Source of the DNA: a virus
Length of the DNA stretch: 30,907 nucleotides
IMG/VR virus record: IMGVR_UViG_3300034190_000819
Coordinates: 1 to 30,907 of that record
Reading direction: 5' to 3' (one strand)
The position numbers and the translations under genes are program-made. This document shows positions 1-30,907 of the stretch, piece by piece (the first letter of the stretch is position 1; each line of letters begins with the position of its first letter). The notes under the pieces are model-generated. The model saw nothing but the letters and a program-made list of their open reading frames with translations, did no database searches and was not told the DNA's origin.

Positions 1-1026
1 GAACGAGATGCAGATGTTTATCGTTATCAGGGTCAAGCATATAGCTGGATAGGCTTTGATGAGATCACACATCTACCAACAGAGTTTGCATGGAACTACT
101 TAGCGTCACGTCTACGGACTACAGACTCAGAGATAGTTCCTTACATGCGCTGTACAGCTAACCCCGGCGGTGCTGGTGCTCATTGGGTAAAGAAGAGATA
201 CATCGACCCTAATGTTCCTCACGAGCCTTTCATGGGCGCTGACGGCCTTACAAGAAAGTTTATCCCAGCTAGTTTGCAGGATAACCCTTACTTAGCTAAG
301 GACGGACGTTACGAGCAGATGCTAAAGGCTCTACCACCTACACAGCGTAAGCAGCTCCTAGACGGAGATTGGGATGTAGCAGAAGGGGCAGCCTTCACAG
401 AGTTTGATAGATTCTTACATGTAGTAACCCCTTTTGAAATACCACTTCATTGGGAACGTGTAAAAGGAATAGATTACGGATATGCTTCTGAATCAGCTTG
501 TATATGGGGAGCAGTAGACCCCAGCGATGGTACATTGATTATATATAGAGAGCTGTACCAAAAGAATTTACTAGGTACAGAACTCGCAGAGCTTATAACC
601 AACATGGAACTAGCAGACCCCTTTTCAGTTTCGGGAGTCCTAGACACAGCATGTTGGTCAAGAACAGGTACAACAGGCCCGACAGTAGGTGAGACACTTG
701 TCCGAGCAGGACATAAACTCCGAAGGGCTGATAAGAACAGGATTCAAGGAAAAATACAAATCCACGAATACTTGAAGATTACTCCAAGCGGTAGACCACG
801 CATACAGATATTTAATACATGCCCGAACCTGATACGAGAACTTCAAGGAATTCCTCTGGATAAGAAAAACCCAGAAGACGTAGACACTCACGCATCTGAT
901 CACGCATATGATGCCTTACGTTATTTGATTATGTCTAGACCGAGAATGGCTAATCCTTTAGATAGGATGAGAGATCTTAAACGACAACAAAGCTACGCTC
1001 CTGTAGACTCAACATTTGGATACTAA
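1..1026 (+). CDS. Terminase large subunit, 3' part (5' end outside window)
   Basis: DNA-packaging motor ATPase and nuclease that cuts concatemers and pumps DNA through the portal. The frame is open from base 1, so the gene enters from the left; 341 codons are visible. Near the visible start a Walker B-like strand ends in IGFDE (about residues 17-21), followed by a TANPGGAG coupling motif at about residues 52-59. The C-terminal RNase H-like nuclease shows its acidic residues in GIDYGY (D158 of the visible part), LDTACW (D215) and HAYDALRYL (D304). The Walker A part is outside the window. The portal follows after 2 nt, the usual order. The ATG at 145 is internal and would cut through the ATPase domain. 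Identity is secure; the packaging type (cos, pac or terminal repeats) cannot be told from this piece. Confidence 0.93.
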   Translation, partial: ERDADVYRYQGQAYSWIGFDEITHLPTEFAWNYLASRLRTTDSEIVPYMRCTANPGGAGAHWVKKRYIDPNVPHEPFMGADGLTRKFIPASLQDNPYLAKDGRYEQMLKALPPTQRKQLLDGDWDVAEGAAFTEFDRFLHVVTPFEIPLHWERVKGIDYGYASESACIWGAVDPSDGTLIIYRELYQKNLLGTELAELITNMELADPFSVSGVLDTACWSRTGTTGPTVGETLVRAGHKLRRADKNRIQGKIQIHEYLKITPSGRPRIQIFNTCPNLIRELQGIPLDKKNPEDVDTHASDHAYDALRYLIMSRPRMANPLDRMRDLKRQQSYAPVDSTFGY

Positions 1027-1028
1027 AA

Positions 1029-3200
1029 ATGAATCAAGAAAATAGTTTAATGCAGAATTCTGATGAGATATACTACGCCCCTGTTGAGGGTGAGTCAGCT
1101 ATGCAATTAGAATTAGAAGAAGATGTCAGGAACAGATTTGTAGGTTTAGTAGAAGATCGTTATGCCCTCTCTAAAAATGCTAGAGAGCACGACGAACAAA
1201 GATGGTTAACGGCTTACCACAACTTCCGAGGACTCTATCCGAAGAACGTTAAGTTTCGTGAGTCTGAAAAGTCTAAAGTATTTATTAAAGTAACCAAGAC
1301 AAAAGTTCTTGCAGCTTTCGGCCAGTTAGTAGATGTAATTTTTGGCACAGGTAAGTTTCCAATTGGTGTAAGAGAAACTAAAATCCCTGAAGGCATTTCT
1401 ACTTATCAGCATCTTGACATGTCTGGTGCAGATATTGAAACTTCTAAAGCTCCAGAAGAGCTTAAAAAAGAAAAGAAAGAGATCGACCCTTTTGATATTG
1501 GATTTAAAGGCGACGGCAAAGTCTTAAAGGCTGGAGCTACCATGGGTGGCGGAGAGTCCTTTTTTGAAGAGGCGTTGAAGAAAAACGAAGCTGTTTTTGT
1601 AAACGGCCCCTCACCAATGGCAGAAACGTTAGAGATTTCCCCAGCTAAAGAAGCTGCACGTAAGATGGAAAAACTGATTCATGATCAGATTGAAGAATCT
1701 AGCGGCTCAAGTGAGCTACGTAATGCACTCTTTGAATCTGCATTGTTTGGCACAGGGATTATTAAAGGCCCATTTAACTTCAATAAAGAAATAGGCCGTT
1801 GGGATACAGATGAGAACGGTAATCGTTTCTATACCCCCGTAGCTGTGCGTGTTCCCCGAATTGAGTTTGTAAGCATCTGGGATTTCTTTCCTGATCCAAA
1901 TGCAACAACCATTGAAGAATGTGAATACGTCTGCCATCGCCATAAAATGAATAAGTCGCAACTACGTGCTTTAGCTAAAATGCCTTATTTCAAAAAGGAT
2001 GCTATTCGTGAGTGCTTACAGATGGGAGCAAACTATGAAGAAGCGGACTATGAGCACGAATTAAAAGATGATAGACGTACAGAGGATTATGGTTCAGGTC
2101 AGTATGAAGTAATAGAGTACTGGGGAATTATTGATGCAGAGTATGCCCGTGAAGTAGGTATGAACTTACCGGCAGAGATCGATGATTTAGATGAAGTACA
2201 GGTGAACGCTTGGATCAGCAATGGGAAACTACTACGTTCAGTTGTTAACCCGTTCACGCCGCACCGTATCCCTTATAATGCTTTCACTTACGAAAAGAAC
2301 CCCTACAGCTTTTTTGGTATTGGTGTTGCAGAAAACATGGATGACTCACAGCAAGTAATGAACGGTCATGCTCGCATGGCTATTGATAACCTTGCATTAA
2401 GCGGCTCTCTAGTCTTTGACGTAGACGAGTCAGCTCTTGTGGGTGGGCAGTCTATGGATGTGTACCCCGGAAAAGTATTTAGACGACAGGCTGGAATGGG
2501 TGGACAAGCAATACACGGGATTAAATTCCCTAACACATCACAAGAAAACATGATGATGTTTGACAAGTTCCGTCAGTTAGCAGATGAGCAAACAGGTATT
2601 CCTAGTTACTCACACGGTCAGACAGGCGTACAGTCTATGACACGTACTGCATCAGGTATGTCTATGCTTCTAGGTGCAGCGTCATTGAATATTAAAACAG
2701 TAGTTAAGAACTTAGATGACTTCTTGCTTAAGCCTCTTGGTAAAGCATATTTCCAGTGGAACATGCAGTTTTTTGACGGTGAATTACAGATAGAAGGTGA
2801 TCTAGAAGTAAAAGCTATGGGTACAAATAGCTTGATGCAAAAAGAAGTACGTAGTCAACGACTAACAATGTTCTTACAAACTGCACAAAACCCAGCTATT
2901 GCACCGTTTGTTAAGATGTCTAAGATTGTTAGTGAGCTTGCATACAGTTTAGATCTAGACCCAGATGAAATTTTAAATGATGCTGAAGAAGCTAAAATAG
3001 CAGCGCAGATTATAGGAGCACAGAATGCTGGACAAACAGCTGGCGGTCAAGCTGGCAACCCTAACGAACAACAAGGAGCTATGGCAGGCGATGCTGGAGC
3101 ACCTCAACAACCTCAAGACCTTGGAGCTACAGGCACTGGTGGCGGCAACATCGGAACAGGAGCTGTACCGCAGGCAGGGGAGAGTGAATTCTCTGGATAA
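1029..3200 (+). CDS. Portal protein
   Basis: Dodecameric ring at the capsid vertex through which DNA is packaged and ejected. It is 723 aa, in the size range of large podovirus portals, and directly follows the terminase. The middle (about residues 415-480) carries a segment with FTPHRIPYNAFTYEKNPYSF and GIGVAENMDDSQQVMNGHAR, typical of portal stem and wing regions, and around residue 541 TASGMSMLLGAASLNIKTVV leads to a helical crown segment. Residues about 660-723 are low complexity (Gly, Ala, Gln, Pro) and are overlapped by another gene in the +1 frame. The ATG at 1029 has only a weak upstream purine signal; M8 at 1050 is an alternative start. The assignment rests on position, length and recognised motifs. 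Confidence 0.87.
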   Translation: MNQENSLMQNSDEIYYAPVEGESAMQLELEEDVRNRFVGLVEDRYALSKNAREHDEQRWLTAYHNFRGLYPKNVKFRESEKSKVFIKVTKTKVLAAFGQLVDVIFGTGKFPIGVRETKIPEGISTYQHLDMSGADIETSKAPEELKKEKKEIDPFDIGFKGDGKVLKAGATMGGGESFFEEALKKNEAVFVNGPSPMAETLEISPAKEAARKMEKLIHDQIEESSGSSELRNALFESALFGTGIIKGPFNFNKEIGRWDTDENGNRFYTPVAVRVPRIEFVSIWDFFPDPNATTIEECEYVCHRHKMNKSQLRALAKMPYFKKDAIRECLQMGANYEEADYEHELKDDRRTEDYGSGQYEVIEYWGIIDAEYAREVGMNLPAEIDDLDEVQVNAWISNGKLLRSVVNPFTPHRIPYNAFTYEKNPYSFFGIGVAENMDDSQQVMNGHARMAIDNLALSGSLVFDVDESALVGGQSMDVYPGKVFRRQAGMGGQAIHGIKFPNTSQENMMMFDKFRQLADEQTGIPSYSHGQTGVQSMTRTASGMSMLLGAASLNIKTVVKNLDDFLLKPLGKAYFQWNMQFFDGELQIEGDLEVKAMGTNSLMQKEVRSQRLTMFLQTAQNPAIAPFVKMSKIVSELAYSLDLDPDEILNDAEEAKIAAQIIGAQNAGQTAGGQAGNPNEQQGAMAGDAGAPQQPQDLGATGTGGGNIGTGAVPQAGESEFSG
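3014..3018 (+). promoter_or_regulatory. Ribosome binding site inside the portal gene
   Basis: AGGAG lies 6 nt before the ATG at 3025, inside the portal coding sequence. This site is the main support for an internal start in the +1 frame. It is close to the ideal Shine-Dalgarno sequence and as strong as the sites of the structural genes around it. Confidence 0.6.
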
Positions 3201-3255
3201 CTTATTACAATTAAAAGAGCGTGTATCTGAAGCTCGTCAAAGAATAGAGGAATAA
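3025..3255 (+). CDS. Small helical protein overlapping the portal 3' end in another frame
   Basis: 76 aa, not assigned to a family. The first 176 nt overlap the portal gene in the +1 frame and the last 55 nt run past the portal stop. Support: AGGAG 6 nt before the ATG; a stop placed 3 nt before the next ATG (3259); and a sequence that looks like a folded helical protein, ending in ELYRRQGRVNSLDNLL, while the portal frame over the same DNA is low-complexity Gly/Ala/Gln. The wording resembles small proteins often found directly after phage portals, a resemblance from memory only. A shorter GTG start at 3184 (23 aa) is possible but would lose most of the helix. It could also be a frameshift extension of the portal; no slippery site was recognised. 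Confidence 0.62.
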   Translation: MLDKQLAVKLATLTNNKELWQAMLEHLNNLKTLELQALVAATSEQELYRRQGRVNSLDNLLQLKERVSEARQRIEE

Positions 3256-3258
3256 AAA

Positions 3259-4599
3259 ATGCCAAACGAAGAAGACATGAAAGTAAAGTATGCAGTAGGC
3301 TCCGTAGCTCAAAGGGCTGTAGAAGGTTCAGACTCCTTATTAGAAGCTGCTAAGGCAGACGTTAACGAAATTAATCGTGGCCCTGCGGAAGAGACTTTAC
3401 TTTCTACACCTGATCGTGGCGCTCCGCAGATCCGGCCTGAAGCAAGCCCAGAAGAAAGCAAAGATGTTGAAGAAGAGCTATCAATCCCTGTGCCAGTGTT
3501 AGCCTCTATTTGGTTTTCAGAAAATACTGAACCGCCTGTAGAAGAAGAGGTGGACGCTTTTGAAGATGCCGTGACTGATGCTGTAACTGAAAACGAGCCG
3601 GTTTTTAAATTCAAAGATAAAATATATAGTATAGATAAAGCATCTCTAATGGAAGTCACTGAAGAGCTTGACCAAGAGAGGAAGGGTTTCTTTTTTGGAT
3701 CACTAGCTAAACGAGTAAAAAAACTATCTAAGGGTAGAAAAAGCAAGAAGGGCGGTCGTGGACTAGGTGGTGCTATTTCCCGTTCAATAGAAAGATTAAG
3801 AGGAAGACAACAAAAAGCTTCTCCTGCCCCAACTAAAGTAATAAACATGGGCAATGTAGTAGCTACAAAATTCCCGAGGTTTTCTTCGAAAGAAGTTAAA
3901 AAACCTATGGGTGGTTTCTTTTCCGCTATCGGTAAGATGGTAAATAAACAAGCGGGAAGCGGCGTTAAAAAACAGGTAAAGAAAGGCGCACCCAGTAAGC
4001 GTAACAAGCCATTTAAAAACTCTAGAGGTTCTAAATTTTATAGAGGTTTTAAAGGTCGTTTTGGTTTTGAAGAAGGTGGTATGCCTGTAGATACATACCC
4101 CAATATTGCTCCTGAAGACATGGCAGAAGTAAAAGCGTCACAACTTCCTGATAGTGAGATGGAAGCTAAGTACGAAGAGTTTATTCTTGGCGAGGCTTTA
4201 AGTCCAATAGATCAAGATTACCTAATGGATTCGTTAGGTGAAGATGCAAAATTAAGTACCATCTTCGATAGAGTGATGGATGTAGCAACAGAATTTTCTG
4301 GTGCGGGTGCAGTAGAAGGCATCGGTACTGGAGTATCAGATTCGATACCGGCTAGGTTATCGGACGGTGAATTTGTTTTCACCGCAAAGGCCGTTGAAGC
4401 AATAGGCGTAGAAAACCTCCAAAGAATGATGGACGACGCTGAACGAAGCTTTGACGAACGTGATGGAAAGGCATATGGAGGCGCAATGAGTAGTAGCGCC
4501 GAAGACGACGAAAGTATAGACTATAATTCGAGGGGCGACAATATCAGCACTCAATTAAACGCCATACTTTTAGAAGCTAATCCAATGTCACACCGATAG
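3259..4599 (+). CDS. Virion-associated protein with basic core and SDSIPARLSDGEFV motif
   Basis: 446 aa, function unknown. Three zones are visible: an acidic N-terminal part (about 1-140), a Lys/Arg/Gly-rich middle (about 150-270, with KRVKKLSKGRKSKKGGRG), and a C-terminal part holding SDSIPARLSDGEFV from residue 360. The last motif recurs in many phage structural proteins, including tape measures, and its role is not known to me. A FEEGGMP segment separates the basic and C-terminal zones, like the GG linkers of the 2356 aa protein. Start: AGAGGA about 7 nt before the ATG. Position between portal and scaffold suggests an internal capsid or DNA-associated head protein; the basic core would suit DNA contact. 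That role is inferred. Confidence 0.7.
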   Translation: MPNEEDMKVKYAVGSVAQRAVEGSDSLLEAAKADVNEINRGPAEETLLSTPDRGAPQIRPEASPEESKDVEEELSIPVPVLASIWFSENTEPPVEEEVDAFEDAVTDAVTENEPVFKFKDKIYSIDKASLMEVTEELDQERKGFFFGSLAKRVKKLSKGRKSKKGGRGLGGAISRSIERLRGRQQKASPAPTKVINMGNVVATKFPRFSSKEVKKPMGGFFSAIGKMVNKQAGSGVKKQVKKGAPSKRNKPFKNSRGSKFYRGFKGRFGFEEGGMPVDTYPNIAPEDMAEVKASQLPDSEMEAKYEEFILGEALSPIDQDYLMDSLGEDAKLSTIFDRVMDVATEFSGAGAVEGIGTGVSDSIPARLSDGEFVFTAKAVEAIGVENLQRMMDDAERSFDERDGKAYGGAMSSSAEDDESIDYNSRGDNISTQLNAILLEANPMSHR

Positions 4600-4741
4600 T
4601 AAGGCCACCTATTTATTTAGCCCCTTACTAAAACAACAACAATTAACCTAGAGGCCACCTTTTCAGTTCAAGCCCTTATGATGTTTAGCTAACTCATAGC
4701 CACCTTGAAAGACTAAAAAGCCCCCACAGGAGAGCGACAGA
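4600..4741 (+). repeat. Leader with degenerate GGCCACCT...AGCCC repeats before the scaffold gene
   Basis: 142 nt without a gene. Three copies of a degenerate unit are present at 4603-4627, 4653-4678 and 4699-4725: (G/A)GCCACCT, then 8-14 variable bases, then AAGCCC or AGCCCC. A fourth copy at 4873-4897 lies inside the scaffold reading frame. A weak bulged stem with a TAGCT loop lies at 4679-4697, and the scaffold RBS AGGAG at 4728-4732. I cannot assign a function; a decayed reading frame, RNA regulatory elements or recombination footprints are all possible. Confidence 0.55.
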
Positions 4742-5593
4742 ATGACAGAACAAGTAGAGCAAGAAGTAAGTGAACAAGCAGTGAATCCCTATAATAAGGA
4801 TAAGTCTTGGCATACGCCAGATGCACCTAATAAAGGAAGAGCTGATTCTTTATTCTTTGACGATTCTAAACAGGCCACCTCGGAAGAAGCCCCTGTAGAA
4901 GAAACAGAAAAGAAAACAAGAACTAATTATAAAAAACGATACGATGATTTAAAGAAACATTATGATGAGAAGGTTTCCAACTTTAAACAGCGAGAAGCTG
5001 AGTTAGAGGCGGCGGCGACTAGTGGATTGAGTTCCGACTACACACCCCCGAAGACTTCAGAAGACTTGCAAGAGTTTAAAGAAAAGTATCCTGATCTGTA
5101 TGAAACGGTAGAGACTGTAGCGCATCAACGCACTGCGGAACAAACTGAAGCTTTGAGACAGCAGTTAAGTGTTCTCCAACAACGAGAACAAGGAATTGCA
5201 CGTAAAGAAGCTGAGTCTACTCTACATGAGCGTCACCCTGATTTCAACGAGATCAGACAAGACGATAATTTTCATGCGTGGGCTGATACTCAACCGGAGC
5301 AAATTCAAGGTTGGATTTATCAAAACCCAGACAATGTTCAACTAGCAATCAAAGCTATCGACCTTTATAAATTAGAAAGTGGTATCACTTCTAAAAGCGC
5401 TAAACGTACTGCATCAAAGTCGCAATCTACTGGATCAGCAGCAGACATGGTATCTACAAAAACTACTTCCGTAGGTGCCAATGAGCCAAAGATCTGGACA
5501 CGGAAAGAGATCAACTCTCTCTCTATGGCCGACTATGATAAATATGAATCAGAAATAGATCAGGCTGTAACAGAAGGAAGAGTTGCTTCTTAA
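4742..5593 (+). CDS. Scaffolding protein
   Basis: 283 aa, acidic and helical, directly before the major capsid gene. It would guide coat assembly inside the procapsid and leave before or during packaging. Visible parts: a disordered acidic N-terminus, a charged coiled-coil segment (about 62-85, KKRYDDLKKHYDEKVSNF), a second helix around 135-160, a HPDFNEIRQDDNFHAWADTQ segment (about 165-185), a Ser/Thr/Lys linker, and a short C-terminal helical element with basic residues (IWTRKEINSLSMADYDKYES), the usual place of coat binding. RBS AGGAG about 9 nt upstream of the ATG. Gene order and composition make this a good call, though scaffolds diverge quickly in sequence. No internal protease motif was seen. 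Confidence 0.8.
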   Translation: MTEQVEQEVSEQAVNPYNKDKSWHTPDAPNKGRADSLFFDDSKQATSEEAPVEETEKKTRTNYKKRYDDLKKHYDEKVSNFKQREAELEAAATSGLSSDYTPPKTSEDLQEFKEKYPDLYETVETVAHQRTAEQTEALRQQLSVLQQREQGIARKEAESTLHERHPDFNEIRQDDNFHAWADTQPEQIQGWIYQNPDNVQLAIKAIDLYKLESGITSKSAKRTASKSQSTGSAADMVSTKTTSVGANEPKIWTRKEINSLSMADYDKYESEIDQAVTEGRVAS

Positions 5594-5623
5594 ACTTTTA
5601 TTCTTTTAATGAGGTAACACACA

Positions 5624-6592
5624 ATGACTAGTAATACATCTAACGACAACTTTGACGCTTCAGGTTCTAACTTTGGCGGAGCATCACCAACAGGTAACTT
5701 TTTACCGGAAATCTACTCGAAAAAGGTTCAAAACTTTTTCCGTAAAGCTTCTGTAGTAGAAGGCATCACTAACACTGATTACTCTGGCGAGATCAGTTCT
5801 TTTGGTGACACTGTTAAGATTATCAAAGAACCAACAATTGAAGTGTTTGATTACACTCGTGGTAGCGATACTACTCAAGCAACACTTACTGACACTCAAA
5901 CTACATTAGTAGTTGATCGTGCTAACGCTTTCAAATTCATCGTTGATGATATTGAAGAAAATATGTCTCATGTAAACTTTAAAGAGATTGCTGCTTCTTC
6001 TGCTGCATACTCGCTTAAAGATGCGTTTGATAAAGGCGTACTTGCCAACATGATTGCTAACTTGTCAGCAGCTACACCAGACCATATCATCGGTGCTGAT
6101 GCAGCCGCAGGCACTGGCGGAGTTGTTGAAACTACTGCTTCAGTAGATATTTTAAGCACTGCTGGTACAGTAGTAGATCCTCTTGACCTTATGGCTCGAA
6201 TGGCTCTTAAACTTGACGAAGCTAATGTTCCAGAAGAAGGCCGATGGTTCTTAGCATCTCCTGATTTCTACGAGCAGTTAAGCCAGTCTGGTTCTAAGTT
6301 ATTGTCAGTAGACTTTAACGCAGGCCAAGGTTCAATCCGCAACGGTTTGGTAAGCACTGGTAAGTTACGTGGCTTTGAAATGTATAAGTCTAATAACTTA
6401 GCTCCATCAGGCTTAACTGCGGCAGGTATTGTTTTAGCAGGTCACATCTCAAGCACAGCGACTGCTCAGACAATTATCAATACTGAAGTTCTTCGTGACC
6501 CTACAAGCTTTGGCGACATCTGTCGTGGCTTGCACGTTTACGGTTCTAAAGTATTACGTCCAGAAGCATTGGTCGGCGCATACTACGGCTAA
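5624..6592 (+). CDS. Major capsid protein
   Basis: 322 aa, expected to form the HK97-fold shell. Features: a short Ser/Asn/Gly N-terminal arm; KKVQNFFRKASVVEG helix; a strand segment FGDTVKIIKEPTIEVFDYTR (about 61-80) typical of coat proteins; DRANAFKFIVDDIEENM spine-helix region; and a C-terminal VYGSKVLRPEALVGAYYG ending. It follows the scaffold by 30 nt, has the RBS GAGGT 9 nt before the ATG, and is followed at once by a hairpin terminator, as expected for the most highly expressed structural gene. No separate head protease or decoration gene is seen next to it, in line with scaffold-driven assembly in podophages. Confidence 0.9.
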   Translation: MTSNTSNDNFDASGSNFGGASPTGNFLPEIYSKKVQNFFRKASVVEGITNTDYSGEISSFGDTVKIIKEPTIEVFDYTRGSDTTQATLTDTQTTLVVDRANAFKFIVDDIEENMSHVNFKEIAASSAAYSLKDAFDKGVLANMIANLSAATPDHIIGADAAAGTGGVVETTASVDILSTAGTVVDPLDLMARMALKLDEANVPEEGRWFLASPDFYEQLSQSGSKLLSVDFNAGQGSIRNGLVSTGKLRGFEMYKSNNLAPSGLTAAGIVLAGHISSTATAQTIINTEVLRDPTSFGDICRGLHVYGSKVLRPEALVGAYYG

Positions 6593-6609
6593 TAGCAACA
6601 ACTAAGTGC

Positions 6610-6637
6610 GAGGGGTGTAAAAGCCCCTCAATCTTTT
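6610..6637 (+). terminator. Hairpin terminator after the capsid gene
   Basis: GAGGGG (6610-6615) pairs with CCCCTC (6624-6629) around a TGTAAAAG loop, with a possible added T-G pair, and is followed by TCTTTT at 6632-6637. The U tract is short, so termination may be partial. It would lower transcription of the tail genes relative to scaffold and coat. Confidence 0.72.
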
Positions 6638-6649
6638 AAGGAGATATAC

Positions 6650-6808
6650 ATGCCCCAAATAGGAACTCCAGAAAAACCAGTAAAACTTAAATGGAACAAG
6701 GTAATTAAAGTATCAAGTTCTGCGTATACTGGAACAGCAAAACAGAATTACGATGATAACTACGATAAGATTTTCAATAAAACGAAGAAGACAACAGAGG
6801 CCAAGTAA
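6650..6808 (+). CDS. Small basic hypothetical protein between capsid and adaptor genes
   Basis: 52 aa, starting MPQIGTPEKPVKLKWNKVIK and rich in lysine and tyrosine. Not recognised. Support for being real: a very strong RBS (AAGGAGATATAC directly before the ATG), start just after the coat terminator, stop joined to the ATG of the next gene with no gap, and codon use like its neighbours. It has no membrane segment or cysteine. The position suits a head-completion or minor capsid factor, but nothing in the sequence proves that. Confidence 0.72.
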   Translation: MPQIGTPEKPVKLKWNKVIKVSSSAYTGTAKQNYDDNYDKIFNKTKKTTEAK

Positions 6809-7579
6809 ATGGCAACAACTTTTAAAGAATTAACAAATCAAATTCTTCGTGAACTAAACGAAGTAGAATTGACTACATCTAGTTTTCCTTCGGCTGTGGG
6901 CATACAAGCACACATTAAAGATTGTATTAACAAAGCTTATTTAGATGTTGCTATTGACGAACCTCAATGGCCTTTCTTAGCTGCTGCTGAAAGCGGATCA
7001 CTAGACCCTATGTACGGTAACGCATCTATAGAGTCAGTAGCTGGAACACGATGGTATGAATTAAAACCATCTAGCTCATCTCTTGGGGACGATTACGGCT
7101 CTATAGACTGGGATAACTTTTACTTAACAACTGTAGGTGTTGCAGGAGAAACAGCGCCTTATGTATCTAAAAGTCTACACTATTCAACCACAGAAGATTG
7201 GAATAGATTTAGACGGGCGAATGAAAACGCAGACGATGCAGATCAAGCAAAGGGAGGCGAGCCTACACATATTATTAGAAGCCCCGATGGGCGTAAGGTA
7301 GGTTTAAGTCCTATCCCAAATAAAGCATATAAAGTTTGGTTTTCTGCATATAATCAAATAACTAAACTTTCAGCAGAGTCAGACACAATCGTCATACCGG
7401 ATTCTTATATTAATGTTGTTCTAGCAAAAGCCCGATATTATTGCTGGCAGTTTAAAGATAATCCGCAAGCAGCTTCCTTCGCTATGGAAGACTATAAAAA
7501 ATCCTACGATCAAATGCGTTCTAATTTATTAGAGCCTACCCCCACATATATAACAGACGATAGAGTGAGGTTCGTGTAA
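6809..7579 (+). CDS. Putative head-to-tail adaptor (tail tubular A-like)
   Basis: 256 aa. The N-terminus (FKELTNQILRELNE, about 5-18, then a KDCINKAYLDVA helix, about 37-48) and the C-terminal helices (VLAKARYYCWQFKDNPQAAS, then a MEDYKKSYDQMRSNL helix) match the helix-rich layout of podovirus adaptors that bind below the portal. A central strand region has GGEPTHIIRSPDGRKVGLSP. Its position after the capsid and directly before the nozzle-like gene fits. RBS AGAGG lies about 8 nt upstream, inside the previous gene. The call is by architecture and order, not a firm motif; a connector of the P22 gp4 or T7 gp11 kind is the best guess. Confidence 0.6.
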   Translation: MATTFKELTNQILRELNEVELTTSSFPSAVGIQAHIKDCINKAYLDVAIDEPQWPFLAAAESGSLDPMYGNASIESVAGTRWYELKPSSSSLGDDYGSIDWDNFYLTTVGVAGETAPYVSKSLHYSTTEDWNRFRRANENADDADQAKGGEPTHIIRSPDGRKVGLSPIPNKAYKVWFSAYNQITKLSAESDTIVIPDSYINVVLAKARYYCWQFKDNPQAASFAMEDYKKSYDQMRSNLLEPTPTYITDDRVRFV

Positions 7580-7580
7580 G

Positions 7581-9296
7581 ATGGCTCAAACGCAACCTTA
7601 TGGCTTCGCATGTAAAGGCGGGTTAAATTTAAACAGGAGCAGCTTTGATCTTCAAGATCAGGCAGGCGTAGCTGCACAACTTTTAAACTTTGAAGTTGAC
7701 GGCGATGGCGGCTACCATAAAATTAAAGGCTGTACAAAAGTAACGAACGACGTAAGAAGTCGTATAATTCTATCACCAACGATAGATAGTGTAGGCGCTG
7801 ACACTACTCTCAATGCATCGATTGAAGGAATAATAGGTTATAAAACAGGTGGTATTGCCTATAGCGGAACGTCTATTGTCTTTACGCAGGACGGCACAAA
7901 CTGGATGCAGATAGACAGAATTACATCTGGCGCAGGCGGAGAAGATCACGCTACGTTTATAAGTAATAATACTGCGCTTGGACAGGCGAACAACGAACCA
8001 ATATCTTTTATAGTTTATGAAAGTGCTGCGACAGAAGACCAGATTATAATATGTAATGGGGTAACTGCACCTTGGCAAATTCTTATTACAGGCAATGGTG
8101 CACCAACTAACTTAACTTATAAAGTTAATCAGATACAAATCTCTCATGGCGAGGGCGGATACAATTTTAAACCCACCACTGGCGTAACACATAAAAATAG
8201 ATTAGTGTTGGCTGGAGATCCCGCACACCCCAATTCAGTTCTCTACTCCGCCGTAATCACAGGTGACATTACTTTTTCGGGAGGCACTTCAGGTGTGGTC
8301 GTCTTAGAGGATAAAGTAGTGGGAGTGTCTAGCTTTAAAGACACTGTGGTTGTGTTCTGTAAATCAAGTATCCATAAGATTGAAAACTTAGGAGACGCAG
8401 CAAACCAAAGAGTTGTCACGATCTCAAAAAATGTAGGTTGTGTGTCTAAAGAAACGATTCAAGAACTCGGTGGAGATTTAATATTTCTAGCACAAGACGG
8501 GTTAAGGACTTTAGCAGGCACAGATAAAATAGACGACACAGAACTCGGCACAGTAAGTAGACCCATCCGTACAATATTAGATAAAAAGATACTTGAGAAT
8601 ATAAATCTTTTAGATCTAGCAAGCGTTGTGATAAAAAGTAAAAACCAATATAGGTTGTTTTATTCTAACAGGGCAGCCCCTGCCACAAGCACTTCTGCTG
8701 GGCGGGAAAATGACATAGAGAACTCTCAAGGCATTATAGCCACTTTGACATCGCAAGGCTTAGAGTTTTCTGAATCACTAGGAATGCAGTGTAAAGCAAT
8801 AACTTCTACTATAATAAATAATGAAGAAACAATTTTCCACGGAGACAGGTACGGAGCTATATTACGACACGACAGGGGCACAGGATTTTTTACAGACGCA
8901 CAATATAAAAATATACGAGCTGTATATAGAACACCTTATTTAGATTTTGGTGATATGGGAACTCAAAAAACTTTAAATTATGTAAATTTAAAACTAGAAG
9001 CAGAAGGTGTTGTTACACCCACACTAGGTATTAGATATGGTGAAGAAAACTATACTCCTATACAGCCTACTGATATTGTGCTTCCTCGCTTAACACTGCC
9101 CTCCAACTTTGGCTCAGCCCGCTTTTCAAACAGCGTTTATGAGTTTGCTTTTGGCGCTCTTACGTCCCCTTTAATAAGACAAGCAGTTCAAGGTAGCGGC
9201 AATACAGTACAAATAAAACTACTATCAGATGATCAGCAAGCTTCTTTTAGTATTCAAGGAATATATATTAATTATTATCCATCGGGTAGGAGATAA
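7581..9296 (+). CDS. Putative tail nozzle / stabilisation protein (tail tubular B-like)
   Basis: 571 aa, almost all beta-strand by composition. The N-terminal KGGLNLNRSSFDLQDQAGVA, then LLNFEVDGDGGYHKIKGCTK (about 35-54), is the recurring opening of phage nozzle proteins that list values at the start of a beta-propeller. A middle segment has KNRLVLAGDPAHPNSVLYSA (about 204-223) and later VVGVSSFKDTVVVFCKSSIH (about 248-267), again propeller-like blades. It starts 1 nt after the preceding stop, with GAGG upstream. It would form the tube end below the adaptor, to which fibers attach. Good fit by order and strand pattern, no catalytic site seen. Confidence 0.65.
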   Translation: MAQTQPYGFACKGGLNLNRSSFDLQDQAGVAAQLLNFEVDGDGGYHKIKGCTKVTNDVRSRIILSPTIDSVGADTTLNASIEGIIGYKTGGIAYSGTSIVFTQDGTNWMQIDRITSGAGGEDHATFISNNTALGQANNEPISFIVYESAATEDQIIICNGVTAPWQILITGNGAPTNLTYKVNQIQISHGEGGYNFKPTTGVTHKNRLVLAGDPAHPNSVLYSAVITGDITFSGGTSGVVVLEDKVVGVSSFKDTVVVFCKSSIHKIENLGDAANQRVVTISKNVGCVSKETIQELGGDLIFLAQDGLRTLAGTDKIDDTELGTVSRPIRTILDKKILENINLLDLASVVIKSKNQYRLFYSNRAAPATSTSAGRENDIENSQGIIATLTSQGLEFSESLGMQCKAITSTIINNEETIFHGDRYGAILRHDRGTGFFTDAQYKNIRAVYRTPYLDFGDMGTQKTLNYVNLKLEAEGVVTPTLGIRYGEENYTPIQPTDIVLPRLTLPSNFGSARFSNSVYEFAFGALTSPLIRQAVQGSGNTVQIKLLSDDQQASFSIQGIYINYYPSGRR

Positions 9297-9300
9297 GTAA

Positions 9301-12300
9301 ATGGCAGTTTATACACAGTTAATAAGTTCATATGACGACGGCGAGACTATATACGCCAGTTTGTTTACGAATGAATTCAATCAGATTATAGCTGCTTTTG
9401 ATAAAGCTTCTGGACACAATCACGACGGAACCACAGATGGCTCCGGTGCACCTATCACTACGTTATATGGAAACATTCTTACCTTGGGTAAAGGGACGGG
9501 TGATGTTCGGTTAAGCTTTAATGCAAGTACAAACGATGGTGTCTTAATTTGGAAGGATACTGAAAACCATTTTATGTTCCATAACTCTGTTTTAATTGAC
9601 ACCCCCAGTCTCGGCCACGCTGCTGGTGACGAAGTTGTTCAGTTAGAAATTAGTGGTGACAATGCAAATAATTCTATACTTAGAGTTGTTGAGGAACGAG
9701 ACTCAGCTACAAGCACTGATTGGCTGAGCACACATAAACGCATAGAGTTTGCCGTGGACGTAACAAGAATGTCGTATATCGCTCAAAACTTTAATGGCGA
9801 TTACGGACTTGAGATCGGAAGCTCTGCGGGAGGCGGCCCCAATACTGTTTTTTCGACAAGCGCACAACCTTGGATCTCAATGAAAAAAGCAGCAACAGGT
9901 AACGGGGCAGGGGCGGTTGAGTTATACTATGGCGATAATGGCACTTCAGCTAAAAAGCTTGAGACACAAGTAAATGGCATTACTGTAACAGGGAGTGACC
10001 AATACACATCAATAGTTTTTAAACAAGACCAAAACGGCCCCCATCCCGTAGCTTCCGATCTTTGTCGAATACAAGCTACTTGGAACGAAGGTGGTTTATC
10101 ATCAAGCTACTTAGATTTTATGATCGCCGATGATGACCTCGACGGGTTTCGATTCCGAGCTAAAAACTTTGAAAACGGTAATAGCGCTGTTTACGAAGAC
10201 TTTATGACAATAAAGTTTGATCCTCTCGTCACTGCTCGTGATGAAGGAATTATAACTATTAATGGCGGCATACGTCAACAAGGGCAGCAGTATAATCTTT
10301 TTGTTAGAGATGATGTTGCTGGCTCACCTGCTCTATACGTCCAACAAACAGCGTCAACAGGTAGAGTTGCTTCGTTTCAGTTTGGCAGTGCTAATGCTAA
10401 CGGAGGAACTGAAGTCCTTGGAGTTCTCCACGACAAGATAGAAGTAACGGGTACAGTAGAGGCAGATGGTTTTAGCGGCACTGGTAGTGTAACTATCACT
10501 GACTTTATTGATGATGATAGTTTTGACAGTGCATCCGCAACTAATGTCCCTACTTCTGAGTCTGTTAAGGCTTATGTAGACGCACAGGTTGAAGACCAAG
10601 ATACCTTAGCTGAAATTTTAGCCATAGGTAATACTACTGGTGGTACAGATATACAGTTGACTGCTGGTGACAAAATTGTTGGGCCATCCAGCGGTGGACT
10701 CGGCGATTATCTAACGATCCAGAACGGGTCGGGCGCACAAGGCGTTTACATAACCAGTAGTGATGGTCTTTCAAAGGTTTATGCCTCTGAAACGTATGTG
10801 AGTCTTTATCACACTGGGGGCGATAACGCAGGCCGGAAGTTACAGACTACAAACTCAGGCATAGACGTAACAGGTACGGTTACAGCGGATGGTGTGACAT
10901 TAGGTAATAATGAAAGAATCACTTTAGGCGCAGAATCTGACGGCAAGTTAGAGATATATGAAGCTACTGGCGGCAACGGTGTTATTGAGCAGACTGGTGC
11001 TGGTAGCCTTGTATTAAAAGGGCAAAACACAGATATACATAACGATGCTAACGACCTGATGATAAGAGCTGGGGTAAATGAAGCTGCACTTTATCATCGC
11101 AATGGCGATAACGCAGGTAAGAAATTACAAACTACAAACACAGGCATAGACGTAACAGGTACGGTCGCTGCCTCTGACGGATTAACCGCAGACTATATTG
11201 ATTTAACTGGTGGTAAGTCAACTACGAGTACAGGGGCTATCTGCGCTGATAAAATTAGATTTAGTGCTGAGACTTCAGACGAAGCCGCAATATATGCGAG
11301 TGTAGATGGTCTTAATACCAGTTTATTTATCCAGTCTGCTGACGATGCAAGTGACAAGGTAAGAATTGTTGCGGGCGGCACAGAGGCTTTAACTGTTGCT
11401 AATACAGGCATAGACGTAACAGGTGAAGTCAAAGGTGACACACTAACTATTGATAACGGCAGTGGAGACACTAACGGATATATAGCAAGTGCGACTGGCG
11501 CAACTCGATTTACAGTTAAGAGTACGCACGATGGCCTAGAAACAGAAGAAGTTGCGGGTGTTGAGATTGGAGCTAAAAGCCTATCTTATCTTGATTTAAA
11601 AACTCCTGACACTGATGATTACGATTTAAGAATATATCATTCAGAGCCAGCAAACCACTCAATGATAGATTCTTTAGCCGAAGATTTATTCTTGCGGTCA
11701 GGCGGCAAAGTAGCCTTACAACACGCAGGCGCAAACACTAAGCTAGAAACTACAGCCACAGGCATAAACGTAACAGGGGTAATTGACTGCGACACCAGCT
11801 TGCAGATACGCTCCACGGCTACTGCTGATAACGATGCAATGCCTGACATTTATCTTGATAATCAACATGTACCAGCAGATAACCAAAACCTCGGAATGAT
11901 TCAATTCAGAGGTTTTAACGATGCGGTGCCCGCAGAAATGCAGTCATATGCACATATCTATGCACAACAGGTAGATGTAAGTGATGGAGCTGAGAAAGGT
12001 AAGTTAGTTCTGACAGCTAGAAACGGCGCTAGTTATGTTGAGGCTTTACAAGTAACTAAAGACGGTATAGACGTAACAGGTACAGTTGATTTAGATAACT
12101 TAACCATTGCTACCGCTCAAGGTACTGCTGGTCAGGTACTAAAATCTACTGGCTCAGGTATTGAGTGGGCTTCTGTTGCTTCTGGCGGCGGTGAAACCTT
12201 AACTCAAACACTTGCTCTGGGTAACGCCACTGGCGGTAATGATATTGTAATCACGGATGGAGATGTTATCACAGGGACAGCCGACCCTGTTATTAGACCG

Positions 12301-12834
12301 CCAGCACCATCTGCTGGATACGGCGCTCCCGCAATACAGTTACAAACCAGTGGTGGTTTTGCGAGAATTATCACAACTGATCTTGAGTGTAAGTTGTTTT
12401 ATGGGGCTACGGCAGCGGTGGCGGCCCTAAAGCTAGAAACTACTAATGCAGGCGTGACCGTAAAAGGTGGTGTTATTGCTGATGAAATTGCAGCACCCAA
12501 CTCATACGTTCTTACAACCTCAGCAGTTATGCTCAACTCACAAAATTGGAATGGTAAACAAGTTTGGAACAAACACGCTGGCAACACCACACTAACCCTA
12601 GCTACTGATGCTCAAGCACCTGTAGGGTTTTCAACCACCATTAGCGTAATGAGTTCAGGATTTACCATGACCCTAACCCCAGACACAGGGGATACCATTA
12701 AGTACCTAGACCCCGTAGCTAACACTTGGACAGGTACAGTTGATCAAAACCTTGTTATAGGTTCTGGCGGTGTTATAGATCTAATTAGGACTGCGACTAG
12801 CGAGTGGACTGTCTACGGTTCGGGAGTTGTGTAA
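9301..12834 (+). CDS. Tail fiber protein with repeated GIDVTG modules
   Basis: 1177 aa, a host-recognition fiber. The N-terminus has EFNQIIAAFDKASGHNHDGT (about 27-46), the usual tail-attachment opening of such fibers. The shaft holds repeats around KLxTTxxGIDVTG: near residues 219, 513, 608, 703 (ANTGIDVTG), 814, 915 (TKDGIDVTG) and 1044. Between them lie beta-rich inserts with xxLYHTGGDNAGRKLQTT patterns. Two LALGNATGGND-type segments also repeat (about 436-450 and 970-985). The C-terminus (NKHAGNTTLTLATDAQAPVG, then a short strand-rich end) looks like a trimeric tip. No intramolecular chaperone motif and no enzyme site were seen. The stop overlaps the next ATG (TAATG). Confidence 0.82.
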   Translation: MAVYTQLISSYDDGETIYASLFTNEFNQIIAAFDKASGHNHDGTTDGSGAPITTLYGNILTLGKGTGDVRLSFNASTNDGVLIWKDTENHFMFHNSVLIDTPSLGHAAGDEVVQLEISGDNANNSILRVVEERDSATSTDWLSTHKRIEFAVDVTRMSYIAQNFNGDYGLEIGSSAGGGPNTVFSTSAQPWISMKKAATGNGAGAVELYYGDNGTSAKKLETQVNGITVTGSDQYTSIVFKQDQNGPHPVASDLCRIQATWNEGGLSSSYLDFMIADDDLDGFRFRAKNFENGNSAVYEDFMTIKFDPLVTARDEGIITINGGIRQQGQQYNLFVRDDVAGSPALYVQQTASTGRVASFQFGSANANGGTEVLGVLHDKIEVTGTVEADGFSGTGSVTITDFIDDDSFDSASATNVPTSESVKAYVDAQVEDQDTLAEILAIGNTTGGTDIQLTAGDKIVGPSSGGLGDYLTIQNGSGAQGVYITSSDGLSKVYASETYVSLYHTGGDNAGRKLQTTNSGIDVTGTVTADGVTLGNNERITLGAESDGKLEIYEATGGNGVIEQTGAGSLVLKGQNTDIHNDANDLMIRAGVNEAALYHRNGDNAGKKLQTTNTGIDVTGTVAASDGLTADYIDLTGGKSTTSTGAICADKIRFSAETSDEAAIYASVDGLNTSLFIQSADDASDKVRIVAGGTEALTVANTGIDVTGEVKGDTLTIDNGSGDTNGYIASATGATRFTVKSTHDGLETEEVAGVEIGAKSLSYLDLKTPDTDDYDLRIYHSEPANHSMIDSLAEDLFLRSGGKVALQHAGANTKLETTATGINVTGVIDCDTSLQIRSTATADNDAMPDIYLDNQHVPADNQNLGMIQFRGFNDAVPAEMQSYAHIYAQQVDVSDGAEKGKLVLTARNGASYVEALQVTKDGIDVTGTVDLDNLTIATAQGTAGQVLKSTGSGIEWASVASGGGETLTQTLALGNATGGNDIVITDGDVITGTADPVIRPPAPSAGYGAPAIQLQTSGGFARIITTDLECKLFYGATAAVAALKLETTNAGVTVKGGVIADEIAAPNSYVLTTSAVMLNSQNWNGKQVWNKHAGNTTLTLATDAQAPVGFSTTISVMSSGFTMTLTPDTGDTIKYLDPVANTWTGTVDQNLVIGSGGVIDLIRTATSEWTVYGSGVV
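10820..11165 (+). repeat. Pair of 61-nt direct repeats in the fiber gene
   Basis: 10820-10880 and 11105-11165 are 61-nt copies with 6 mismatches by eye, starting GCGATAACGCAGG and ending GACGTAACAGGTACGGT. Shorter copies of the GGCATAGACGTAACAGG core recur near 11407, 11761 (one change) and 12064 (one change). They encode the GIDVTG shaft repeats. The high DNA identity of this one pair points to recent duplication or gene conversion. Confidence 0.8.
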
Positions 12835-13928
12835 TGGGCACTTCAAAAGCGGTTAAGGTAGCTGGGGGAGGTGATCAACAGTTGAGGGTTATACCCCCTG
12901 AGTCAAATAATGACTTAAAAAACCCACTAAGGAACCAAGACAACTATCCAGTGGCCTACACTTATAACGGGGCACCTGCCCCAAGCTCCACAACTGGCAC
13001 CAGCGGTGTTAGTAGTTTTGTCGCTGACTGGGGCCACTACGGTGCAGTGTTCTTATCCCCAGAAGGGTTGGGTAGACAGACTGGGTTTCAAAATTATATG
13101 TTGTACCCATACCCAGACTGGGAAGACACAACCTTCAGCCCAGACCCTGTAGATACAAACAGAGTCCTTAAACTTTTTGGAGCTGGTGCACTATACCCAG
13201 CACAGCAAACTGTACCGAACACAGTTGTTCGAGGCCAAGCCTACACTAGTGGCACTACTAAATATCTAGATCAATACGAGACTAGAACTGCGGGCCACAT
13301 GACTGATACTGTGAATGATACAGCTAGTTCCACAACCAGTATGGATAATTCTGGCATATGGACTCACGAGGCTTGGACACAATGGGTTGACATTCCAGCA
13401 GGAACTACCCACATTACGTTTGGTGTTACAATGCGTGTCCCAGCAGGAGATCAGTTAAGGACTGATAACTGGGGTGGTGTTTACGTCTGGCAAGATATCC
13501 TCTTTAATGGAACTACTCTGATAAGGCAGACAGATTATGTTAGGGTGTATAACTCTAGCAATACCAACCAGAGTGACTTACCAACAGGTACGGCTTATAG
13601 CAACACTGGCAATGCGCAGTATAACTGGAATGTCTATGGTTCATATCCTTACGCCGTAAGCCCCCATACTTGTGAAGGGGCAAACCCTCTTCTTAACTAT
13701 ATTGATGAAGTAGACGCAATTGACCAAGACGATTTAGGGGGTTTTGTTAGAAAAGAGTACCAAGTAGAGGTGTTCACTTTTGGCACCGACCCTGTCAACG
13801 AAGCAACTAGTGTGGGTATCGGTTTATTTTTTGCAGAAAACGCTAAGTACAGGTATGATGAAGACTCTGACGACAGCGGGTCTATAGAGTTTTTTAATCC
13901 GTCCATCACATTCCAAACAATAGTATAG
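12834..13928 (+). CDS. Putative fiber-associated or receptor-binding protein
   Basis: 364 aa, family not recognised. The ATG shares its A with the stop of the fiber gene (TAATG) and has CGGGAG 7 nt upstream, so it is translationally coupled to the fiber. The protein is rich in Tyr, Trp, Thr, Asn and Asp and looks beta-structured and soluble, with aromatic stretches such as QNYMLYPYPDWEDTTF (about 91-106), THEAWTQWVDIPAGTTHITF (about 180-199) and GGVYVWQDILFNGT. The balance of aromatics and jelly-roll-like strands suits a carbohydrate-binding adhesin. No membrane segment or catalytic motif. Base composition seems slightly richer in GC than the neighbours. Role as fiber tip or second adhesin is inferred. 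Confidence 0.6.
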   Translation: MGTSKAVKVAGGGDQQLRVIPPESNNDLKNPLRNQDNYPVAYTYNGAPAPSSTTGTSGVSSFVADWGHYGAVFLSPEGLGRQTGFQNYMLYPYPDWEDTTFSPDPVDTNRVLKLFGAGALYPAQQTVPNTVVRGQAYTSGTTKYLDQYETRTAGHMTDTVNDTASSTTSMDNSGIWTHEAWTQWVDIPAGTTHITFGVTMRVPAGDQLRTDNWGGVYVWQDILFNGTTLIRQTDYVRVYNSSNTNQSDLPTGTAYSNTGNAQYNWNVYGSYPYAVSPHTCEGANPLLNYIDEVDAIDQDDLGGFVRKEYQVEVFTFGTDPVNEATSVGIGLFFAENAKYRYDEDSDDSGSIEFFNPSITFQTIV

Positions 13929-13935
13929 GAGAATT

Positions 13936-14181
13936 ATGAGCCAAGTAACTTTAGTACAAAAATTCTTAACCGACCAAAGTTCTGTAACTGAACAGGAGCT
14001 GGTGGATAATGCAGCACTTACCGTCCCCACTACCAATACAAACAGTCCAGAATTCTACGCTGGTGTTGTCTCTGAAATGGCTGTTGGGTGCCTAAAGAAC
14101 GAACCCGATGGTATATCTAAGCCTGTTTCTAAGCAGATAGATTATTGGATTGTTAAGTATTACGAATCTCTAGAAGTATAG
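13936..14181 (+). CDS. Small hypothetical protein downstream of the adhesin
   Basis: 81 aa, not recognised. RBS AGGAG about 6 nt before the ATG, 7 nt after the previous stop. The N-terminus VTLVQKFLTDQ is helical; the C-terminus SKQIDYWIVKYYESLEV is aromatic and amphipathic. No signal peptide or membrane segment. It could be a fiber chaperone or minor tail factor by location only. A very short reading frame just downstream (14212-14268) begins in a similar way. Confidence 0.65.
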   Translation: MSQVTLVQKFLTDQSSVTEQELVDNAALTVPTTNTNSPEFYAGVVSEMAVGCLKNEPDGISKPVSKQIDYWIVKYYESLEV

Positions 14182-14211
14182 TAGTCGCCTATCGTCATCC
14201 AGAGTTAGGCT

Positions 14212-14268
14212 ATGAATGATAATACAACCTTAACTGAAAAGTTTGTTACCCGTTACCCTACAACTTAA
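14212..14268 (+). pseudogene. Possible 18 aa remnant resembling the start of the preceding gene
   Basis: The frame ATG...TAA encodes MNDNTTLTEKFVTRYPTT. It matches the upstream 81 aa protein at TLxxKF(V/L)T near the N-terminus and then ends. RBS is weak (TTAGG close to the ATG). It may be a decayed duplicate or chance similarity over eight residues. Confidence 0.25.
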
Positions 14269-14282
14269 AAGGATTTTAAATA

Positions 14283-14480
14283 ATGAGCAAAGATGTAACC
14301 ACTCATGACCTGTTAGCCCGTATTGAAAAGCATGAGGGTGAATGTGCAATTAGATGGAAGAATGTGGAGTCTCAACTGAACCGAGGCGGGAACATTATGA
14401 ACAAGTTAGAAACACGTATATACGGTTTCAATGCTATACTACTTACTGGCATTATAGCTATCCTATTTAAAATAGTTTAA
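14283..14480 (+). CDS. Small C-terminally anchored membrane protein
   Basis: 65 aa with a charged helical N-terminal half (THDLLARIEKHEGECAIRW) and one hydrophobic segment at about residues 47-65 (YGFNAILLTGIIAILFKIV). This layout, a short coiled coil followed by a terminal membrane span, resembles XhlA-type hemolysin or holin-partner proteins. RBS AAGGA is near 9 nt upstream. It sits between tail and internal-virion genes, far from the holin at 27663, so it could be a lysis regulator or a virion-associated membrane protein. Membrane insertion is clear; the function is not. Confidence 0.65.
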   Translation: MSKDVTTHDLLARIEKHEGECAIRWKNVESQLNRGGNIMNKLETRIYGFNAILLTGIIAILFKIV

Positions 14481-14497
14481 TTTGAAGGACTTATACA

Positions 14498-16189
14498 ATG
14501 AGTAAATATTTACAAGCTTTAGAAGAAACAAAAACACAGAGAGAGAACTTCCGATGGGGTGGTAGTAATTCTAAAACAAAAGATGCGAAAAAGGCAGCAG
14601 ATGCGCAAGCGAAGGCGACTCAAGATGCAATAGATAAAGCAGTGAAAGAGGCAACAGAAGCTGCAACGAAGGCAAATGAGAAGCTGGCAGCGGATAAGGC
14701 AAAGCTAGAGAAAAAAGCGCCTACCGATTTAGAGTTAACACCTGCACCCAAAGCTGAAATTACAGATGTAAAAACTGGGTTGGCTGCGGATGTTTCTTTA
14801 GACCCTGAAGCCTCTAAACAATTTACTACTTCAGAAGATGAAGTATATAAAATTCCAGAAACGACAAGAAGCACTGAGCGAGATGCTAAAGATGTTAAAG
14901 CTGTCGCACTAGGCACAGCCAACGCAACAACTTCAAAAGCAGACACGGACATTGGAACTGTAGATGCAGCTAATTATACAGCTACTAAAACTGCGGATAT
15001 GGAAGGGTCAGACTTATCTATTTTCGGTGAAGCCCCACAAGGCGTAGCCGCTACAGTCATGAAGACAGTGGATGTAGCTAAACCTCGGACTGCCGGTGCC
15101 GCAGCTGATGCACTTGCAAGTGGAAGTGGTGTAGATGCAGGACTTAGTACCTCTATTGCAAGCGATCCCGTAGGTGCATTAGATCAAATAGACGGCGCAG
15201 ATATAGAAAGCCGTGCAAATATTGCGGCTCTTCCAGAAGAAGCTCTAATGTCTACACAGATGGACGGGCTTTTAGAGGGTATGGAAGAAGGTAAAACACC
15301 TTTATGGGCTTTACCAGCGGTGAATAAAGTAAATGCAATGCTGGCTGCTAGAGGCATGACAGCTTCTAGTGTAGGTCGAGACGCTTTATTTAGTGCTATC
15401 ATTCAATCAGCTATGCCGATAGCACAGGATAACGCTAAAGCTTTACAAGCACGAGCAGCCCAGACACTTGATGCAGCAGTTCAGTTCACAAAACAAGAAG
15501 CTGATTTTGAACAACAAATGAAAATCACTAACTTGGCTAATCAGCAACAAGCGTTTATCCAAAGCCGTGAACTAAGTCAGCAAAGATTGTTATCTGATCA
15601 AAATGCTTCGAATGCTTCAAAACAATTCAACGCTTCAAATCAACAGCAGACAGATCAGTTTATGGCTTCGATGCGTAACAATGTATCTCAGTTTAATGCT
15701 AGTCAAGATAACGCAATGAAACAGTTCAACGCTTCTGAAATTAATAAAATTAATTCTATTAACGCTGGCAATCAATTACAAGCTGATCAATTTAATGAGC
15801 AAATGACACAAGACGCTCAAAAGTTTTATGAGTCTAATGTTTTACAACGTGAGCAGTTTAATGCTGCTAATGCTCAAGCAATTCAACAGTCTGATTTAGC
15901 ATGGAGACGCAATACAAACTCAGCAGCTACAGCAGCTTTCAATGCAGCTAATCAACAGAATGTGCAAAACGAATATAACATGACGGCGCTAGACCAAGCA
16001 CAAGTTTGGTTACAGATGCGAGATAGTATGGCATATGTCAGACAAAATTATGAAAACGAAGAACAGCGCATTGCTCAGTTGTATGCTACAGCTATTGGTA
16101 ACGAAGCTGCAATGGGGGCATCAAAGTCTTCTGTGACTACCGCCAACCAAAAAGCATCTGCTGATTTTATTGATACATTATTTCTTTAA
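14498..16189 (+). CDS. Internal virion protein candidate with 11-residue repeats
   Basis: 563 aa. N-terminal third: Ala/Lys/Glu coiled coil (about 28-75), then a Thr/Ala/Asp-rich low-complexity stretch. A folded helical core follows (LWALPAVNKVNAMLAARGMT, about 268-287, then SSVGRDALFSAIIQSAMPIA), a segment I associate with podophage internal or ejection proteins. Residues 376-463 are a Gln/Asn-rich array: QFNAS-like starts lie at 376, 387, 398, 409, 420 (SINAG), 431, 442 (KFYES) and 453, exactly 11 apart. Such hendecads form long straight coiled coils. RBS AAGGA upstream. Best reading: an elongated structural or ejected protein of the inner core; no enzyme motif. Confidence 0.68.
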   Translation: MSKYLQALEETKTQRENFRWGGSNSKTKDAKKAADAQAKATQDAIDKAVKEATEAATKANEKLAADKAKLEKKAPTDLELTPAPKAEITDVKTGLAADVSLDPEASKQFTTSEDEVYKIPETTRSTERDAKDVKAVALGTANATTSKADTDIGTVDAANYTATKTADMEGSDLSIFGEAPQGVAATVMKTVDVAKPRTAGAAADALASGSGVDAGLSTSIASDPVGALDQIDGADIESRANIAALPEEALMSTQMDGLLEGMEEGKTPLWALPAVNKVNAMLAARGMTASSVGRDALFSAIIQSAMPIAQDNAKALQARAAQTLDAAVQFTKQEADFEQQMKITNLANQQQAFIQSRELSQQRLLSDQNASNASKQFNASNQQQTDQFMASMRNNVSQFNASQDNAMKQFNASEINKINSINAGNQLQADQFNEQMTQDAQKFYESNVLQREQFNAANAQAIQQSDLAWRRNTNSAATAAFNAANQQNVQNEYNMTALDQAQVWLQMRDSMAYVRQNYENEEQRIAQLYATAIGNEAAMGASKSSVTTANQKASADFIDTLFL

Positions 16190-16205
16190 TCACTAGGAGA
16201 TTAAA

Positions 16206-17543
16206 ATGGGATTAAAATTAAAAGTTAAATTTAAAAAATTTAAAAAGTCTGTTAAAAAACATGTCAAGAAAGTAGGCAAAGTAATTAAAAAAATCTCTAA
16301 GATTACAGGGATGGATAAAGTATTTAATGCAATAGGTAAAGGCATTAAAAGTGCTTTTACAAAGTTCGGTAAGTTTATGAATAAAATAGGCGTGGTCGGA
16401 CAAATAGCTATGATGTTTATACTCCCCGGAATTGGAAGCGCTTTAATGAGCGGCCTAGCCAGTTTTGGTACAGCGGCTGCTGCGTCTACTAATTTCTTAG
16501 TTAAAGGTTTGGGTCACTTAGCCCAGTACGCACACACCGCAGTTTCAACAGTTGGTAATGTGTTCAGTAATGTAACTAAAGGTGTGATGGACACTCTTGG
16601 AAACTTTGGTAAGACGTTAGGCAAGAAAATGGGCTTCAACACTACAGGAGCTGATACGTTCTTTGGGGCGGGAGATAGCGCCTTCAGTCGAAGCTTCACA
16701 AACTCAGACGTTAGTCGTTTCCAAAATCTAACTCTAGGCGAAGAGGCGTACCAAGAAAAACTCCTTGGTGGTATGGAAAAAATTAACCAAGAAGCTTTAA
16801 AATCAGCTGTAACAGATGTGTCAAATGTGATCCCAGATGGTGTAGCAAATGCAGCGGATTCAGGGATTGGACTAACAGATGCACAATTAACTGAGTTTAA
16901 CGCAAGCGCAGTAGATAGTGGGTTAACAGCCTCTGGGCCTCAGATGTCCTCTATTGCGCCCGCACCTCAAGTTACACTAGATCCTTCTCTCAGTAGCTCT
17001 CAGATGAGCATGGTAGATCCTAGTCAATTAGTAGACCCTAATGCTATATTAAGCACACCTGTAGACACGAGAAGTCTTTTACAGAAAGCAACTGACGGTA
17101 CTGTAGACTATGCTAAAGGTCTTTATGACGCAGGTAAAGAGAAAGTAATGTCAGGAGTAGATGTTGCCACCGATCCTGAAAAACTTATAGACCTTGGAGT
17201 TGAAAAAGGTAGCGACGCTTTAGATGTTTCTGGTAAAACATATCTTACTGTACGAGCAAAAGAAGAAGCATATAAAGCTGCATATGATGGCGAAATAGAT
17301 CCTAGAACACCTATATATAATGTAGATAACACTTCTTACAGGACTTATATACCAGAGTTTACAACAGCAGAACAAGGTAGTGTAGGTTCAGGATATGCAG
17401 ATACAACTAATGCGTATGAATCTTTAGCTTATAGTAATTCGCAGTATGGTAATACAGCTGTACAAATGGACTACGGGTATTCTTCTTATATGAATAAAGC
17501 GAGTAGTAATAGTCAATTTAATCCAAGCAACTGGGGATCGTAA
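16206..17543 (+). CDS. Internal virion protein candidate with cationic amphipathic N-terminus
   Basis: 445 aa. The first 32 residues contain 15 lysines spaced with hydrophobics (KVKFKKFKKSVKKHVKKVGK), then GMDKVFNAIGKGIKSAFTKF and a hydrophobic Gly/Ala segment (about 62-95, VVGQIAMMFILPGIGSALMS) that can span or insert in a membrane. The rest is polar with Asp/Ser/Thr and ends in a Tyr/Asn/Ser-rich tail. The combination suggests a protein stored in the capsid that contacts DNA by its basic end and inserts in the host envelope on ejection. RBS AGGAG. It belongs to a run of four coupled structural genes before the giant protein. Function is inferred from composition and place. Confidence 0.62.
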   Translation: MGLKLKVKFKKFKKSVKKHVKKVGKVIKKISKITGMDKVFNAIGKGIKSAFTKFGKFMNKIGVVGQIAMMFILPGIGSALMSGLASFGTAAAASTNFLVKGLGHLAQYAHTAVSTVGNVFSNVTKGVMDTLGNFGKTLGKKMGFNTTGADTFFGAGDSAFSRSFTNSDVSRFQNLTLGEEAYQEKLLGGMEKINQEALKSAVTDVSNVIPDGVANAADSGIGLTDAQLTEFNASAVDSGLTASGPQMSSIAPAPQVTLDPSLSSSQMSMVDPSQLVDPNAILSTPVDTRSLLQKATDGTVDYAKGLYDAGKEKVMSGVDVATDPEKLIDLGVEKGSDALDVSGKTYLTVRAKEEAYKAAYDGEIDPRTPIYNVDNTSYRTYIPEFTTAEQGSVGSGYADTTNAYESLAYSNSQYGNTAVQMDYGYSSYMNKASSNSQFNPSNWGS

Positions 17544-17545
17544 TA

Positions 17546-18223
17546 ATGGCCGATGCAGAAGTAAAACAAGAACAAGCAAAAGCAAACATGAGCTATGAAG
17601 ATTATTCTAAGCAAGCTATGTTTGACGGGCCAATAGCTGGACAGTCGCTTATGGAAGATCCTAGTAGCCCTCGTCCAGATGAACAGCCTCCACTATTCAC
17701 TGCTATACGCCCAGCTTTAGAGTATACGTGGGGTAAGTTAATTGAACCCGCTAACTACACTAAGGTCATGACTTTACTAGGTAATGAAATGCCTGTATTA
17801 ACATTAGTTAAAGGAATGTTATTTGTGGGTGTAAGAGACGGGAAATGGAATCCTGATTTAATGATGCTTATGGTAGAGCCTGTTGCGTACATGTTAATTG
17901 CCTTAGCTGAGCGCCAAGAAATTCCTTTAGTTCTGTATTCAGGCGAAGACGAAGACGCAGATTCAGAAGAAGAAACAATGGGTGTTGCCATGGAAGAAGA
18001 AAGAATGGCAGATCTAAAACGCAATGCAGAAGCTAGTCGAGTACCCGAAGGAATTCTTTCTGCACAGATGCAAGCAGACCTAGCGGCTATCCCACAACAA
18101 TCAAGTTTTGATGCAGGTGAGCTTAATTCAAGCACTACGGGAGAACAACAACCAAGTATTGATGATGCCCCCGCACCTGAACCAGTTGAGCCTCAACAAA
18201 GTTTAATGTCTAAACCTGAATAA
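17546..18223 (+). CDS. Conserved-type small virion protein
   Basis: 225 aa. A folded core (about 47-128) has PPLFTAIRPALEYTWGKLIE, then TLVKGMLFVGVRDGKWNPDL and MMLMVEPVAYMLIALAERQE, a pattern I recall from small proteins next to ejection genes in marine podophages. The MMLMVEPVAYMLIALA helix is hydrophobic. The C-terminal 90 residues are acidic, then Gln/Pro/Glu-rich and disordered. Starts 2 nt after the previous stop. Likely a structural or assembly partner of the flanking internal proteins; exact role unknown. Confidence 0.62.
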   Translation: MADAEVKQEQAKANMSYEDYSKQAMFDGPIAGQSLMEDPSSPRPDEQPPLFTAIRPALEYTWGKLIEPANYTKVMTLLGNEMPVLTLVKGMLFVGVRDGKWNPDLMMLMVEPVAYMLIALAERQEIPLVLYSGEDEDADSEEETMGVAMEEERMADLKRNAEASRVPEGILSAQMQADLAAIPQQSSFDAGELNSSTTGEQQPSIDDAPAPEPVEPQQSLMSKPE

Positions 18224-18236
18224 AGGAAAATAAATT

Positions 18237-20258
18237 ATGTCTATTCAAGATCTGGGTGACTCTCTTTTAAGCAATGTCCGTGATAGAAAAGATGCACAAT
18301 ATGAACAACAGAAAAAAGATCAGAAAGATGCGCAACGCACCGCTGATCGAAAAGCACGTCAGCAAAAATTAATTGGGTATGGTTTAAAGACACTTATAGA
18401 TGTAGGCAACTCAGTTGTTAGCAGCAAGACACAAGATTTTTTAACTACTGAGCAACAGTTAGCAAAAACATCTAAAATTAAAAGTGCTGATCAGTTCTCG
18501 CAAGACTATGCTCGTGTGGACAATGAAATTAAAGCGTTTTCAGGGACAGCTGAAGATTACTTTGCAGTCAAAGCAGCGCCAAAAGTACAAGCAATTATTA
18601 ATAGTGAATATGCGACAGGCTATAACGAAGCAGAAAAAGCCGCCGCAGCCGCAGCTCTATCTATGAACTATGGTGCTTCTCTTTATGAGGCGCATGAAGC
18701 ACAGAGAGCAAATTATGACAAACTGGTTTCGGGAGACATTGACTTTTCAGCTTACAAAAAAGAACTAGTAGCTCTTCAACCTAAAACAATGGCGCAAGCT
18801 TTAAAAACAAAAGCAGCGGGTTTGTTCAGTAGAGGAGAAAACACAGGGGTTCAAAGTGCTCGAATGATGGGCATGTTAGATACAGTAGACAGCTTATTAG
18901 ATGATGATGGTGATGGAAAAATCACAGCACAAGAACAGGAAAGTGCGTTTTATAACATATACCGTAACTCTAAAAATAATTCTCTAACGGCTTTAAATAT
19001 AACTCAAACTTTACAAGATCAAGGTATTGAAATATCAAAAGCAACACCAAAACTAGGTGCTCCTGTATCTATGTATGTACCAAACGATTTTGGAGATCCT
19101 GTTCAAACATCTGTTCAAGAAGTAACTTTAAATGGTCAGCATGTGAGCTGGATAAACGTCGCTACAGGTTCACAAATAACCAAAGCAAGCCCAAAGGCAT
19201 CGTGGCAGAGATCTTCTGATGCTAAGGATACGGACGTGCAAGCAATCCAAACTAGAGTTAATTTATTAATTGATGATGATGTAGACGCTAAAGAAGGTTT
19301 TCAATCACGAATTAAGTCTATTGTAGGTGACGCAAAAGGCCCAGCCTTAAAAGAAAAACAAGACGCTGCGGCAAGAGCTGTTTTTGTACCTGTGTTTTTC
19401 ACAGCTAAAAAGCTTATGAGTGATTATGGTGTAGGTAACGAAGCCGCCATGCAGATAGCTACGCACATGCACTCTTTAAATTATCAGTGGATTAAATCTA
19501 ATGATGGGTTTATGGAAGAAGGTGAGACGGATCTAAGTACTTCTGTCATGCCGGATGAGGTATGGAATTCTCAACTAGCTTTAGCAGCTATTCACGACAT
19601 AGAGACTAGTCAGAAATGGGCTGGTCGAGTACAGCTTGAAGACACGGACTCTACTCTTGGGTTAAGAAGTAGAATTTTTGCCACAAGCACAGAAGGCGCT
19701 GACAAACTATCTATTCCTCAAATAAACTCTTTGTGGGGAGATGTAGAAGATGGCGGGTCTGGAGGCTTTTTAGGTCAGGCAAAGTTTAAAGGAAGCGCAT
19801 TATATAAAAACTTGCAACAGCAGGGCAGAAAAACTCAAGCCGAAACAAAAAGAAACGCTGAAACACCAGAGCCTTTAGAAGAAGAGAAGTCTGTAAGTTC
19901 AATTAAAGTACCTTATAGTGAAGCAGAAATGGATGCTGTCTTTAAACGGAAATATAACACTAATCAAAAGAATAAAAAACTAGCTTTAAATATGCCGTTG
20001 GCAAGAAAACAAAAGCTGTTTGAAAACTTAAATGGTAGTGTAGTGGCAGACCAGATTCGAGGTAGAGAGCAGACAGAACAACAAATCCGTAAGTTGGGAT
20101 CAGCTATAGCAGGCGCTTGGACTAAAGGCGTAGAAAGACAGCAGGCAATACTAGATCTAGACGAAGACGATAAACTTATGTACAGCACACTAAAAGATAG
20201 AGACAGTCAAAACGCCTTTCTAGTTAATGTATACGGAGAAACTTATAATGGTCGATAG
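18237..20258 (+). CDS. Internal virion protein candidate with EF-hand loop
   Basis: 673 aa, helical, soluble. N-terminal charged coiled coil (about 13-45, RDRKDAQYEQQKKDQKDAQR), an Ala-rich helical region (about 120-150), and a canonical EF-hand calcium loop DDDGDGKITAQE at residues 222-233: acidic residues at loop positions 1, 3 and 5, Gly at 6, Ile at 8 and Glu at 12, flanked by helices. Only one loop was found. The C-terminal part is polar and helical. RBS AAAGGA about 9 nt upstream; its 3' end overlaps the start of the giant gene by 11 nt, so the two are translated together. Likely part of the ejected core; calcium may steady it or act as a trigger. That is inference. Confidence 0.66.
   Translation: MSIQDLGDSLLSNVRDRKDAQYEQQKKDQKDAQRTADRKARQQKLIGYGLKTLIDVGNSVVSSKTQDFLTTEQQLAKTSKIKSADQFSQDYARVDNEIKAFSGTAEDYFAVKAAPKVQAIINSEYATGYNEAEKAAAAAALSMNYGASLYEAHEAQRANYDKLVSGDIDFSAYKKELVALQPKTMAQALKTKAAGLFSRGENTGVQSARMMGMLDTVDSLLDDDGDGKITAQEQESAFYNIYRNSKNNSLTALNITQTLQDQGIEISKATPKLGAPVSMYVPNDFGDPVQTSVQEVTLNGQHVSWINVATGSQITKASPKASWQRSSDAKDTDVQAIQTRVNLLIDDDVDAKEGFQSRIKSIVGDAKGPALKEKQDAAARAVFVPVFFTAKKLMSDYGVGNEAAMQIATHMHSLNYQWIKSNDGFMEEGETDLSTSVMPDEVWNSQLALAAIHDIETSQKWAGRVQLEDTDSTLGLRSRIFATSTEGADKLSIPQINSLWGDVEDGGSGGFLGQAKFKGSALYKNLQQQGRKTQAETKRNAETPEPLEEEKSVSSIKVPYSEAEMDAVFKRKYNTNQKNKKLALNMPLARKQKLFENLNGSVVADQIRGREQTEQQIRKLGSAIAGAWTKGVERQQAILDLDEDDKLMYSTLKDRDSQNAFLVNVYGETYNGR
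20235..20238 (+). promoter_or_regulatory. RBS that fixes the start of the giant gene
   Basis: GGAG lies 9 nt before the ATG at 20248. The ATG at 20227 in the same frame has no such signal, so the shorter start is preferred. Confidence 0.65.
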
Positions 20259-23200
20259 TGTTGCAACAAGAATGCAAGAGTACTACGGTAAACTAGATAA
20301 AGGTGAAGACGTATCTGATTTTTCAACAGTTAATAATCAAGAAGAGTTAGACTTGTTAAATGATACAGCTTCAGCTCCAGCAACTGTAACGTCTTTTGAA
20401 AACAATCCTGACGTGATTAAAAACTACGAGCTAGTTACTGATTACTTAGGCAACAATCAAACTGTAATGAGTGGCTTATTAGACTCTGCAAGCTTGATTG
20501 ACGGAAGTAAAGCTGAGTTCATGCGTGATGAGTTTAGAATATCTACTCTTGTTAATAGGGCAGTTACTTTGGGCGATGCGCCTAAAGAAGTTCTAAACGC
20601 TTATAATGATTTAAAGGCTGCTTGGGATAGCTCCGAGCTTACAGGCTTTGGTGAGTGGGCAGGAGCCGTTAAAGATTACGGTATAGATTTAGTAGCTAAC
20701 TATGAAACTATTCCTATGGTTGCGTCTGCAATGTTTAGTGGTGGCACAAGCGTGGCTGCTAATGCAGGTATACGAAAAGGACTACACAGCGCATTGAGCA
20801 AAGGTGTGGCTGCTGCGAGTAATAACCCCGCCAAGTTTGGTGCAGCCTATGGTGGAGTATTTACAGGCGCAGCTGATTTAGCATCTCAAGAATTAAATAT
20901 TAGTTTGGAAAATCAAGAAGAAGTTAACTATGCACAAACGGCCGCTTCTACTGTCCTCGGTGCTGGTTTAGGTGCGGGTATTAACTATGGGTTATCTAGA
21001 GTCGGAAGCAAGATTCGCAGTAGACGACTTGAAAGAGATACTGAAATTGACAACGGCCCAATTGTTTCAGAGTCTAAAGGGCTTGCATTATTTGACGAAG
21101 GTCTGGAGGGAGAATATATTCCCGCTTCTGGTGAAGCAATCTTAGACAACGTAAGTGGTCTTCTTTCTGGAAGAACTGCAAAGGTTGTTAATGATGTAGA
21201 TGAAACAGGTTTTGAAGATATTATTGATGACTTTGTAAGTGATATTGGGGGCGGTCAGTCTACAAGAGAAGAAGTAGAAGACATTGTTTTAGGAGCTTTA
21301 AAGTCTGGAGAGACTGGAGACAAGATAAAAAATAAAGTAGCTTTCGGTTTATGGAAAGCAGCTACTGAGTTAGTGGGTACAGCTTTTGGCGGTAAAGCTT
21401 CAGGTGTTTTAACAAGCTTTGTGCCGTATTCTAAAACCGCAGAAACTTTAAGAAAGCGTTTATCACATGATTTTGGAATCACTACAACAGGAAAACAAAA
21501 AGAAAGAGTAGCGATGGATTTTTCTGAGGTTGCGGCTACGCTTACAGGAGGTTTTAGAGAAAGGTTTAAGGCAGCTGTTGAGCCTATTGCACTCAACTCT
21601 GTAAAGGGTAATCTTGAGGACGATGTTAACGCAGCATTAAATAGAGCTATCCGTGGGCAAATGTCGCCGGATAAAGATATAAATGTAGCTGCTGTTAAAA
21701 TACAAAACCTTTTTAAAGATATTGGTGAGCAGTTATTTGAAGGTGGTTTAATCGACAAGAAAGTAGAAAACTATATTCCTCGTATGTGGAATCGTAAAGC
21801 TATTGAAAATAACCAAAATGATTTTGCTAAGCTTTTAATTGAAGAGGGCGAAGCAGCAGATATTGTAGAAGCAGAAAGAATTATAAAAGAGATGCTCGAT
21901 ATTGAAAATCAATTATCGGGCGGTACAGCAGGTCATTTCTTTTCAGCAAAACGTAAATTTACAGACATCTCTAACGAGGCGAAACTTGTAGATTACTTAG
22001 AGGATGATCTTTTAAGCGTTATTGAAACTTATAATTTCCAAGCTGGCAAATCATTAGCTAAGATTAAAGTCCTTAACTCTAGAGGCGAAGCTGACTTTAT
22101 TAAAAAGTGGATAGAGCCTATTGCAAAAGAGATGAAAGCTGCTGGACAGGCGCTAACTAAAAAAGATAAAGAAAGAATTAGAGAGCTTTATAGGTTAACT
22201 ACAGGGGAAAACTTAAAACGTTTTTCTGACACTGTACAAACAGGGGCTGACGGATACCAACTAGCTACTCGAACGGCTCTACTGCCTTTAGCTACTGTTG
22301 GTAGTTTAACAGAGGTACTTATAAATGTAGGTAAAGCTGGTGTTATAAACTCTGCAAAAGGTTTTGCTCAAGCTTCTGAGGTTGCGTATAGAACTATTAC
22401 AAACGACCTCCACACAGAGCTTAGAACTAAACATGGGTTAACTGCTAATGAAGTGTGGCGTGAACTACAATCGTTTGGTAAAGCTATAGATCAGTCTGTA
22501 GGTCAAATAGGCAATCGACTAGGTGGTGATGATCTTATTCACGAAGGAATGCAAAAAGCCAGCAATAAATTTTTCAGATTAAACCTGCTAGACCAGTGGA
22601 CAAAGTTTGTTCAAATAACTTCTTATGCAACAGGTAAGAATTTGATTGAAGAAAACTTAAAAGCTCTTGCAGCTCATGGTAATAAAGCACAAACTTCTCG
22701 TACCGAATCAATGATTGGGAAGTTAAATGAACTCGATGTAGATTATAAAGCTGGTGTAGCTTGGATTAATAACGGTTCAAAAAGAACCGATTCTTTTTAC
22801 ACAGACTTTAAAAGAGGAGCTTCAAGATACACTAACGGCGTTATCTTACAACCTACGGGAATGTCTAACTTAAAGCCAATGCTTTACTCAGATCCAAAAA
22901 CAACTATCTTGTTTCAGTTGTTAGGTTATCCAGCAGCGTTTTCAAATACTGTTCTTAAAGGAGCAGCAAAGGCTGTTATAAAAGATCCGAAAGCTAATGC
23001 AGCAAACATTCTTGGTGCTGGCCTTTCTATGACAGCCGCTGCTCGGTTTATAAACTGGGTACGTTCTCGTGGTGAAAGTGAATCTATGTATGTGCCTGAG
23101 TCAGAAAAAAATCTAAAAGCTATTGCACGTTGGGGTGGTAACGGTTTATTTTTAGACACTTTTACACGGGCAAAAAGCGCTGCTAAGTATGGCGATAATA

Positions 23201-26200
23201 TCATGGGCTATGCTACTATGCCTTTCGGCCCTATAACAGGCGAAGCACTTAACCTGTTCCAAGGAAAGCCCGCTCAAGTTTTAGGGAATAAAGTTCCTTT
23301 CATGGGGGCAGGTAATGTTTTCCTAGGCCCAGACGTAATGCGTAAATATAGAAAAAGTTTAAAGAATATAGATAGAAGTTTAAACGAAAAGTTTGTACCA
23401 GACTTCCAACCTAATATTGCACGGGATCTTCTTTCTAAGGGCGGTACTGTAGAAATAGATCGTGCTTCTGCTGAGCCAGATGAAAGAGTAAATAAACTAA
23501 CTGGTGTCCCGTATAATGTTGAAGCTGGGACAGCGTTTATGGATGAACTCGACGAAGGACGAACCGAGCGTTTTGGTTTTAATGTTGGCGGTAAGATAGC
23601 GCAGAAACTATCTACCCCTCTAGCGGAAGTAATCAACAAGCACACAGACGGTTTATTCAGTGCGTCTAAAGTAAATAATGTTGCTTCTGAAATTGAAGAG
23701 GCGGTAACACTTAATGCTAATTTAAAAGCTTTACCAGAAGATGAGTATTATTCTGATACTATGGATGATATTGCGTTAAATCAGATGCTTGTAGATGACG
23801 TAGACGTTGAAGAATATCTTACAGTAGCGGCCCGTTCGGTTTTTGACGACAATGATGCCAATGATGAATTGATGGGCTTAGCTGAAGAGGTTGATCCTGA
23901 TTACTCTTTATATGACACGATTAATCACATGCTTAACCCTTTAAAAGATAAGCGTGATAACTTAGTACGTTCTGAATATAAAGATGTAGAAGACTCAGAA
24001 GCTTTAAAAAACTTAACTAGCTTCTTAGGTACGCATATAACTACGCTGCCTTTTTATACTTCAGTTACTCAAGAAGGGGCGAAGAAGTCGGCGAAGCAGC
24101 ACGTAGCAAAACTTTTAGAGGAAGGAGATGACGGTTTATTTTCTTTTATAAAAGACACAGCGGCTACAACGCCTGCTCAACGAAATGATAATCTAAATCT
24201 CAAGCCTAGCGCCAACACACAAAAAGCTATTGAAGAGTTTGTAGTTGAATCAGAAGTTAATGTGCCTGTATATCGTGGTGTATCTAGCTTTGTCAATACT
24301 GATTATGATATTGCCTACACGTTCCCACGAGAAATGGGCGTACATTATGGTAATGAAGGACAAGCAAACTATCAAATTTTAAAAGAGCTTAATCCAAACA
24401 GAGCTATAGATGAATTTTCATTAGCTGCTACAGGGGGCCGCAGTGCAAACAAAAGAAAAATGTTTGAGGCTTTTCAAGAAGAGATGGCTGATAGCGGTAC
24501 AAGCTTAAACGCTAGTAGTGAAGAAGGTATGGCACCTTTAACAGTACTTAAAGGTTACTTAAATATTAAAAACCCTTTATTTATTAATCAGGATATGGGT
24601 TCTTGGTCAGCTGATAATCTTTTAACAGTTGAGTATTTCCCAATGAAAGATGCTTTAGAAGAAAGTCTAAAGCGTTCCTTAACTAAAAAGGAGTTGGGGA
24701 AAATAGATGCCTTATCTGACAGGGCTTTACTTATTTCAGATGAATATATAGTCGCAGAGAACACCGATAAAAAAGTAGGTGTCGCTGTGAACCAAATTCA
24801 AAATGAATTGAAGCGGGTGTTAGAACACGCTAAATTAACTAAAGATCTACAAGGCTTTATAAAAGATTTAGGTTTTGATGGTATTAAATATAAGAATGCT
24901 GTTGAGCCACCTTTCAGAGGTGAGCAACTGTACTCCTATATTGCGTTTGAACCCACTCAATTTAAAACTGTAAATGCTTCTAAGTTTGATGTAAACGATC
25001 CGAGAGACATGTACGCTAAAGGCGGGTCAATAGTTGCGAGAGCGTTAGGTATTCCAGATGAAGCTTTGTCTTGGGCTAAAAGCCAGCGAGATCGTTTCCC
25101 TAAGAGTGAAAGCTATGACGGGATCGGAGACGCAGCCGCACACTTAGCGTTAGGTTTTATTACTAAGAAATCTGAGAACCCTAAAGCAGCTTTATTTGCA
25201 GCTAACGCTAGAGAGTTTGTAACTCTTGATCGTGTTGGTGGTAAAATGGATATACATAATAACAATCTAGGAGCCTCTATAGACGCACAGAATTATGCGG
25301 AAGCCGAGAAAGTAATAGACACTTTAATTTCTGATCGTAAGGCTGTATTTATGACTCCTTCTGAAAGTCGTGCAAGGCGTGGATATAACCATGGCGGCAG
25401 CTCTAGTTTTTATGCAGTCTCTAAAGGGGATACACTATCTAAGATAGCTGAGGATAACGAAACAACTGTAGAATCTCTAATGGCGGCTAATGATATTGAG
25501 GACGAAACTTTAATTTATGTCAATCAAAAACTTGCGCTACCTGTAGAAAAAGAGTTTAAAGAAAATAGAGCATTAGAAGCTATAAAGTCTATGCGTGTAC
25601 GTGGGGGTCGTCAAGACAATAAAGTTTTTTCTGCGCTTAAAAAACTTAACAGTTTTAGAAACAGTCAGGGTTTAAGCTCTAAATCTGTAGAGTCTTTGAA
25701 AAGAATAAAAGAATCAATAACTCCTGAAGACCGTAAGCCTGTTAATATTGGTGGTAAGATAGCTCAAAAACTAGCACCTAAAATGACTGAAGGTTTTTAT
25801 AGTGCTTTAGAAAAAGCATCTTTAAACTTAACTCGTAAAGAAGGTACAGGACAAGGTTTCTTAAACGATCTCAAGAAGGGCGAAAAGGTAACGGAAGATG
25901 AGCTATACTTCACTGGCGTTATTGATAAGCTTAAAGACGTTAAGAAAATCTCTAAGGAAGAAGTCCAAGATGTTGTAGCTAACAGTCGAGTAGGTGTTGA
26001 AACTAAAAAGGGAAGTCCTGATTATGTAGACCCTGACGATGGCGCTTATGACTTTGACACAGCTTATGATGATTTGGCTGATGGCGATGTTTGGCAAGTA
26101 GCTGAGCTAGAGCAGAGCCGTCCTGATGATTATGAAAAATATATATCGGGAGAAATGAGCTTTGACGAAGCTGAAAAGTTTGAGTTAGATGCCAAACGTT

Positions 26201-27318
26201 TTGTTAATAGTTCATTATCTAAAGATGAATCCGACGCAAGTGGAGCATTTGATTTTAGTACAGAGTATGAGGATTATACATTAGCAAGTAAAGCTGGAGA
26301 GAGACCACAGAACTACCGAGAGATTTTAATCCAAGCACCTAAAACAGATAAACTAAAAGACGTTGAACATTCGAATGAACATTTTGAATCAGCACCTAAT
26401 TATAAAAGCACTTTAGCCCACATACGTTTATCTGATGGCGTGTCTGGTGAAAAGATGGATCAACCCACTTTGATTATTGAAGAGATACAATCTGATTATC
26501 ATCAACAGGGCAGTAAATATGGTTATCGAAAAGACGGTGTTACTTATACTGAAGAAGACATAATCAAGACAGTAGAAGATTATAAAGAACCGTTTTATAA
26601 TAAGTTTAAACAAGAGTTATCTAAAACATCTGACGATGTAGAATACGTACAAGAAGAAGCTAGTGACTACACGATTCAAGCTCTTGAAGTGATGGAGCAG
26701 TTTCTTGCATCAGGAGTTACTAAACAAGAAGTTGAGTTATTCTCTAAAAAGTTTTTAAATTATAAAATTAAAGATCTAAAATTAGCGGATGACCTCGCCT
26801 CCTATGTATCTAAATTTGATGTAAACTACATGGAGAATCATAAGAAGGCTCAAGGTGTTAACATTAAACGGGCGGAGCTAGAAAAAGAATTCGTAAAAGA
26901 ATTATCCGAGGAAAATGTTAATGTAGGACGGGCGTATAAAAAGTATCTTAATGACGACATTGATACTGAGACTGTTCCTGAAGCACCGTTTAAAAAGACT
27001 TGGCATAAACTAGCAATCAATAAAGCTTTAATAGAAGCTGCCGAAGAGGGCAACACACGTATAGCTCTTACTACAGGACAGCAGCAACAAGAGCGGTATG
27101 GCACAGCTGGTGGTAAACTAGGCGAGAAGTACGACACAGCTTATCTTTCCTATCTTAAAAAGTTCGGTAAGAAGTATGGCGTTAAACCACAACTGGAGGC
27201 AGTTGAAATGGGCGACGCAACTTTCGACTTAAACGTTTTAGAGATTACCCCTGAGATGAAAGAAGATATATTAAAAGGTCTACCACAATTTGCTGAAGGA
27301 GGTTTAGTTGATGAGTGA
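20248..27318 (+). CDS. Giant multidomain virion (polyvalent) protein, probably ejected
   Basis: 2356 aa from the RBS-backed ATG at 20248 (7 residues shorter than the longest frame). N-terminal half resembles large phage internal proteins: a Gly/Ala hydrophobic region with TAASTVLGAGLGAGINYGL (about 231-249), NYIPRMWNRKAI (508-519) and KFFRLNLLDQWTKFVQ (774-789). Then: a GG linker at 1112-1116; an ADP-ribosyltransferase-like module, about 1339-1585 (VYRG with R1343; GFDGIKYKN; SYIAFEPTQFK); linker YAKGG at 1589; a segment with MDIHNNNLG (1667-1675); linker GYNHGG at 1712; a LysM domain at about 1722-1765; linker VNIGGKIAQKL at 1832; and a polyvalent-type C-terminal domain with EEIQSD (2078-2083) and ALTTGQQQQERYG, ending FAEGG. 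Activities are predicted, not shown. Largest gene of the window, just before lysis genes. Confidence 0.8.
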   Translation: MVDSVATRMQEYYGKLDKGEDVSDFSTVNNQEELDLLNDTASAPATVTSFENNPDVIKNYELVTDYLGNNQTVMSGLLDSASLIDGSKAEFMRDEFRISTLVNRAVTLGDAPKEVLNAYNDLKAAWDSSELTGFGEWAGAVKDYGIDLVANYETIPMVASAMFSGGTSVAANAGIRKGLHSALSKGVAAASNNPAKFGAAYGGVFTGAADLASQELNISLENQEEVNYAQTAASTVLGAGLGAGINYGLSRVGSKIRSRRLERDTEIDNGPIVSESKGLALFDEGLEGEYIPASGEAILDNVSGLLSGRTAKVVNDVDETGFEDIIDDFVSDIGGGQSTREEVEDIVLGALKSGETGDKIKNKVAFGLWKAATELVGTAFGGKASGVLTSFVPYSKTAETLRKRLSHDFGITTTGKQKERVAMDFSEVAATLTGGFRERFKAAVEPIALNSVKGNLEDDVNAALNRAIRGQMSPDKDINVAAVKIQNLFKDIGEQLFEGGLIDKKVENYIPRMWNRKAIENNQNDFAKLLIEEGEAADIVEAERIIKEMLDIENQLSGGTAGHFFSAKRKFTDISNEAKLVDYLEDDLLSVIETYNFQAGKSLAKIKVLNSRGEADFIKKWIEPIAKEMKAAGQALTKKDKERIRELYRLTTGENLKRFSDTVQTGADGYQLATRTALLPLATVGSLTEVLINVGKAGVINSAKGFAQASEVAYRTITNDLHTELRTKHGLTANEVWRELQSFGKAIDQSVGQIGNRLGGDDLIHEGMQKASNKFFRLNLLDQWTKFVQITSYATGKNLIEENLKALAAHGNKAQTSRTESMIGKLNELDVDYKAGVAWINNGSKRTDSFYTDFKRGASRYTNGVILQPTGMSNLKPMLYSDPKTTILFQLLGYPAAFSNTVLKGAAKAVIKDPKANAANILGAGLSMTAAARFINWVRSRGESESMYVPESEKNLKAIARWGGNGLFLDTFTRAKSAAKYGDNIMGYATMPFGPITGEALNLFQGKPAQVLGNKVPFMGAGNVFLGPDVMRKYRKSLKNIDRSLNEKFVPDFQPNIARDLLSKGGTVEIDRASAEPDERVNKLTGVPYNVEAGTAFMDELDEGRTERFGFNVGGKIAQKLSTPLAEVINKHTDGLFSASKVNNVASEIEEAVTLNANLKALPEDEYYSDTMDDIALNQMLVDDVDVEEYLTVAARSVFDDNDANDELMGLAEEVDPDYSLYDTINHMLNPLKDKRDNLVRSEYKDVEDSEALKNLTSFLGTHITTLPFYTSVTQEGAKKSAKQHVAKLLEEGDDGLFSFIKDTAATTPAQRNDNLNLKPSANTQKAIEEFVVESEVNVPVYRGVSSFVNTDYDIAYTFPREMGVHYGNEGQANYQILKELNPNRAIDEFSLAATGGRSANKRKMFEAFQEEMADSGTSLNASSEEGMAPLTVLKGYLNIKNPLFINQDMGSWSADNLLTVEYFPMKDALEESLKRSLTKKELGKIDALSDRALLISDEYIVAENTDKKVGVAVNQIQNELKRVLEHAKLTKDLQGFIKDLGFDGIKYKNAVEPPFRGEQLYSYIAFEPTQFKTVNASKFDVNDPRDMYAKGGSIVARALGIPDEALSWAKSQRDRFPKSESYDGIGDAAAHLALGFITKKSENPKAALFAANAREFVTLDRVGGKMDIHNNNLGASIDAQNYAEAEKVIDTLISDRKAVFMTPSESRARRGYNHGGSSSFYAVSKGDTLSKIAEDNETTVESLMAANDIEDETLIYVNQKLALPVEKEFKENRALEAIKSMRVRGGRQDNKVFSALKKLNSFRNSQGLSSKSVESLKRIKESITPEDRKPVNIGGKIAQKLAPKMTEGFYSALEKASLNLTRKEGTGQGFLNDLKKGEKVTEDELYFTGVIDKLKDVKKISKEEVQDVVANSRVGVETKKGSPDYVDPDDGAYDFDTAYDDLADGDVWQVAELEQSRPDDYEKYISGEMSFDEAEKFELDAKRFVNSSLSKDESDASGAFDFSTEYEDYTLASKAGERPQNYREILIQAPKTDKLKDVEHSNEHFESAPNYKSTLAHIRLSDGVSGEKMDQPTLIIEEIQSDYHQQGSKYGYRKDGVTYTEEDIIKTVEDYKEPFYNKFKQELSKTSDDVEYVQEEASDYTIQALEVMEQFLASGVTKQEVELFSKKFLNYKIKDLKLADDLASYVSKFDVNYMENHKKAQGVNIKRAELEKEFVKELSEENVNVGRAYKKYLNDDIDTETVPEAPFKKTWHKLAINKALIEAAEEGNTRIALTTGQQQQERYGTAGGKLGEKYDTAYLSYLKKFGKKYGVKPQLEAVEMGDATFDLNVLEITPEMKEDILKGLPQFAEGGLVDE
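27296..27303 (+). promoter_or_regulatory. Perfect RBS that fixes the endolysin start
   Basis: AAGGAGGT, fully complementary to the 16S rRNA 3' end, lies 7 nt before the ATG at 27311 and inside the end of the giant gene. It favours ATG 27311 over the in-frame TTG at 27308. Confidence 0.75.
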
Positions 27319-27661
27319 ATATAAATATTTTAGCACAGATGAGTTTGCGTGTCAAGAGACGGGGGAAAATGAAATTAGTGTAGAGTTTATACACAAACTA
27401 GATAAGCTTCGAGAGGCTTGTGGCTTTCCATTTACGATTACATCAGGCTATCGTAGCCCTCAGCATAGCATTGAGCAGCGTAAAGCTAAGGCAGGCACCC
27501 ACGCACAAGGAATCGCAGCAGACATTAAAGTCTCTGGGGGTGCGCAGCGCATGAAGATTGTGGAGGAAGCAATAGCGTTAGGCTTCAAAGGCGTTGGAGT
27601 TGCTAAGACATTTGTTCATGTTGACATCAGGGAAACCACCCCTGTCTTGTGGTGTTATTAA
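27311..27661 (+). CDS. Endolysin, peptidase M15 family (L,D/D,D-peptidase type)
   Basis: 116 aa, a single-domain zinc peptidase that cuts peptidoglycan cross-bridges or stem peptides at lysis. Motifs: FTITSGYRSP (41-50), THAQGIAADI with zinc ligands H64 and D71, and FVHVDIR with H103 and D105, ending in PVLW. This is the full compact length of the M15_3-type family. No signal peptide or binding domain, so it needs the holin made next. It overlaps the giant gene by 8 nt and uses the strong AAGGAGGT site. High confidence for family; bond specificity is not visible. Confidence 0.9.
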   Translation: MSEYKYFSTDEFACQETGENEISVEFIHKLDKLREACGFPFTITSGYRSPQHSIEQRKAKAGTHAQGIAADIKVSGGAQRMKIVEEAIALGFKGVGVAKTFVHVDIRETTPVLWCY

Positions 27662-27662
27662 A

Positions 27663-28040
27663 ATGTTTAGCTTAGGATCTTTAATCGGCCCTATAACTAA
27701 GTTAGTTGGTTCTCATTTAAACAATAAGAAAGAAGAGAAGCAGGCAAAGCATAAAGCTAAAATGCAAGTTATAGAAAATAATGCAGACTGGGAATCTAAG
27801 ATGGCGGACTCGTCAGCTAACAGTTGGAAGGATGAGTTTTGGACTCTTGTTCTTTCAGTACCTATCTTTATGATTGGGTATGCTATAGCGGCAGATGACA
27901 TAAGTGTTATTGAAAGAGTCTCACTAGCTTTTGCAGCACTGAATGAACTCCCTGAGTGGTATCAGTACTTGTTGTTTATTGCTATCTCTAGCAGCTTCGG
28001 TATCAGGGGAGCTAAAAGCTTAATGAACTTAAGGAAATAA
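27663..28040 (+). CDS. Holin, three-TM (GTA/3TM) type
   Basis: 125 aa. The N-terminus FSLGSLIGPITKLVG is amphipathic, then a Lys/Glu-rich cytoplasmic helix (21-36), a DEFWTLVLSVPIFMIGYAIA membrane span (57-76), a short loop and a last span around PEWYQYLLFIAISSSFGIRG (97-116). The ELPEWYQYLL...SFGIRG ending is the hallmark I know from 3TM holins of phages and gene transfer agents. It directly follows the M15 endolysin (1 nt gap). RBS is poor, so translation is probably coupled to the endolysin; a low-level holin fits delayed lysis. The upstream TTG start at 27594 would run through the M15 gene and is unlikely. Confidence 0.8.
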   Translation: MFSLGSLIGPITKLVGSHLNNKKEEKQAKHKAKMQVIENNADWESKMADSSANSWKDEFWTLVLSVPIFMIGYAIAADDISVIERVSLAFAALNELPEWYQYLLFIAISSSFGIRGAKSLMNLRK

Positions 28041-28041
28041 T

Positions 28042-28239
28042 ATGATAGAAAACATTGCAGGGCATAAGGATTATGAACTCAAGGATGGTAGAACGGACGC
28101 TCTTTATTTAGAGATAATGGAACTTATAACTAAAAAATTTAATAGTGCAGCTCTCACCCCCACTGAAGCTATCGGTACTTTAGATTGGGTTAAGACTGTA
28201 ATCATAATGACTAACACAAATTTCAATGAAGAGCTTTAA
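28042..28239 (+). CDS. Small hypothetical protein after the holin
   Basis: 65 aa, not assigned. Starts 1 nt after the holin stop with RBS AAGGA. The C-terminal half LTPTEAIGTLDWVKTVIIMT (39-58) forms a helix that looks conserved in type among marine phages. It lacks a true membrane span and cysteines. Role unknown; it is placed as part of the lysis and late accessory operon. Confidence 0.66.
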   Translation: MIENIAGHKDYELKDGRTDALYLEIMELITKKFNSAALTPTEAIGTLDWVKTVIIMTNTNFNEEL

Positions 28240-28253
28240 CGCATAGGGGGAGT

Positions 28254-28535
28254 ATGGATATAGATAATATACCAATGGTGCGTTTAACTTGGAAGGACGC
28301 ACAGGAAGGGGTAGGAACTTGGGAAAGCCTAGAAGATATTATAGCGCACGAACCGGCTACCTGTCAAGAAGTAGGCTGGCTTATATTTAAAGACGATAAA
28401 AAAGTAATTGTTATGAGGTCTAGGATAGTTGAAGAGGACGGGAGTGTGTCGGAAGGCAGTGCTCATATAGCTATACCAACTTCATGGCTTATAAAAATAG
28501 AAGAGTTGGAAGCCTTTAAAGACATTAAAGCATGA
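28254..28535 (+). CDS. Small conserved-type phage protein (W..VGWLI pattern)
   Basis: 93 aa. It shows VRLTWKDAQEGVGTWESLED (9-28), CQEVGWLIFKDDKKVIVMRS (38-57) and an IAIPTSWLIKIEEL end. This strand-helix pattern is common among short phage proteins of unknown function that I have seen in several tailed phages. RBS AGG/GGGG lies just before the ATG. Its stop TGA overlaps a further ATG at 28532, the first of a duplicated start region (see repeat entry). No catalytic residues suggest an activity. Confidence 0.68.
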   Translation: MDIDNIPMVRLTWKDAQEGVGTWESLEDIIAHEPATCQEVGWLIFKDDKKVIVMRSRIVEEDGSVSEGSAHIAIPTSWLIKIEELEAFKDIKA

Positions 28536-28563
28536 GCACACAGGAGCGTAAAGCATGAGCACA
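28526..28563 (+). repeat. 15-nt direct repeat around two start codons
   Basis: TAAAGCATGAGCACA occurs at 28526-28540 and again at 28549-28563, 23 nt apart. The first ATG opens an 8-codon frame (MSTQERKA) that ends in TGA overlapping the second ATG at 28555. The AGGAG at 28542-28546 lies between them and serves the second start. Confidence 0.85.
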
Positions 28564-28830
28564 GCTAAGAAAAAAACTAAAGAGATTATACTCCCATGTA
28601 TATTTGGAAGATTTAGGATACAAGCTCAAGCAATAGTTCTATATCCTTTTGTGTTTTATAAAAGCCAAGAAGCTAAAGATAAATATAGGGCGCATGAAAT
28701 GATCCATGTTGAACAAGTACAACGGTTAGGTTGGTTTAAATTTTATTCCTCTTATCTATGGGAATCGTATAAGGTTGGTTACTGGGAAAACAAATATGAA
28801 ATAGAAGCTAGAGAAAGGTCAGGAGTTTAA
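28555..28830 (+). CDS. Mini metallopeptidase-like protein (HEMIH)
   Basis: 91 aa. A short basic start (KKKTKE) is followed by a strand pair and the HEMIH motif at residues 47-51 (HExxH, zinc and catalytic Glu), then a helix, RLGWFKFYSSYL, and ENKYEIEARE at 78-87, where E82 or E84 can be the third ligand, in the manner of minimal gluzincins. All expected key residues are present, so activity is plausible. RBS AGGAG 8 nt upstream. It stands among late accessory genes after the holin. It could process a virion protein, modify the envelope or act on host protein; substrate unknown. Confidence 0.68.
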   Translation: MSTAKKKTKEIILPCIFGRFRIQAQAIVLYPFVFYKSQEAKDKYRAHEMIHVEQVQRLGWFKFYSSYLWESYKVGYWENKYEIEARERSGV

Positions 28831-28832
28831 CT

Positions 28833-29021
28833 ATGGCAGCTAAGAAAAAAACTAAATCAAAAGTAAATGAAGCAGGTAATTATACTAAGCCGACTATGCG
28901 TAAACGTTTGTTTAATAAAATTAAAGCCAGTACTAAGGGCGGCAAGGCTGGTCAATGGTCTGCTAGGAAGGCTCAGATGCTTGCTAAAGAATACAAAGCA
29001 GCCGGAGGAGGATACAAGTAA
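28833..29021 (+). CDS. Small basic protein, KGGKxGQWSARKAQ type
   Basis: 62 aa, strongly basic. The core KGGKAGQWSARKAQMLAKEY (36-55) followed by GGGYK is a pattern I recall from widespread small phage and large-virus proteins of unknown function. Lys/Arg/Ala composition suits nucleic acid binding. RBS AGGAG lies before the ATG, inside the previous gene. Its stop TAA overlaps the next ATG (TAATG). First of three basic small genes. Confidence 0.7.
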   Translation: MAAKKKTKSKVNEAGNYTKPTMRKRLFNKIKASTKGGKAGQWSARKAQMLAKEYKAAGGGYK

Positions 29022-29275
29022 TGCCAATGAAGAAGCCACAAAAGTCTTTAAAGAAATGGACTAAAGAGAACTGGGGTACTAAGTCTGGTAAGCCAAGTAC
29101 CCAAGGTAAGGCGGCTACAGGTGAAAGGTATTTACCTAAGAAGGCTAGAGAGTCTTTAAGTTCTAAAGAGTATGCTGCAACAACAGCTAAGAAACGTAAA
29201 GATACTAAGGCAGGTAAGCAGCACAGCAAGCAACCTGCAAAGATTGTAAAGAAAACAGCGAGGCATAGAAAATAA
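29021..29275 (+). CDS. Small basic protein, SLKKWTKENW type
   Basis: 84 aa, about one third Lys/Arg. Visible parts: KSLKKWTKENWGTKSGKPS (8-26), ERYLPKKARESLSSKEYAAT (35-54), then KKRKDTKAGKQHSKQPAKIV. I recall this set of motifs (SxKKW, YLP.KA..LS, KQxxKQP) from short proteins of marine phages, possibly of the DUF5872 kind. No acidic patch or cysteine pair. Coupled by TAATG at both ends. Likely DNA or RNA binding or packed in the virion, by composition only. Confidence 0.7.
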   Translation: MPMKKPQKSLKKWTKENWGTKSGKPSTQGKAATGERYLPKKARESLSSKEYAATTAKKRKDTKAGKQHSKQPAKIVKKTARHRK

Positions 29276-29565
29276 TGGCTAAAGAAAAAGATTCTAAGTT
29301 AAAGAGCGCAGGAGTTTCAGGATATAATAAACCTAAAAAAACGCCTAGCCACAAAACTAAATCACATGTGGTTGTAGCTAAGGTAGGGGATCAGACGAAG
29401 ACTATACGCTTTGGAGAACAAGGAGCGAGTACGGCGGGCAAGCCAAAAGCCGGAGAGTCTGCCCGTATGAAAGCAAAACGTGCCAGCTTTAAAGCTAGAC
29501 ACGCTAAGAACATTGCAAAAGGAAAGATGTCTGCGGCTTACTGGGCAGATAAAGCGAAATGGTAA
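29275..29565 (+). CDS. Small basic protein, TIRFGEQGA / KGKMSAAYWADK type
   Basis: 96 aa, basic. A strand segment SHVVVAKVGDQTKTIRFGEQ (30-49) is followed by a Lys/Arg/Ala helix ending SAAYWADKAKW (86-96). This ending is typical of a small protein family recurring in marine phages, without known function. The start is coupled by TAATG to the previous gene and the stop overlaps the next start in the same manner. Third of the basic set; shared strand and tight coupling suggest they work together or in the same amounts. Confidence 0.7.
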   Translation: MAKEKDSKLKSAGVSGYNKPKKTPSHKTKSHVVVAKVGDQTKTIRFGEQGASTAGKPKAGESARMKAKRASFKARHAKNIAKGKMSAAYWADKAKW

Positions 29566-29924
29566 TGGAGCTTAATGAGAATACAGGTATAACAATACCC
29601 ATCAGAAACCTAGTCGCTATGATTGTTTTTACTTGCGTTTCAACTATGGCTTACTTCGGCATACAAGAGCGGCTAAACCTCTTGGAACATGCTTTAGACA
29701 AAACTCAAATGGATATAACTCAGAACAGTGAGTTTAGAATAAAATGGCCCAGAGGTGAGTTAGGGTCACTTCCTGCTGATGCTAGGCAAGATATGCTTTT
29801 AGAGTATCTTAGTGCTCAGCAACAAAAGCAAACCAGCTCCAATGAAAAACTTAAAGATTCGTTAACAGACTTAAAGTTACGAATAGCTGCCATAGAAGCT
29901 GGTGTAGAAATAAACATAGATTAA
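29565..29924 (+). CDS. Single-span membrane protein with coiled-coil tail
   Basis: 119 aa from ATG 29565 (TAATG-coupled; an ATG at 29559 would add 2 residues). N-terminal membrane span at about 13-32 (IRNLVAMIVFTCVSTMAYFG), then a helical tail with FRIKWPRGELGSLPADARQD (about 57-76) and a final coiled coil. Such N-in, single-span proteins near lysis genes can be inner-membrane spanin analogues or holin regulators. No lipobox or Cys-based outer spanin partner was found nearby. Conserved wording RIKWPRGE-GSLPADA is recalled from marine phages. Last gene of the plus-strand operon; it ends 5 nt from the convergent minus-strand gene. Confidence 0.66.
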   Translation: MELNENTGITIPIRNLVAMIVFTCVSTMAYFGIQERLNLLEHALDKTQMDITQNSEFRIKWPRGELGSLPADARQDMLLEYLSAQQQKQTSSNEKLKDSLTDLKLRIAAIEAGVEINID

Positions 29925-29929
29925 TAAAG

Positions 29930-30160
29930 TTAAGTGGTAGCGTGGTTAAGAGCATCTAGTTCTTGCTCTAACTGACTATGTAGGGGCTGTAGCTTATCAT
30001 TGCACAGCCTCAACAAAGCCCTCATCAATACTAAGTCGTCGCCTTTAAAGACCTTAGACATATCCTTGTCGGGGATGCCGCTAAGTTCAGTAACGACAAC
30101 CCCTCCCTTGTCTACAAGGAGCTTGAAAGATATTAGATTCCCTTCTTGTTTATTGCTCAT
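29930..30160 (-). CDS. Small hypothetical protein, last of the minus-strand array
   Basis: 76 aa. N-terminal half ISFKLLVDKGGVVVTELSGI (10-29) looks like strands; the C-terminal half is a helix with LVLMRALLRLCNDKLQPLHS. The start ATG overlaps the stop of the upstream small gene (ATGA), with no clear RBS, so it depends on coupling. Function not recognised. The stop lies 5 nt from the end of the plus-strand operon. Confidence 0.6.
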   Translation of the reverse strand: MSNKQEGNLISFKLLVDKGGVVVTELSGIPDKDMSKVFKGDDLVLMRALLRLCNDKLQPLHSQLEQELDALNHATT

Positions 30161-30309
30161 AAGGCACAGCTACCAAGCATTGACTTGTACACGATGATAA
30201 AGAATACAGCCATCAATGTGTTAGCCCCCCAAAACCAAGCAAACATTTCAAAGGTATCTCTATTGTCTTTAATGAATGTCTTGAGTTTTCTTTTCTTAGT
30301 CTTAGTCAT
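30157..30309 (-). CDS. Small membrane protein B of the minus-strand array
   Basis: 50 aa. Basic start MTKTKKRKLKTFIKDNRDTF, then a hydrophobic segment at about 22-42 (FAWFWGANTLMAVFFIIVYK) and a short C-terminus. RBS AGGGGG on the minus strand about 6 nt from the ATG, good coupling with the upstream gene (TAATG) and with the next (ATGA). Unknown function; single-span with a positive inside. Confidence 0.6.
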   Translation of the reverse strand: MTKTKKRKLKTFIKDNRDTFEMFAWFWGANTLMAVFFIIVYKSMLGSCAL

Positions 30310-30464
30310 TATAACCCCCTAAATGTTATAGCTCTAAAGCACTGAGCGTAAAAGGCTTTAATTTCATCTCTCTCTTCCCAAAGTATCATCGCAGGTATAT
30401 AAACTGGCGAGATAATAAGATGAAGCAGCCCAAGAAAAAACATTTTAGTTTTTGACTTAGTCAT
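30309..30464 (-). CDS. Small membrane protein A of the minus-strand array
   Basis: 51 aa beginning MTKSKTKMFFLGLLHLIISP; one membrane span at about 8-29. It starts with the same bases as the next gene (ATGACTAAG) and both follow GG-rich RBS sites, so the two may be related or share translation signals. The RBS GGGGAGG lies inside the upstream gene. Stop and start overlap as TAATG on both sides. Function unknown. Confidence 0.6.
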   Translation of the reverse strand: MTKSKTKMFFLGLLHLIISPVYIPAMILWEERDEIKAFYAQCFRAITFRGL

Positions 30465-30640
30465 TATAGAGCCTCCCCAAGAGTAATGCTAACTAAACGC
30501 TCATTAGCTGCACCCTGATTAAATAATAAACGTGCGTTAACAATGTTGTAGTGAGCACCTCCAGCATTTAATTCAATACTAATATCATCATCAAGACCTT
30601 GGATGAATTCCATTAGATGGCCTACAGTAAACTCACTCAT
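30464..30640 (-). CDS. Small hypothetical protein, tandem paralog 2
   Basis: 58 aa beginning MSEFTVGHLMEFIQGLDDDI. The first 20 residues match the neighbour encoded upstream (MSGFTVGHLKKLIQDLDDDT) at 14 positions, then the two diverge. RBS GGGAG about 8 nt before the ATG, inside the upstream gene's last codons. The rest has an NIVNARLLFNQGAANERLVS stretch, helical and strand mixed. No motif of known function. Confidence 0.66.
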   Translation of the reverse strand: MSEFTVGHLMEFIQGLDDDISIELNAGGAHYNIVNARLLFNQGAANERLVSITLGEAL

Positions 30641-30642
30641 AT

Positions 30643-30834
30643 CTATTCTCCCTCTTTATTTGTAAGTTTACTAACCCATAAATACAGTATGTGGTACTTA
30701 TCTGTTTTTTTGTCATGTTCAACTGAAGCAGTAGATATAACGTAATCATCGTCACCATCGTCTACAGCAACAATCGTATCGTCGTCAAGGTCTTGGATTA
30801 ATTTCTTTAAATGACCTACAGTAAATCCACTCAT
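30643..30834 (-). CDS. Small acidic hypothetical protein, tandem paralog 1
   Basis: 63 aa, MSGFTVGHLKKLIQDLDDDT followed by an acidic run (VDDGDDDY) and a strand pair ending in YHILYLWVSKLTNKEGE. It shares its N-terminal helix with the downstream paralog, but its second half is different. Its ATG overlaps the TGA of the gene that enters from the right (ATGA). The acidic middle could bind metal or mimic nucleic acid; neither is shown by a motif. Confidence 0.66.
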   Translation of the reverse strand: MSGFTVGHLKKLIQDLDDDTIVAVDDGDDDYVISTASVEHDKKTDKYHILYLWVSKLTNKEGE

Positions 30835-30907
30835 ATCTCACACTGCCCCGCTACACAAGCAAGCTCTTGCGTTCCTGTAGTAGTATCCTCAGTTTCAAAC
30901 TTACCAA
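30831..30907 (-). CDS. 3' end of a further minus-strand gene (truncated by window)
   Basis: An open minus-strand frame enters from the right edge and ends in TGA at 30831-30833, overlapping the ATG of the next gene. The last visible residues are GKFETEDTTTGTQELACVAG followed by QCEI. Only 24 residues are visible; no function can be given. Its ATGA overlap supports it as real and part of the same operon. Confidence 0.5.
   Translation of the reverse strand, partial: GKFETEDTTTGTQELACVAGQCEI

What the first reader, a model, noticed from the sequence alone, without database searches (positions are those of the whole stretch)
20248..27318. Giant 2356 aa protein: ejection-like N-terminus fused to effector-like modules
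The N-terminal half has motifs typical of large internal virion proteins (NYIPRMWNRKAI, KFFRLNLLDQWTKFVQ). The second half strings together an ART-like module, an MDxHNN segment, LysM and a polyvalent-type C-terminal domain. A protein carried in the capsid and delivering several activities into the cell at the start of infection is the most striking hypothesis in this window.
Basis: partly seen in the sequence, partly recalled or inferred. Interest (0 to 1): 0.8.

Follow-up and report, generated by a model that had tools for sequence, protein, structure and literature searches.

The report
Giant multi-tool phage ejection protein
A marine phage of the HMO-2011 type encodes one 2,356-residue protein that joins a probable DNA-ejection protein to a chain of swappable effector modules (an ADP-ribosyltransferase-like domain, a domain related to a bacterial toxin family, a cell-wall-binding LysM and an acetyltransferase-like domain), an unusually rich example of a known but little-tested class of proteins thought to be injected with the phage DNA.

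Summary
One 2,356-aa ORF (20248-27318) closes the virion gene block of an HMO-2011-type phage. Residues 1-1110 are an ejection-type protein shared with about 40 viral ORFs and, distantly, with cultured phages Slicky01 and HTVC115P. Then come an ART-like module, an MDxHNN module related to DUF6973, LysM and a C-terminal domain. New here: (1) the C-terminal domain, common in phages but absent from Pfam, models as a GNAT acetyltransferase fold (best Z 9.6; all 50 top rows are GNATs); (2) the ART site is R-H-D, not the published H-Y-D; (3) after the ART, modules are swapped freely (lysozymes, LysM, GNAT-like, DUF6973-like) at seams often marked by [FY]xxGG; (4) in ten loci the giant is two genes, broken at or near such a seam. 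A phage A-4L ejectosome protein, solved in the virion, carries an ART-type motif. Injection, catalysis and cleavage at GG are inferred, not shown. Best reading: a polyvalent ejection protein carried in the capsid that helps open the wall and then modifies host targets; a new variant of a known kind.

The parts
20248..23427 (+). Residues 1-1060: ejection-type (internal virion) domain, with a core at 464-905 (21637-22962) and several Gly/Ala-rich hydrophobic stretches
   Evidence: phrog_7348 46-1600 E=0 and phrog_6958 'virion structural protein' E 7e-18; 33-sequence alignment with 44 invariant columns; profile hits in Slicky01 E 1e-44, Maricaulis MAG E 5e-189, HTVC115P gp40 E 5e-7; hydropathy
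23440..23568 (+). Residues 1065-1107: tail of the ejection part, GG + EPDERxxKxTGxPYN
   Evidence: GG precedes PDERxxKxTGxPY in 56 of 56 ORFs, duplicate loci included; in seven split loci the ejection gene ends just after this segment
23587..23592 (+). GG seam at residue 1114 (FGFNVGGKIAQKL), the place where seven sister loci split the protein into two genes
24205..25017 (+). Residues 1320-1590: ART-like module; conserved R1343, H1366, D1544, Y1548, N1550, E1553
   Evidence: relatives aligned; AF2 pLDDT 86; hhalign 97.6% to an ART-PolyVal domain of L012; VIA rows spanning the domain are 9k3a_B, MbcT and AcrIF11
25021..25026 (+). GG seam at residue 1592, after ART
   Evidence: G1592 present in 46 of 46 rows with a letter; low-confidence linker at model 270-277 = residues 1585-1592
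25033..25392 (+). Residues 1596-1715: MDxHNN module (helical), related to DUF6973
   Evidence: Pfam DUF6973 weak here (E 0.021), 2.1e-5 in L166, 1.2e-4 in L151; alignment with bacterial DUF6973 keeps DAxxH, E and MDxxNNxxG
25393..25398 (+). GG seam at residue 1716, between MDxHNN and LysM
25411..25542 (+). Residues 1722-1765: LysM (peptidoglycan-binding)
   Evidence: Pfam PF01476 E 2.3e-10, over the curated cut-off
25750..25755 (+). GG seam at residue 1835 (NIGGKIAQKLAP), a near copy of the seam at 1114
   Evidence: GGKIAQKL occurs at both sites
25756..27294 (+). Residues 1837-2349: GNAT-fold domain; invariant R2060 and EExQSD (2078-2083), long helical insertion between the EExQSD strand and the PFKxxW helix
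   Evidence: A3 alignment of 61; AF2 pLDDT 80; VIA top 50 all GNATs, best Z 9.6; 28-219 aa between the two motifs in relatives
27298..27303 (+). GG seam at the C-terminus (FAEGGLVDE*)
   Evidence: kept at the C-terminus of L004, L005, L006, L007, L107
27311..27661 (+). Next gene: Peptidase_M15 endolysin, the likely true lysis enzyme
   Evidence: Pfam Peptidase_M15_3 E 2.7e-13; found just downstream of the giant in most relatives

Best explanation
It is a polyvalent ejection protein of an HMO-2011-type phage. Inferred mechanism: the N-terminal ~1,100 residues place it with the other internal virion proteins in the capsid and help build the channel during ejection. LysM (and, in relatives, a lysozyme next to it or in its place) holds or cuts peptidoglycan on the way in. 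The ART-like, MDxHNN and GNAT-like modules reach the periplasm or cytoplasm and modify host targets early in infection. The [FY]xxGG seams are protein-level joints at which modules are added, lost or split into separate genes; they may be flexible hinges for threading through the tail, or cleavage sites. Shown here: ORF, domains, folds at model level, module swapping, gene fission and fusion at seams, genomic position. Not shown: packaging, injection, catalysis, cleavage, host targets.
For: Last gene of the virion block, followed by an M15 endolysin here and in most relatives. Portal 62% identical to pelagiphage HTVC115P, whose gp40 at the same place is a related giant with one of the tail modules seen in relatives. 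Ejection domain conserved. ART-like and GNAT-like folds with conserved polar residues. LysM. Twenty-five module orders among 60 ART-bearing ORFs, some cut by contig ends, on a fixed ejection-ART base. Two-gene versions broken at or near the seam. A-4L pre-ejectosome chain 9k3a_B carries an ART-type motif. The polyvalent-protein concept is established (PMC5512222).
Against: No virion proteomics was found for a member of this family. The N-terminal profile finds no solved ejection protein by sequence and its fold was not predicted. The ART has R where published polyvalent ARTs have H, and P0001 itself does not reach the Pfam ART-PolyVal model. The GNAT-like domain lacks a textbook acetyl-CoA loop.
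Confidence: 0.72

Rival explanations
1. The effector-like modules are structural: domains that keep ART and GNAT folds but have lost catalysis and serve as capsid-core packing, DNA-binding or channel parts.
For: R replaces H in the ART site, and the GNAT-like acetyl-CoA loop is unusual and interrupted by an insertion. 12 of 60 ORFs hold only the ejection part and ART, though some are cut by the contig end.
Against: R, H, D of the ART and R, EExQSD of the GNAT-like domain are kept in essentially every sequence although the rest has diverged to 20-40% identity, which fits an active site better than packing.
Confidence: 0.15
2. It is an endolysin, as the PHROG label of phrog_7348 says: a lysis protein made late and acting from inside.
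For: LysM here, and SLT-like or pesticin-type lysozyme modules in relatives; the PHROG annotation.
Against: No known hydrolase domain was found in this member; the next gene is an M15 endolysin in most relatives; a 2,356-aa protein with a conserved ejection-type half in the virion block is not built like an endolysin.
Confidence: 0.05
3. It is a polyprotein: the GG seams are cleaved in the capsid or the cell, giving separate mature proteins. (A refinement of the main reading rather than its opposite.)
For: GG lies within 15 residues of 49 of 76 module edges against 18% at random positions (relatedness not corrected); codons vary, so the constraint is on the protein; sister phages make the parts as separate genes broken at or near the seam; a protein that is free-standing elsewhere is fused on behind a GG in L151.
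Against: No candidate protease: the protein has no HExxH and the HExxH ORF at 28555 is not kept near other giants. GG also remains a few residues from the C-terminus when a module is last, which a hinge or fusion scar explains as well. N4 virion RNAP is packaged unprocessed (PMC5512222).
Confidence: 0.2

Closest known systems
Polyvalent proteins (Iyer et al. 2017, PMC5512222)
   Same: Several unlike, mostly enzyme-like domains in one polypeptide, encoded among virion genes; ART is the commonest protein modifier there; lysozymes and GNATs are also reported
   Different: Joined to a long ejection-type half; the GNAT-like domain is not found by the Pfam models, the ART has another active-site pattern, no HExxH metallopeptidase is present; I found no description of GG-marked seams in the parts of the paper I read
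Cyanophage A-4L pre-ejectosome protein (PDB 9k3a chain B, 1,717 aa)
   Same: Large ejectosome protein with an ART-type motif near its C-terminus (LYHGT ... GTYFS)
   Different: No sequence match between the ejection parts was found; no LysM, MDxHNN or GNAT-like module detected; its ART motif is H-Y type
phrog_7348 ('endolysin', 2,564 positions)
   Same: Same protein family: ejection part, ART, EExQSD domain, LysM, YxDY/DxYDFN module
   Different: The label 'endolysin' is probably taken from LysM; the MDxHNN module is outside the matched profile range
N4 virion RNA polymerase (about 3,500 aa) and T4 Alt
   Same: Giant ejected multi-domain protein (N4); ART packaged in the head and injected (Alt)
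   Different: Different domains; known from papers (PMC12633501, PMC5512222), no homology tested
HTVC115P gp40 (Pelagibacter phage)
   Same: Same gene position, related ejection domain (E 5e-7), GG motifs, and a YxDY/DxYDFN module as in relatives of this giant
   Different: No ART, MDxHNN, LysM or GNAT-like module detected

Membership tests
Polyvalent protein | Two or more domains of unlike predicted activity in one polypeptide | tested here: met
   ART-like, DUF6973-related, LysM and GNAT-fold modules
Polyvalent protein | Encoded among virion (late) genes | tested here: met
   Terminase, portal, capsid and tail genes upstream, endolysin downstream
Polyvalent protein | Carried in the particle and injected | not testable with these tools
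   Needs virion proteomics and infection assays
ART-PolyVal (PF18760) | Pfam curated score of 31.2 bits | tested here: not met
   No hit for P0001; relatives reach at most 20.4 bits (L116)
ART superfamily | Homology or fold link to a known ART | tested here: met
   hhalign 97.6% to an L012 domain that scores 64.8 bits against ART-PolyVal; VIA MbcT Z 4.6 (rmsd 4.7, 126 aligned) and AcrIF11 Z 4.4 (rmsd 4.9, 125 aligned), which alone would be weak
Tox-ART-HYD2 clade | H-Y-D active site | tested here: not met
   R in 47 of 47, H in 46 of 48, D in 48 of 48 rows with a letter
GNAT acyltransferase | GNAT fold | tested here: met
   VIA: all 50 rows are GNATs, Elp3 8asw_C Z 9.6, rmsd 3.0, 108 aligned; Foldseek alone weak, E 0.54
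GNAT acyltransferase | Acetyl-CoA loop R/Q-x-x-G-x-G/A after strand 4 | tested here: inconclusive
   EExQSDxHQxGxxxGY follows the strand, not an exact match; a variable insertion follows
DUF6973 (PF22322) | Pfam curated score of 27 bits | tested here: not met
   14.8 bits here, 24.5 in L166; motif pattern shared with bacterial members
LysM (PF01476) | Pfam curated score of 20.9 bits | tested here: met
   40.7 bits
HMO-2011-type phages | Close portal and same virion gene order | tested here: met
   Portal 48-62% identical to HTVC115P, HTVC103P, CRP phages and HMO-2011; gene order compared with HTVC115P and HMO-2011; genome modules outside the contig not seen
Endolysin | Peptidoglycan hydrolase domain | tested here: inconclusive
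   Only LysM is recognised; MDxHNN activity unknown

The most novel reading that the evidence does not exclude
An injected polyprotein-like effector string: the phage carries in its capsid one protein whose [FY]xxGG joints let a GNAT-fold acyltransferase of an unrecognised, widespread phage family, an R-H-D ADP-ribosyltransferase and a DUF6973-type toxin act as separate enzymes in the cell, with modules exchanged between phages at these joints.
Probability: 0.2. Interest if true: 0.82.

Novelty: new variant of a known kind. Interest (0 to 1): 0.58.

Why it matters
HMO-2011-type phages are a dominant marine viral group (PMC9038755), yet how they take over their hosts at entry is not known. If this protein is injected, it names concrete candidate activities (ADP-ribosylation, acyl transfer, wall attack) and shows how such kits evolve by swapping modules at a recognisable joint. 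The GNAT-fold assignment gives a testable function to a domain seen in hundreds of phage contigs and absent from Pfam.

Tried and rejected
(1) GG seams as translated Shine-Dalgarno sites for internal starts: SD-like DNA at 12 of 92 seam GGs against 100 of 637 others, so no enrichment; in this window, of the seams only the C-terminal one (GAAGGAGGT before the endolysin ATG) looks like an SD. (2) The HExxH mini-protein at 28555-28830 as the seam protease: found near only one other giant, L111. (3) MDxHNN as a drop-in replacement for the lysozymes: they never co-occur (0 shared between 8 and 11 of 60), but chance gives this 18% of the time. (4) Sequence searches of the PDB with the C-terminal, ART and N-terminal profiles gave nothing meaningful. 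(5) Foldseek alone on the ART+MDxHNN model gave no significant match; the MDxHNN fold stays unassigned (the VIA rows on it, WLS at Z 8.0 and 7.5, are helical and not trusted). (6) Viral scans with alignments A1 and A4 chose poor patterns and returned only contigs already held. (7) No paper in the library mentions DUF6973; no virion proteomics of HMO-2011-type phages was found.

Full report
Observation. The ORF is real: 20248-27318, 2,356 aa, with GGAG 9 nt before the ATG. The window is a whole IMG/VR record of 30,907 bases. Its portal is 48-62% identical to those of pelagiphages HTVC115P/103P/104P, roseophages CRP-1 and others, and HMO-2011, so it is an HMO-2011-type phage. The giant is the last gene of the virion block; the next gene is an M15 endolysin, as in most relatives.

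Ejection part. Residues 1-1110 match phrog_7348 and the virion-protein family phrog_6958. Thirty-three homologues align with 44 invariant columns. A profile of them finds Slicky01 (E 1e-44), a Maricaulis MAG (E 5e-189) and HTVC115P gp40 (E 5e-7). It finds no solved structure by sequence, and its fold was not predicted here. Calling it an ejection protein therefore rests on position, family label, Gly/Ala-rich hydrophobic stretches and relatives, and is an inference.

ART-like module (1320-1590). A scan found 105 viral stretches. In 50 aligned rows R1343 (strand 1), H1366 (strand 2) and D1544 (just before strand 5) are kept wherever the rows have letters, with two exceptions at H. The published polyvalent ARTs are H-Y-D (PMC5512222). 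A profile comparison aligns our R with the H of an L012 domain that scores well against Pfam ART-PolyVal (97.6%). The AF2 model has pLDDT 86. Foldseek found nothing significant. Among the VIA rows, the three that span the whole ART domain are cyanophage A4 pre-ejectosome 9k3a_B (Z 6.3, rmsd 5.3, 144 aligned), the toxin MbcT (Z 4.6) and the anti-CRISPR protein 6kyf (Z 4.4). These Z values are modest. 9k3a_B is the A-4L 1,717-aa protein over its full length, and its C-terminal region reads LYHGT...GTYFS, an ART-type motif (read by eye). That MbcT and 6kyf (AcrIF11) are ART-fold enzymes is from general knowledge.

MDxHNN module (1596-1715). Pfam DUF6973 is weak here (E 0.021) but reaches E 2.1e-5, 1.2e-4 and 5.5e-4 in relatives, always under its cut-off. 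Alignment with bacterial DUF6973 keeps DAxxH, E and MDxxNNxxG. In bacteria the domain sits behind LysM, once with SH3 too (L183, L185), and at the end of sequences that read like Rhs/YD tips (L184, L188, by eye). A wall-directed or toxin-type activity is thus plausible but unproven.

C-terminal domain (1837-2349). It is widespread (at least 367 stretches) and Pfam finds nothing in it. R2060 and EExQSD are invariant in 61 sequences. The model (pLDDT 80) matches GNAT acyltransferases: all 50 VIA rows, best Elp3 Z 9.6 over 108 residues at 3.0 A, though Foldseek alone gives only E 0.54. Between the EExQSD strand and the PFKxxW helix relatives have 28 to 219 residues. Whether acetyl-CoA is bound is open.

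Modularity and seams. Among 60 non-redundant ART-bearing ORFs there are 25 module orders, some of them cut by contig ends: ART is followed by nothing, LysM, MDxHNN, an SLT-like or pesticin-type lysozyme (pesticin Pfam E 8e-24 and 2e-36; SLT only E 0.011), the GNAT-like domain, or a YxDY/DxYDFN module. In ten loci the ejection part and the ART part are neighbouring genes. In seven of them (L116, L124, L125, L138, L151, L159, L162) the break lies at the place of GG1114: the first gene ends after DERIDKMTGxPYNxQAG..., and the second begins with the equivalent of KIAQKL. In L148 the second gene begins just before GG1065; in L174 and L175 the break is a little further upstream. In L151 a small basic protein, which is a separate gene in this window (29275-29565), forms the C-terminal tail of the ART-LysM-YDFN-MDxHNN protein behind a GG. 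GG lies near 49 of 76 module edges, against 18% of random positions (p 5e-19 without correction for kinship). The edges that have it are mostly those after ART, MDxHNN and the GNAT-like domain; edges after LysM mostly lack it. Codons at the seams vary and no SD enrichment exists, so the signal is in the protein. The ART+MDxHNN model has low-confidence linkers at these sites.

Mechanism. Shown: anatomy, folds at model level, conservation, swapping, gene fission and fusion. Inferred: loading in the capsid, ejection, wall attack by or near LysM, and modification of host targets by the ART-like and GNAT-like modules. GG seams as hinges or as cleavage sites cannot be told apart here; no protease candidate was found.

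Known versus new. The kind (polyvalent proteins) and the family (phrog_7348) are known; the label 'endolysin' is probably wrong. New here are the GNAT-fold assignment, the R-H-D pattern, the DUF6973 link, and the seam pattern with natural fission. I rate it a new variant of a known kind.

Noticed in passing
29275-29565; L151:7416-10304: A small Lys-rich protein (ends RxSFKARHxKNIxKGKMSAAYWAxKxKW) is a separate gene near the giant in most relatives but is fused to the C-terminus of the ART-LysM-YDFN-MDxHNN protein in L151.
   Followed up: partly
28555-28830: 91-aa ORF with a HEMIHVEQ (HExxH) zincin-like motif; a clear relative only in L111.
   Followed up: yes
3259-4599: 446-aa protein between portal and scaffold carries RFGFEEGGMPVD, very like the giant's GG seams, and a ~45-residue stretch shared with many tape-measure proteins (SDSIPARLSDGEFV).
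   Followed up: no
L007 residues 1876-2030, L121, L159, HTVC115P gp40 residues 1437-1584: Unnamed module (YxDY ... DxYDFN) recurs after LysM or ART in these giants and in a cultured pelagiphage.
   Followed up: partly
L009 residues 1778-1944, L126 residues 2011-2176: Another tail module (NHAxLSYxHG ... NNxYGF) looks by eye like a very diverged MDxHNN domain.
   Followed up: no
L166, L116: A TMFI-type module (TMxIxGxxxxGKEYLxPxYDPxT) occurs behind a GG seam in two giants.
   Followed up: no
L180:14511-14960 (HTVC115P gp46): A cultured relative has a gene annotated as toxin-activating lysine-acyltransferase in its tail region.
   Followed up: no
phrog_7348: The family label 'endolysin' probably reflects LysM only; the neighbouring M15 peptidase gene is the likely endolysin.
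   Followed up: partly
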